From a virus, in the IMG/VR virus record IMGVR_UViG_3300047673_000355, positions 1-39,783 of that record: a DNA stretch of 39,783 nucleotides; one strand, given 5' to 3'. How positions within the stretch are numbered: position 1 is the stretch's first letter; the number at the start of each line of letters is the position of its first letter. Below, one piece after another: positions 1 to 39,783 of this stretch. A program made the position numbers and the translations under genes. The notes beneath the pieces were generated by a model. That model searched no databases. It worked only from the letters and a program-made list of their open reading frames with translations, and was not told the DNA's origin.

Positions 1-127
1 GGGCAGATCACCTCCCGGCAGCTCGCCCCGTCCGAGGCCCGTGCGATCGAGAACCGGCAGCCGTTCACCGAGGACCAGCTCGCCGAGTTCGACCGCCTCT
101 TCGGGAAGGGCACCAGCCCCACGCCCC
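1..127. repeat. Terminal direct repeat, left copy (assembly overlap)
   Basis: These 127 bases are identical to 39657-39783. They lie in the portal coding sequence, and the reading frame continues correctly across the join. The exact length of 127 matches a common maximum assembler k-mer, so the repeat most likely reflects a circular assembly graph and not a biological terminal redundancy. One copy should be removed when the genome is closed. Confidence 0.95.
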
Positions 128-171
128 TGCCCGCCACCCCCGCCCCCGCGACCCCTGGAGCGACCCCATGA
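1..171 (+). CDS. Portal protein, C-terminal end (continues from 38643)
   Basis: This is the 3' end of the portal gene whose body lies at 38643-39783. Reading from base 1 in frame gives GQITSRQLAPSEARAIENRQ, which is the same peptide read at the right end. It then runs through a Thr/Pro/Ala-rich tail to TGA at 169-171. The stop overlaps the ATG of the prohead protease at 168 (ATGA), so translation of the two is probably coupled. After joining, the portal is about 394 residues, a normal size for HK97-family portals. Confidence 0.93.
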   Translation, partial: GQITSRQLAPSEARAIENRQPFTEDQLAEFDRLFGKGTSPTPLPATPAPATPGATP

Positions 172-1001
172 GCACGATGACCGCCCTGCGCGCGCAGGCC
201 GCCGCCGCGCGGTCCGCCGCCGCTGGATCCGCTGGCGCGACCGGCCCCGGAACCGTCCTGCCGCGCGACCGCCCCGAGTCCCCCGAGGTTCGGTTCCGCT
301 CCCAGCTCCGCGCGAAGAAGGTACTGCGCGACGAGCAGGAGTGGTACGAGGTGACCGGCTACGCCTCGGCGTTCGAGCAGGGCTACGAGATGTACGACTT
401 CTACGGCCCGTATACCGAAGTCGTCTCCCACGGTGCGGCGGACGCGACGCTCGCCGCCGACCCGGAGGTCGTGTTCCGCTTCAACCACGGGGGCACCCCG
501 ATGGCCGGCACCCGCAACCAGCGCTTGCAGCTCTGGGCGGACGACGCGGGCCTCGGCCAGCGGGCGTGGCTGAACCCGAAGCGGGCGGACGTGCAGCTGC
601 TCATCCAGGCTCTGGAGGACGACGACGTACGCGAGCAGTCCTTCATGTTCCGCATCACGTCCGGCCAGTGGTCCCCGGACTACACCGAGTACCGCATCAA
701 CTCCTTCGACCTCGACCGCGGCGACGTCGGGCCCGTCACCTACGGCGCGAACCCGCACACCAGCGTGTCGGCCCGGGCCGGGGACTTCCTCGCGTCGATC
801 CCGAACCTGCCGCCGCTGATGGCGCGCGAGGCGTACCAGCGCCTCGCCCAGCGCACCGACCTGGCCGTACCGCCCGCGCCCCACACCCCGCCGCCGTTCG
901 CACCCGAGACGGCGCGCACCGCACCGGATGCCCGTACGCAGGGGCGCTCCATCGCCATGCTGCGCACCCAGCTCCTCGTCTCCGCAGACGACGAGCGCTG
1001 A
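168..1001 (+). CDS. Prohead maturation protease (HK97 gp4-like, S78 family)
   Basis: This 277-aa protein is predicted to cleave the N-terminal scaffolding part of the capsid protein during head maturation. The protease core spans about residues 40-215. His107 in FRFNHGGTP and Ser158 in EQSFMFRI match the spacing of the catalytic His and Ser of HK97-type prohead proteases. An Ala-rich leader (1-30) and a Pro/Ala-rich tail (230-277) flank it. The gene sits between portal and major capsid, the standard portal-protease-capsid order. The start overlaps the portal stop. The catalytic third residue was not assigned. The family call is secure from motifs and position. Confidence 0.9.
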   Translation: MSTMTALRAQAAAARSAAAGSAGATGPGTVLPRDRPESPEVRFRSQLRAKKVLRDEQEWYEVTGYASAFEQGYEMYDFYGPYTEVVSHGAADATLAADPEVVFRFNHGGTPMAGTRNQRLQLWADDAGLGQRAWLNPKRADVQLLIQALEDDDVREQSFMFRITSGQWSPDYTEYRINSFDLDRGDVGPVTYGANPHTSVSARAGDFLASIPNLPPLMAREAYQRLAQRTDLAVPPAPHTPPPFAPETARTAPDARTQGRSIAMLRTQLLVSADDER

Positions 1002-1030
1002 ACTCTTCTTCACCTCACCCGGCACGCTCT

Positions 1031-1081
1031 CCGGCAGATCGCCCGGAGGCGGGACCGGCCTACGCCCGGCAGATCGCCCGG
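1031..1081. repeat. 16-bp direct repeat in the protease-capsid gap
   Basis: CCGGCAGATCGCCCGG occurs at 1031-1046 and again at 1066-1081, start to start 35 bp. Both copies lie in the 134-bp untranslated gap before the major capsid gene. The role is unknown. The repeat could be a structured leader or processing site, or a local duplication without function. Confidence 0.7.
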
Positions 1082-1135
1082 GCCGCCGGTCGCGCCGACC
1101 ACCACCCACCACCGATCTACCGAAGGGGCATCACC

Positions 1136-2557
1136 ATGCCTGGAACCATCGACGACCTGATCGCCTCCATCGAGGTCGAGCTGGAGGCAGCGCACAAGCG
1201 TGGCAAGAAGTGCGGGGCGGAGGTCCAGCTCATCCTGGACAAGGCCCAGCAGGACGGCCGCTCCTCGCTGAGCGCGGAGGAGGACGAGCGGGTTGCCGAG
1301 CTGTTCGCCGCGCGCGACCAGTCTCGCAACGACGTGACCGGCATCGAGAACAAGCTGGCCAACGCGAACAAGATCAAGACGGAGGAGATGGAGCGGCAGG
1401 CCAAGGCGAAGGAGCAGACCCCGACGCAGGCCCGACGCCCTTCCTACGACCAGGTCGCCCGTGTTGGCCAGGAGGAGCGGACCTACCGCAAGGACCAGGA
1501 CCCGCACGGCAAGTCCTTCCTCATGGACGTGTCCCGGCAGTTCCTGTACCAGGACGTCGAGGCGTCGTCCCGTCTGTCCCGTCACATGGCCGAGGAGCGG
1601 GTGGAGCGCGCCGAGTATCTCCAGCGCGCGGTCGGCACGTCCGCGTTCTCCGGGCTGACGGTGCCGCAGTACCTCACCGACATGTACGCCCCGGCGACCG
1701 CGAACCTCCGCCCCTTCGCGGACGTCTGCAACCGACACCCGCTGCCGGACTCCGGCATGTCGGTGAACATCTCGCGGATCACGACCGCGTCCAGCGCCGC
1801 GAACCAGGCGAACGAGAACGACGCGGTCTCCGAGACGAACATGGACGACACGCTGCTGACTATCCCCGTGAAGACGGCGGCCGGCCAGCAGACCGTGTCT
1901 CGGCAGGCGATCGACCGCGGCACCGGCATCGAGGACGTCACGATGCAGGACCTGTTCAACCGGGTCGCCACGGTGCTCGACTACACCCTGATCAACGAGG
2001 CGGTGACCGGCCTGTCCGCCGTCGCGCAGGCCACCGCGTACACCGACGCCACCCCGACCGGCGCCGAGCTGTACCCGAAGATCCTCGGCGCGGCGTCCGG
2101 GGTCGAGGCGGCGCTCCTCGCGATGGGCCGTCCCTCGCACGCGGTGATGTCCTCGCGCCGGTGGTACTGGCTGTCCTCGCAGATGTCGTCCACCTGGCCG
2201 ATGATCAACTGGACGAACCTGCCGGTGCAGGCGGCCGGTACGGCGAACCCGCAGTCCTCGTACGCGTCCGGCCCGCGCGGTGTCCTGCCGTGCGGCCTGG
2301 AGGTCGTGGTCGACAACAACATCGCCACGAACCTGGGGACCGGTACCAACGAGGACGAACTGTTCGTCGTCCCGTCCGCCGAGTGCCACCTCTGGGAGGA
2401 CGACGGCGCCCCGATGTTCATCCGCGCCGAGCAGGCCAAGGCCGCCAATCTCGGTGTGCTCCTCGTCGCGTACTCGTACTACGCCTACACCTTCGGCCGG
2501 TACACCAACGCCGTCCAGAAGATCTCCGGTACCGGCCTGGCCACCCCGGCGTTCTGA
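1136..2557 (+). CDS. HK97-type major capsid protein
   Basis: This 473-aa protein forms the icosahedral head shell. ATG at 1136 is preceded by GAAGGGG at good spacing. Reading upstream in frame gives only Pro/Arg-rich sequence antisense in character, so the longer frame was not used. Residues 1-100 are charged and helical (DDLIASIEVELEAAHKRGKK...), as expected for the delta domain that acts as an internal scaffold and is removed by the upstream protease. The rest carries the HK97-fold pattern, with an E-loop-like segment near residues 110-170 and an A-domain rich in VVDNNIATNLGTG-type loops. A 16-bp perfect hairpin follows the gene at 2566-2611. Confidence 0.92.
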   Translation: MPGTIDDLIASIEVELEAAHKRGKKCGAEVQLILDKAQQDGRSSLSAEEDERVAELFAARDQSRNDVTGIENKLANANKIKTEEMERQAKAKEQTPTQARRPSYDQVARVGQEERTYRKDQDPHGKSFLMDVSRQFLYQDVEASSRLSRHMAEERVERAEYLQRAVGTSAFSGLTVPQYLTDMYAPATANLRPFADVCNRHPLPDSGMSVNISRITTASSAANQANENDAVSETNMDDTLLTIPVKTAAGQQTVSRQAIDRGTGIEDVTMQDLFNRVATVLDYTLINEAVTGLSAVAQATAYTDATPTGAELYPKILGAASGVEAALLAMGRPSHAVMSSRRWYWLSSQMSSTWPMINWTNLPVQAAGTANPQSSYASGPRGVLPCGLEVVVDNNIATNLGTGTNEDELFVVPSAECHLWEDDGAPMFIRAEQAKAANLGVLLVAYSYYAYTFGRYTNAVQKISGTGLATPAF

Positions 2558-2565
2558 TCCCCGTG

Positions 2566-2611
2566 ACGGTGCGGGCACGGCACCACCCCTCGGGCGCCGT
2601 GCCCGCACCGT
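2566..2611 (+). terminator. Perfect 16-bp hairpin downstream of the capsid gene
   Basis: ACGGTGCGGGCACGGC (2566-2581) pairs perfectly with 2596-2611 around a 14-base loop. No T run follows, as is common in Streptomyces terminators. It probably reduces read-through or protects the 3' end of capsid mRNA, raising capsid output relative to the genes behind it. Confidence 0.75.
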
Positions 2612-2635
2612 ACGGCCAGCCCAGGAAGGACAGCC

Positions 2636-3022
2636 ATGGCCACCATCAGCGCCTTCGGCGGAGACCGGTACCCGAACTCCGCCCGCCTGTCCGTTGCACA
2701 GTCCGGCAACGGCACCTCCACCAACGTTGTCGACCGGGGGGCGGCCACCGAACGGCCGGCCCTGCTCACCATCACCACCACCGTGGGCGCGACCCCGACG
2801 TGCACGTACGTGATCGAGGGCAGCGCGAACGGCACGCAGTGGTTCCCCGCCGCGTACTCCGACCCGGCCACCCCAGAGACCGTGTCCGTCGCCCCGTTCG
2901 ACCTGACGGCCGCAGGCACCGTGCACCGGCTGCTACGCCCCGGCCACCCGTGGCGGTACCTGCGCCTGACGTACAGCGCGAACACCGCGGTCACCAACAC
3001 CGCCGACATCACGATCTTCTGA
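2636..3022 (+). CDS. Small structural protein, possible head decoration
   Basis: This is a 128-aa protein behind a strong GGAAGGA ribosome site. It is rich in Thr, Ser and beta-branched residues (LLTITTTVGATPTCTYVIEG, WRYLRLTYSANT), which suggests a compact beta-sandwich. There is no signal peptide or membrane segment. It lies directly after the major capsid gene and its hairpin, where many siphoviruses encode decoration or head-surface proteins. I do not recognise a named family, so the decoration role is inferred from position and beta-rich composition only. It could instead be an unrelated virion protein. Confidence 0.6.
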   Translation: MATISAFGGDRYPNSARLSVAQSGNGTSTNVVDRGAATERPALLTITTTVGATPTCTYVIEGSANGTQWFPAAYSDPATPETVSVAPFDLTAAGTVHRLLRPGHPWRYLRLTYSANTAVTNTADITIF

Positions 3023-3035
3023 AAGGACACCGACG

Positions 3036-3245
3036 ATGGCCACACGAAACGAGGGGATGGTCGCCGCTCTCAAGCGGGAGCGCGCCGCTTACGAGGCGCG
3101 CGGCCTGGTCGACCGGGTCGCCCAGGTCGACGAGCAGCTCGCGCAGTACGGGCACGAGCCGTCCAAGGGGAAGCAGGCGCAGGACGACCCGCCGCAGGGG
3201 CGTACGGCGTCCGCCGCCCGGCAGACGACCGCGAAGGGGAAGTGA
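3036..3245 (+). CDS. Small hypothetical protein in the head-connector block
   Basis: This 69-aa protein starts at an ATG preceded by GAAAGGA. Residues 1-45 are predicted helical and charged (VAALKRERAAYEARGLVDRVAQ), followed by a disordered Lys/Gln/Pro-rich tail ending in TAKGK. Similar short helical proteins often sit between capsid and connector genes in actinobacteriophages, but no function is established to my knowledge. It is cotranscribed with the structural genes: the next gene starts 6 bp after its stop. Confidence 0.7.
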   Translation: MATRNEGMVAALKRERAAYEARGLVDRVAQVDEQLAQYGHEPSKGKQAQDDPPQGRTASAARQTTAKGK

Positions 3246-3251
3246 CCGGGC

Positions 3252-3842
3252 GTGGCCGCCGACTACGGGGAGCTGGCCACGCTGCGGGAGATGCTGGGCA
3301 TTCAGGAGTCCGACACATCGCGTGACGGTCTCCTGTCCCTGGCTCTGACCACGGCGTCCCGCTCCATCGACAAGAGCACCGGGCGCCGCTTCTGGCTCGA
3401 CCCGGCACCGGTTGCCCGGACCTACCGGCTCGGCGACCGCGTCGTACGCGAGGCGGACGGCGACGTGCTCCTGGTCGACGACATCGGCAGCCCGGACATC
3501 GCCGTCGCCACCGGGACCACCGGCAGTTGGTCGCCCGTTACCGCGTACGACCCGCTGCCGGACAACGCGCTGGCCGACGGCCGGCCCATCACCTCCCTGC
3601 TGCGCGCCGGAGGGTGGGGCTACGAGCACGGCCGCGTCCAGGTGGTGACCCGGTTCGGGTGGCCCGAGGTTCCCGCCGACATCGACATGGCCGCGCACCT
3701 CTTGGCCGCCCGCCTGTTCAAGCGCAAGGACAGCCCGGAGGGCGTGACCGGGTCCGCCGAGTGGGGCGTTGTCCGCCTGTCCCGCCGCGATCCCGACGTC
3801 TGGAACCTCATCGAGCAGTACGTCCTGCCCGGCATCGGATAG
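3252..3842 (+). CDS. Head-tail connector (adaptor) protein, gp6/gp15-like
   Basis: This 196-aa protein starts at GTG and probably forms the adaptor ring under the portal. The N-terminal part (ELATLREMLGIQESDTSRDG, then LSLALTTASRSIDKSTGRRF) has the all-helical layout of HK97 gp6/SPP1 gp15 adaptors: a short N-terminal helix, a polar turn, then a long helix ending at the TGR motif. The C-terminus (MAAHLLAARLFKRKDSPEGV...) is also characteristic of this family. A beta-rich insertion occupies about residues 58-140. Position directly after capsid genes supports the call. Confidence 0.8.
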   Translation: MAADYGELATLREMLGIQESDTSRDGLLSLALTTASRSIDKSTGRRFWLDPAPVARTYRLGDRVVREADGDVLLVDDIGSPDIAVATGTTGSWSPVTAYDPLPDNALADGRPITSLLRAGGWGYEHGRVQVVTRFGWPEVPADIDMAAHLLAARLFKRKDSPEGVTGSAEWGVVRLSRRDPDVWNLIEQYVLPGIG

Positions 3843-3853
3843 AGAGGCGCACC

Positions 3854-4048
3854 GTGAGAATCCGCATGACCGTCGAGATGGCCGGTACCCGCGACGGCGA
3901 ACCCTGGCCCGCGAAGGGCGAAGAGGCCGACCTCCCCACGGCCGCTGCCGCACACCTAGTTGCCGCCGAGGTGGCCGAGCAGGTCACTGAGACGGCGACG
4001 CCGGCGCCCCGGAAGGGAGGCCGACGTGCAGCCGTCAGCAGTCCGTAA
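3854..4048 (+). CDS. Small hypothetical protein between connector and tail completion genes
   Basis: This 64-aa protein begins VRIRMTVEMAGTRDGEPWPA at GTG 3854, 11 bp after the connector stop, with AGAGAGG upstream. It continues with an Ala/Glu-rich helix and ends in a basic tail. Its 3' end overlaps the next gene by 23 bp. The N-terminal beta-strand then Gly-Pro-Trp pattern recalls small proteins at the same position in other Streptomyces phages. The function is unknown. It is supported by the ribosome site, tight packing and coding-like composition. Confidence 0.6.
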   Translation: MRIRMTVEMAGTRDGEPWPAKGEEADLPTAAAAHLVAAEVAEQVTETATPAPRKGGRRAAVSSP

Positions 4049-4469
4049 CGCCATCGCCGACGCCGCGCGGGCGGTGGTCCTGACGGAGGGAATCGGCAAG
4101 CTCACAGCGACCGGGTACGTCCCGGACGCGGTGATCGCCCCGCATTTCTTCTGCGGCGAGTACGCCGTCGACTTCGACAAGGCCATGGGGCGCGCGCTCG
4201 ACGAGGTGGAGCTCACCTGCCGTGTGCTGGTTGGCCGCGCCGACGACCGGTCCGCCCAGGACGTCTTGGACGGTCTACTCGCCGGGTCCGGGCCCGCGTC
4301 CCTCAAGGCTGCGATCGAGGCCGCGCGCGGTGCTCCTGGCGAGTTCGCCCTCGGTGGCCTCGCGCACGACCTCCACGTCACCCGCATCCAGGGCTACCGC
4401 TGGTACGAGCACGCGGGAACCCAGTACGTGGGCGCCGAACTCATCATCAAGATCATCGGAGAGGGGTGA
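4026..4469 (+). CDS. Probable head-tail stopper or tail terminator
   Basis: This 147-aa protein starts at GTG 4026, inside the end of the previous gene, with GGAAGGAGG just upstream. It contains an N-terminal helix (VRNAIADAARAVVLTEGIGK), a central helix-strand block, and a C-terminal region ending YVGAELIIKIIGEG, consistent with the small alpha/beta fold of tail terminator or stopper proteins. It sits where such proteins are encoded, between the adaptor and tail tube genes. No unique motif was found, so the assignment rests on size, fold impression and gene order. Confidence 0.6.
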   Translation: MQPSAVRNAIADAARAVVLTEGIGKLTATGYVPDAVIAPHFFCGEYAVDFDKAMGRALDEVELTCRVLVGRADDRSAQDVLDGLLAGSGPASLKAAIEAARGAPGEFALGGLAHDLHVTRIQGYRWYEHAGTQYVGAELIIKIIGEG

Positions 4470-4476
4470 CCGACCC

Positions 4477-5211
4477 ATGGGGAAGCTGATCCTGCTCGAC
4501 GCCCGCTTGTTCGCCCCGGGCGCGGACCTGTCCGGCGCCTCCAACAAGATCGAGTTGTCCTCGGAGCTGGAGGAGAAGGACGCCACCAACTACCGGTCCG
4601 GCGGCTGGAAGGAAGTCCTCGGCGGCCTCGGCTCGGCGGAGATCACGGCCGAGGGCCTGTGGGAAGCGGGCGATCCGTCCCTCGTCGACAACGCGTCCTG
4701 GTCCACGCTCGGCGGGGTCGGCCCGTACACGGTCTGCCCGACCGACTCCGTGGTGGGCGCACTCGCCTACGTCACCGCCGGGATGCGCGCGGACTACAAG
4801 GTCGGCGACGCGGTCGGCGAGATCGCCCCGTGGTCCGGGACGGTCAAAAGTTCCTGGCCGCTGGTGCGCGGGCAGATCGCCCACCCGCCCGGCCTCGCCC
4901 GCACCGCGACCGGCGTGGGCACCGGGGTGCAGCTCGGCGCAATCGCCGCCGGGCGCCGCCTCTACGCCGCGCTCCACGTCCTCTCGGCGGCCGGCACCAC
5001 CCCGTCCATCACGGCCCGGGTCGAATCGGCGGCGGACGCCGGATTCACCTCGCCCACCACCCGCCTCACGTTCGCCGCGGCCACCGCGCCCGGCGGGCAG
5101 ATCCTGCGCGGCGACGGTACGGCCGTCACCGACACGTACTACCGGCTCGCCTGGACCATCACCGGGACGACGCCCTCCTTCATGCTCTGCGCCTCTCTCG
5201 GAATCAGGTGA
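4477..5211 (+). CDS. Tail-tube-like protein A (longer paralogue)
   Basis: This 244-aa protein has an N-terminal segment (about residues 1-65) clearly related to the next gene: both start with a short MxK(L/M)xLL strand, carry a charged VExKD/LEEKD turn, and share GWKEVLGGL followed by an S-x-E segment. Its C-terminal two thirds (residues 75-244) is a Ser/Thr/Gly-rich beta region absent from the paralogue. In tail gene order this is the tube position. One of the two proteins is likely the major tail tube subunit; A may be a variant tube or tube-decorating subunit. The ATG at 4477 lies 7 bp after the previous stop. Confidence 0.7.
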   Translation: MGKLILLDARLFAPGADLSGASNKIELSSELEEKDATNYRSGGWKEVLGGLGSAEITAEGLWEAGDPSLVDNASWSTLGGVGPYTVCPTDSVVGALAYVTAGMRADYKVGDAVGEIAPWSGTVKSSWPLVRGQIAHPPGLARTATGVGTGVQLGAIAAGRRLYAALHVLSAAGTTPSITARVESAADAGFTSPTTRLTFAAATAPGGQILRGDGTAVTDTYYRLAWTITGTTPSFMLCASLGIR

Positions 5212-5215
5212 TCCC

Positions 5216-5626
5216 ATGGCCAAGATGGTTCTCCTCGCCGCCTACGTCTCCGTCGGCGGCAACGACCTTTCCGCCTACGCCCGCAAGGCGGAGGTGACGG
5301 TGGAGGTCGAGGACAAGGACGTCACGACCTACGCGTCGCTCGGGTGGAAGGAAGTCCTCGGCGGACTGAAGAGCGGTGAGGTCGCGCTGGAGCTGCTCCA
5401 GGACGTGGCCGCCACCAAGCTGGACTCGATCATGTGGCCGCTGCTCGGCACGGTCGTCCCGTTCGCGGTCCGGCTCGACTCCTCGGCGGTCAGCACGAAC
5501 AACCCCCAGTGGTCCGGCAACTGCCTCATCAAGGGGTGGAACCCGATCGAAGGCAGCGTCGGCGACGAGGCGTCCGTGTCGGTCAGCTACCCGACGTCGG
5601 GGGCCGTGACCCGCGCGACCGCCTGA
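5216..5626 (+). CDS. Tail-tube-like protein B (short paralogue, likely major tail protein)
   Basis: This 136-aa protein is preceded by AGGTG. It shares the N-terminal pattern and the exact GWKEVLGGL peptide with protein A just upstream, so the pair arose by tandem duplication. At 136 residues it matches the size of a minimal tube subunit. Alternating hydrophobic strands (VEVEDKDVTTY, VPFAVRLDSSAV, ASVSVSYPTSG) fit a beta-barrel tube fold. The stop overlaps the next ATG (TGATG), suggesting coupled translation. Which paralogue builds the tube cannot be decided from sequence alone. Confidence 0.7.
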   Translation: MAKMVLLAAYVSVGGNDLSAYARKAEVTVEVEDKDVTTYASLGWKEVLGGLKSGEVALELLQDVAATKLDSIMWPLLGTVVPFAVRLDSSAVSTNNPQWSGNCLIKGWNPIEGSVGDEASVSVSYPTSGAVTRATA

Positions 5627-6135
5627 TGCCCAGCAGCGGCCCACCGTTCGAACTGAGCTGCACGCACGAGGGCCTGGACTCGCTCGTGCGGGCGATCCGA
5701 CGGGAAGCCGACGGGAAGGAGCTCCGCAAGGAGCTGGCGAAGAACATGCGCGAGGCCCTCAAGCCGGGCGCCGCCGCCGCCAAGAGTCAGATCATGGGCA
5801 TGTCCTCGGCCGGCCTCGGCACCGGCCCGTCGCTCCGGTCGCAGATCGCCAAGAAGATCAGGCCGGAAGTGAAACTGGGCGGGCGGTGGTCCGGCGCCCG
5901 GGTGAAGGCGTTCAAGACGCCCGGCATCAGGCGCTTCCCGAACGCCCCGAAGCGCATCAACCGCCGCAACGGCGGGTGGCGGACGCTCACCTACGGCCAC
6001 GAGCCGTGGCGTACCCAGCCTGGAAAGCCGGGCTGGTTCGACGACTCCTTCGCCAACGACGCCGCCGCCTACCGGGCTGCGGTGCACGAGGCGATGGAGG
6101 ACATGGCCCGCCGCCTCGCGGCACGGGCCGGATAG
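5626..6135 (+). CDS. HK97 gp10-like minor tail / tail completion protein
   Basis: This 169-aa basic protein has an N-terminal long helix (ELRKELAKNMREALKPGAAAAK) followed by a segment RSQIAKKIRPEVKLGG and an Arg/Lys-rich loop region. This helix, basic linker and strand order resembles gp10-type tail proteins of HK97-like phages, which act at tail completion. The start codon shares a base with the previous stop. It is placed between the tube genes and tail chaperones, unlike the usual pre-tube position, so the family call is moderate. Confidence 0.55.
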   Translation: MPSSGPPFELSCTHEGLDSLVRAIRREADGKELRKELAKNMREALKPGAAAAKSQIMGMSSAGLGTGPSLRSQIAKKIRPEVKLGGRWSGARVKAFKTPGIRRFPNAPKRINRRNGGWRTLTYGHEPWRTQPGKPGWFDDSFANDAAAYRAAVHEAMEDMARRLAARAG

Positions 6136-6143
6136 GAGGACCC

Positions 6144-6554
6144 GTGTTCCTGATCCTGCACCGCGAGGGCGAGGCGGAGCCGACCCGCTGGCGGTACAAC
6201 CCGAAGAAGCTCATGTCCGTGGAGCGCGAGGACATCGAGCGCCGGACCGGGCGGAACTTCTCCGACTTCACTGCGGCCGTCCTCCAGGGCAACAGCCTGT
6301 GCCGGCGCGCGCTGCTGTTCACGTTCCTCCGCCGCGACCACCCGAAGACCAAGTTCGAGGACGTGGACTTCGCGTGGGACGAGCTGAAGCTGGAGTACTC
6401 CCGGCAGGAGTGGGAGCGGATCCGCGAGGACGTCGTCTCCACGCAGCACGGCGACCAGCTCGCCGCGGCCCTGGTCACGATCGACGCCGCGATGGAGTCG
6501 GCGTTCGACGACACGGAGACCGAGGGAAAAGCCCAGCTGCCGATCGCCGACTAG
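6144..6554 (+). CDS. Tail assembly chaperone, upstream frame (gpG-like)
   Basis: This 136-aa acidic, helical protein starts at GTG 6144 behind AGGAGGA. It lies between tail tube and tape measure genes, the fixed position of the G/T chaperone pair that coats the tape measure during tail assembly. Near its 3' end, at 6524-6530, is the slippery heptamer GGGAAAA read as G GGA AAA in this frame. The product made without slippage ends at TAG 6552-6554. Confidence 0.88.
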   Translation: MFLILHREGEAEPTRWRYNPKKLMSVEREDIERRTGRNFSDFTAAVLQGNSLCRRALLFTFLRRDHPKTKFEDVDFAWDELKLEYSRQEWERIREDVVSTQHGDQLAAALVTIDAAMESAFDDTETEGKAQLPIAD

Positions 6555-6691
6555 GGCAACTCGGCAACGCGGCACACCTGTTGGGCATCCACCCTCGGGA
6601 CTGGGACGGGCTGACCGTCGAGGAGACGGACGTGCTGCTGGCCTGGCTCGACTCGTACAAGGCGGCCGTCGACGAGGCGGCCAACAACTGA
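6144..6691 (+). CDS. Tail assembly chaperone frameshift fusion (gpGT-like)
   Basis: A -1 slip on GGGAAAA (6524-6530) moves ribosomes into the frame that stays open to TGA at 6689-6691. The fusion has 182 residues: 129 from the upstream frame, then SPAADRRLGQLGN and about 40 more with the typical chaperone pattern LLGIHPRDWDGLTVEE. The downstream frame has no convincing start of its own. The heptamer is the same class as lambda's GGGAAAG site. The ratio of short to long product cannot be judged from sequence. Confidence 0.85.
6524..6530 (+). promoter_or_regulatory. Programmed -1 ribosomal frameshift heptamer
   Basis: GGGAAAA conforms to X XXY YYZ in the reading frame of the chaperone that starts at 6144 (GAG GGA AAA). 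After slippage the P and A site tRNAs re-pair on GGG and AAA. It lies 22 bases before the zero-frame stop. It is supported by the open -1 frame continuing 53 codons with chaperone-like sequence. Confidence 0.88.
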
Positions 6692-6708
6692 ACAGGTGAG
6701 GTGGTCCC

Positions 6709-8889
6709 GTGGCTGACACGTCGCTGGTGTTCAACCTGGTTGCCCGGGACCGGGCGTCCGAGACGGTCGGGAAGATGGGTGAGCGGTTCAACACTGCGGC
6801 GGCGACGATTGGCGCCGGGTTCGCCGCGACCCTCGGCGCGTCCCTCGTGGAGGCTCTCGACCTCCAGTCGGCCAACGCGAAGTTGACCGCCCAGCTCGGC
6901 CTCGGGCCAGCCGAGGCGCAGGCCGCCGGGGACGCCGCAGCGTCCGTGTACGCGCACGCCTGGGGCGAGTCCATCGACGATGTGAACCTCGCGGTGAAGG
7001 GCGTCTACCAGAACATCGGCGACACGAGCCAGGCCGAGGGCGGACTGGAGGGCGTCACGACGAAGGTGATGGCGCTGGCCGAGGCGTTCGACCAGGACCT
7101 CACGATCGCTACCGCAGCGGCCGGCCAGATGGTGCGGACCGGTCTCGCGGACAACGCCGACGAGGCTCTCGACATCATCGCCGTAGGGCTGGGCACGGCG
7201 GCCGACAAGAGTGGCGACCTCCTCGAATCCCTCAACGAGTACAGCGTCCAGTGGAAGCGCGTCGGCCTGGACGGCGAGACGTCCATCGGGCTGATCAACC
7301 AGGCCGTCAGCAAGGGCGCCCGCGACGCCGACCAAGTCAGCGACGCGATCGGCCAGTTCGGCGAGCGGGCCACCGCCGGCGGCGCGGCCGTCGACGCCGC
7401 GTACAAGTCCATCGGCCTGTCCTCGAAGAACGTGGCGAAGCTGATGGGGGCCGGCGGGGACCAGGCCGAGAAGGCGCTGAGCATGACCCTCGACGCGCTA
7501 CGCGGGACGGCCGACCAGCAGGTCCGCCTCAACGCAGCTGCCGCCCTGTTCGGCGACCCGGCGAACATCATGGGCGACGCCCTATACGCCATGGACCCGG
7601 CCACCGCCGCCGCGTCCGCCGGGATGAGCAAGGCCGAGGGTGCCGCCGACCGGCTGACCGAGACGATGGGCGGCACCGCGAAGAAGCAGCTGGAGGCGTT
7701 CAAGCGCAGCATCATGGTGGAGCTCGGCCAGGCCGCGGTCGTGGTGCTGAACTTCGCCTCGGAGCACAAGGCCACGTTGAAGCCGCTGATGCTCGGGTTC
7801 GCCGCGCTGGCTGCGGTCGTCGTCACCGTGAAGGCCGGGATGATCGCCTACTCGGCGATCTCCACCGTGGTGTCCGGGGCCCACGCCATCATCACCGCGT
7901 CGTGCTGGGGCGTCATCGGGAACTGGACCCGGATGATGGCGCTCGGCCTGATGACCTACGCCCGGATCGCGGGGGCCGCCGTCGTCTCGGCGGCCACCAC
8001 CGCTGGCGCGTGGGTCGGCTCCGCGCTGGTGTCCATCGGCACGTGGATCGCCGCCGTGGTCCGGGCCGGGATCACCGCAGCCGCCCAGTTCCTCCTGATG
8101 GCCGGTCGCGCTGTGGTCTGGGCGGCGGTCATGGCCGCACAGTGGCTGATCGCCATGGGCCCCATCGGCTGGATCATCGCGGCGGTCATCGGCCTCGCGC
8201 TCCTGATCTACGCCAACTGGGACCGCATCAAGGCGTGGACGATGGCCGCCTGGAACTGGGTGTGGTCCAAGCTCGTGTCCGTCGGCACGGCCATCCTGAA
8301 CTTCTTCATCAAGTGGTCGATCGTCGGGATCTTCCTGCGGCACTGGACCCGCATCAAGTCCGGGGCGGTGTCGATCGCGCTCGGGCTCGTGTCCTTCATG
8401 ATGGGCCTGCCCGGCCGGATCAACCGGGCGATCATGGGCCTCGGGACGCTGCTCTACTCCAAGGGCGCGTCCGTGGTCACCGGGCTCTGGCACGGCATCC
8501 AGTCCATGGGCCCCTGGCTGGCGGGCCAGCTCACCGGCTTCGCGAAGAGCATCATCCCCGGGCCGATCGCTAAGGCTCTCGGCATCCACTCGCCGTCGCG
8601 GGTGATGGCCGACGTCGTCGGCCGGTGGATTCCCCCGGGCATCGTCGACGGCATCGAGGACTCCGAAGGGGTGCTCAGCGCCAAGATGTCCACCCTCGTC
8701 GAACCGCCCTCCACCGCCAGCGTCATGGGCGTTGGGCGGTCCATGGGCGGGGGCGCCCCGATCATGACCGGCGGCGGGACCACCGTCGTGCGCATCGAGG
8801 TGTCCGGGCCCGAAGAGGTCAAGAAGCTGATCCGCTCCATCGTCCGCAAGGACGGGCGCGGTGACGTGCAGATCGCCTTCGGGCAGTAG
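6709..8889 (+). CDS. Tail tape measure protein
   Basis: This 726-aa protein sets tail length and is injected with DNA. The N-terminal part (1-330) is Ala/Gly-rich and helical. A strongly hydrophobic block of several membrane-like stretches covers about 355-500 (for example IAMGPIGWIIAAVIGLALLI). The C-terminus has the widespread tape-measure signature LGIHSPSRVMADVVGRWIPP. GTG 6709 follows GAGGTGG. By the usual rule of about 1.5 angstrom per residue the tail would be near 110 nm, a short to medium siphovirus tail. No lytic transglycosylase or peptidase motif was noticed. Confidence 0.9.
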   Translation: MADTSLVFNLVARDRASETVGKMGERFNTAAATIGAGFAATLGASLVEALDLQSANAKLTAQLGLGPAEAQAAGDAAASVYAHAWGESIDDVNLAVKGVYQNIGDTSQAEGGLEGVTTKVMALAEAFDQDLTIATAAAGQMVRTGLADNADEALDIIAVGLGTAADKSGDLLESLNEYSVQWKRVGLDGETSIGLINQAVSKGARDADQVSDAIGQFGERATAGGAAVDAAYKSIGLSSKNVAKLMGAGGDQAEKALSMTLDALRGTADQQVRLNAAAALFGDPANIMGDALYAMDPATAAASAGMSKAEGAADRLTETMGGTAKKQLEAFKRSIMVELGQAAVVVLNFASEHKATLKPLMLGFAALAAVVVTVKAGMIAYSAISTVVSGAHAIITASCWGVIGNWTRMMALGLMTYARIAGAAVVSAATTAGAWVGSALVSIGTWIAAVVRAGITAAAQFLLMAGRAVVWAAVMAAQWLIAMGPIGWIIAAVIGLALLIYANWDRIKAWTMAAWNWVWSKLVSVGTAILNFFIKWSIVGIFLRHWTRIKSGAVSIALGLVSFMMGLPGRINRAIMGLGTLLYSKGASVVTGLWHGIQSMGPWLAGQLTGFAKSIIPGPIAKALGIHSPSRVMADVVGRWIPPGIVDGIEDSEGVLSAKMSTLVEPPSTASVMGVGRSMGGGAPIMTGGGTTVVRIEVSGPEEVKKLIRSIVRKDGRGDVQIAFGQ

Positions 8890-8901
8890 GGAGACGACGT
8901 C

Positions 8902-11652
8902 ATGCCCTTCCCCCAGACACCGCTGGACGTGCGGACGGAGCTCCGGATCGGCACCACCTGGACGGACATCTCCGCCGACGTCTACACCCGGGCCCCGATC
9001 ACGATCACCCGCGGCGTGCCCGACGAGGGCACCACCGTGGACCCGTCGAAGTGCTCCCTCGTGCTGAACAACCGGGGCGGGAAGTACAGCCCGAAGAACC
9101 CGATGTCCCCGTACTACGGGCTCCTCGGCCGTAACACCCCGGTACGCGTCTCGGTCCCGCAGGCCGAGTCGTACCTGCCGCTCGACGGCACGAACTCCGC
9201 CTACGCATCGACCCCGGACGTCGCCGCCCTCGACCTGGCCGGCGACCTCGACGTCCGGGTGGAGCTCACCGCCGACTGGACCGCGATCCGCCCCCAGGTC
9301 ATCCTCAGCAAATGGGACCCCGCCGGTAACCAGCGGTCGTGGTCGCTCCTCCTCATCAACGGCCTGCTCCGGCTGACCTTTTCCGCGGACGGGGCGACCG
9401 GCACCTACGTGCAACTGGCGCTCCCCGCGCTCCCGCGTCGGGCCGCGCTCCGGGCCACTCTCGACGTCAACAACGGGGCCGGCGGATTCACCGTCGCCAT
9501 GTACTGGTCGACGTCCCTGACGGGCACCTGGACGTCGATGGGGTCCTACTCCGGCGGCACACCCATGACGCTGTTCAACAGTTCGGCGCCGCTCCGCACG
9601 ACCCTGCCCCCTTCTACGGAGATGCTCCCCATGGAGGGGCAGGTGCACCGCGCCGAGCTCAGGTCCGGAATTGCTGGCACCGTCGTCGCGTCCCCGGATT
9701 TCCGGGCGCTCACCCCGGGGACGACGTCGTTCGCGGACAGCGCCACCCGGGCCTGGACCCTCACGGGCACGGCGGCCAGCAACAGGAACTTCCGGTTCTT
9801 CGGGGAGATCAGCGCGTGGCCGGTCCGGTGGGACGTCAGCGGTAAGGACGTGTGGGTGTCGGTCGAGGCGGCCGGCATCCTGCGGCGCCTCGGCCAGGGC
9901 CGGAAGTCGCTCGCTTCGACGCTGCGGCGGAGCATCCCCCGGGCCGCGTCGCTGCTGGCGTACTGGCCGATGGAGGAAGGGGAGTTCGCGACGGCCGCGT
10001 CCAGCCCGGTCGTCGGCGTGACGCCGCTCCAGCTCACCCGGGCGACGTGGGCCAGCAACACCACCCTCGCCTCGTCGGACGCGCTGCCCGTACTGGCGTC
10101 GGCCGGCGGGGACCTGGCGCAGATGACCGGGGCCGTGCCCGCGCCGACCGGGTCGCCGACCGGGTGGCGGGTGCAGTGGCTGTACCGGTTGGACCAGCCG
10201 AACGCCACGATGTACACGTTCATGCGGATCGCGTGCTCCGGCGGCACGATCTCCGAGTGGTTCATCCAGGAGTCCGCCACCGGGTCCCGCGTCCTCGGCC
10301 GCGACGCCAACGGCACCGACGTCCTCACCTACAACATCGGCACCGGGACCGACCTCTACAACCAGTGGAATACCGTTTCCGTTCAGCTCCAGCAGAACGG
10401 CAGCAACGTCGACTTCGACATCTACTGGACCGACGTGGGCGGGGCGCCCGGCCACTACGGCGCCAGCTACGCCGGGACGATCGGCCGCGTCCGCACCGTG
10501 GGCAGCCCGGCCGGAGGCTACGCGGCTGCGCTCGACGGCATGGCCATCGGGCACGTCAGCGTATTCAGCGCGTCCACGACCACCGCGTTCAACGGGGCGC
10601 TCACCGCCTACGACGGGGAGTCCTCCATCTCCCGGATGGGGCGCCTCGCCCAGGAGGAACCGCTGCTGCCCCTGACGTGGACGGACGGCGACACCACCAC
10701 CACGTCCGAGGCCATGGGCCCGCAACGTCCCGCCGAACTCCTCGTCCTCCTGGAGGACTGCGCGGCCACGGACGGCGGCCTGCTGCTGGAGCGCCGCGAC
10801 CGGCTCGCGCTCCACTACCGGGACCGCACCTCGCTCTACAACCAGACGCCCGGCCTGGTCCTCAACTACGCCGGAGCCGGGGAGGTCGCCCCGCCGCTGG
10901 AGCCGGACGAGGACGACCAGAAGCTACGCAACGACGTCACCGTGACCCGCGACGGCGGCTCCTCCGGCCGGGTCGAGATCACGTCCGGGCCGCTGTCGAC
11001 CCTGCCCCCGGAGCAAGGAGGCGTGGGCACCTACGACGACGCGGTGACGCTGTCGCTGGGCAGCGACGAGCAGGCGCCGCAGATCGCCGGGTGGCTGGCC
11101 CACCTCGGCACGGCGGACGAGCCCCGTTACCCGTCCGTCCACGTGCAGCTGCACACGGCCACCGCGCTCATCCCGGCCGTCCTCGACCTGGAGCTCGGCG
11201 ACCTCCTGCGGATCGACAACCTCCCCGCGTGGCTTCCCCCGGAGCCCGCGCTCCTGATGGTCCGCGGCACGACCGAGGTGCTCGACCAGACCACATGGGA
11301 CGTCACCTACAACGGCGGCCCCGGGCGGGTGTGGTCCGTGGGCGTGTACGACGACGCGGTACGCGGCCGGTACGACACCGGCGGGTCGCAGCTCTCCGCG
11401 GCGGCCACCGCGACCGCGACGTCCCTGTCCGTGGCGTTCACGGACGGCACTCGGTGGGTCACCACGGCCAGCCACCCGACGTCCTTCCCGTTCGACGCGG
11501 TCGTCGGGGGCGAGCGGGTCACGGTCACCGGGATCACCGGCACGACCAGCCCGCAGACGTGGACGGTCACCCGCTCCGTCAACGGCGTCGTCAAGGCCCA
11601 ACCGGTCGGCACCGACGTCCGCCTCGCCGACCCCACCTACTACGCACTCTGA
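8902..11652 (+). CDS. Large minor tail protein with Dit/Tal-like hub and two LamG-like domains
   Basis: This 916-aa protein directly follows the tape measure, the position of distal tail and tail-tip hub proteins. The N-terminus (1-95: RTELRIGTTWTDISADV, SLVLNNRGGKYSPKNP) matches the hub-start pattern common in actinobacteriophage minor tail proteins. Two concanavalin/LamG-like beta regions follow, about 97-250 (SYLPLDGTNSAYASTPD) and about 350-560 (LLAYWPMEEGEFATAAS); such modules often bind glycans. The segment 570-830 (DGLLLERRDRL-type hub strands, YNQTPGLVLNYAG) resembles Tal/gp27. It may contact the host surface. Domain borders are by eye. Confidence 0.75.
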   Translation: MPFPQTPLDVRTELRIGTTWTDISADVYTRAPITITRGVPDEGTTVDPSKCSLVLNNRGGKYSPKNPMSPYYGLLGRNTPVRVSVPQAESYLPLDGTNSAYASTPDVAALDLAGDLDVRVELTADWTAIRPQVILSKWDPAGNQRSWSLLLINGLLRLTFSADGATGTYVQLALPALPRRAALRATLDVNNGAGGFTVAMYWSTSLTGTWTSMGSYSGGTPMTLFNSSAPLRTTLPPSTEMLPMEGQVHRAELRSGIAGTVVASPDFRALTPGTTSFADSATRAWTLTGTAASNRNFRFFGEISAWPVRWDVSGKDVWVSVEAAGILRRLGQGRKSLASTLRRSIPRAASLLAYWPMEEGEFATAASSPVVGVTPLQLTRATWASNTTLASSDALPVLASAGGDLAQMTGAVPAPTGSPTGWRVQWLYRLDQPNATMYTFMRIACSGGTISEWFIQESATGSRVLGRDANGTDVLTYNIGTGTDLYNQWNTVSVQLQQNGSNVDFDIYWTDVGGAPGHYGASYAGTIGRVRTVGSPAGGYAAALDGMAIGHVSVFSASTTTAFNGALTAYDGESSISRMGRLAQEEPLLPLTWTDGDTTTTSEAMGPQRPAELLVLLEDCAATDGGLLLERRDRLALHYRDRTSLYNQTPGLVLNYAGAGEVAPPLEPDEDDQKLRNDVTVTRDGGSSGRVEITSGPLSTLPPEQGGVGTYDDAVTLSLGSDEQAPQIAGWLAHLGTADEPRYPSVHVQLHTATALIPAVLDLELGDLLRIDNLPAWLPPEPALLMVRGTTEVLDQTTWDVTYNGGPGRVWSVGVYDDAVRGRYDTGGSQLSAAATATATSLSVAFTDGTRWVTTASHPTSFPFDAVVGGERVTVTGITGTTSPQTWTVTRSVNGVVKAQPVGTDVRLADPTYYAL

Positions 11653-11661
11653 GGAGGCGCC

Positions 11662-12165
11662 ATGCCGGACACCAGGTTCGCCGGAGAGCGGATCATCGCC
11701 AGCGTCGAGAACGCGAGGGCGCCCTTCACGCTGAACTTCACCGCGATCAACACCGACACCCCGTCCGGCGGCATCAACACCACGGAGACCGTCTGGGTGA
11801 CCACGCCGAGCCTGGTGTTCAAGGCCGGCCGCGCGTACCGGGTCACGGTGAAGGGCTTGATCCAGCTCACCGCGGCAACGACCGAGGCGCAGGTCCGGGT
11901 ACGCAAGGGCGCCCTCGGCGGGTCGATCCTCTACGACTCGTGGCGGATCGCGTCCCCGGGCCAGAGCAACTACGGCATGGAGCTGACCGGCATCTTCGCC
12001 AACTCGACCGCGTCCAACATCACCACGGCCGTCGTCGGGACGATCCAGCGCGCGTCCGGTGCGGGCAACGTCCTGATCGCGGCGTCCGTCACCAGCCCGG
12101 CCTACCTCCACTTCGAGGACATGGGCCCAGCCTCGGACTTCTCCGGCTCCATCGCCCTGACCTGA
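11662..12165 (+). CDS. Beta-rich minor tail protein, possible receptor-binding subunit
   Basis: This 167-aa protein starts at ATG behind GAGGAGG, 9 bp after the large tail gene. It is Thr/Ala/Val-rich with repeating strands (FTLNFTAINTDTPSGG, YRVTVKGLIQLTAATTEAQV, YLHFEDMGPASDFSGS), typical of small jelly-roll-like proteins encoded next to tail-tip genes in many Streptomyces phages. A receptor-binding or tail-tip role is likely by position but not proven. It has no signal peptide, Cys or enzymatic motif. Confidence 0.55.
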   Translation: MPDTRFAGERIIASVENARAPFTLNFTAINTDTPSGGINTTETVWVTTPSLVFKAGRAYRVTVKGLIQLTAATTEAQVRVRKGALGGSILYDSWRIASPGQSNYGMELTGIFANSTASNITTAVVGTIQRASGAGNVLIAASVTSPAYLHFEDMGPASDFSGSIALT

Positions 12166-12195
12166 CCCACTCCGCCCCGTGTGCCGCCTGGCCCG

Positions 12196-12211
12196 GGGCA
12201 TCTTCATGCCC
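12196..12211 (+). terminator. Short hairpin before the 92-aa tail gene
   Basis: GGGCAT (12196-12201), loop CTTC, ATGCCC (12206-12211). It lies immediately upstream of the AGGAGGG ribosome site of the next gene, so it could affect translation or act as a weak terminator. Confidence 0.4.
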
Positions 12212-12221
12212 AGGAGGGCCC

Positions 12222-12500
12222 ATGCCGATACCCCCGCCCGAGTACGCGTCGACCAACGACGTCCTGCGCCTCCAGGTCTCCAGCCTCGACGCGGACATAC
12301 AGGTCGGCTACACCGTCCGCCCCGACCAGATCGAGGCGTGGACCGACGAGGAGCTGCGCTCCAAGGTCGCCGTCCTGAAGGACGCCGTGCGCGCCCTGCT
12401 CCCGGCCGGCGTCGACCTCCAGACCAACATCGCCTGGACCCGGGACGGGCGATCGTCCGTTCTCCACGAGGTCGAGACCGTGAAGGCGGTGACCGGCTGA
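12222..12500 (+). CDS. Hypothetical protein upstream of endolysin
   Basis: This 92-aa protein starts at ATG 12222 with AGGAGGG upstream. It contains a Pro-rich start (MPIPPPEYASTNDVLRLQ) and an acidic helical middle (DQIEAWTDEELRSKVAVLKD). There is no membrane segment. Its TGA overlaps the endolysin ATG (TGATG), coupling it to lysis gene translation. I do not recognise the family; it could be a small tail-fibre assembly protein or a lysis-associated protein. Confidence 0.65.
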   Translation: MPIPPPEYASTNDVLRLQVSSLDADIQVGYTVRPDQIEAWTDEELRSKVAVLKDAVRALLPAGVDLQTNIAWTRDGRSSVLHEVETVKAVTG

Positions 12501-13375
12501 TGGCCACGACCGGCCCGCAGAAGTACCCCGGTGCCAGCACGGCGCACTGGTACCAGTCAGCGCTCGGCGGCGACCCGATGGAGTCGAACGTCGTCGTCTG
12601 GCACACCACCGAGGGCACCTCCCTGCCGTCGTACAGCGGGGGCAGCGAGGCACCCACCCTCACGGCCTTGCCGAATTTCAAGGCCCAACGGCTCGACTGG
12701 TTCCAGCACTTCGACTTCGACGTGTCTGCCCGCGCCCTGGTCCACGCGGGGGCAGTCGCGACGAACACCCTGAACGTGGCCCAAGTCGAGCTGGTCGCGA
12801 CCTGCGACCCGGCCACGCACGCGAAGTGGACGAAGGCCGGCACCGCGCACCTCTACTCGCCGGAGCTGCCCGACTGGGTGATCCGCGACCTGGGTGCCTT
12901 CGCGAAGTGGGCGCACGACCAGCACGGAGTACCGCTCACCAGCGGCGTCGCCTTCAAGGCGTACCCGGCGAGCTACGGCGCCACCAACGGTGTCCGCATG
13001 AGCACCGCCCAGTGGACCGCGTTCAAGGGGCACTGCGGGCACCAGCACGTCCCGAGCGGGAACCTGCACGGCGACCCGGGGGCGTTCCCCATGGCCGCCA
13101 TTCTCGCCGCCGCCACCGGCACCACCCCGAGTCCCGAGGAGGACGATCACGTGTCCCTGACCGATGCCGACGTGAAGAGGGTCGCCGCCGCGGTGGTTGA
13201 GCAGCTGCTCACCGCCGACCGGTTCGACGCCCCGGCGGACGCCGCCGACTACAGCGCCGACAAGACGAACGCCAAGCACTACTGGTCCGGGCGGTCGGTG
13301 TTCTCCGACCTCGTCACCCGGGTCCGCCGCATCGACCGCACCCTGACCACGCTCGCCAAGAAGCTGGAGTCCTGA
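12500..13375 (+). CDS. Endolysin, N-acetylmuramoyl-L-alanine amidase (PGRP/Amidase_2 type)
   Basis: This 291-aa protein degrades peptidoglycan for host lysis. The catalytic domain covers about residues 5-200. A probable first zinc ligand is His35 in VVVWHTTEG. The second cluster is GHCGHQHVPSGNLHGDPGAF (His178, His181, His183, His190, Asp192), which is the H-x-D/H-containing loop typical of actinobacteriophage amidases. The C-terminal part (205-291) is a helical acidic stretch ending in VRRIDRTLTTLAKKLES, likely a cell-wall anchoring or oligomerisation segment and not a known CBD. It has no signal peptide, so it needs a holin. Confidence 0.88.
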   Translation: MATTGPQKYPGASTAHWYQSALGGDPMESNVVVWHTTEGTSLPSYSGGSEAPTLTALPNFKAQRLDWFQHFDFDVSARALVHAGAVATNTLNVAQVELVATCDPATHAKWTKAGTAHLYSPELPDWVIRDLGAFAKWAHDQHGVPLTSGVAFKAYPASYGATNGVRMSTAQWTAFKGHCGHQHVPSGNLHGDPGAFPMAAILAAATGTTPSPEEDDHVSLTDADVKRVAAAVVEQLLTADRFDAPADAADYSADKTNAKHYWSGRSVFSDLVTRVRRIDRTLTTLAKKLES

Positions 13376-13377
13376 CC

Positions 13378-13602
13378 ATGGCCGCCGAGCGCCATCCCGC
13401 GACCGAACGCCTCCTCCGCTACTTCGACACGGCCCACCTGCCCGAGCACCTTCAGGCGGTGAGCGCGCCGTGCGGCGACCTCGCCCGCCAGCTCGTCAAC
13501 GCGCTGCCGGACGGGCCCGAGCTGTCCGCCGGGCTCCGCAAGCTCCTCGAGGCGAAGGACTGCTTCGTCCGCGCCGCCGTCGACGCCGCCCGGGAGGAGT
13601 AG
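13378..13602 (+). CDS. Acb2/Tad1-hairpin-like small protein (candidate anti-defence)
   Basis: This 74-aa protein begins HPATERLLRYFDTAHLPEHL after MAAER, then has two long helices: QAVSAPCGDLARQLVNALPD and SAGLRKLLEAKDCFVRAAVD. The helix, PdgpE turn, then LxKLLEAkd helix pattern recalls the small helical-hairpin family that includes the cyclic-oligonucleotide sponges Acb2 and Tad1, relatives of which are widespread in actinobacteriophages. If correct it could sequester CBASS or Thoeris signals. The resemblance is by eye. It sits in the lysis block with RBS GGAG, 2 bp after the endolysin stop. Confidence 0.5.
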   Translation: MAAERHPATERLLRYFDTAHLPEHLQAVSAPCGDLARQLVNALPDGPELSAGLRKLLEAKDCFVRAAVDAAREE

Positions 13603-13604
13603 CC

Positions 13605-13760
13605 GTGTCCGTCGACCCGGCCACCGAGCCGCAGATGGCCCACCGCCTCTTCGACCCACAGGCGCAGACCCTGATCTACGAGTACCTCGCGGCACGCGCC
13701 GCCGCCCGCCCACCCGTCCCGGAGACCTTCCGGGGACCGAACTGGAAGGACAACAGCTGA
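13605..13760 (+). CDS. Small hypothetical protein in lysis block
   Basis: This 51-aa protein starts at GTG 13605, 2 bp after the previous stop and behind GGAGGAG. Its sequence is VSVDPATEPQMAHRLFDPQA... ending in ETFRGPNWKDNS. It has one amphipathic helix and no membrane segment. Its TGA shares a base with the following ATG. Function unknown; supported by the ribosome site and tight coupling. Confidence 0.6.
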   Translation: MSVDPATEPQMAHRLFDPQAQTLIYEYLAARAAARPPVPETFRGPNWKDNS

Positions 13761-14023
13761 TGTCCGAGACTCGATTCCCCCTGCCCAGCACCGAGACCGT
13801 CCTGAAGGACGCCGGGACCTACGCCCGCGACCTCGGCGAGCGGGTCGTGTCGACCGGGCTGGAGGCGTTCGTCGGCGCCCTCGTCGTCACCGCGCCGTTC
13901 GACCTGACCATGTGGCAGAACGCTGCAACCGCCGGTGCCGCCGCAGGGTTCGCGGTGCTGAAGGGCGTGGCCGCCCGGCTCCGCGACGTGCGCAACAGCG
14001 CCAGCCTCGCCCGGGGCGTGTAG
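13760..14023 (+). CDS. Putative holin
   Basis: This 87-aa protein has a polar N-terminus and two hydrophobic stretches, about residues 33-50 (TGLEAFVGALVVTAPFDL) and 53-70 (NAATAGAAAGFAVLKGVA), followed by a basic tail (ARLRDVRNS). The pattern is typical of the small two-segment holins that lie beside endolysins in Streptomyces phages. GGAAGGA precedes ATG. It would form lesions that release the amidase. It overlaps the next gene by one base. Confidence 0.75.
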   Translation: MSETRFPLPSTETVLKDAGTYARDLGERVVSTGLEAFVGALVVTAPFDLTMWQNAATAGAAAGFAVLKGVAARLRDVRNSASLARGV

Positions 14024-14457
14024 TGCGGGCCGCCTTGTGGCGGCACCTCGGGTGGCGTGGCCTCGCCCTGGCCGGGACCGGCGCCGCCTGGGTCGTCGTC
14101 GGTCTCGGCCTGCTCCTCACCGACCGGCCCGCCGTGCGCGCGGGCGCCGGACCGCTCATCGACCTCATGTGCATCCAGGGCTGGGGCGGAGTGTGGATCA
14201 CCTGCGGACTTCTCGGCCTGGCCGCTGGGCTCCGGCGTCCCGGCCGCGACGTCTGGGGGTTCGGCGCGGTCGCCGGGCCGCCCGCGTGGTGGGCGCTGGC
14301 CTACCTTGCGGCGGCCGTCAGCGGCCGGTACCCGCCCGGGTGGGCCACCGTTCCCGTCTACGCGGTCATCCTGCTGCTGCTGGTCATCGTCGCCGCACTC
14401 ACGGGGAGGGATCGGCGTATCTGCACGTGCGAGAGAGGGGGGCACCGTGGGCAGTGA
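14023..14457 (+). CDS. Membrane protein with four predicted TM helices (lysis-associated)
   Basis: This 144-aa protein starts at GTG 14023, sharing its first G with the holin stop. It has four hydrophobic segments at about 14-32, 45-70, 81-99 and 107-126, followed by a basic, Cys-containing C-terminus (RRICTCERGG). In actinobacteriophages, holin-like proteins with several TM segments are commonly encoded here. It may modulate lysis timing or be a second holin. No family is recognised. Confidence 0.65.
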   Translation: MRAALWRHLGWRGLALAGTGAAWVVVGLGLLLTDRPAVRAGAGPLIDLMCIQGWGGVWITCGLLGLAAGLRRPGRDVWGFGAVAGPPAWWALAYLAAAVSGRYPPGWATVPVYAVILLLLVIVAALTGRDRRICTCERGGHRGQ

Positions 14458-14809
14458 AGGCACCGTGCTCGGCGTCATCGCCTCGGTGATTGGCGGTCTG
14501 GCCATGGTCCTCGTGGCGCGGGTGTCCACGCCACGGTCGGCGCCCGCGACTGAGCGGGTCCCGCTCGACCCGGCGGACGCCGACGAGCTGCGAGTCAGCC
14601 CGGAGATCTGGCGCCGCTTCGAGGTGCTGGAGGCCAAGGTCGACCACCTCACGAACGTGGTCGAGACGAAGAAGATCGAGGTCACCACGCTGGAGAAGCT
14701 CCTCCGCCAGTCGATGCGGATCATCCGCCGGGCCAACAGGCGCCTGGCTGCACGGCAGGAAATCCCCGAGGAGATCCCCCGGGAGCTCATCCCGTACAGC
14801 ATCGAGTAG
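14447..14809 (+). CDS. One-TM membrane protein with coiled coil, end of late operon
   Basis: This 120-aa protein starts at GTG 14447 behind GAGAGGGGG, overlapping the previous gene by 11 bp. An N-terminal membrane segment (TVLGVIASVIGGLAMVLVAR, about residues 6-25) is followed by a likely coiled coil (WRRFEVLEAKVDHLTNVVET to RIIRRANRRL, about 50-105) and an acidic tail. This layout fits the one-TM lysis proteins often found last in actinobacteriophage lysis cassettes, with possible spanin-like or holin-regulating roles. A terminator follows. Confidence 0.65.
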   Translation: MGSEGTVLGVIASVIGGLAMVLVARVSTPRSAPATERVPLDPADADELRVSPEIWRRFEVLEAKVDHLTNVVETKKIEVTTLEKLLRQSMRIIRRANRRLAARQEIPEEIPRELIPYSIE

Positions 14810-14810
14810 T

Positions 14811-14846
14811 CCCCGCCCCCGTCCTGGCCTCGCGCCGGGGTGGGGG
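14811..14846 (+). terminator. Terminator at end of late operon
   Basis: CCCCGCCCC (from 14811) pairs with GGGGTGGGG (14837-14845) using one G-U pair, around a G+C-rich loop. It lies directly after the last late gene, in a convergent gap facing the minus-strand gene that ends at 14983. Confidence 0.6.
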
Positions 14847-14948
14847 CGCTTCGTCGTGTCTGACCTCGCGGTTCTGTCCTATAAAAATGCGCGTTAAGTA
14901 ACCGTGACTCGCTCCGCTCGGACAGCGCGCCCTGCCGCTGGCGGCCAA

Positions 14949-14971
14949 CTGCGGGTCTCGAAAACCCGCAG
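14949..14971. terminator. 8-bp hairpin in convergent gap
   Basis: CTGCGGGT (14949-14956) pairs with ACCCGCAG (14964-14971) around a 7-base loop. It lies just past the stop of the minus-strand gene ending at 14983, so it probably ends leftward transcription. The neighbouring stretch 14878-14900 is unusually A+T rich for this genome. Confidence 0.55.
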
Positions 14972-14982
14972 CAACCAGGGGG

Positions 14983-15318
14983 TCAGTCCCGTCGGAGGAG
15001 TACCCGCTCCGGCCGGCAGACGTCGCACGGGGGAGTCCCAGCCGCGAGGTGCGCGGCGGCATCCTCCCGGGTGAGCGGGCGGAGGTCGCCGCCGTCGGCC
15101 CAGCAGTCACCGCGGTGGATCGCCTCGTCCGGGCCGAGCCCGATCCGGGCAACGCCGAACGCCGGGGTGGGCGCGCGCGGCGGCGGCTCCGGGGCCGGGT
15201 CTGACGCCGGGCGCGGCTTCGTCGCGGCCGCGATGGCCCGGTCGACCTCGGCGAGCTGGAGCGCGAGGTACGTACGGAGGACTCGGAGCCGGTCGACGTC
15301 GGGCGGCAGGTCGGACAT
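14983..15318 (-). CDS. DUF6233-type protein
   Basis: This 111-aa minus-strand protein begins MSDLPPDVDRLRVLRTYLAL, continues as a helix (QLAEVDRAIAAATK), and ends with a W-x-G..L.PLT..DA..HL..G..PCDVCRPE pattern. That layout, with a single His/Cys-containing C-terminal motif (IHRGDCW and CDVC), matches the DUF6233 family, which is abundant in Streptomyces genomes and of unknown role. Its presence suggests gene exchange with the host. It reads away from the XRE regulator, behind the 90-aa gene, and could share transcription with it. Confidence 0.7.
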   Translation of the reverse strand: MSDLPPDVDRLRVLRTYLALQLAEVDRAIAAATKPRPASDPAPEPPPRAPTPAFGVARIGLGPDEAIHRGDCWADGGDLRPLTREDAAAHLAAGTPPCDVCRPERVLLRRD

Positions 15319-15352
15319 GTGTTCGAGTCTACGACTGTGGGCGGCGCCCGGG

Positions 15353-15625
15353 TCAGGCGTCCGGCTCCGGGTGCCGCACGATCCGCTTCAGCTCGCGCTC
15401 CACCTCGTACCGGTTCTGCCCGGTCGCCTCGGCGTGCGCGGTGATCGCCGCCTGCACCGCCGCCGCGGTGTCCACGGTGAGCCGGGACTCCTGCTGCTCG
15501 GTCCACGCTGCGGTCTCCAGCGCGATCAGCTCGTCGGTCAGTTCGATTGCCGCGGAGCGGATCGTACGACGCGGCCGGGCTGAGACTGCGATGGCCCCGC
15601 CGCCGGTCAGGACGGTCAGGGCCAT
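15353..15625 (-). CDS. 90-aa hypothetical protein divergent from the XRE regulator
   Basis: Start ATG 15625 (minus) was chosen because the upstream extension lies antisense to the regulator gene. The protein begins MALTVLTGGGAIAVSA, then has a basic turn and two helices, ending NRYEVERELKRIVRHPEPDA. The VQAAITAHAEATGQNRYEVE segment could be a small helical DNA-binding or partner domain. It is 64 bp from the divergent regulator start, and the gap holds a perfect inverted repeat, so the two are probably co-regulated. Confidence 0.6.
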   Translation of the reverse strand: MALTVLTGGGAIAVSARPRRTIRSAAIELTDELIALETAAWTEQQESRLTVDTAAAVQAAITAHAEATGQNRYEVERELKRIVRHPEPDA

Positions 15626-15656
15626 CGGGGGCACCCAGCGGAGCCGACCGCGGGTA

Positions 15657-15681
15657 CCGTTCTGGTGTCGAGTCAGAACGG
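15657..15681. promoter_or_regulatory. Operator candidate: perfect inverted repeat
   Basis: CCGTTCTG (15657-15664), 9-bp spacer, CAGAACGG (15674-15681). The repeat ends 8 bp before the ATG of the XRE regulator and lies 31 bp from the divergent start at 15625. The position is typical of an autoregulatory operator controlling both genes. Confidence 0.65.
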
Positions 15682-15689
15682 AGTTCAGT

Positions 15690-16874
15690 ATGCACGCTCT
15701 GCCCCATGACCACACCGGCGCACGCATCAAGCGTCTGCGCCTCGAACGCCACCTCACCCAAAAGGCGCTGTGCGACCTGTCGCAGGTCCCGTACGGCACC
15801 CTGACGAAGATCGAACAGGGTGTCACGGCCGCCACCCCGTTCGTCATCGCGGCCGTTGCCCGCGCGCTCCGCGTCGAGGTCGCCACCGTCACCGGCCAGC
15901 CCTACGCCACGGAACTCCGCGCCGACGAACTGGACATCCTCGTCCAGCCGATCCGGGAGGCGCTCGACGTCTTCGACCTCGGCCCGGACCCGGATGTCCA
16001 CGCCCGCCCGCTGCCCCTCCTCCACGACGACGCCGAGGCGATGCTCGTCGCGGTCCGCGCCGGGGAGATCAAGCAGGTGGCCGGCCAACTGCCCGGTCTG
16101 CTGCTGGAGGCGACGACCGCGGCCCACGAGGTCGCGACCACCGAGGGATGGCTGCTCCTCGCATCCACCTACCGCACCGCGTACGACGTGGCCAGCAAAT
16201 TGGGCTACGGCGACCTCGCGGCCATCGCGCTGGCCCGGATGGACTGGGCGGCACAGCGCGGCTCCGACGCGGTGGTTGGCGCGATGGGCCGCTACATGCG
16301 GGCACTGACCTACCTCCGGGCCGGGCAGTACCGCACCGGAGACCGGCTCGTCCAGGTCGGACTCGGCACCCTCGCGCAGGCCGAGCCGGGACGCGAGCGG
16401 GACGTCCTCGTCGGGCAGCTCCACCTCGGGGCCGCAGTGATGGCCGGCCGGGCCCGTGACCGCGCCGCCGCCGAGGGGCACCTCGCCGAGGCCGAGCGGA
16501 TCGCCGCGGGCACTGGCGAGGCGACCACGGTGCACTGGCTGACCTTCGGCCCGACGAACGTGGCCGTGCACCGGGTGTCGGTCCTGGCCGAGCTGGACGA
16601 GTACGCCGCCGCCGCGCAGGCGGGCGCCGGGCTGCCCATGCCTCGGGACTGGCCGGCGTCCCGGCGGTCGCACCACTACGCCGAGCTGGCCCGCGCGCAG
16701 ATGTGGACCGGGGATCTCGACGCGGCGTTCGCGAACCTGCTCCGGGCGAGGAAGGCCGCGCCGCAGCAGGCTCGGTATCACCAGACTGTCCGGGAGACGT
16801 ACGCCGGGCTGGAGGCGGCGAAGCGTCAGCTGCCGGATTCGTTCCTCTCCTACGGCTCCTGGCTGGGCGCCTGA
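15690..16874 (+). CDS. XRE-family regulator with helical-repeat (TPR-like) C-terminus
   Basis: This 394-aa protein has an N-terminal XRE helix-turn-helix at about residues 8-62 (ARIKRLRLERHLTQKALCDL, VPYGTLTKIEQGVTAATPFV). The remaining about 320 residues are helical with paired-helix repeats rich in Ala/Leu/Arg (GRYMRALTYLRAGQYRTGDR, SHHYAELARAQMWTGDLDAA), consistent with TPR units. Such architecture is common in Streptomyces regulators and is also that of RRNPP peptide sensors, including arbitrium AimR. The ligand is unknown. A perfect inverted repeat lies at its start and a 16-bp-stem terminator follows. It may be host-derived. Confidence 0.78.
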   Translation: MHALPHDHTGARIKRLRLERHLTQKALCDLSQVPYGTLTKIEQGVTAATPFVIAAVARALRVEVATVTGQPYATELRADELDILVQPIREALDVFDLGPDPDVHARPLPLLHDDAEAMLVAVRAGEIKQVAGQLPGLLLEATTAAHEVATTEGWLLLASTYRTAYDVASKLGYGDLAAIALARMDWAAQRGSDAVVGAMGRYMRALTYLRAGQYRTGDRLVQVGLGTLAQAEPGRERDVLVGQLHLGAAVMAGRARDRAAAEGHLAEAERIAAGTGEATTVHWLTFGPTNVAVHRVSVLAELDEYAAAAQAGAGLPMPRDWPASRRSHHYAELARAQMWTGDLDAAFANLLRARKAAPQQARYHQTVRETYAGLEAAKRQLPDSFLSYGSWLGA

Positions 16875-16890
16875 CTGAACGTCAACCTCT

Positions 16891-16926
16891 GGCCCCGACT
16901 ATCCGAATCCTCGGATAGTCGGGGCC
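16891..16926 (+). terminator. Strong intrinsic terminator after the XRE regulator
   Basis: GGCCCCGACTATCCGA (16891-16906) pairs perfectly over 16 bp with 16911-16926 around a 4-base loop, followed by TTCT. It separates the regulator from the Cys-rich genes. Confidence 0.88.
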
Positions 16927-16975
16927 TTCTCGTGCGCCCACCATGTGGTCAGACCACGACGACATGGAGCCGACC

Positions 16976-17167
16976 ATGACGATCACCCTGCCCGACCCGG
17001 CCCGGCTGTCCGACGCGCAGCAGCGCGGCGCCAGCTGCGTCTGGTGCGCCACGCCGCTTTCACCGGGCGACGCCCACGACCTCGGGCCCCGGGCCGACCC
17101 GGCGTACACCTCCGTCACGTGGTTCCCCCGCTGCTGCCTCACCTGCTGGAAGGGACGGACACGATGA
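16976..17167 (+). CDS. Small zinc-ribbon-like protein
   Basis: This 63-aa protein has Cys21-x2-Cys24 and Cys53/54-x2-Cys57 pairs (CVWCATPLSPGDAHD, PRCCLTCW), a spacing that suits one structural zinc. Three in-frame ATGs exist (16943, 16964, 16976); 16976 is preferred because GGAG at 16966-16969 is well spaced. Similar short Cys-rich proteins occur beside XRE genes in Streptomyces. The last bases overlap the next gene (ATGA). The function is unknown; nucleic-acid or protein binding is possible. Confidence 0.6.
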   Translation: MTITLPDPARLSDAQQRGASCVWCATPLSPGDAHDLGPRADPAYTSVTWFPRCCLTCWKGRTR

Positions 17168-17307
17168 GCACCACCGAGAAACTCACCGCCGGGGAGCAGG
17201 CGTACCGCCGGTGGCTGTCGCACACCGCGACGTGCGCCACCTGCCGGGCATCCGCCGCCTGCCCCACTTCGGTACGGCTCGGCCGGGCGTGGAGGGCGGC
17301 ACGATGA
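17164..17307 (+). CDS. Tiny Cys-containing protein
   Basis: This 47-aa protein is coupled to both neighbours by ATGA overlaps. It has Cys24, Cys27 and Cys33 in TCATCRASAACP and an otherwise basic, helical sequence. A GGACGG ribosome site lies upstream. No family is recognised. The shared coupling suggests the three small proteins are made together, possibly as a complex. Confidence 0.55.
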   Translation: MSTTEKLTAGEQAYRRWLSHTATCATCRASAACPTSVRLGRAWRAAR

Positions 17308-17501
17308 TCTGCGTCTACTGCGACTGCACCATCACCGGGAAGGCCATCGTCGCCGCCGAGGGGCACTCCGCCTCCGGGGCCCGGCCCGACTCGTACGCCC
17401 ACCAGATGGACGACCCGGAGTGCACCGGTAGGCGGGCCGCGCCGAGCATCCTCCACCGGCAGCTCGACGAGATGCCGGCACCGCCGCCGAGGCGGCGCTG
17501 A
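17304..17501 (+). CDS. Tiny zinc-binding-type protein, third of a coupled trio
   Basis: This 65-aa protein begins MICVYCDCTITGKAIVAAEG, giving Cys3, Cys6 and Cys8, with further His/Cys at His20, His33 and Cys40. The arrangement resembles small zinc-binding proteins seen in Streptomyces and their phages. ATG 17304 overlaps the previous TGA, and GGAGGG is upstream. It converges with the minus-strand XRE gene, 11 bp apart at their stops. Role unknown. Confidence 0.58.
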   Translation: MICVYCDCTITGKAIVAAEGHSASGARPDSYAHQMDDPECTGRRAAPSILHRQLDEMPAPPPRRR

Positions 17502-17512
17502 CGCGCGGGTTG

Positions 17513-17758
17513 TCACCCGACGTCGCGGACCAGCTCGGCAAGCTGCACGCCGATCGCGTCGGCGATGCGGATCAGGTTGTCGATTCGCGGGCTGGCGTGG
17601 CCCTGCTCGATGCGGTTGTACGAGGCGAGCCCGATGCCAGCGCGGAGGCTGACTGCCTCCTGGGTGAGGCCAGCGTGCAGTCGGGCGGCTCGTATCCGGT
17701 CGCCGACGGCTCGACGGCGCGCGAGGACGCGGTCGTCGGGCAGCGGCTGGTGGTGCAC
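17513..17758 (-). CDS. Short XRE-family DNA-binding protein
   Basis: This 81-aa minus-strand protein starts at GTG. The HTH covers about residues 18-75: VGDRIRAARLHAGLTQEAVS, GIGLASYNRIEQGHASPRI, NLIRIADAIGVQLAELVRD. It is almost only a DNA-binding domain, like Cro or plasmid-type repressors. It faces the 483-bp gap before the integrase. The gap just upstream has nested inverted repeats (17778-17822) which are likely its operator, so it may control itself and transcription toward the integrase. Confidence 0.8.
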   Translation of the reverse strand: MHHQPLPDDRVLARRRAVGDRIRAARLHAGLTQEAVSLRAGIGLASYNRIEQGHASPRIDNLIRIADAIGVQLAELVRDVG

Positions 17759-17777
17759 CTGCCCACGGTCGCCGCAT

Positions 17778-17822
17778 CAAGATCATTTGTCTTTATGGTC
17801 AACCCTAAAATGGTTGATCTTG
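17778..17822. promoter_or_regulatory. Nested inverted repeats upstream of the short XRE gene
   Basis: CAAGATCA (17778-17785) is complementary to TGATCTTG (17815-17822). Inside, TCAACC (17799-17804) is complementary to GGTTGA (17812-17817) around CTAAAAT. The segment is A+T rich against a G+C-rich background and lies 20-64 bp before the minus-strand start, so it probably holds the promoter and operator of that gene. Confidence 0.6.
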
Positions 17823-17941
17823 GAATAGGTGGGTATCCCACGGGAACCCCCTCACCACAGCTCCCAGGGACACCGACTGGGACGCGCTGCGGCGGTCACT
17901 CGCACGAGGTCCGTCCATCCAGATGATGGAGCCGCGCGCAA

Positions 17942-17976
17942 CGGAACGGCCCCGGGAGGAATCCGGGGCCGTTCCG
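17942..17976. terminator. 14-bp perfect hairpin
   Basis: CGGAACGGCCCCGG (17942-17955), 7-base loop, CCGGGGCCGTTCCG (17963-17976). It stands in the intergenic stretch before the integrase, with no gene directly upstream, and would insulate the integrase region from transcription entering from the left. Confidence 0.7.
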
Positions 17977-18040
17977 CTTGTTACAACTCGACAACTATCC
18001 GCCCGCGTGGCGCCCACACCCAAGGCTGGATTGCGCCACA

Positions 18041-18229
18041 TCATGGGGCAGATAACTCCGGAAAACACGCTCATGATCGACCAGGTCAAACGCTCCGTAG
18101 TACAGCGCTAGCAGCGTGATAATTGCTGCCTACCGGCCGCACGTCTGCACCTCAATCAAGTCGTTGACCTGGTGTTTCGACTCTACAGACTTCTTCAAAG
18201 CGGTTGTATAGCGCTCATGGGGCAGATAA
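18041..18229. other. Candidate attP / integrase arm-site region
   Basis: TCATGGGGCAGATAA occurs at 18041-18055 and again at 18215-18229, and ACCAGGTCAA (18080-18089) is the inverse of TTGACCTGGT (18164-18173). The second 15-mer ends 12 bp before the integrase start. Paired arm-like repeats around a 100-150 bp core next to a tyrosine integrase are what an attP looks like. The core itself was not identified, and no tRNA 3' end is recognisable here. The full gap 17759-18241 has no supportable gene. Confidence 0.5.
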
Positions 18230-18241
18230 ATTCTTGGAGGC

Positions 18242-19198
18242 ATGGACGCTGCACGAGGGCCATTCACCCTCCTCCTCCGGTCGTGGGAGCTGTCACTCCG
18301 CTCCGACAACAAGTCGGCCGAGACCATCCGCTCCTACCTCCGCTCCGCGAATCTGTTCGCCGACTATCTCACTGATCCCCCACCTCCAGCGAAAGACTCC
18401 GAGGAGCCCACACCGGTTGCGACGGCCCCGGTCGACGACGTCCTCGACATCGTTAAGGCCCACGTGCAGGGGTTCGTCGTACACGAGATCGCCCGCACAT
18501 CGGCCAGCTCCGCGCGCAGCCGGTTCCTCGGTGTCCAGGCATGGCTGAAATGGCTCGTTGCCGAGGAGGAGATTCCCCGCTCCCCCGCGGAGGGCGTGAA
18601 GGCCCCGCAGGTCGAGGACCCCGAAGTGCCGATCCTCACCACGGACCAGCTCCAGACGCTACTCAGGTCGGTGGCCGGCAGGGAGTTCGCCGAGGTCCGC
18701 GACCGGGCGATGATCCTGCTCTGGCTCGACTCGGGCGTCCGGCTCTCCGAGGTGGTGGAGCGGGTCGTCGACGACGTCGACCTGGACATGCAGGTGATGC
18801 ACGTCATGGGGAAGGGGCGCCGTGGGCGAGCGGTGCCGTACGGCACTAAGACCGCGCAGGCCGTCGACCGCTACCTCCGCGCCCGCGCGCGGCACCCTTA
18901 CGGCAAGACGGTCGAGCACCTGTGGATCGGCCAGAAGACAAAGAAGCCGCTGACCGTGTCCGGCGCTGGAAAGCTCCTCGCCCGGCGGTCCGAAGCATGC
19001 GGCCTCGGCCGGATCCATCCGCACCAGTTCCGGCACACGTTCGCGCACATGTGGCTTGCGGCCGGCGGGACGGAGACCGACCTCATGCGGATCACCGGGT
19101 GGAAGTCACGGTCCATGGTCGACCGGTACGCCCGCTCCGCCGGTGCGGAGCGGGCCCGGGAGCAGCACCGAAAGCTCAGCCCGGGAGACCGTCTGTAA
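18242..19198 (+). CDS. Tyrosine-type site-specific integrase
   Basis: This 318-aa tyrosine recombinase integrates the phage genome. The N-terminal SAM-like core-binding domain covers about residues 8-115, the catalytic domain 125-318. Catalytic residues are visible: Arg167 (DSGVRLSEVV), Lys191 (VMGKGRRGRA), His261-x2-Arg264 (HQFRHTFAHMW), Trp287 in the second His/Trp position (TGWKS), and the nucleophile Tyr296 (MVDRYARSA). The ATG at 18242 has GGAGG only 1 base upstream, an unusually tight spacing. The transcript runs into a hairpin that includes its stop codon. Confidence 0.93.
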   Translation: MDAARGPFTLLLRSWELSLRSDNKSAETIRSYLRSANLFADYLTDPPPPAKDSEEPTPVATAPVDDVLDIVKAHVQGFVVHEIARTSASSARSRFLGVQAWLKWLVAEEEIPRSPAEGVKAPQVEDPEVPILTTDQLQTLLRSVAGREFAEVRDRAMILLWLDSGVRLSEVVERVVDDVDLDMQVMHVMGKGRRGRAVPYGTKTAQAVDRYLRARARHPYGKTVEHLWIGQKTKKPLTVSGAGKLLARRSEACGLGRIHPHQFRHTFAHMWLAAGGTETDLMRITGWKSRSMVDRYARSAGAERAREQHRKLSPGDRL

Positions 19199-19460
19199 GA
19201 CGGTCCCCGCCGTCCGGGTGCGGCGCAGCGGCGGAGGGCGGTTCGTCGTCCGGCCGTGTGTGCTCGCCCGGGCGCGCACGGTTCCACCGGTTCGAGTCGA
19301 CGCCCTCCTGGAACAGTTCGGTCAGCGCCTCGGCGATGCGCTCGGGTGGCCACGAGAAATCGATGGCCAGGTCGTAGGAAGTGAGGCTGTCCCGTAGTGC
19401 GACGGGCGCCTCGCCGCGTAGATCCATGGCGCTCACATGCACGCGCGGTCCCCTTGTCAT
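19176..19460 (-). CDS. Hypothetical protein convergent with integrase
   Basis: This 94-aa protein starts at ATG 19460 (minus), which is preceded by GGGGGT. A longer start at 19511 is possible but lacks a good ribosome site. The conserved-looking core is VHVSAMDLRGEAPVALRDSL, IDFSWPPERIAEALTELFQE, and the C-terminus is acidic and Pro-rich. The end overlaps the integrase by 23 bp tail to tail. I do not recognise a family. Its position between integrase and repressor suggests a lysogeny-expressed function. Confidence 0.6.
   Translation of the reverse strand: MTRGPRVHVSAMDLRGEAPVALRDSLTSYDLAIDFSWPPERIAEALTELFQEGVDSNRWNRARPGEHTRPDDEPPSAAAPHPDGGDRLTDGLPG
19187..19205. terminator. Hairpin at the integrase stop
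   Basis: GACCGTCT (19187-19194) pairs with AGACGGTC (19198-19205) around a 3-base loop. The integrase TAA lies in it. The minus-strand gene that ends at 19176 also crosses it, so it may serve both directions. Confidence 0.5.
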
Positions 19461-19607
19461 CCGACCCCCATTCCCATGCATGCATATGCCGCACGCACGT
19501 TCGAATCGCACGAGGTCGTGTCACTCTACGCTCATACCTGCTCTATTGGCGTCACCTAAACGAGTGCATCCGAAACGCGCCAGGACGGCCGAAAACGTGT
19601 GCGACAG

Positions 19608-20000
19608 CTACTGGCTGGTATGCGCTCGCTCGACGAACGCCCGGACCGTAGGCATGTCCCCATCCGTACGTCTGGGCTCGTGAGCGACGCGGACGACCGC
19701 GTCATCGTCGCCTGGCGGTGTATCGAACGGGTCGGTGACGACGATGCCGACATACTGCGCCATGGCCGCGGCCTGGACATCGGCCAGGGGGACGCCGAGG
19801 CCGGCCGCGATGGCGCGCAACACCTCTGGCGTGATCTTGATGCTGTGTCCGAGTACGAGGTTCCCTGCGGTCGACTTGCTCACCGTTGTCCCGGTCTCCG
19901 GGTCGACAGCACGCTGCGCGAAGGCGCGGATCGTGAGGGCGCGCCCGTCGCCTACGTGCTCTTGCACGAGGCGCGTGAGCGCATCGGTCTGATCCGGCAT
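19608..20000 (-). CDS. Probable immunity repressor (HTH)
   Basis: This 130-aa minus-strand protein starts at ATG 20000 with GAAAGGG at good spacing (a longer start at 20018 lacks one). An XRE-like HTH lies at about residues 20-80: LTIRAFAQRAVDPETG, VSKSTAGNLVLGHSIKITPE, VLRAIAAGLGVPLADVQAAA. It is divergent from the HTH gene starting at 20250, with a 249-bp control region full of GTGGACA half-sites between them. This matches a cI/cro-type switch. No dimerisation or peptidase domain is visible. Confidence 0.75.
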   Translation of the reverse strand: MPDQTDALTRLVQEHVGDGRALTIRAFAQRAVDPETGTTVSKSTAGNLVLGHSIKITPEVLRAIAAGLGVPLADVQAAAMAQYVGIVVTDPFDTPPGDDDAVVRVAHEPRRTDGDMPTVRAFVERAHTSQ

Positions 20001-20021
20001 TTTCGAGCCCTTTCGCATCCA

Positions 20022-20235
20022 CTGTCCACGTTGCGCCCGCTCTGTCTGACAGAAAACGCAAGTCAGACATGGCTAAGGCAACCCTTCCCCGTGGACAGTC
20101 ATTGTCCATGACCGTGGACAGCTCCCGCTACTGGGCGCGGCGCCTTTGGCCGGGTCTTTCCACGGACGCCACGTCCAGAAAACTGGACAAGCGCTGTTCT
20201 AAGTGCCATGCTGAGGGCGTCCAGAAACGTGGACA
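20022..20235. promoter_or_regulatory. Lysogeny switch control region with repeated GTGGACA half-sites
   Basis: Half-sites lie at 20022-20030 (CTGTCCACG), 20090-20098 and 20113-20121 (both CGTGGACAG), 20102-20110 (TTGTCCATG), 20173-20188 (GTCCAG-N4-CTGGAC) and 20219-20235 (GTCCAG, CGTGGACA). They form overlapping dyads between divergent repressor and HTH genes. A second, different dyad, TGTCTGAC (20043-20050) with GTCAGACA (20062-20069), lies nearer the repressor. Confidence 0.78.
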
Positions 20236-20249
20236 TCGGACGGAGGATC

Positions 20250-20654
20250 GTGGCCAGACGCTACCGAGTGCACAACGGAGCCCTGCTCAGACGGCTGCTC
20301 GACAGCCCGCGAGACGGAGAGCCGGGGAGCGTGAGGGAGCTGGCCGACCGCACCGGGCTCAGCAAGAGCAAGGTGCAGGCCCTCGTAGACGAAGACCGGC
20401 CAACGGTCACAGCAGATGAAGCACGAAACCTCGCCGGGGCGTACGGACTTGCGCCCCGCGCACTCGTACACCCCGCGTCCATGTCCATGGACATGGACTC
20501 TGACCCCCTCACACGGAAGGACAGCACCGATGGAGCTCACTCCCGAGCAGCGCTCGCTCCGAGCCCGCATCGCAGCCCAGACGAGCTGGGCGAACACGCT
20601 CGACCCGACGAGCCGTACGGCGAAGGCGCGAGCCGCGGCCGACACCCGCTTTGA
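20250..20654 (+). CDS. Cro-like HTH protein, first gene of the early operon
   Basis: This 134-aa protein starts at GTG 20250 behind CGGAGG. An upstream in-frame ATG at 20208 would place two operator half-sites inside the coding sequence. The HTH is visible at residues about 25-75 (GSVRELADRTGLSKSKVQAL, VTADEARNLAGAYGLAP). The last about 40 residues overlap the next gene and look like out-of-frame sequence, so the natural stop may have been lost; a one-base shift would end translation near 20501. A 22-bp palindrome lies in the gene at 20477-20498. Confidence 0.68.
   Translation: MARRYRVHNGALLRRLLDSPRDGEPGSVRELADRTGLSKSKVQALVDEDRPTVTADEARNLAGAYGLAPRALVHPASMSMDMDSDPLTRKDSTDGAHSRAALAPSPHRSPDELGEHARPDEPYGEGASRGRHPL
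20477..20498. promoter_or_regulatory. 22-bp perfect palindrome inside the Cro-like gene
   Basis: GTCCATGTCCA is followed at once by its complement TGGACATGGAC. It shares the GTCCA/TGGAC core with the switch half-sites 250-450 bp upstream, so it may be a further operator for the same repressor, acting on the 20530 gene or by looping. Confidence 0.6.
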
Positions 20655-20817
20655 GCGGCAGGCCCGCGAGCTTCACCCGGGCGCCACGGACGAGCAGATC
20701 GCCCGGGTTGCGAAGCACCTGCGGTCGGCGCACTTCTCGCGGATGGCACTCGCCTCGGCCAAGGCCCGCGCCGCCAAGGCCCGCCGCCCCGTCGGCCGCG
20801 CCGTCGTCGCCGCCTGA
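20530..20817 (+). CDS. Hypothetical helical basic protein
   Basis: This 95-aa protein starts at ATG behind GGAAGGA. It is nearly all helix: ELTPEQRSLRARIAAQTSWA, AAADTRFERQARELHPGATD, and VAKHLRSAHFSRMALASAKA, ending in a Lys/Arg/Ala tail. Similar small basic proteins occur in actinobacterial phages and genomes with unknown function. It overlaps the C-terminal region of the Cro-like gene by 125 bp. A 6-bp hairpin (20845-20862) follows in the gap before the next gene. Confidence 0.68.
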   Translation: MELTPEQRSLRARIAAQTSWANTLDPTSRTAKARAAADTRFERQARELHPGATDEQIARVAKHLRSAHFSRMALASAKARAAKARRPVGRAVVAA

Positions 20818-20912
20818 CCCGGCTTCACGAAATCGGGGCCACCCCGGACCCTGGCCGGTCCGAAAGCAGCCCCTCGGCAACACCCCAACAACACGCAGAA
20901 ATGAGGTCCACC

Positions 20913-21563
20913 GTGACCACTGACCCTACCCCCAGGGCGCGTGAGATCGCCGTGCACACCGTGCGCCGAGCGCTCCTCGCCCTCACCTACACCCCGGGCG
21001 AGACCGAGCAGCTGCTCACCGAACTCACCGCGCCCACCACCCCGGTGAACGACCAGCGCCTCGACGAGATCCTCGGCCGCGCCAACGCGGCGACGCCCGG
21101 CCCGTGGTGCAACGACTCGTGGGAGATCTACCAGGGGGCCGAGTACGAGCCGGGGATCTCCGTCTGGATCGGCGAGACGTGCCGCGCCGGGTCGATGGAC
21201 CAGGACCGGGCGGACGCCGAGTTCGTCGCCGCGGCCCGGAGTGATGTGCCGGCACTCGTCGCCGAGGTGCAGTCGCTGCACACCGAGGTCGACAAGCTGA
21301 AGCGCTCCGCCAGCTCGGCGGAGGAGGACTACCGGCGGGTGGTCCGGGGCGCCTCGCAGATCGAAGCCGGGCTGCGTGCCCGGGTCGACGAGATGCGGAA
21401 GCGCATCGCCGAGCTGACGGCAGCGGCCACCTGCGCGTCCCAGATCACCACTTCGCTCGGCACCTCCGAGTGCGCACTCCCGGTGCGCCACCAGGGGGAC
21501 CACCGGAACGCAGCGAAGAACCACCACTGGGACGACGCGCACGCGACAGGCGCCGCCCTGTGA
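20913..21563 (+). CDS. Phage protein with ATPGPW motif and coiled coil
   Basis: This 216-aa protein starts at GTG 20913, with GAGG 6 bp upstream (ATG 20901 is a less likely start). The segment AATPGPWCNDSWEIYQGAEY and the later DAEFVAAARSDVPALVAEVQ is a widely repeated actinobacteriophage pattern of unknown function. Residues about 115-185 form a coiled coil. The C-terminus carries a possible metal-binding CASQITTS..C.LPVRHQGDH segment. It is the first large gene of the early operon. It is coupled to the next gene by a GTGA overlap. Confidence 0.7.
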   Translation: MTTDPTPRAREIAVHTVRRALLALTYTPGETEQLLTELTAPTTPVNDQRLDEILGRANAATPGPWCNDSWEIYQGAEYEPGISVWIGETCRAGSMDQDRADAEFVAAARSDVPALVAEVQSLHTEVDKLKRSASSAEEDYRRVVRGASQIEAGLRARVDEMRKRIAELTAAATCASQITTSLGTSECALPVRHQGDHRNAAKNHHWDDAHATGAAL

Positions 21564-21667
21564 CCCCGGGCCCCGTGCGCGGTTGCGCCTTCGGGTGCCT
21601 GCCCTCGCTCGCCCTGTACCTGCTCCTCGGCCTCGCCATCGCCCGACTCCTCGGAGGCATCTCGTGA
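21560..21667 (+). CDS. Very small one-TM membrane protein
   Basis: This 35-aa product, VTPGPVRGCAFGC then LPSLALYLLLGLAIARLLGG, is a single membrane segment with two N-terminal Cys. The GTG start shares bases with the previous stop, and its TGA overlaps the next GTG. The exact two-way coupling and coding position argue that it is expressed. Role unknown. Confidence 0.5.
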   Translation: MTPGPVRGCAFGCLPSLALYLLLGLAIARLLGGIS

Positions 21668-22002
21668 TCATCCGTCGCCGTACGTACAACCAGCTCGTCG
21701 CCCGTGCCGACGCCTACGCCGAGACGGCCCGGACCTCGACCCGGGACGAGCAGGCCGCGTACCGGTCGGTCGCCCGGACCGCACTGCGCTCTGGCCGGCA
21801 CGCCGCCGAACTCACCCGGAGGCTCCACCGGGCGCTCGGCGCGGTCGCCCGAGAGCGCGCCGAGAGTGCCCGGCTGCGGGGCCAGCTCGCCACGCTCCAG
21901 GCCGCGTACGACAACGCGACGGGGCTCGACCACCCGGCGCTCGACGCGGGCGCCGACTGGCAGTCCCGGCGCGCCGACAAGCGCAAGGAGTACGCCGCGT
22001 GA
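21664..22002 (+). CDS. Coiled-coil hypothetical protein
   Basis: This 112-aa protein is highly charged and helical: YNQLVARADAYAETARTSTR, LTRRLHRALGAVARERAESA, LRGQLATLQAAYDNATG. It is probably a long coiled coil. It is coupled to neighbours on both sides by GTGA overlaps, placing it in the same translational chain as the Cas4-like nuclease. No family is recognised. Confidence 0.65.
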   Translation: MIIRRRTYNQLVARADAYAETARTSTRDEQAAYRSVARTALRSGRHAAELTRRLHRALGAVARERAESARLRGQLATLQAAYDNATGLDHPALDAGADWQSRRADKRKEYAA

Positions 22003-22805
22003 TCGCCACGGGGAACGACGAGTACAGCCAGCGGATGGCCGAGCAGATCGGCCAGTTCATCATCGACGCGGACAAGAACGCGGGACGGTCGCAGCAGAAG
22101 GCGATCGGGCCCAGCGAGGTTGGCGAGCCGTGCGAACGCCAGCTCAGCTACAAGATGCTCGACTGGCCCGAGACGAACACCGCACACGACCCGATCGCCG
22201 CGATCATCGGCACCGGCTTCCACCTGTGGATGGCCGAGAAGTTCGAGGCCCGGCAGTCCGACCTCGGCGGCGGGACGATGCGCTACCGCATCGAGGAGCG
22301 CGTCACCGTTCGGGACAGTCCGATCGAGACGGCCCGACTCACCGGGTCCAGCGACCTGTTCGACCGGATTCGCCGGGACAACCTCGACTGGAAGCTCGTC
22401 GGGATCTCCTCGCACGACAAGTACCGGCGGCAGGGCCCCGGCGAGAAGTACCGCATCCAGGCCCACCTGTACGGCCTCGGCCAGCAGAACGCGGGCGAGG
22501 ACGTCCACCGCGTCGTCGTCGTGTTCGTCGCACGCCACCACGAGCTCCGCGTCCACGTGTGGTCCGAGCCGTACGACCGGACCGTCGCCGAGACCGCGCT
22601 CGCCCGGCTCGACCGAATCCGCGACCGGGTGCTCGCCCTCGACCCGGAGATGCACCCCGAGACCTGGGACGAGATCCCCATCCCAGACAAGCCCAACTGC
22701 CGCTTCTGCCCGTGGCTCCGCCCAGGGTCCACCGACCTGTCCACCGGCTGCCCCGGGGCGCAAACCGCGAACCCCGGCGCCTCGTACCAGTCCCTCATCG
22801 CCTGA
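21999..22805 (+). CDS. Cas4-like Fe-S PD-(D/E)XK nuclease (RecB-type exonuclease)
   Basis: This 268-aa protein has four Cys spaced as in Cas4/AddB: Cys45 (GEPCERQLSY), then Cys234, Cys237 and Cys251 (CRFCPWLRPGSTDLSTGC). These probably hold a 4Fe-4S cluster. The nuclease core is visible: His75 (GTGFHLWMAE), Asp119 (GSSDLFD), Asp130-x-Lys132 (LDWKLVG), and the motif Gln154 to Tyr158 (IQAHLYG). It likely trims DNA ends during replication or recombination. Its partner may be the next gene product. GTG 21999 overlaps the prior stop. Confidence 0.85.
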   Translation: MIATGNDEYSQRMAEQIGQFIIDADKNAGRSQQKAIGPSEVGEPCERQLSYKMLDWPETNTAHDPIAAIIGTGFHLWMAEKFEARQSDLGGGTMRYRIEERVTVRDSPIETARLTGSSDLFDRIRRDNLDWKLVGISSHDKYRRQGPGEKYRIQAHLYGLGQQNAGEDVHRVVVVFVARHHELRVHVWSEPYDRTVAETALARLDRIRDRVLALDPEMHPETWDEIPIPDKPNCRFCPWLRPGSTDLSTGCPGAQTANPGASYQSLIA

Positions 22806-22822
22806 ACCAGGAGACACACCCC

Positions 22823-23431
22823 ATGAGCACCCCTCCCCAGACGCCCAGCGCCAACGACTTCCTCATGGGCGGAGGCGGCGCCCCGAGCGCGGCCTTCCCC
22901 GCGCCGGGAACCCTCGTCGGCGGCACCATCACCGAGACCCCGGTGGTCCAGCAGCAGCGCGACCTCAAGGACGGGTCGCCCAAGTTCTGGTCCGACGGCA
23001 ACCCGCAGATGCAGATGGTCGTCACCATCCAGACCGAGCAGCGCGACCCGGGCAACCCGGACGACGACGGGAAGCGGCGCCTCTTCGTCAAGGGGCAGAT
23101 GAAGCAGGCCGTGGCCGATGCGGTCCGCGCCGCCGGCGCCCCCGGGTTGCAGGTCGGCGGCGTCCTCGAAGTCGCCTACACGCATGACGGGCCGGTCGCG
23201 CAGCGCGGGTTCAACGCGCCCAAGCAGTACAAGGCCCGGTACACCGCGGCCAGCGCGGGCGATGTCTTCCTCAGCTCGAACGGCGCCTCCGCCGCCTCGG
23301 TGCCCGACCCGTGGGCCGCAACGGCGGCACCCGCCACCCCGGCGCCGACGCCCGCGCAGCAGGCGCTCCTCCAGCAACAGGCGGCAAGCGCCGCGAACGC
23401 CGCCCCGGCCGTCGAGCCCCCGCCGTTCTAG
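22823..23431 (+). CDS. Putative ssDNA-binding-type protein
   Basis: This 202-aa protein starts at ATG behind CAGGAG, 17 bp after the nuclease gene. Residues about 25-150 show an OB-like strand pattern (TLVGGTITETPVVQQQRDLK, QMQMVVTIQTEQRD, LQVGGVLEVAYTHDG), followed by an Ala/Gln/Pro-rich flexible tail ending in EPPPF. A structured OB domain with a disordered tail ending in Phe is how many ssDNA-binding proteins are built. It lies next to a nuclease and prim-pol. The call is by pattern only. Confidence 0.55.
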   Translation: MSTPPQTPSANDFLMGGGGAPSAAFPAPGTLVGGTITETPVVQQQRDLKDGSPKFWSDGNPQMQMVVTIQTEQRDPGNPDDDGKRRLFVKGQMKQAVADAVRAAGAPGLQVGGVLEVAYTHDGPVAQRGFNAPKQYKARYTAASAGDVFLSSNGASAASVPDPWAATAAPATPAPTPAQQALLQQQAASAANAAPAVEPPPF

Positions 23432-23453
23432 TCCCACCCCGCCCCACCATCCC

Positions 23454-23496
23454 CGCCTGCCGCCGCGTGACACCCCCCGCACCGCGGCGGCAGGCG
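23454..23496 (+). terminator. 14-bp perfect hairpin
   Basis: CGCCTGCCGCCGCG (23454-23467) pairs perfectly with 23483-23496 around a 15-base loop. It lies between the ssDNA-binding-type gene and the 178-aa gene. It probably tunes read-through or mRNA stability in the early operon. Confidence 0.7.
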
Positions 23497-23525
23497 GCCC
23501 AACCAGCAGAAAGCAGCCGACCAAC

Positions 23526-24062
23526 ATGACGACGCGCACCTTCACCCGGGACGAACTCGACACTCTCGGCGTCCCGTTCGACCTGCCCGAGGGCGACGAA
23601 CTGCACTCCGAGCAGATCGACACCCGCCGCTGGGTCTCCGTCCACCAGCTCATCTTCCGCGCCCCCGACGACGGCAAGGCGTGGGCCATCACCTACGAGC
23701 GCGGCCTCACGGAACACCAGGACGGCATCGACCTCTGGGACGAAGCCCCCGAGGTCACCGCGACGGAGATGGAACTCCGCCTGGACACGGTGCAGCAGTG
23801 GCACCCCGTCAGCGACACCGCAGGGCCGCAGACCATCAGCCCGGAGGCCGCACGCCACGTCCTCTTCCACTTCGGCGTCCTCGGAGGCATCCGGCCCGGG
23901 CGAGGCACCGAGACCCTCCTTCTCGCGTTCGACGCGGCGGACCACACCCGCGAGGCCGTCCTCACCACGGCCTTCCCCGAGCTGGGTGCCGCGTTCCGCC
24001 TCGCGAAGTACAACCCGGCGGGGATCGCCCAACTCCAGGCCATCGCCGCCACCAGCGGCTGA
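23526..24062 (+). CDS. Hypothetical protein before the prim-pol
   Basis: This 178-aa acidic protein contains strands and helices of a globular domain: FTRDELDTLGVPFDLPEGDE, VHQLIFRAPDDGKAWAITYE, and an HVLFHFGVLGG segment. There is no Cys, membrane segment or known catalytic motif. It is placed between a likely ssDNA-binding gene and the prim-pol, so a replication-linked role is plausible but unproven. The ATG at 23526 has AAAGCAG upstream. The 111-bp gap after it holds a weak stem and the strong ribosome site of the next gene. Confidence 0.65.
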   Translation: MTTRTFTRDELDTLGVPFDLPEGDELHSEQIDTRRWVSVHQLIFRAPDDGKAWAITYERGLTEHQDGIDLWDEAPEVTATEMELRLDTVQQWHPVSDTAGPQTISPEAARHVLFHFGVLGGIRPGRGTETLLLAFDAADHTREAVLTTAFPELGAAFRLAKYNPAGIAQLQAIAATSG

Positions 24063-24172
24063 CAAGCCCGCCCCTCTCCCCGCCCGACCGGTGACCACGC
24101 CGGGGCCAGCGGTGCAACCCCGCCGGCGGGCACTCAGCCACCTCCTCCCAAGCCCTTCTGCAAGGAGCGACA

Positions 24173-26686
24173 TTGAACACGCTGGACACGGCCCTCGCCC
24201 TTGGCGCTGCTGGCTGCTCCGTCGTCGGCGTGCGGGCAGACGGCAGCAAGCGGCCCCTCGGCGACTGGAAGGCCGCACAGACCGTGCGCGCCAGCGAAGC
24301 CCAGCTCCGCTCCCTCTTCGCCCACCAGCCCCCCGGGGTGGGGATCATCTGCGGCGCCATCTCCGGCGGCCTGGAAATGCTGGAGCTGGAGGGCCGCGCG
24401 GTCGACGAGGGCGTCCTCGACGAGCTGGTCGAGACCCTGGCTGGGCACCAGATGGCCGACGTGTGGGAGCGGATCTCCACCGGGTGGATGGACCGCTCCC
24501 CCAGCGGCGGGCTGCACCTCCACTACCGCGTCGAAGGCGGGGTCGTCCCGGGGAACACGAAGCTCGCCTCACGGCTGACCCGCGAGGACGAGCTGCGGGA
24601 AGACCAGCGAGCCGTCCTCGCCCAGCACCCGGACAAGAAGTTCCCGCTCCCCTTGATCGAGACCCGGGGAGAAGGCGGCTTCGTCGTCGTCGCCCCGTCG
24701 CACGGCACCGTCCACCCGACCGGGCGCCCGTACGAGCGGCTGGCCGGCGGGCCCGAGACCATCCCGACGCTCACCGCCGAAGAGCACCAGGTGCTCCACA
24801 CGCTGTGCCGCATGCTCGACCAGATCCCTGCGGACGAGCCGATGGTGGCCGCGCCCCAGCACCCGAGCGTCGCCACGGCCACCGACCTGGCGACCGCGTT
24901 CCTCTTCTCCGGGAGCGGGCCCAGCAACCCAACCGGCCTCACCCCGGGGGACGACTTCGAGCAGCGCACCAGCTGGGCGGAGATCCTCACCCCGCACGGG
25001 TGGAAGCACATGTTCACCAGCGGCCAGACCTCGTACTGGCAGCGCCCCGGGAAGGACGGCCGGGAACCGTCCGCGACCACCGGTCGGGACCCGGCACGCG
25101 ACCGGCTGTACGTCTTCACCACGAGCACCGAGTTCGTCGCCGAGAAGCCGTACACCAAGTTTGGCGCCCACGCGCTCCTCAACCACGGCGGCGACCACTC
25201 GGCCGCCGCGCGCGAACTCCGCCGCCTCGGCTACGGCGAACGTGCCCCCGAACCGGTACGCCACCTCGCCGCCGTCCCCGCACCGCGCCCGCCAGCCACC
25301 GACGGAACCGCCGCGCTCGCCGTACTGGAGCACCCGACCGCGACCGAGGCCGGACCCGAGACGTACACCCGGACCGACGACGGAAACGCGCTCCGCCTAG
25401 TCGACATCCACGAACACGAGATCCGGTACGTCCCGCAGCGCGGGAGGTGGCTTCGCTGGGACGGGCACCGCTGGGCGTGGGACGACGCGGGCACCGTCCG
25501 CGAGATGTCCCGGGCCATCGCCCGCGCCCTGCCCAATGGGGAGGGCGAAGCGAAGCACCGCATGCGCAGCCTCTCCACCGCCGGGATCTCCGCCATGGTG
25601 TCCATGGCCCAGACCGACCCCAGGATCGTCGCCCACGCGGCCGCCCTCGACGCGCACCGCATGCTCCTCAACACCCCGCTCGGCGCCGTCGACCTGACCA
25701 CCGGGGACCTGGTCGCACCCGACCCGGCGCAGATGCACACCCGGTCCACCGCCGTCGCCCCGGACAAGGAACTGCCCACCCCGAAGTGGGACGCGTTCCT
25801 CGCCCAGACCTTCGGCGGGGACACCGAGCTGCTGAAGTACGTCCAGCGCATGGCCGGATACTCCGCCTCGGGAAGCGTGAAGTGGCACGTCCTGCCCTTC
25901 CTCCACGGCGGCGGCGGCAACGGCAAGGGCGTCTTCCTCAACGTCCTCCGGTCGCTCCTCGGCGACTACGCGGCCACCGCGCCGAACGCGTTCCTCATGG
26001 CCGGGGCACAGCGCCACGAGACGGAGATCGCCCGACTCCACGGGCTCCGCCTCGTCATCGCCTCCGAGGTCAACCAGGAGGCGAAGTTCGACGAGGCGAA
26101 GGTCAAGGAACTCACCGGCGGCGACGGGCTCACCGCACGGTTCATGCGCCAGGACCACTTCACGTTCGAGCCGACCCACAAGCTCTGGCTGATGGGCAAC
26201 CACCAGCCCCGCGTCTCCGCCGGCGGGAAGAGCTTCTGGCGGCGCCTTCGCCTCATGCCGTTCATCCGCACCCCGGAGAAGGTCATCGAGGACCTCGACC
26301 TCCTCCTCATCTCCGAGGAAGGCCCCGGCATTCTCGCCTGGGTCGTTGCCGGGGCGGTCGCCGTGTTCCGCGACGGCCTCAACGACCCGGAGTCCGTGAA
26401 GGCCGCGACCGCGCAGTACGCGGCCGAGGAAGACGCGCTGGCCCGGTTCCTCGAAGAGGCGTGCCACGTCGGCGGCGGGCTCCAGGTCCGCACCGTCACC
26501 GAGGTGTTCCGCGGCGCGTACGAGAAGTGGTGCCGCAACGAGGGCGAAGAACCTCTCGTGGCGCGGCAGCTTGGCCGTGAGCTGAAGGACCGCTTCGGCA
26601 TCGTCCGCAAGGGCTCCAACGGCACCTACTCGTACGCCAACGTCGCGTTGATCCCGGCGGCTGACGATCGGTGGGACGACGAATGA
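24173..26686 (+). CDS. Bifunctional prim-pol / D5-type helicase
   Basis: This 837-aa protein primes and unwinds phage DNA. It starts at TTG 24173, supported by AAGGAG 6 bp upstream. The N-terminal prim-pol (AEP) domain covers about 1-215: GVGIICGAISGGLEM, with Glu71-x-Glu73 where the family often has Asp-x-Asp, and SGGLHLHYRV. The D5_N-like linker spans about 400-560. The SF3 helicase has a Walker A at 579-586 (GGGGNGKG), then RLVIASEVNQEAKFDEAKVK and the LWLMGNHQPR sensor segment. The stop overlaps the next ATG (ATGA). Confidence 0.9.
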   Translation: MNTLDTALALGAAGCSVVGVRADGSKRPLGDWKAAQTVRASEAQLRSLFAHQPPGVGIICGAISGGLEMLELEGRAVDEGVLDELVETLAGHQMADVWERISTGWMDRSPSGGLHLHYRVEGGVVPGNTKLASRLTREDELREDQRAVLAQHPDKKFPLPLIETRGEGGFVVVAPSHGTVHPTGRPYERLAGGPETIPTLTAEEHQVLHTLCRMLDQIPADEPMVAAPQHPSVATATDLATAFLFSGSGPSNPTGLTPGDDFEQRTSWAEILTPHGWKHMFTSGQTSYWQRPGKDGREPSATTGRDPARDRLYVFTTSTEFVAEKPYTKFGAHALLNHGGDHSAAARELRRLGYGERAPEPVRHLAAVPAPRPPATDGTAALAVLEHPTATEAGPETYTRTDDGNALRLVDIHEHEIRYVPQRGRWLRWDGHRWAWDDAGTVREMSRAIARALPNGEGEAKHRMRSLSTAGISAMVSMAQTDPRIVAHAAALDAHRMLLNTPLGAVDLTTGDLVAPDPAQMHTRSTAVAPDKELPTPKWDAFLAQTFGGDTELLKYVQRMAGYSASGSVKWHVLPFLHGGGGNGKGVFLNVLRSLLGDYAATAPNAFLMAGAQRHETEIARLHGLRLVIASEVNQEAKFDEAKVKELTGGDGLTARFMRQDHFTFEPTHKLWLMGNHQPRVSAGGKSFWRRLRLMPFIRTPEKVIEDLDLLLISEEGPGILAWVVAGAVAVFRDGLNDPESVKAATAQYAAEEDALARFLEEACHVGGGLQVRTVTEVFRGAYEKWCRNEGEEPLVARQLGRELKDRFGIVRKGSNGTYSYANVALIPAADDRWDDE

Positions 26687-26946
26687 GCATGATCAAAGTT
26701 CCGTTGGAGTTCCGTTGCAGTGCCGTTGAAAGTGCCGTTGGAAATCGGCATCCCCGCAGGTCACGACCGGTCAGTTCCATCAGTGCCGTTGAAACGAGCT
26801 ATCCAGTTCCGTGCGCACGCAAGAAGGTCAATGCCAAGAAACCGGCCCTAACGGCACTGATGGAACTGCCACCCAAGGTGACCTGCGGAAACGGCAGTTC
26901 CATCAACGGCACTGCAACGGAACTGCCCCTCGGCGGTGCCCGATGA
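26683..26946 (+). CDS. Small protein encoded across iteron-like repeats
   Basis: This 87-aa frame is joined to both neighbours by exact ATGA overlaps (26683 with the prim-pol stop and its own TGA with ATG 26943), so it is probably translated. Yet most of its sequence is made of repeats of GTTCCGTTG and GTGCCGTTG in both orientations, giving peptides such as VPLEFRCSAVESAVGN and CGNGSSINGTATELP. Part is basic (CARKKVNAKK). No family is recognised. The DNA rather than the peptide may be what is selected here. Confidence 0.5.
   Translation: MSMIKVPLEFRCSAVESAVGNRHPRRSRPVSSISAVETSYPVPCARKKVNAKKPALTALMELPPKVTCGNGSSINGTATELPLGGAR
26698..26923. repeat. Iteron-like repeats with a 19-bp inverted repeat (candidate replication origin)
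   Basis: The 9-mer GT(T/G)CCGTTG recurs at 26698, 26709, 26720 and 26732 (11-12 bp spacing) and 26783. Inverted copies are CAACGGCAC at 26904 and CAACGGAAC at 26915 (11 bp apart), plus a near copy at 26849. In the middle, a 19-bp inverted repeat pairs 26772-26790 with 26850-26868. One-turn spacing directly behind a prim-pol/helicase gene is what an initiator-bound origin looks like. Confidence 0.7.
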
Positions 26947-27287
26947 CCGACCGCCACCTCCACCCGGCGGTTGCCGCGAAGCTCGCCGCATCCGCCGACC
27001 ACGCGACACCGGGCGTCTGCCGCACCTGCGGCGCCCCGGTGCTCACCGCGCGGGCGGGCCGGGTCGCCGCGCTCGACGTGGTGGCGGATCCGAACCCGGT
27101 CGACGTGGCCACCGAGCAGGCGGTCCGGGCCGCCGGCGGCCTCACCTGGCACCTCGTCACCACGGGCCTGGGTGTGCAGCGCATCACCTGGCGGGGCGCC
27201 CACGACATCCGGGCCGGGCCGCCGAAGTGCCCCGTCCTCGCCGACCACACGTGCCCACCACAACCAGTGCAAGAGAGGCTGCTGTGA
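26943..27287 (+). CDS. Small protein with N-terminal CxxC
   Basis: This 114-aa protein starts at ATG 26943, sharing bases with the previous stop, and its end overlaps the RusA gene start. It contains Cys27-x2-Cys30 (GVCRTCGAP) and a second pair near the end (PPKCPVL, DHTCPP), consistent with a split zinc ribbon around a beta-rich core (ALDVVADPNPVDVATEQAVR, LTWHLVTTGLGVQRI). Comparable proteins lie upstream of RusA genes in Streptomyces phages. The function is unknown. Confidence 0.65.
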   Translation: MTDRHLHPAVAAKLAASADHATPGVCRTCGAPVLTARAGRVAALDVVADPNPVDVATEQAVRAAGGLTWHLVTTGLGVQRITWRGAHDIRAGPPKCPVLADHTCPPQPVQERLL

Positions 27288-27736
27288 ACGAGATTCCTCG
27301 CCGCTTCACCATCGCCCTCCCTCCGGGGATGCGGCTCCTCAACGTCAACGAGAAGCTCCACCACCGGCCCCGGGCCAAGTACGTCAAGGCGCTGCGGGGC
27401 GCCGCCATGAAGCAGTGCAGCGAGACCCCCGCGATGCGAGCCGCGCTCGCCGCAGCCAACCCGGGGCCGGTCCTCCAGCACGCGTACATCCTCGGGATCA
27501 TCCACCCGGCGACCCGGCGCCGCGCCGACCCGGCGAACTGGTACCCGTCGTTCAAGGCCGCGGTCGACGGGCTCGTCGACGCCGGGGTGCTCGACGACGA
27601 CGACCACCTCCACCTCGTCGGCCCGGACATGCGCCTCGGCCCGGTCGTCACCGGGGGGCAGATCGTCCTCCACATCGAGGAGCTCTCCCCGCAGCGGCAC
27701 GCCGCGTTCCAGTGGGCGGACGTGGCCGCGTCATGA
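27284..27736 (+). CDS. rusA: RusA-type Holliday junction resolvase
   Basis: This 150-aa endodeoxyribonuclease would resolve recombination or replication intermediates. The RusA signature is complete: Asp82 and Asn85 (RRADPANWYPS), Lys91 (FKAAVDGL), Asp95, and the Asp cluster 104-107 (GVLDDDDHLH) that carries the catalytic carboxylates. The N-terminal NVNEKLHHRPRAKYVKALR strand and basic helix is also typical. GTG 27284 overlaps the previous stop, and the TGA overlaps the WhiB ATG. Confidence 0.88.
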   Translation: MNEIPRRFTIALPPGMRLLNVNEKLHHRPRAKYVKALRGAAMKQCSETPAMRAALAAANPGPVLQHAYILGIIHPATRRRADPANWYPSFKAAVDGLVDAGVLDDDDHLHLVGPDMRLGPVVTGGQIVLHIEELSPQRHAAFQWADVAAS

Positions 27737-28266
27737 CGAACCTCTTCTGGCGGGACAACGCCGCGTGCCGCGAGGCGGACCCGGAGATCTTCTTCCCCGT
27801 GTACGGCAGTGGGCGGTCCACGTCGGCCACGGACGAGGCGAAGAGCATCTGCTCCACCTGCCCCGTGCACATCGCGTGCCGTGACTTCGCCCTGGACGCG
27901 GGTGAGGACCACGGGGTGTGGGGCGGGCTGTCAATCCACGAGCGGCGCAAGGCCCGGGCGCGACGGTTCGCGAACCCGGAACTCACCTGGGACGAGGCGG
28001 TGCCCACGCCCCGGCCGCCGCTGGACGAGTACTTCGCCGCGCGCATCAAGGTCGACGACGACGGTCACACCCGGTGGATCTACAACGGCACCAGCCTCAT
28101 CGTCGACGGGCAACGCCGCACCCCGGGGCAGGTCGCGTTCCTCCTCGCCCACGGGCGGGAGCCGAAGAGCCGAGTCCACGCCGAGTGCCGGGTCCACGGG
28201 TGCATCACCGGGGCGCACCTCATCGACGACCAGATCCGCCGCGAACGCTGCGAGGCCGCCGCGTGA
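27733..28266 (+). CDS. WhiB-family protein with C-terminal HNH-like extension
   Basis: This 177-aa protein's N-terminal half (about 1-80) has the four WhiB iron-sulfur ligands, Cys12, Cys40, Cys43 and Cys49, plus the GVWGG turn at 61-65 and a following basic ERRKARARR. WhiB proteins bind the primary sigma factor and regulate promoters. Normal WhiB proteins end near here; this one continues for about 90 residues (RWIYNGTSLIVDGQRRTPGQ, then CRVHGCITGAHLIDD) with a Cys/His pattern like degenerate HNH folds. The fusion is unusual. It could act on host or phage transcription. Confidence 0.85.
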   Translation: MTNLFWRDNAACREADPEIFFPVYGSGRSTSATDEAKSICSTCPVHIACRDFALDAGEDHGVWGGLSIHERRKARARRFANPELTWDEAVPTPRPPLDEYFAARIKVDDDGHTRWIYNGTSLIVDGQRRTPGQVAFLLAHGREPKSRVHAECRVHGCITGAHLIDDQIRRERCEAAA

Positions 28267-29426
28267 CGACCGCACTCGACCGGGCCCGGAGACTCCTCGA
28301 CCGGCCCCCGGTGCCCACGATCCCCAAGCAACTCAGCGTCCCGGCGGCCGACCTGACCGTCGAGGGCTTCCACGGGCCCGGCGGCTGGGCCGAGGGCCGG
28401 CGCCTGCTCGGTCTCCGCACCCGGGCGATCGGCATGGAGTGGGACGCCGCCGCGTGCGCCACCGCGACCGCGGCCGGGCACACCGTGGTTCGCTGCGACG
28501 TCGCGACGATGCCCACCGGCCCGTTCGTCGGCCGGGTCGCGGTGAAGGTCGACAGCCCGCCGTGCCAGGCATGGTCCCGCGCCGGCAAGGGGTTGGGACT
28601 GCTCGACCAACCCCTCGTCCACCAGGCCGTCGAAGACCTCGCCCGCGGGCGGGACACCCGGGCCGTACTCCTCACCGCGTGCCGGGACCCGCGGTCGCTG
28701 CTCGCCGCCGAGCCGATGCGCTGGCACCACGACCTGCGGCCGGAGACGATCGTCATGGAGGAGGTGCCCGACGTGCTGCCCCTGTGGCGGCAGTACGCGC
28801 AGATCCTCCGCGCCTGGGGCTACAGCGTGTGGGTGGGCATCCTCAACGCCGCCGACTACGGGGTGCCGCAGACCCGGCGCCGGGCGATCCTCATCGCGTC
28901 CCGGGTTCGGGAAGCCACCGCGCCAGCGCCGACGCACGCCGAGCACCCACGCGGCGAGGATCTGTTCGGCGGGCGCCTGGAGCGCTGGGTCAGCATGGCC
29001 GACGCGCTCGGCCTCCCGGACGGGGTCGTCATCAACACCCGGGGCGAACGCAAGACGCCCGGCGGCAACCTGTTCGCCGCAACCGGACCGAGCTAGGCAC
29101 TCACCGGACGCGCCCGTTCATGGAAGTTGCTGCGCAGCGGCCAGTCGGTCGGCGGCGTCGGTCGGGCGGAGCGGCCGGTGAGCAGCCCCGCCTTCACCAT
29201 CACCAGCCGAGCGGACCTGTGCCGGTGGATCGACGGTGCGATTGAACGCCCTCTGGACGAAGACGAAGCTGCGGTACTCCAGAGCTTCCCTGCTCACCAC
29301 CCGTGGTGCGGATCGCGCACAAAACGCTTCGAGCAGATCGGCAACGCCATCCCGCCGCTGCTCGCCGCGCACATCCTGTCCGCCGCGACCGGGACGCCCA
29401 TGCCCACGGGCGCACTTGCCCCGTGA
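28263..29426 (+). pseudogene. DNA (cytosine-5) methyltransferase interrupted by an amber codon
   Basis: The frame 28263-29096 carries C5-methyltransferase motifs: EGFHGPGGWAEG (SAM binding), SPPCQAWS with catalytic Cys101, EEVPDV (in the place of ENV), and QTRRRAIL. TAG at 29094-29096 (codon 278) stops it. The same frame then continues with ALTGRARSW, AFTITSRADLCRWIDG and EQIGNAIPPLLAAHI, the C-terminal motifs IX-X, to TGA 29424-29426. In relatives the sequence PSWALT is usual, so a TGG to TAG change is likely. The product may be truncated, or read through, or the base is a sequencing error. The two halves would methylate DNA only if joined. Confidence 0.82.
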
Positions 29427-29435
29427 CACGCAGTA

Positions 29436-29466
29436 CGGCCGGCCCGGGGGCAATCCGGGCCGGCCG
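29436..29466 (+). terminator. 12-bp perfect hairpin
   Basis: CGGCCGGCCCGG (29436-29447), 7-base loop, CCGGGCCGGCCG (29455-29466). It follows the methyltransferase, 40 bp before the next ATG, and probably limits read-through. Confidence 0.65.
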
Positions 29467-29506
29467 CCCGCCCAGCATCCCACCACACCACCAGGGAGAC
29501 ACCCCG

Positions 29507-29806
29507 ATGGCCACCACCGAGCAGTTGCTTCACCTCGCCGACCGGGCCCGCCGCGGCGTCGCCCTCGACGCGGAGCACGACCAGCTCGCCGCGGGGATTG
29601 CCGCGCTGGGCGAGCAGGCGGCGCGCGCCGACCGCGTCGCCCGGTCCGCCGCCCGCGAGGCCGCCGAGGCGCTCACCGCGCAGCTCGCCGCCGAGGCCCG
29701 GCTTGCCCGGGTGCGCCGCCTCCTCGACCGGGGGCCGATCGGCACCTGCTGCGACCGGTACCTGCGGGCCGCCCTCGACGCGCCGCAGCCGCCCACCACC
29801 ACCTGA
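29507..29806 (+). CDS. Alanine-rich coiled-coil hypothetical protein
   Basis: This 99-aa protein starts at ATG behind AGGGAG. It is almost entirely helical and rich in Ala and Arg (LLHLADRARRGVALDAEHDQ, VARSAAREAAEALTAQLAAE), with two Cys near the end (IGTCCDRYL). Many Streptomyces phages encode similar proteins in the replication operon, with unknown role. It is bounded by hairpins on both sides. Confidence 0.62.
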   Translation: MATTEQLLHLADRARRGVALDAEHDQLAAGIAALGEQAARADRVARSAAREAAEALTAQLAAEARLARVRRLLDRGPIGTCCDRYLRAALDAPQPPTTT

Positions 29807-29809
29807 CCC

Positions 29810-29846
29810 GCCGGCTGGGACGACCACCGCCGTCGTCCCGGCCGGC
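29810..29846 (+). terminator. 15-bp hairpin with one wobble
   Basis: GCCGGCTGGGACGAC (29810-29824) pairs with 29832-29846 with a single U-G pair and a 7-base loop. It lies just after the coiled-coil gene, before the zinc-finger gene. Confidence 0.65.
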
Positions 29847-29889
29847 GCCCACCACCACCTCGTCCCACCGCACAATCCTGGAGCCCGCC

Positions 29890-30534
29890 GTGACCGTCAC
29901 CGTGATCCCCTGCCCGCTCTGCGACCAGCCGACCGACGGCCAGCTCTGCGCCCTGTGCACGAAGAGCCTCCGGACCCGCCTGGAGGCGCTGCCCGAGCTG
30001 TACGCGGCGCTCGCGCCCTGCCTCGCCCCGTCCAGCGCCCCCGCCGGGCTGGGACGCGGCAGCACCCCGGTGTACGCCCCGCTGCCCGTGGTGGAGCGCG
30101 TTCTCGACTTGCGCGGCCCCGGTGGGATGGTCGGCGTCCTGGAGGACTGGCTCGACGCGGTACGCCGCGACCGTGGGATGCGCATCGACCCGCACCACGG
30201 GGGGACGGAGCCCCGGCTCGCCCGCGCCGTCGGCGGGCTGATCGCCAACCTTCCGTGGGTCGCCGAGTGCTGGCCGCAGGCGGGCGAACTCGCGACCGAG
30301 GTCCGCGACCTCATCCGCGACACCCGGTCCGTCATCTCCCCGACGGATCGCGGGCTCCGCCTCGGCCTGTGCCCCGCGCCGGTCGACGGCGCGTCGGGCA
30401 CCTGCGGCGCTGTACTCCGCTACCGCGCGGGCGAGCAGATCGTCACCTGCCGCTGGTGCAGCGCCACCTACCCGCCGGCCACGTGGACCGGGCTGAAGCA
30501 GCGGATCGACGAGGGGGTGGCGAGTGCGGCGTAA
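29890..30534 (+). CDS. Zinc-finger protein, putative DNA-binding
   Basis: This 214-aa protein has two metal-binding ends. The N-terminus is CPLCDQPTDGQLCALC (C-x2-C...C-x2-C). The C-terminus carries LGLCPAPVDGASGTCGAVLR then TCRWCSATYPPATW, again two Cys pairs. Between them is a helical, Arg-rich region (VLEDWLDAVRRDRGMRIDPH). Homologous-looking proteins with two zinc ribbons are common in Streptomyces phages and plasmids. A nucleic-acid-binding or small regulatory role is likely. GTG 29890 starts it, without a strong ribosome site. The next gene begins 39 bp on under its own promoter. Confidence 0.68.
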   Translation: MTVTVIPCPLCDQPTDGQLCALCTKSLRTRLEALPELYAALAPCLAPSSAPAGLGRGSTPVYAPLPVVERVLDLRGPGGMVGVLEDWLDAVRRDRGMRIDPHHGGTEPRLARAVGGLIANLPWVAECWPQAGELATEVRDLIRDTRSVISPTDRGLRLGLCPAPVDGASGTCGAVLRYRAGEQIVTCRWCSATYPPATWTGLKQRIDEGVASAA

Positions 30535-30536
30535 CC

Positions 30537-30564
30537 CTGGACTATCACACCCGGGTGTGATAGT
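30537..30564 (+). promoter_or_regulatory. Promoter overlapped by a perfect 24-bp palindromic operator
   Basis: ACTATCACACCC (30541-30552) is followed immediately by its complement GGGTGTGATAGT (30553-30564). GATAGT (30559-30564) is a fair -10, with CTGGAC (30537-30542) 16 bp upstream as a weak -35, so a bound protein would block the promoter. The start would lie at or near the ATG at 30574, giving a leaderless or very short-leader mRNA. Confidence 0.78.
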
Positions 30565-30573
30565 GTCTGCGTC

Positions 30574-30789
30574 ATGAACAAGGACCCCTGGCGGGCCCGG
30601 TTCAGACGGGAAGACGAGCTGGTGGAACAGCTCCAAGCCCAACTGCTGGAAGCCGCCGAACGGCGCGGTGCCGCACTCGTCGAAGGACTCGCCGAGCTCG
30701 GCACCGTCTACAAGGTCGCGAAGGACGTCAGCAAGAGCTACACGGCGACGAGCAACGCGATCAAGAAGTACCGCCACACAACTTCATAG
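30574..30789 (+). CDS. Small HTH protein, probable autorepressor
   Basis: This 71-aa protein begins MNKDPWRARFRREDELVEQL, with an amphipathic helix (likely a dimerisation coiled coil, QLQAQLLEAAERRGAALVEG), then a helix-turn-helix at about 43-66 (TVYKVAKDVSKSYTATSNAI). It has no ribosome site but its ATG lies 9 bp after a 24-bp palindrome over its promoter. This is the arrangement of a self-repressing regulator. It could also act on distant copies of the operator, such as the near match at 35598. The downstream gap 30790-30920 holds no gene. Confidence 0.72.
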   Translation: MNKDPWRARFRREDELVEQLQAQLLEAAERRGAALVEGLAELGTVYKVAKDVSKSYTATSNAIKKYRHTTS

Positions 30790-30920
30790 GCACGAAAACG
30801 GGGCCGGACGACAGCTCCCCAGGTGGTGGAACACCCGAGGGCGCGCGCATCGCCCGACCCCTGTCGCCCCGGAGCGCGTCAACGCTCTGGCACTTCCCAC
30901 GAACGAGATAAGGCCTCGTC

Positions 30921-31274
30921 ATGGACACTCGGCATCTTCGCATGCCCGCTGCCCAGAGCAGCACCCCGGCCGACCGGCAGATTCTCGCCGTCGGCATCCT
31001 CAGCCGGACCGCCGCCGGGCGCACGATCACCACCGTGCGCACCGCCGCCGGGACCACCGGCACGGTCACCGCCCTCGTCCCGTCGCAGCAGACGCTCGAC
31101 AGTGCGGGCAGCGTGTACGTCACGGCCGCCCAGCAGGCCCACGAGGAGCACTGCGCCGACTGCCGCGACCGCGCCACCGAGGCCGCCGCCCTTCGCGCGG
31201 AGAACGGCCGCTCGATGGCCCGCCGCGACCGCGTGCAGCTCGACCTCCACCTCCCCACCGGCGGTGCCCGATGA
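30921..31274 (+). CDS. Hypothetical protein with C-terminal CxxC
   Basis: This 117-aa protein's middle part is beta-rich and Thr/Ala-rich (RTITTVRTAAGTTGTVTALV), ending with EEHCADCRDRATEAAALRAE, a CxxC followed by a helix, which could bind zinc or form a small helical cap. ATG 30921 has AAGG upstream. Its end overlaps the next ATG. No family is recognised. It starts a coupled gene chain that leads into the membrane-protein operon. Confidence 0.6.
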   Translation: MDTRHLRMPAAQSSTPADRQILAVGILSRTAAGRTITTVRTAAGTTGTVTALVPSQQTLDSAGSVYVTAAQQAHEEHCADCRDRATEAAALRAENGRSMARRDRVQLDLHLPTGGAR

Positions 31275-31525
31275 GCACCCCCACGGCCGCGCTCACCGCG
31301 GAGACGATCGCGCTCCTCCTCGCCCTGGCCACCCGGGTTGAGACGAAGCGGCCCCGTGCCGAGATGACCGAGGACATCCGTCTCGCCTCGGCGCTCACCG
31401 TCGCCCACGACGAGGGCGGCGCCTACCGCGACCTCCTCGCCGCGGCCCCGCCGGTCCGGCACCAGACCCGCGCCGAGTACGCCACGCTCCTCCGCCTCAT
31501 CGCCCAAGGGGTGGTGGGACGATGA
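31271..31525 (+). CDS. Small helical hypothetical protein before the membrane operon
   Basis: This 84-aa protein is all-alpha (LTAETIALLLALATRVETKR, DIRLASALTVAHDEGGAYRD, RAEYATLLRLIAQGVVGR). Its start and stop overlap both neighbours by ATGA, so it is translated together with the membrane proteins. It may be a soluble partner. No family is recognised. Confidence 0.6.
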   Translation: MSTPTAALTAETIALLLALATRVETKRPRAEMTEDIRLASALTVAHDEGGAYRDLLAAAPPVRHQTRAEYATLLRLIAQGVVGR

Positions 31526-32409
31526 AGCACTTCACCACGCCGCTGGTCTGGCCGGCCACCGCACTGTCCGCCGCGTCGCTCGCCTGGACCACCTGGTCCC
31601 TCGTCGACCTCCTCGGTACCGGGCCCATTGGCCTCACCGTCGCCGCCGGCGCCGACATCGTCTGGGCGTCCGTCATCGCCGCCGAAGCACGCGGGCTCCG
31701 CGTCGCCGGGCGCCGGTGGGCCGTCCCCGCGATCGGCTGGGCCGCGCTCGCCGCGGTCGCCGGTCTCCTCGTCTGGCACGGCCTCAACGCGCACTCGCTC
31801 GCCATGGCCGTCGCCGGGCCGCTGCTCCCCCTCGGGGCGAAGGTCGTGTGGATGCTCGCGCTCACCGACCTGCGCGACCCGGCCGCCCTCACCGACGACG
31901 AGACCGCGCTCCTCGCCAAGATGGAGCGGGGGCTGACCTTCGAGGAGGCTCAGCACCGGATCGAGATGCGACGCCGCGAGATGACCGCTGAGCTCTACCT
32001 CGCCGAAGTCGACGTTGACTTCAAGATCGAGCGCAGCCGTCAGGACAAGGGGCGCGAGCTGATCCGCCACCGCCCGCTGGAGCTGAGCCCGGTTGAGCCC
32101 GTGGCTCACACCCGGGTTGAGCCCGCTGAGCCCGAGGGCGAGCCGCTGCACCGTCTGCACTCGTTTGTGCAGGCCAGCACCCCTGGGCCTCGGGCTCACC
32201 GCTCCGGTCAGCCCGAGGCCCAGCCCTTCGGCTTCACCGCGCCGCCGACCACCCCGACAGCCCAGTCGGCTCAGCGGGCTCAGGCCGTCGAGCGGGTGGC
32301 TCAGCTCCTGGCTCAGGACCCGGGGCTCACCTCGGCCCGCGTGGTCGAACTGCTCGACGTCAGCCTCGCCACGGCGAAGCGCTACCTCCGCGAGGCCCGG
32401 CAGACATGA
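31522..32409 (+). CDS. Membrane protein with four TM helices and C-terminal HTH (Spd/DUF2637-like)
   Basis: This 295-aa protein has four predicted TM helices at about 8-31, 34-56, 66-88 and 93-114, a charged helical middle (LLAKMERGLTFEEAQHRIEM), a Pro/Glu-rich linker, and a C-terminal helix-turn-helix at about 258-292 (RVAQLLAQDPGLTSARVVEL, VSLATAKRYLREARQT). This TM plus HTH layout recalls DUF2637-type and Spd proteins of Streptomyces conjugative elements. It heads five coupled membrane genes. A membrane-tethered DNA-binding role is possible. Confidence 0.65.
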   Translation: MKHFTTPLVWPATALSAASLAWTTWSLVDLLGTGPIGLTVAAGADIVWASVIAAEARGLRVAGRRWAVPAIGWAALAAVAGLLVWHGLNAHSLAMAVAGPLLPLGAKVVWMLALTDLRDPAALTDDETALLAKMERGLTFEEAQHRIEMRRREMTAELYLAEVDVDFKIERSRQDKGRELIRHRPLELSPVEPVAHTRVEPAEPEGEPLHRLHSFVQASTPGPRAHRSGQPEAQPFGFTAPPTTPTAQSAQRAQAVERVAQLLAQDPGLTSARVVELLDVSLATAKRYLREARQT

Positions 32410-32555
32410 CTGCCCTCCTGTGGCTCTTCCCGGTCGCCGCCGTCGGCTCCGGGAGCATCCTCGCCGCGCTCGTCGCCCACGAGATGCCCCGCATCCTCAC
32501 CGCCCTCGCCCTCGTGCTCACCCTCGCGGCCCTCGGCGCCGCCCTCCTCCACTGA
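32406..32555 (+). CDS. Very small two-TM membrane protein (Spd-like operon)
   Basis: This 49-aa product has two hydrophobic helices (LLWLFPVAAVGSGSILAALV and LTALALVLTLAALGAALL) joined by AHEMPRI. The ATG overlaps the previous stop (ATGA). Tiny membrane proteins are typical members of actinomycete plasmid spread operons. Too short for family assignment. Confidence 0.6.
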   Translation: MTALLWLFPVAAVGSGSILAALVAHEMPRILTALALVLTLAALGAALLH

Positions 32556-32563
32556 GGACCCAC

Positions 32564-33133
32564 ATGCCTGAGCCGATCACCCCGAGCCGGATCATCCCGG
32601 CCGGGGCCCCGCTCCCCGGCGGCAGCATCCCGCCCCCGCCTCCCGCGCCGCCGGTCTTCCCGCCGATCCCGGCCCCCGGAGGCGAGTGGTGGCGCCGCCC
32701 CCCGCCGCCAGCGCCCGTCGCCGTACCGCCGCCGATCGACATCACCATCCACATCGACCCGTCCGCCTGGCTCCCCGCGCAGCCGGAGCCCGCCCCCGGG
32801 CCTCCGTGGTGGAGGCGGTTCCGCCTCGGCTACAACGCCGCCTGCATCATCTGCTCGTTCCCCGCGACCGGACTCTGGGCCGATGTCCTCCGCTCCGTCC
32901 GCGACGCCGACGCCCTCGCAGGCGCCTGGGTCATCGCCGCAGTGCCGTTCGGTGTCGCAGCCGTCGCCGACAACGCGCATCGCATCCGTGCCGCCCACGC
33001 CGACCCGGATCTGTGGGCCCCGAAGGTGCGGGCCGCCGCCGCCCGGACCGCCCTCTGGACCACGATCCTCGGCCCCGGTATCGCCCTCCCCGTCACCACG
33101 ATCACCTACCTCATCACCGGAGTTCGCCCATGA
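32564..33133 (+). CDS. Proline-rich membrane protein (SpdB-like)
   Basis: This 189-aa protein has a long Pro-rich N-terminal half (about 1-80, PPPPPAPPVFPPIPAPGGEW). Then a short hydrophobic segment at about 90-108 (GYNAACIICSFPATGLWADV), a second near 117-135 (ALAGAWVIAAVPFGVAAVAD) and a last one near 165-186 (ILGPGIALPVTTITYLITGV). Pro-rich membrane proteins of this kind are frequent in spread operons. GGACC precedes ATG 32564. The stop overlaps the next ATG. Confidence 0.62.
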   Translation: MPEPITPSRIIPAGAPLPGGSIPPPPPAPPVFPPIPAPGGEWWRRPPPPAPVAVPPPIDITIHIDPSAWLPAQPEPAPGPPWWRRFRLGYNAACIICSFPATGLWADVLRSVRDADALAGAWVIAAVPFGVAAVADNAHRIRAAHADPDLWAPKVRAAAARTALWTTILGPGIALPVTTITYLITGVRP

Positions 33134-33744
33134 GCGTCACCCTCGCCGCCGGACTCAGCGGCGCCACCTCGGCCACCATCACCTCCGCCGGCCTCGCCGT
33201 CGGGCTCGCACTCCTCGCCGTCGAGCACGTCACCTGGTGGCGCGGCGCGACCGCTTCCTCCGGGGGAGGGGGCAAGAAGGGCGGCGCCCCGGCCGAGGGC
33301 GGCGGCAAGGCGAAGGACCCGCGGGCCCTGATCCCGTTCTGGTCCGGTGTGACCTTCGGTACCCTCGCGGTCGCCTGCCCCGCCGGACTCCTCGGCTACG
33401 GTGCCGGGTTCCTCCGCTGGGGTGGCAACACCGTGGGCGGCACCGTCATGTCGTGGATGACCGGCCAGAGCGCACCCACCGTCGCCACCGGCAGCGCACC
33501 CAGCCTCGACGGGTACGGCGCCCTCGTCGTCACCGCGCTCGTCATCGTCCTGTGGCTGCTCCGCAAGAAGTTCGGCAAGGCCGTCAAGGGCCGTTGGAAG
33601 AAGGGCGTGGTCGTCGGCGTCCTCATCGGCATCGGCACCGGTGTATTCGCCATGGTCGGCAACCTCGTCGTCCCCGGGGCGAACGAGATCGGCGCCTGGG
33701 CCCTCAACGGGCTGATCCACGGCGACCTCGGGAGCATGCTGTGA
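33130..33744 (+). CDS. Polytopic membrane protein (Spd-like operon)
   Basis: This 204-aa protein has four hydrophobic stretches at about 12-34, 66-94, 128-144 and 160-182. A Gly/Lys/Ala-rich loop (about 42-62, GGGGKKGGAPAEGGGKAKD) separates the first two, and RKKFGKAVKGRWKKG lies between the third and fourth. The strong positive charge suggests a cytosolic loop. ATGA overlap upstream and GTGA overlap downstream make it part of the coupled chain. No transporter motif is seen. Confidence 0.65.
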   Translation: MSVTLAAGLSGATSATITSAGLAVGLALLAVEHVTWWRGATASSGGGGKKGGAPAEGGGKAKDPRALIPFWSGVTFGTLAVACPAGLLGYGAGFLRWGGNTVGGTVMSWMTGQSAPTVATGSAPSLDGYGALVVTALVIVLWLLRKKFGKAVKGRWKKGVVVGVLIGIGTGVFAMVGNLVVPGANEIGAWALNGLIHGDLGSML

Positions 33745-34559
33745 CCGACCAGACCACCGCTCAGTGGCTTCGAGCCGCCGTCGAGCGCATCGCGGTCGGC
33801 TCCAGCAGGATCTGCCTCGTCTGCGCCCGCCAGCTCGCCCAACGGCTCCTCGGCAAGGGCCGGGCCTGGAAGGGCAACATCGGCGACTGGCTCGGAGAGG
33901 CCGAAGGGCTCAACTGGGCCTTCCGTGTCGCCCTGCTCGTCGGCGCCGCCCTCCTCCTCCGGAAGGTCGGCCTGGGCGTCCTCGTCGCTCTCGGACACGC
34001 TGTCCAGTCGCCGTCCGCCCGCTGGCTCCTCTGGCCGGCCGCCGCCGTGTGGATCGTCGCCGCGTACCGGATCGGCCACCCCGACTGGGCGCCCAAGGAG
34101 ACGGCGGACCAGACCTCCACCACGGACGAACCGGCGGGCGACCCGGTCGAGGACGCCACCGTCGAGCCGGACGAGCCGACCGTCCCCGAGGCCCCCCCGG
34201 CGCCCGCCGGACCGCCCCTTCGCGACCTCCACGACGCCCTCGCCAGCATCGGCACCCCGCACGCCCACATCACCGCCCTCGCCGAGGCGCTCGACACCAC
34301 CCCCGAGCTCGTTCGCGAGACCCTCGCGGCGGCCGGCGTACCGGTCGAGGCGGTGAGGATGCGCGGGCGCGGCTCCTCCACCGGCGTCCGCGGCGGCAGC
34401 ATCCCCACCCCGCTCCCCTCCCAGAAGGGGCCCCACGGCGGCGTTGTTGCCGCAGGTCAGCCCGCCAACAACAACGACAACAACGTCACCGTGCAGCGGC
34501 ACGCAGGAGGGGCACACATCACCGTCACCCCGCCCCGCCAGGACATCCACGCCGCCTGA
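33741..34559 (+). CDS. Membrane protein with C-terminal DNA-binding-like domain (Spd/Tra-associated-like)
   Basis: This 272-aa protein starts at GTG 33741. Two TM helices lie at about 60-88 and 93-111, an acidic Pro/Glu linker at 120-165, then a winged-helix-like domain (about 165-215: LRDLHDALASIGTPHAHITA, LDTTPELVRETLAAAGVPVE) and a basic Gly/Arg segment (RGRGSSTGVRGGSIP). That C-terminal pattern recalls proteins encoded beside TraB/FtsK in actinomycete conjugative elements. No TraB is present here. It is the last of five coupled membrane genes. Confidence 0.6.
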   Translation: MTDQTTAQWLRAAVERIAVGSSRICLVCARQLAQRLLGKGRAWKGNIGDWLGEAEGLNWAFRVALLVGAALLLRKVGLGVLVALGHAVQSPSARWLLWPAAAVWIVAAYRIGHPDWAPKETADQTSTTDEPAGDPVEDATVEPDEPTVPEAPPAPAGPPLRDLHDALASIGTPHAHITALAEALDTTPELVRETLAAAGVPVEAVRMRGRGSSTGVRGGSIPTPLPSQKGPHGGVVAAGQPANNNDNNVTVQRHAGGAHITVTPPRQDIHAA

Positions 34560-34571
34560 CGGCTGCCTGAT

Positions 34572-34594
34572 CCGCCCGGAGTGTGACCGGGCGG
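34572..34594 (+). terminator. 8-bp perfect hairpin after the membrane operon
   Basis: CCGCCCGG (34572-34579), 7-base loop, CCGGGCGG (34587-34594). It lies 12 bp after the last membrane gene, before the next ribosome site, and may end or attenuate the operon. Confidence 0.55.
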
Positions 34595-34638
34595 TGAGGG
34601 GAGCCGGACAGCCCGGCCCGCTCTCGAATGGAGAACGC

Positions 34639-34851
34639 ATGTCCGCAAACCGTCATTTCACCGGCGACCAGCCCGAGGACCAGATCCGCGCCGAGATCCA
34701 GGACGACATCAAGGACAGCCGTACCGCTCAGCGTGACCTCCAGGCCGCCGGCCAGCACCGCCTCGCCGAGAGCATGCGGCAGGCCGCCGACGAGGCGATC
34801 GACGAGCTCAACGACCTCGACGCCGGGACCTGGCGCCCGAAGCACGCCTGA
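34639..34851 (+). CDS. Small acidic helical protein
   Basis: This 70-aa protein starts at ATG behind GGAG. It is a long charged helix pair (DQIRAEIQDDIKDSRTAQRD, ESMRQAADEAIDELNDLD). No membrane segment or Cys. Small proteins of this type end replication operons in several Streptomyces phages, without known function. Confidence 0.6.
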   Translation: MSANRHFTGDQPEDQIRAEIQDDIKDSRTAQRDLQAAGQHRLAESMRQAADEAIDELNDLDAGTWRPKHA

Positions 34852-34936
34852 CCCACGCCTGGGACGGCCGACTCACTGCCAGGCGACCGGCCGCCCACTG
34901 GGGGCCCATCCCCAACCACGAGACAGGACCCGCATC

Positions 34937-35056
34937 ATGGCACTCCCGAACATGAGCCTCGAAGAGCTTCGCCGGAAGAACGAGGCGAGCCAGCAGGCCC
35001 GCGACGCCGAGAAGCGCGGAACCGCCCCCACCGGCCAGCAGCAGACGGGACGATGA
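34937..35056 (+). CDS. Very small polar protein
   Basis: This 39-aa product begins MALPNMSLEELRRKNEASQQ and ends in TGQQQTGR. It is preceded by AGACAGGA and coupled to the next gene by an ATGA overlap. No family; supported by the ribosome site and coupling only. Confidence 0.5.
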   Translation: MALPNMSLEELRRKNEASQQARDAEKRGTAPTGQQQTGR

Positions 35057-35340
35057 CCGACATGAACACTCCCTCCTGGCCCCACACCCAGCCCGCACGG
35101 GAGCTCCTGGAGCGTGCTCTGCGGTGCCTCGACGACCCGACCGACAACAATCTCCGCGAAGCGCGGCGCCTCACTCGGCGGGCCGTCGACCTGGTCCCGC
35201 AGCTCGGGCCGGACGTCAACTGCAACACGTACCGGCGCGGCGACGACGGCCGGATCTGCCTCAGTGAGAGTTGCGGCCGCTGCGCCCCCATCCGGCTCGA
35301 ACGGAAAGCCGTACGGGCCGCCGAAGACGAAAAGGACTGA
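35053..35340 (+). CDS. Small Cys-containing hypothetical protein, end of early operon
   Basis: This 95-aa protein has an N-terminal helical part (ARELLERALRCLDDPTDNNL, RRLTRRAVDLVPQL) and a Cys-rich C-terminus (NCNTYRRGDDGRICLSESCG, CAPIRL) with four Cys in 22 residues, suggesting a metal site. ATG 35053 overlaps the previous stop. A strong terminator follows at 35358-35387. Confidence 0.65.
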   Translation: MTDMNTPSWPHTQPARELLERALRCLDDPTDNNLREARRLTRRAVDLVPQLGPDVNCNTYRRGDDGRICLSESCGRCAPIRLERKAVRAAEDEKD

Positions 35341-35357
35341 GCCACCCCGCCCCGGTG

Positions 35358-35387
35358 CCCCACCGCCACAATCCCCCGGCGGTGGGG
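35358..35387 (+). terminator. Intrinsic terminator closing the early operon
   Basis: CCCCACCGCC (35358-35367) pairs perfectly over 10 bp with GGCGGTGGGG (35378-35387), 10-base loop. It separates the replication operon from the small HTH gene at 35414. Confidence 0.75.
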
Positions 35388-35413
35388 TGTCGTCGTGTAC
35401 GAGAATGGGCAGC

Positions 35414-35590
35414 ATGGAGCCTGTTCTCGTCGACCTGTACGCCGCAGCCGCCGCCACCGGGATACGCCCCGGGACGCTGCGGGTCCGTCTCCACCGGGGG
35501 ACGCTGACACGGCGCGGGCAGGACCGTGCCGGCCGCACGCTGATCGACCTCAACGAACTCGTCGACACGGGCGTACCGAACGCTGCTTGA
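35414..35590 (+). CDS. Small HTH (excisionase-like) DNA-binding protein
   Basis: This 58-aa protein is one helix-turn-helix: VDLYAAAAATGIRPGTLRVR, then LHRGTLTRRGQDRAGRTL and a DLNEL strand. This resembles the winged-helix excisionase/MerR-like N-terminal fold used by Xis proteins and phage activators. It lies after a terminator, with its own promoter space and no other genes in its unit, so it could be the excisionase or a late-gene activator. It is far from the integrase. Confidence 0.65.
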   Translation: MEPVLVDLYAAAAATGIRPGTLRVRLHRGTLTRRGQDRAGRTLIDLNELVDTGVPNAA

Positions 35591-35597
35591 CCAGCAG

Positions 35598-35612
35598 TCA
35601 CACCGGGTGTAA
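35598..35612. promoter_or_regulatory. Near match to the 24-bp palindrome core
   Basis: TCACACC (35598-35604) with GGGTGTAA (35605-35612) is nearly the centre of the palindrome at 30541-30564, lacking one C. It lies 8 bp after the 58-aa HTH gene, in the gap before the lipoprotein, so the same small regulator could act here. Confidence 0.4.
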
Positions 35613-35644
35613 CACTCGGGGGGCGTTCAGCGTGCCCGCAGCCA

Positions 35645-35667
35645 GGCCCACCCATCCGGTGGGCCTT
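35645..35667 (+). terminator. Terminator upstream of lipoprotein gene
   Basis: AGGCCCACC (35645-35653) pairs with GGTGGGCCT (35659-35667) around a 5-base loop, then TCGTCGTTT. It ends transcription from the 58-aa HTH gene. A second hairpin, GGCCCGGC (35721-35728) with GCCGGGCC (35745-35752), follows. The gap 35591-35821 holds no other gene. Confidence 0.7.
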
Positions 35668-35821
35668 CGTCGTTTCCGGCGGAGGTCACCATGCCCTGAC
35701 CGCGCAGCACCCCACGAACCGGCCCGGCTGCACCCCCCGTTGCGGCCGGGCCTCCCCGTTCCCCGGGCGCCAGCGGGCATCCCGTGGCACGATCCCGGGA
35801 CCACCAACGTCCGGGGGGACC

Positions 35822-36169
35822 ATGAACACCCGCACCACCATTGCCGCGTTCATCGCGGCCGGCCTGCTCACCTCGCTCACCGCGTGCGGGGGCAGCACCG
35901 ACAACGGGCCTGCCGACCCGACCAAGCTCGACGACGCCGCCAAGCTCGCGTGCGAAGACTTCGCCAACGGCTACAAGGGCGCCCTCACCACCACCGCCCG
36001 CATCGACCTGGCCAACAAGGTCAACAAGTGGGCGCAGGACAGTGCCACCAACGGCATCGCCAACAACGGCAAGGCCCTCGCCCGAGGCTCCGAAGCCTCC
36101 CCCGGCGCCTGGCAGATCGGTGCCGACGCCTTCGCCCAATCCTGCATGGACGCCGGATGGGGCGCCTGA
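35822..36169 (+). CDS. Secreted lipoprotein, likely moron (possible superinfection-exclusion role)
   Basis: This 115-aa protein has a classic lipoprotein signal peptide: MNTRTTIAAFIAAGLLTSLT then the lipobox cysteine Cys22 (LTAC). The mature part is Ala/Asn-rich and helical (DAAKLACEDFANGYKGALTT, IDLANKVNKWAQDSATNGI), with another Cys near the end (CMDAGW). GGGGGGA precedes ATG 35822. The gene is isolated by hairpins on both sides (35645-35752, 36184-36227), the layout of a moron expressed in the prophage. Lipoproteins in this position often block superinfection, but that is inference. Confidence 0.75.
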   Translation: MNTRTTIAAFIAAGLLTSLTACGGSTDNGPADPTKLDDAAKLACEDFANGYKGALTTTARIDLANKVNKWAQDSATNGIANNGKALARGSEASPGAWQIGADAFAQSCMDAGWGA

Positions 36170-36183
36170 CCGCCACACAGACC

Positions 36184-36227
36184 CGCACCAGCGCCTCCAG
36201 ATCTCGGTTCCTGGGGGCGCTGGTGCG
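36184..36227 (+). terminator. Strong terminator after the lipoprotein gene
   Basis: CGCACCAGCGCC (36184-36195) pairs perfectly over 12 bp with GGCGCTGGTGCG (36216-36227), with a small inner CCAG/CTGG pairing. TTC follows. It lies 15 bp after the lipoprotein stop and just before the HNH gene. Confidence 0.8.
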
Positions 36228-36243
36228 TTCAGGGGAGGCACCC

Positions 36244-36525
36244 GTGGCCAAGCGCGCCGACCTCACCGAGTACGGCTACCGCCAGGCCCGCGGCGCCTTC
36301 CTCGCCGCGAACGACGTGTGCCACCTCTGCGGCCACGCCGGAGCCGACGTCATCGACCACGTTCACCCGGTGGCGGCCGGCGCCGACCCGAGGGACCAGG
36401 ACAACTGGGCGCCCGCGCACGGCGTGCGCCGCTGCCCCACCTGCGGGCGCAACTGCAACGGCAGCAAGGGCGCAAACGTGCAGGTCAAGGGGCTGAATAC
36501 GTCCCGAGATTGGTACGGATCTTGA
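36244..36525 (+). CDS. HNH endonuclease beside terminase
   Basis: This 93-aa protein starts at GTG 36244 behind AGGGGAGG. It has two zinc-binding CxxC pairs (Cys26/29 in VCHLCGHA, Cys64/67 in RCPTCGRN) and the HNH core: Asp38-His39 (VIDHVHPV), Asn54, His59 (NWAPAHG) and a final Asn72/Lys75 (CNGSKG). In HK97-like phages, HNH proteins of this size next to terminase are needed for cos cleavage and DNA packaging. The gene is set apart from the lipoprotein by a terminator. Confidence 0.87.
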   Translation: MAKRADLTEYGYRQARGAFLAANDVCHLCGHAGADVIDHVHPVAAGADPRDQDNWAPAHGVRRCPTCGRNCNGSKGANVQVKGLNTSRDWYGS

Positions 36526-36672
36526 TCATTCCGGCTCAGATCCGGCCCGACTTTTTTGGAAGATCATCTTCCCAGCCCCGCGCCCAGCTTTTATTTTTCT
36601 CTCCCCGGGCCGATCACCACGGGGTGATCATGAACGCGGGTCGCTGACCTGCACCGATCCCCTGGAGGCGTG
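36526..36672. other. Intergenic region with dyads, candidate packaging (cos) region
   Basis: This 147-bp gap between HNH and terminase small subunit is unlike the rest of the genome: it has TTTTTT, a pyrimidine tract near 36589-36606, a 15-bp palindrome (GGAAGAT C ATCTTCC, 36558-36572) and an inverted repeat GATCACC/GGTGATC (36612-36618, 36623-36629). The base composition and position suit a packaging start or cos site. No cohesive-end sequence was identified. Confidence 0.4.
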
Positions 36673-36930
36673 ATGGCGACACCGCCCGCCGGGCCGGTTG
36701 AGCGGGCCGTGCGCTCCGACGTGGAGCAGCTCGGCGACCTGGTCCGCATCGAGCCGTCCCTCGCGGAGATGGCGTACACCCTGGCCCGCGAGATCGACGC
36801 CGGCGGTGGGGAGGACGGCAAGCTCCTGCCGCAGCTGAACCGCGAGCTGCGGCAGACGCTCGCGCAGCTGCTGGAGGGGCGGGCGACGGATGACGACGAC
36901 GACCTCGGAGACCTGGGCTCCCCCGACTGA
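36673..36930 (+). CDS. Terminase small subunit (putative)
   Basis: This 85-aa protein starts at ATG 36673, with TGGAGG upstream (a GTG at 36670 is too close to it). It is helical (GPVERAVRSDVEQLGDLVRI, AEMAYTLAREIDAGGGEDGK) and ends in an Asp-rich tail. It directly precedes the large subunit and overlaps it by 41 bp, the usual place for the small subunit. The N-terminal HTH is not obvious, so the call depends mainly on position. Confidence 0.68.
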   Translation: MATPPAGPVERAVRSDVEQLGDLVRIEPSLAEMAYTLAREIDAGGGEDGKLLPQLNRELRQTLAQLLEGRATDDDDDLGDLGSPD

Positions 36931-38452
36931 GTTCGCCGCCGACCTGAAAGAGCGGTACGGCCTGACGTGCCCGCCGCGCTGGGGGACGCCGCGCCACCCG
37001 GACCGGCCGTCGCTCGGCCCGAAGCTGTGGAAGGTCATGACGCTGCTCGGCGCCCCGCCGATGCCGTGGCAGATGTACGTGAGTGACGTGGCGTTGGAGA
37101 TCGACCCGGCCACCGGCGCGTTCGCGCACCGCGAGGTCGGGCTGTCGGTGTCCCGGCAGCAGGGCAAGACGGAGCTGCTGCTGGGGCTCCAGGTTCACCG
37201 GGCTCTGGCGTGGCCGCAGCAGAACATCATCTACGCGGCGCAGGACCGGAACATGGCGAGGCAGCGGTGGGAGGACGAGTTCTGGGAGAAGATCTCCGGT
37301 TCCTCGCTGGCCACCCGGGCCCGCATCCGCAAGAGCAACGGCAACGAGAAGATCCTGTGGCCGGCCACTCGGTCGCGCATGGGGATCACGGCCAACACGG
37401 AATCGGCCGGGCATGGTCCGCCCCTCGACCTCGGGCTCATCGACGAGGCGTTCGCCCATGGGGACGACCGGCTGGAGCAGGCGTTCTCTCCGGCCATGCT
37501 GACCCGGCCCATGGCCCAGCTCTTGTGGGCGTCGGCGGGCGGGACGACGAAGTCGGCGTGGCTGAACAAGAAGCGCGCGAACGGGCGGGCGCTCGTCGAG
37601 GAGATGTGGGCGGCGCTCGCCGAGGACCCGGCGGCGACCCGGCCGCGCGCCGCGTACTTCGAGTGGTTCGCCCCGGAGGACATGGACCGTGCCGACCCGG
37701 CGACGTGGCGGGCGACGCTGCCCGCGCTGGGGCACACGGTGACCGAGGCGATCATCGCGGCCGAGCTGGAGAAGCTCGATCCGGCGGAGTTCGACCGGGC
37801 CTTCCTCAACCGGACGAGGAAGCCGACGCCGCCCACCGACCCGAACGTGCCGAAGGCGGCGTGGCCGGGGCTTGCGGATGTGGACTCCGTGCCGGGTGGT
37901 GACGTGGCGCTGGCGGTCGACGTGTCGGCGGACCGGTCGCACGCCTCGATCGGTGTTGCGTCGCGGCGGCCGGACGGCCAGGTCCACGTCGAGTTGGTGG
38001 ACCGGCGGGCCGGGACGGCGTGGGTGGTGCCCGCGCTGGTCCGGCTGAAGGCGGCACGCGACCCGCTGCTGGTGGCCATCGCGAGCAGCGGCGCCCCGGC
38101 CGGGTCACTGATCGACGACCTGGTGAAGGCGGGGATCACCGCGCCGGAGGACAGGGATGCTCCGCACCGCGGGCACCTGGCGGTGTTGCGGACCAACGAC
38201 ATCGTCGAGGCGTGCGGGCAGATGGCCGACGCGATGACGCAGGACGCGGTACGCCACCGCGAGCAGGCGCCGCTGACTGCCGCGGTGAACGGGGCCCGGA
38301 CCCGGCGGGTCGGTGACGCCTGGACCCTCGACCGCACGAAGAGCCTGACCGACGTCGCCCCGTTCTTCGCGGTGACGATCGCCCGGTGGGCGCTGCTCAC
38401 CAAGGGGCCCGCAGTCCTGGACGACTACGACGTCCTGGACTCGATCTACTGA
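36890..38452 (+). CDS. Terminase large subunit
   Basis: This 520-aa protein cuts and drives packaging of phage DNA. The ATPase domain covers about 55-310: Walker A at about 88-94 (SRQQGKT), Walker B Asp185-Glu186 (LGLIDEAF). The nuclease domain starts near 335, with Asp344 in DVALAVDVSADRS, and further Asp residues toward the C-terminus (DDYDVLDSIY). This is the HK97/actinobacteriophage-type terminase. It overlaps the small subunit and is followed at once by a membrane protein and portal. Confidence 0.93.
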   Translation: MTTTTSETWAPPTEFAADLKERYGLTCPPRWGTPRHPDRPSLGPKLWKVMTLLGAPPMPWQMYVSDVALEIDPATGAFAHREVGLSVSRQQGKTELLLGLQVHRALAWPQQNIIYAAQDRNMARQRWEDEFWEKISGSSLATRARIRKSNGNEKILWPATRSRMGITANTESAGHGPPLDLGLIDEAFAHGDDRLEQAFSPAMLTRPMAQLLWASAGGTTKSAWLNKKRANGRALVEEMWAALAEDPAATRPRAAYFEWFAPEDMDRADPATWRATLPALGHTVTEAIIAAELEKLDPAEFDRAFLNRTRKPTPPTDPNVPKAAWPGLADVDSVPGGDVALAVDVSADRSHASIGVASRRPDGQVHVELVDRRAGTAWVVPALVRLKAARDPLLVAIASSGAPAGSLIDDLVKAGITAPEDRDAPHRGHLAVLRTNDIVEACGQMADAMTQDAVRHREQAPLTAAVNGARTRRVGDAWTLDRTKSLTDVAPFFAVTIARWALLTKGPAVLDDYDVLDSIY

Positions 38453-38463
38453 GAGGGGGCGCT

Positions 38464-38646
38464 GTGCGCGAGCAGATGACGACCTGGCTCGACTTCCTTG
38501 GACTGGTGCTCATCGCCGCCGGCACGGCCGCAGGTCTCCACCCGCTGATCGGCTGGGTGTCGGTCGCAGCAGCCGGAGCCGTCGTTCTGATCGGGTCGGC
38601 CTACGCCTCCCGGCAGACCGCGGCGAAGCGGGGCGATGACGGGTGA
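38464..38646 (+). CDS. Small two-TM membrane protein between terminase and portal
   Basis: This 60-aa protein starts at GTG 38464 behind GAGGGGG (ATG 38476 is possible). Two hydrophobic helices (FLGLVLIAAGTAAGLHPLIG and SVAAAGAVVLIGSAYA) and a short basic tail. The portal GTG overlaps its stop (GTGA). Small membrane proteins here are unusual in HK97-like head operons; no role is known. Confidence 0.62.
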   Translation: MREQMTTWLDFLGLVLIAAGTAAGLHPLIGWVSVAAAGAVVLIGSAYASRQTAAKRGDDG

Positions 38647-39783
38647 GCCTGTTCCATCGCAGGGGCGCAACGCAGAGCGCCGACCAGGTGATCCCGTCCC
38701 GCCCGGTCCAACGTGCTGGCGGGGTGACCGTCACCCCGGACACCGCGCTGCGCAACAGTGCCGTGTGGGCGTGCTTGCGGTTGCGCTCCAACCTAGTGTC
38801 GACCATGCCGGTGGACCTGTACCGCAAGGTCGGCGGGATTCAGGTGGAGGTTCCCAAGCCTCCCGTGCTGATCAACCCGGGCGGCGACCAGGTCGATATC
38901 GTGCAGTGGCTGTTCTCCACCCAGTGGGACCTGGACCGGTCCGGCAACACCTTCGGGATCATCACCGCCCGGGACGGTCTAGGGTTCCCCGCGCGCATCG
39001 AGCTGGTGCCCGTCGCCGACGTCACGGTCCGCGTACGCAAGGGGCAGCTCGACAAGTACCTGATCGGCGGGGAGACGTTCGACCCGGTCAACGTGTGGCA
39101 CGAGAAGCAGTACACGATGTCGGGTCTGCACGTCGGCCTGTCGCCGGTAGCGTTCGCGGCCTGGTCGATCGGCGAGTACCTGTCCATCCAGCAGTTCGCG
39201 CTCGACTGGTTCTCCAACGGGGCGGTCCCCTCAGCCCATCTGAAGAACACCCAGAAGATCATCGATCCCGGCGCGGCCGAGGAGACGAAGCGCCGCTTCA
39301 AGGCCGCGGTCGCGAACCAGGACCTGTTCGTCACGGGCCAGGACTGGGACTACAACATGATCCAGGCGGAGGCGGCCGGCTCCGACTGGATCGAGGCGAA
39401 GCGGTTCGGGATCGGGGACATCGCCCGGTTCTTCGACTGCCCCGGCGACCTCATCGACGCTGCTGTCTCGGGAAGCTCCGTCACCTACGCCAACATGACG
39501 CAGCGCAACCTCCAGTTCCTGATCATGTCTCTCGGCCCGGCGATCATCCGCCGGGAGAACGCGCTGTCCCGGCTCACGTCCCGGCCCCGCTTCGTAAAGC
39601 TCAACACCGACGCGCTGCTGCGGATGGACCCGCTCGCCCGGGCGCAGATGCTCGCCGGGCAGATCACCTCCCGGCAGCTCGCCCCGTCCGAGGCCCGTGC
39701 GATCGAGAACCGGCAGCCGTTCACCGAGGACCAGCTCGCCGAGTTCGACCGCCTCTTCGGGAAGGGCACCAGCCCCACGCCCC
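38643..39783 (+). CDS. Portal protein (N-terminal and central part; ends at 171)
   Basis: This gene encodes the dodecameric portal through which DNA enters and leaves the head. GTG 38643 overlaps the previous stop. Typical HK97-portal features are visible: VTPDTALRNSAVWACLRLRS near the N-terminus, then STMPVDLYRKVGG, a YLSIQQFALDWFSNGAVPSA helix, and a C-terminal FTEDQLAEFDRLFGKG stretch. The frame runs off the right end and is completed at the left end (stop at 171), giving about 394 residues in total. Confidence 0.93.
   Translation, partial: MSLFHRRGATQSADQVIPSRPVQRAGGVTVTPDTALRNSAVWACLRLRSNLVSTMPVDLYRKVGGIQVEVPKPPVLINPGGDQVDIVQWLFSTQWDLDRSGNTFGIITARDGLGFPARIELVPVADVTVRVRKGQLDKYLIGGETFDPVNVWHEKQYTMSGLHVGLSPVAFAAWSIGEYLSIQQFALDWFSNGAVPSAHLKNTQKIIDPGAAEETKRRFKAAVANQDLFVTGQDWDYNMIQAEAAGSDWIEAKRFGIGDIARFFDCPGDLIDAAVSGSSVTYANMTQRNLQFLIMSLGPAIIRRENALSRLTSRPRFVKLNTDALLRMDPLARAQMLAGQITSRQLAPSEARAIENRQPFTEDQLAEFDRLFGKGTSPTP
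39657..39783. repeat. Terminal direct repeat, right copy (assembly overlap)
   Basis: Identical to 1-127 and in the same portal frame. It shows that the window is a closed circle or a circularly permuted sequence. Confidence 0.95.

What the first reader, a model, noticed from the sequence alone, without database searches (positions are those of the whole stretch)
31271..34559. Five-gene coupled membrane operon resembling conjugative-element spread (spd) genes, in a phage
A soluble helical protein and five consecutive membrane proteins, nearly all linked by stop-start overlaps, include two with DNA-binding-like C-terminal domains, a Pro-rich protein and a 49-aa two-TM protein. This is the style of spd operons from Streptomyces plasmids and integrative elements, yet no TraB/FtsK translocase is present. 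It may be a device for prophage or phage-plasmid spread between mycelial compartments, for membrane anchoring of replication, or for exclusion.
Basis: inference. Interest (0 to 1): 0.7.

Follow-up and report, generated by a model that had tools for sequence, protein, structure and literature searches.

The report
Plasmid-style spread genes in a phage
A temperate virus of Streptomyces-type bacteria carries a compact set of membrane and DNA-binding genes related to the genes that conjugative plasmids use to spread through the bacterial mycelium, and sister viruses carry the plasmid DNA pump itself at the same place, which suggests that these viruses may move or anchor their DNA inside the mycelium the way plasmids do.

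Summary
Six coupled genes (A-F, 31271-34559) encode one soluble and five membrane proteins; B and F have C-terminal DNA-binding domains. The genome is complete (exact 127-bp terminal repeat), integrase-bearing, and has no TraB/FtsK gene and no ParA.

The Spd reading is largely right. B's membrane half is 67-68% identical to a gene in the transfer region of phage-plasmids pCQ3 and pSAM1, and is a remote homologue of pIJ101 SpdB. In other phages the same slot holds DUF2637 proteins, the family of pJV1 SpdB2. E is homologous to the gene just upstream of TraB/FtsK on a Kitasatospora plasmid. F carries a winged helix homologous to TraB's C-terminal domain, but no motor.

Close relatives of this phage (terminase 74-79% identical) carry a real TraB at the same locus; one is 56% identical to the TraB of a spdB-bearing plasmid. 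TraB and E-F never co-occur in the phage loci examined. The cassette recurs in over 20 phage contigs and in isolates VWB and TurkishDelight.

Best explanation: an exchangeable spread/transfer module in integrating phages; this phage has a TraB-less variant. The homology is strong. Intramycelial DNA movement or anchoring is inferred, not shown.

The parts
31271..31525 (+). gene A, 84 aa, soluble helical protein; 50-52% identical genes in phage loci L046 and L113; similar-looking proteins precede B in VWB and L025
31522..32409 (+). gene B, 295 aa; membrane half (about aa 1-200) of SpdB type, C-terminal HTH about aa 245-294
   Evidence: 67-68% identical to pCQ3 and pSAM1 transfer-region proteins; profile match to SpdB of pIJ101 type P 95.9, E 5.8e-9; HTH
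32406..32555 (+). gene C, 49 aa, two membrane spans; 47-58 aa counterparts in most cassettes
32564..33133 (+). gene D, 189 aa, proline-rich N-terminus plus membrane part; PHROG 15316
   Evidence: E 7.7e-44; counterparts
33130..33744 (+). gene E, 204 aa, about four membrane spans; PHROG 16379; homologue of the gene preceding TraB/FtsK on plasmids
   Evidence: E 1.6e-55; 33% over 123 aa, E 3e-12; P 99.7, E 5.6e-26
33741..34559 (+). gene F, 272 aa, GTG start; membrane hairpin 57-112, winged helix 160-217 of TraB C-terminal type, conserved tail GGVVAAGQPANNNDNN; PHROG 24067
34639..34851 (+). small gene after the cassette, closely similar in L126 (12791-13003)
34937..35056 (+). 39-aa gene after the cassette, similar in L126 (13082-13189) and L006 (10559-10678)
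36244..38452 (+). HNH-like, TerS-like and TerL genes that follow the cassette; same order follows TraB in L084
   Evidence: TerL PHROG E 5.5e-54; same order in L084

Best explanation
A-F is a phage-borne form of the actinobacterial plasmid spread/transfer (Spd-TraB) module. Shown by sequence: B is a SpdB-type membrane protein with a DNA-binding tail; E belongs to the family encoded just upstream of TraB; F sits in the slot that TraB has in sister phages and keeps a TraB-type winged helix behind a membrane hairpin, without the ATPase. Inferred: B, C, D and E form a complex in the hyphal membrane, probably at septa; F (and B) hold replicating phage DNA there by their DNA-binding domains; and the DNA is thereby moved into, or kept next to, neighbouring compartments of the mycelium before packaging. 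In sister phages TraB would be the motor; here the motor would have to come from the host (for example FtsK) or the complex only tethers the DNA.
For: B 67-68% identical over about 190 aa to genes directly upstream of traA-traB on pCQ3 and in the transfer region of pSAM1; B profile vs pIJ101-type SpdB P 95.9, E 5.8e-9; the B slot elsewhere holds DUF2637 (E 1.4e-38), related to pJV1 SpdB2 (P 84.9); E vs plasmid E P 99.7, E 5.6e-26, with the FtsK/SpoIIIE gene next on the Kitasatospora plasmid; F winged helix vs TraB C-terminal domain P 93.2, E 2.9e-7, score 45 against at most 14.4 in controls and 40 shuffles; TraB in sister phages at the same locus, one 56% identical over 674 aa to the TraB of a spdB plasmid; no phage locus with both TraB and E/F; purifying selection. 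Function of Spd proteins: PMC4170104.
Against: No motor is encoded in this genome, and no clt-like run of repeats was found near phage traB genes or the cassette. D and C have no sequence link to plasmid Spd proteins (for D; C was not comparable by profile). About half of the TerL relatives with enough upstream sequence have neither TraB nor E (16 of 31), so the module is dispensable for these phages. No experiment on any of these phage proteins was found in the papers searched.
Confidence: 0.5

Rival explanations
1. The module only anchors replicating or excised phage DNA to the membrane, for replication, partition or packaging, and moves nothing between compartments.
For: F and B join membrane spans to DNA-binding domains with no motor; it lies between replication and packaging genes; loss of spdB2 makes plasmid SLP2 less stable (cited in PMC4170104).
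Against: Sister phages carry a true translocase at this locus, and B and E come from transfer operons.
Confidence: 0.27
2. The module excludes or blocks competing phages or plasmids at the membrane.
For: Variable membrane genes that differ between related phages (B types swap freely) would suit immunity specificity.
Against: Two DNA-binding domains, homology to transfer proteins and replacement by TraB are not expected of an exclusion system. No padloc search was made.
Confidence: 0.1
3. The genes are plasmid-derived baggage kept for regulation or by chance, with no role in DNA movement.
For: Mosaic exchange of B types; absent from many relatives.
Against: Order conserved over distant phages and purifying selection on E, F and B.
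Confidence: 0.08

Closest known systems
spdB of plasmid pIJ101 (and spdB of Streptomyces sp. NBC_00859 plasmid)
   Same: four-span membrane half homologous to B; C-terminal part that in L026 is of the SpdB kind
   Different: in the plasmids it lies beside tra/TraB; window B has a different C-terminal domain
transfer region of Streptomyces phage-plasmids pCQ3, pCQ4 and pSAM1
   Same: B counterpart 65-68% identical over its N-terminal 185-203 aa; phage structural genes present
   Different: they replicate as plasmids with ParA/ParB and carry TraB (pCQ3, pCQ4) or a coupling protein (pSAM1); the window phage has no ParA and no TraB
TraB/FtsK modules in sister phages (L084, L069, L098 and others)
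   Same: same locus, B and C in front, HTH, HNH, TerS, TerL behind
   Different: TraB of about 700 aa instead of D-E-F; SpdB1-like and DUF6257-like genes between
Kitasatospora fiedleri plasmid 3 and Streptomyces NBC_01766 linear plasmid
   Same: E homologue directly upstream of the FtsK/SpoIIIE gene (K. fiedleri) or of an 834-aa gene with a TraB-like C-terminus (NBC_01766); a proline-rich membrane gene precedes
   Different: E and TraB occur together there
Streptomyces phages VWB and TurkishDelight; plasmids NBC_01281 and S. anulatus NBC_00990
   Same: cassette of the same plan
   Different: B is of other types; proteins only distantly related; unannotated or 'hypothetical' or 'membrane protein' in the records

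Membership tests
SpdB/SpdB2 spread proteins (gene B) | sequence homology of the membrane half to SpdB | tested here: met
   P 95.9, E 5.8e-9; 32% over 105 aa to pIJ101 SpdB
SpdB/SpdB2 spread proteins (gene B) | C-terminal DNA-binding domain | tested here: met
   weak HTH matches; domain differs from that of pIJ101 SpdB
SpdB/SpdB2 spread proteins (gene B) | gene next to traB | tested here: not met
   no TraB in the window; met in pCQ3, and B-slot genes precede TraB in sister phages
SpdB/SpdB2 spread proteins (gene B) | dsDNA binding, oligomers, contact with TraB, effect on pock size | not testable with these tools
   needs experiments; reported for SpdB2 of pSVH1 in PMC4170104
DUF2637 (PF10935) | match above the family cut-off | tested here: not met
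   window B has no match; L010, L069 and L060 B proteins match
TraB/FtsK translocase (gene F) | FtsK/SpoIIIE motor domain with Walker A | tested here: not met
TraB/FtsK translocase (gene F) | C-terminal winged helix of TraB type | tested here: met
   P 93.2, E 2.9e-7; single-subset comparisons were weaker
TraB/FtsK translocase (gene F) | clt site with tandem 8-bp repeats | tested here: inconclusive
   none found near the cassette; an 11-bp repeat cluster at 26697-26924 looks more like an origin
Streptomyces phage-plasmid | plasmid partition or replication genes instead of an integrase | tested here: not met
   integrase present, no ParA
AICE | integrase, replication and TraB without virion genes | tested here: not met
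   virion genes present, TraB absent
superinfection exclusion system | protection of the lysogen against related phages | not testable with these tools
   needs experiments

The most novel reading that the evidence does not exclude
Integrating Streptomyces phages move their replicating genomes sideways through the mycelium without lysis, by a plasmid-type spread apparatus that comes in two exchangeable forms: one with the TraB pump, and one, as here, in which a motor-less membrane protein with TraB's DNA-recognition domain has taken its place and works with a host motor or by tethering.
Probability: 0.3. Interest if true: 0.85.

Novelty: new variant of a known kind. Interest (0 to 1): 0.68.

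Why it matters
Transfer and spread genes are known on Streptomyces plasmids, AICEs and phage-plasmids. Finding the same kind of module, including true TraB, at one fixed locus in integrating siphophages suggests that lateral spread inside the mycelium may be part of a phage life cycle. The TraB-less variant separates the roles of the Spd proteins from that of the pump, and makes the long-open question of what Spd proteins do testable in phages that can be plated and counted, such as VWB.

Tried and rejected
Pfam and NCBIfam gave nothing beyond a weak HTH in B. tblastn with B, E and F against isolated phages found nothing; VWB came only from a fold search. Two scans of the bacterial genome collection with F gave no relatives, so hosts and frequency in genomes are unknown. 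F as a shortened TraB was first rejected with two plasmid TraB tails (P 0.4), was suggestive with subsets (P 72) and supported only with the pooled profiles: domain homology, not proof of descent by deletion. Fold search of F against the PDB gave only generic winged helices, none significant. The E model was too poor to use (pLDDT 55). D could not be tied to plasmid counterparts by profile, and C is too short to test. No clt-like repeats were found. Promoter and terminator scans told nothing.

Full report
What the window is. The window is a virus record of 39,783 bases with an exact 127-base direct repeat at its two ends, so the genome is complete, about 39.66 kb. It has a head protease, major head protein, tape measure, endolysin, holin, tyrosine integrase, a P4-type primase and a terminase large subunit, a WhiB-family protein and a DNA methylase. 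The portal gene starts near 38643 and runs off the window's end. It is a temperate tailed phage of an actinobacterium; Streptomyces as host is inferred from its relatives.

The observation. Genes A-F are present at the stated coordinates, tightly coupled, with the membrane and DNA-binding features described. D, E and F match PHROG families of unknown function strongly.

A conserved cassette. Searches of viral contigs with F, then with F alignments, gave 18 loci. Gene calls show B-C-D-E-F, or B-C-E-F, in the same order and strand. With further loci, a profile for E hits 24 of 104 loci. In the close group L010-L016, dN/dS is about 0.07-0.12 for E between most of its nearest members and 0.18-0.46 for F, so these are real, selected proteins. 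Phage VWB has the full set, unannotated in part because its gp25 and gp26 are called with wrong frames or starts; phage TurkishDelight has a distant version, gp97-gp100.

B is a spread-type protein. The first about 200 residues of window B are 67-68% identical to proteins of pCQ3 and pSAM1. On pCQ3 that gene lies directly upstream of traA and traB; pCQ4 is alike; on pSAM1 it lies upstream of a conjugative coupling protein and a terminase. These are phage-plasmids: pCQ3 and pSAM1 carry tail or capsid genes together with ParA/ParB. The B family also matches SpdB of pIJ101 and two relatives (P 95.9, E 5.8e-9). In other phages the B slot holds a DUF2637 protein, and DUF2637 is related to SpdB2 of pJV1 (P 84.9, E 6.5e-6). 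Unrelated B types in one slot, several with an HTH-like tail, suggest that the role, not the sequence, is conserved. The C-terminal part of window B differs from that of pCQ3 and pSAM1, a domain swap.

E comes from transfer operons. E is 33% identical over 123 aa (E 3e-12) to a Kitasatospora plasmid protein whose next gene is FtsK/SpoIIIE, and similarly related to one on a Streptomyces linear plasmid whose next gene is an 834-aa protein. Profile comparison gives P 99.7, E 5.6e-26. In the 16-profile all-against-all, unrelated membrane families stay at P 20 or below, nearly all at 2 or below, which serves as the background.

F and TraB. F has a membrane hairpin and a winged helix. Pooled F winged helices (phage, VWB, TurkishDelight and two plasmids) match pooled TraB C-terminal domains at P 93.2, E 2.9e-7, score 45.4; five other HTH groups and 40 column shuffles reach at most 14.4. 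With smaller sets the match was weak, so this rests on the pooled profiles.

Sister phages with TraB. A terminase search gave 79 loci. Many carry, between replication genes and terminase, B, C, two small genes and a protein of about 700 aa that matches FtsK_SpoIIIE; in L084 it is 56% identical over 674 aa to the FtsK/TraB of plasmid NBC_00859, which carries spdB, and the two small genes of this module type (compared from L069 and L105) also match that plasmid's genes. In L084 the following HTH, HNH, TerS, TerL and portal genes match the order in the window. Sixteen full-length phage TraB genes were found, and no phage locus has both TraB and E or F. On whole records, FtsK is found in 7 of 7 TraB-module records and in none of the E- or F-module records tested; two searches of the window give none. 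The sensitivity is limited: the pSAM1 coupling protein was missed, while pCQ3 TraB was found. Among 31 TerL relatives with enough upstream sequence, 11 have TraB, 4 have E, 16 have neither: an accessory, exchangeable locus. Eleven of 20 records tested have a tyrosine integrase and none of the phage records has ParA; records may be fragments.

Plasmids without a pump. The Streptomyces anulatus plasmid, which looks like a dimer of a 14.1-kb unit, has a GntR regulator, D-, E- and F-like genes and a SpdB-tailed B, a relaxase and no FtsK match. NBC_01281 is similar, with a MobF relaxase and no FtsK match. So the TraB-less form also lives on plasmids.

How it may work. According to PMC4170104, Spd proteins are needed for pocks, SpdB2 of pSVH1 is an oligomeric membrane protein that binds dsDNA and contacts TraB, and spdB2 of SLP2 aids stability. 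By analogy the phage proteins would bring replicating phage DNA to the membrane, perhaps at septa, and move or hold it there. The steps shown are homology, order, selection and exchange with TraB. The steps inferred are the complex, the septal site, DNA binding and movement. Anchoring without movement is the strongest rival.

Novelty. Spread and transfer genes on plasmids, AICEs (PMC3218068) and phage-plasmids are known. In the ten literature searches made here I found no account of this module in integrating phages or of the TraB-less form; the library lacks most subscription papers. I rate it a new variant of a known kind.

Noticed in passing
window 26697-26924: Seven copies of AGTKCCGTTG (five forward, two reverse) and none elsewhere in the genome, in the gap just after the primase gene: a likely replication origin, or a binding site for B or F.
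   Followed up: partly
window 1-127 and 39657-39783: Exact 127-base terminal direct repeat: the record is a complete genome.
   Followed up: yes
L130 (phage VWB) 17642-19508: The annotated gp25 and gp26 start in wrong places or frames over the real C, D, E and F genes of the cassette.
   Followed up: yes
L032 (pJV1) 1778-2221: The gene after the DUF2637-like spread gene of pJV1 is annotated 'Pycsar system effector family protein': a possible link of a spread protein to a membrane effector of phage defence.
   Followed up: no
CP108727.1 (L044): The 28,193-base plasmid record repeats its genes at an offset of about 14,097 bases: a dimer of a 14.1-kb plasmid.
   Followed up: no
NZ_CP061945.1: A 5.3-kb plasmid recorded from Pseudomonas sp. 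SK2 carries pIJ101 SpdB at 99.7% identity: perhaps a vector or a mislabelled record.
   Followed up: no
window 34437-34486 (F, near its C-terminus): Extremely conserved Asn-rich tail GGVV(A/G)AGQPANNNDNN in F, retained in L127 (GVVAAGQDANTNTNN); role unknown.
   Followed up: partly
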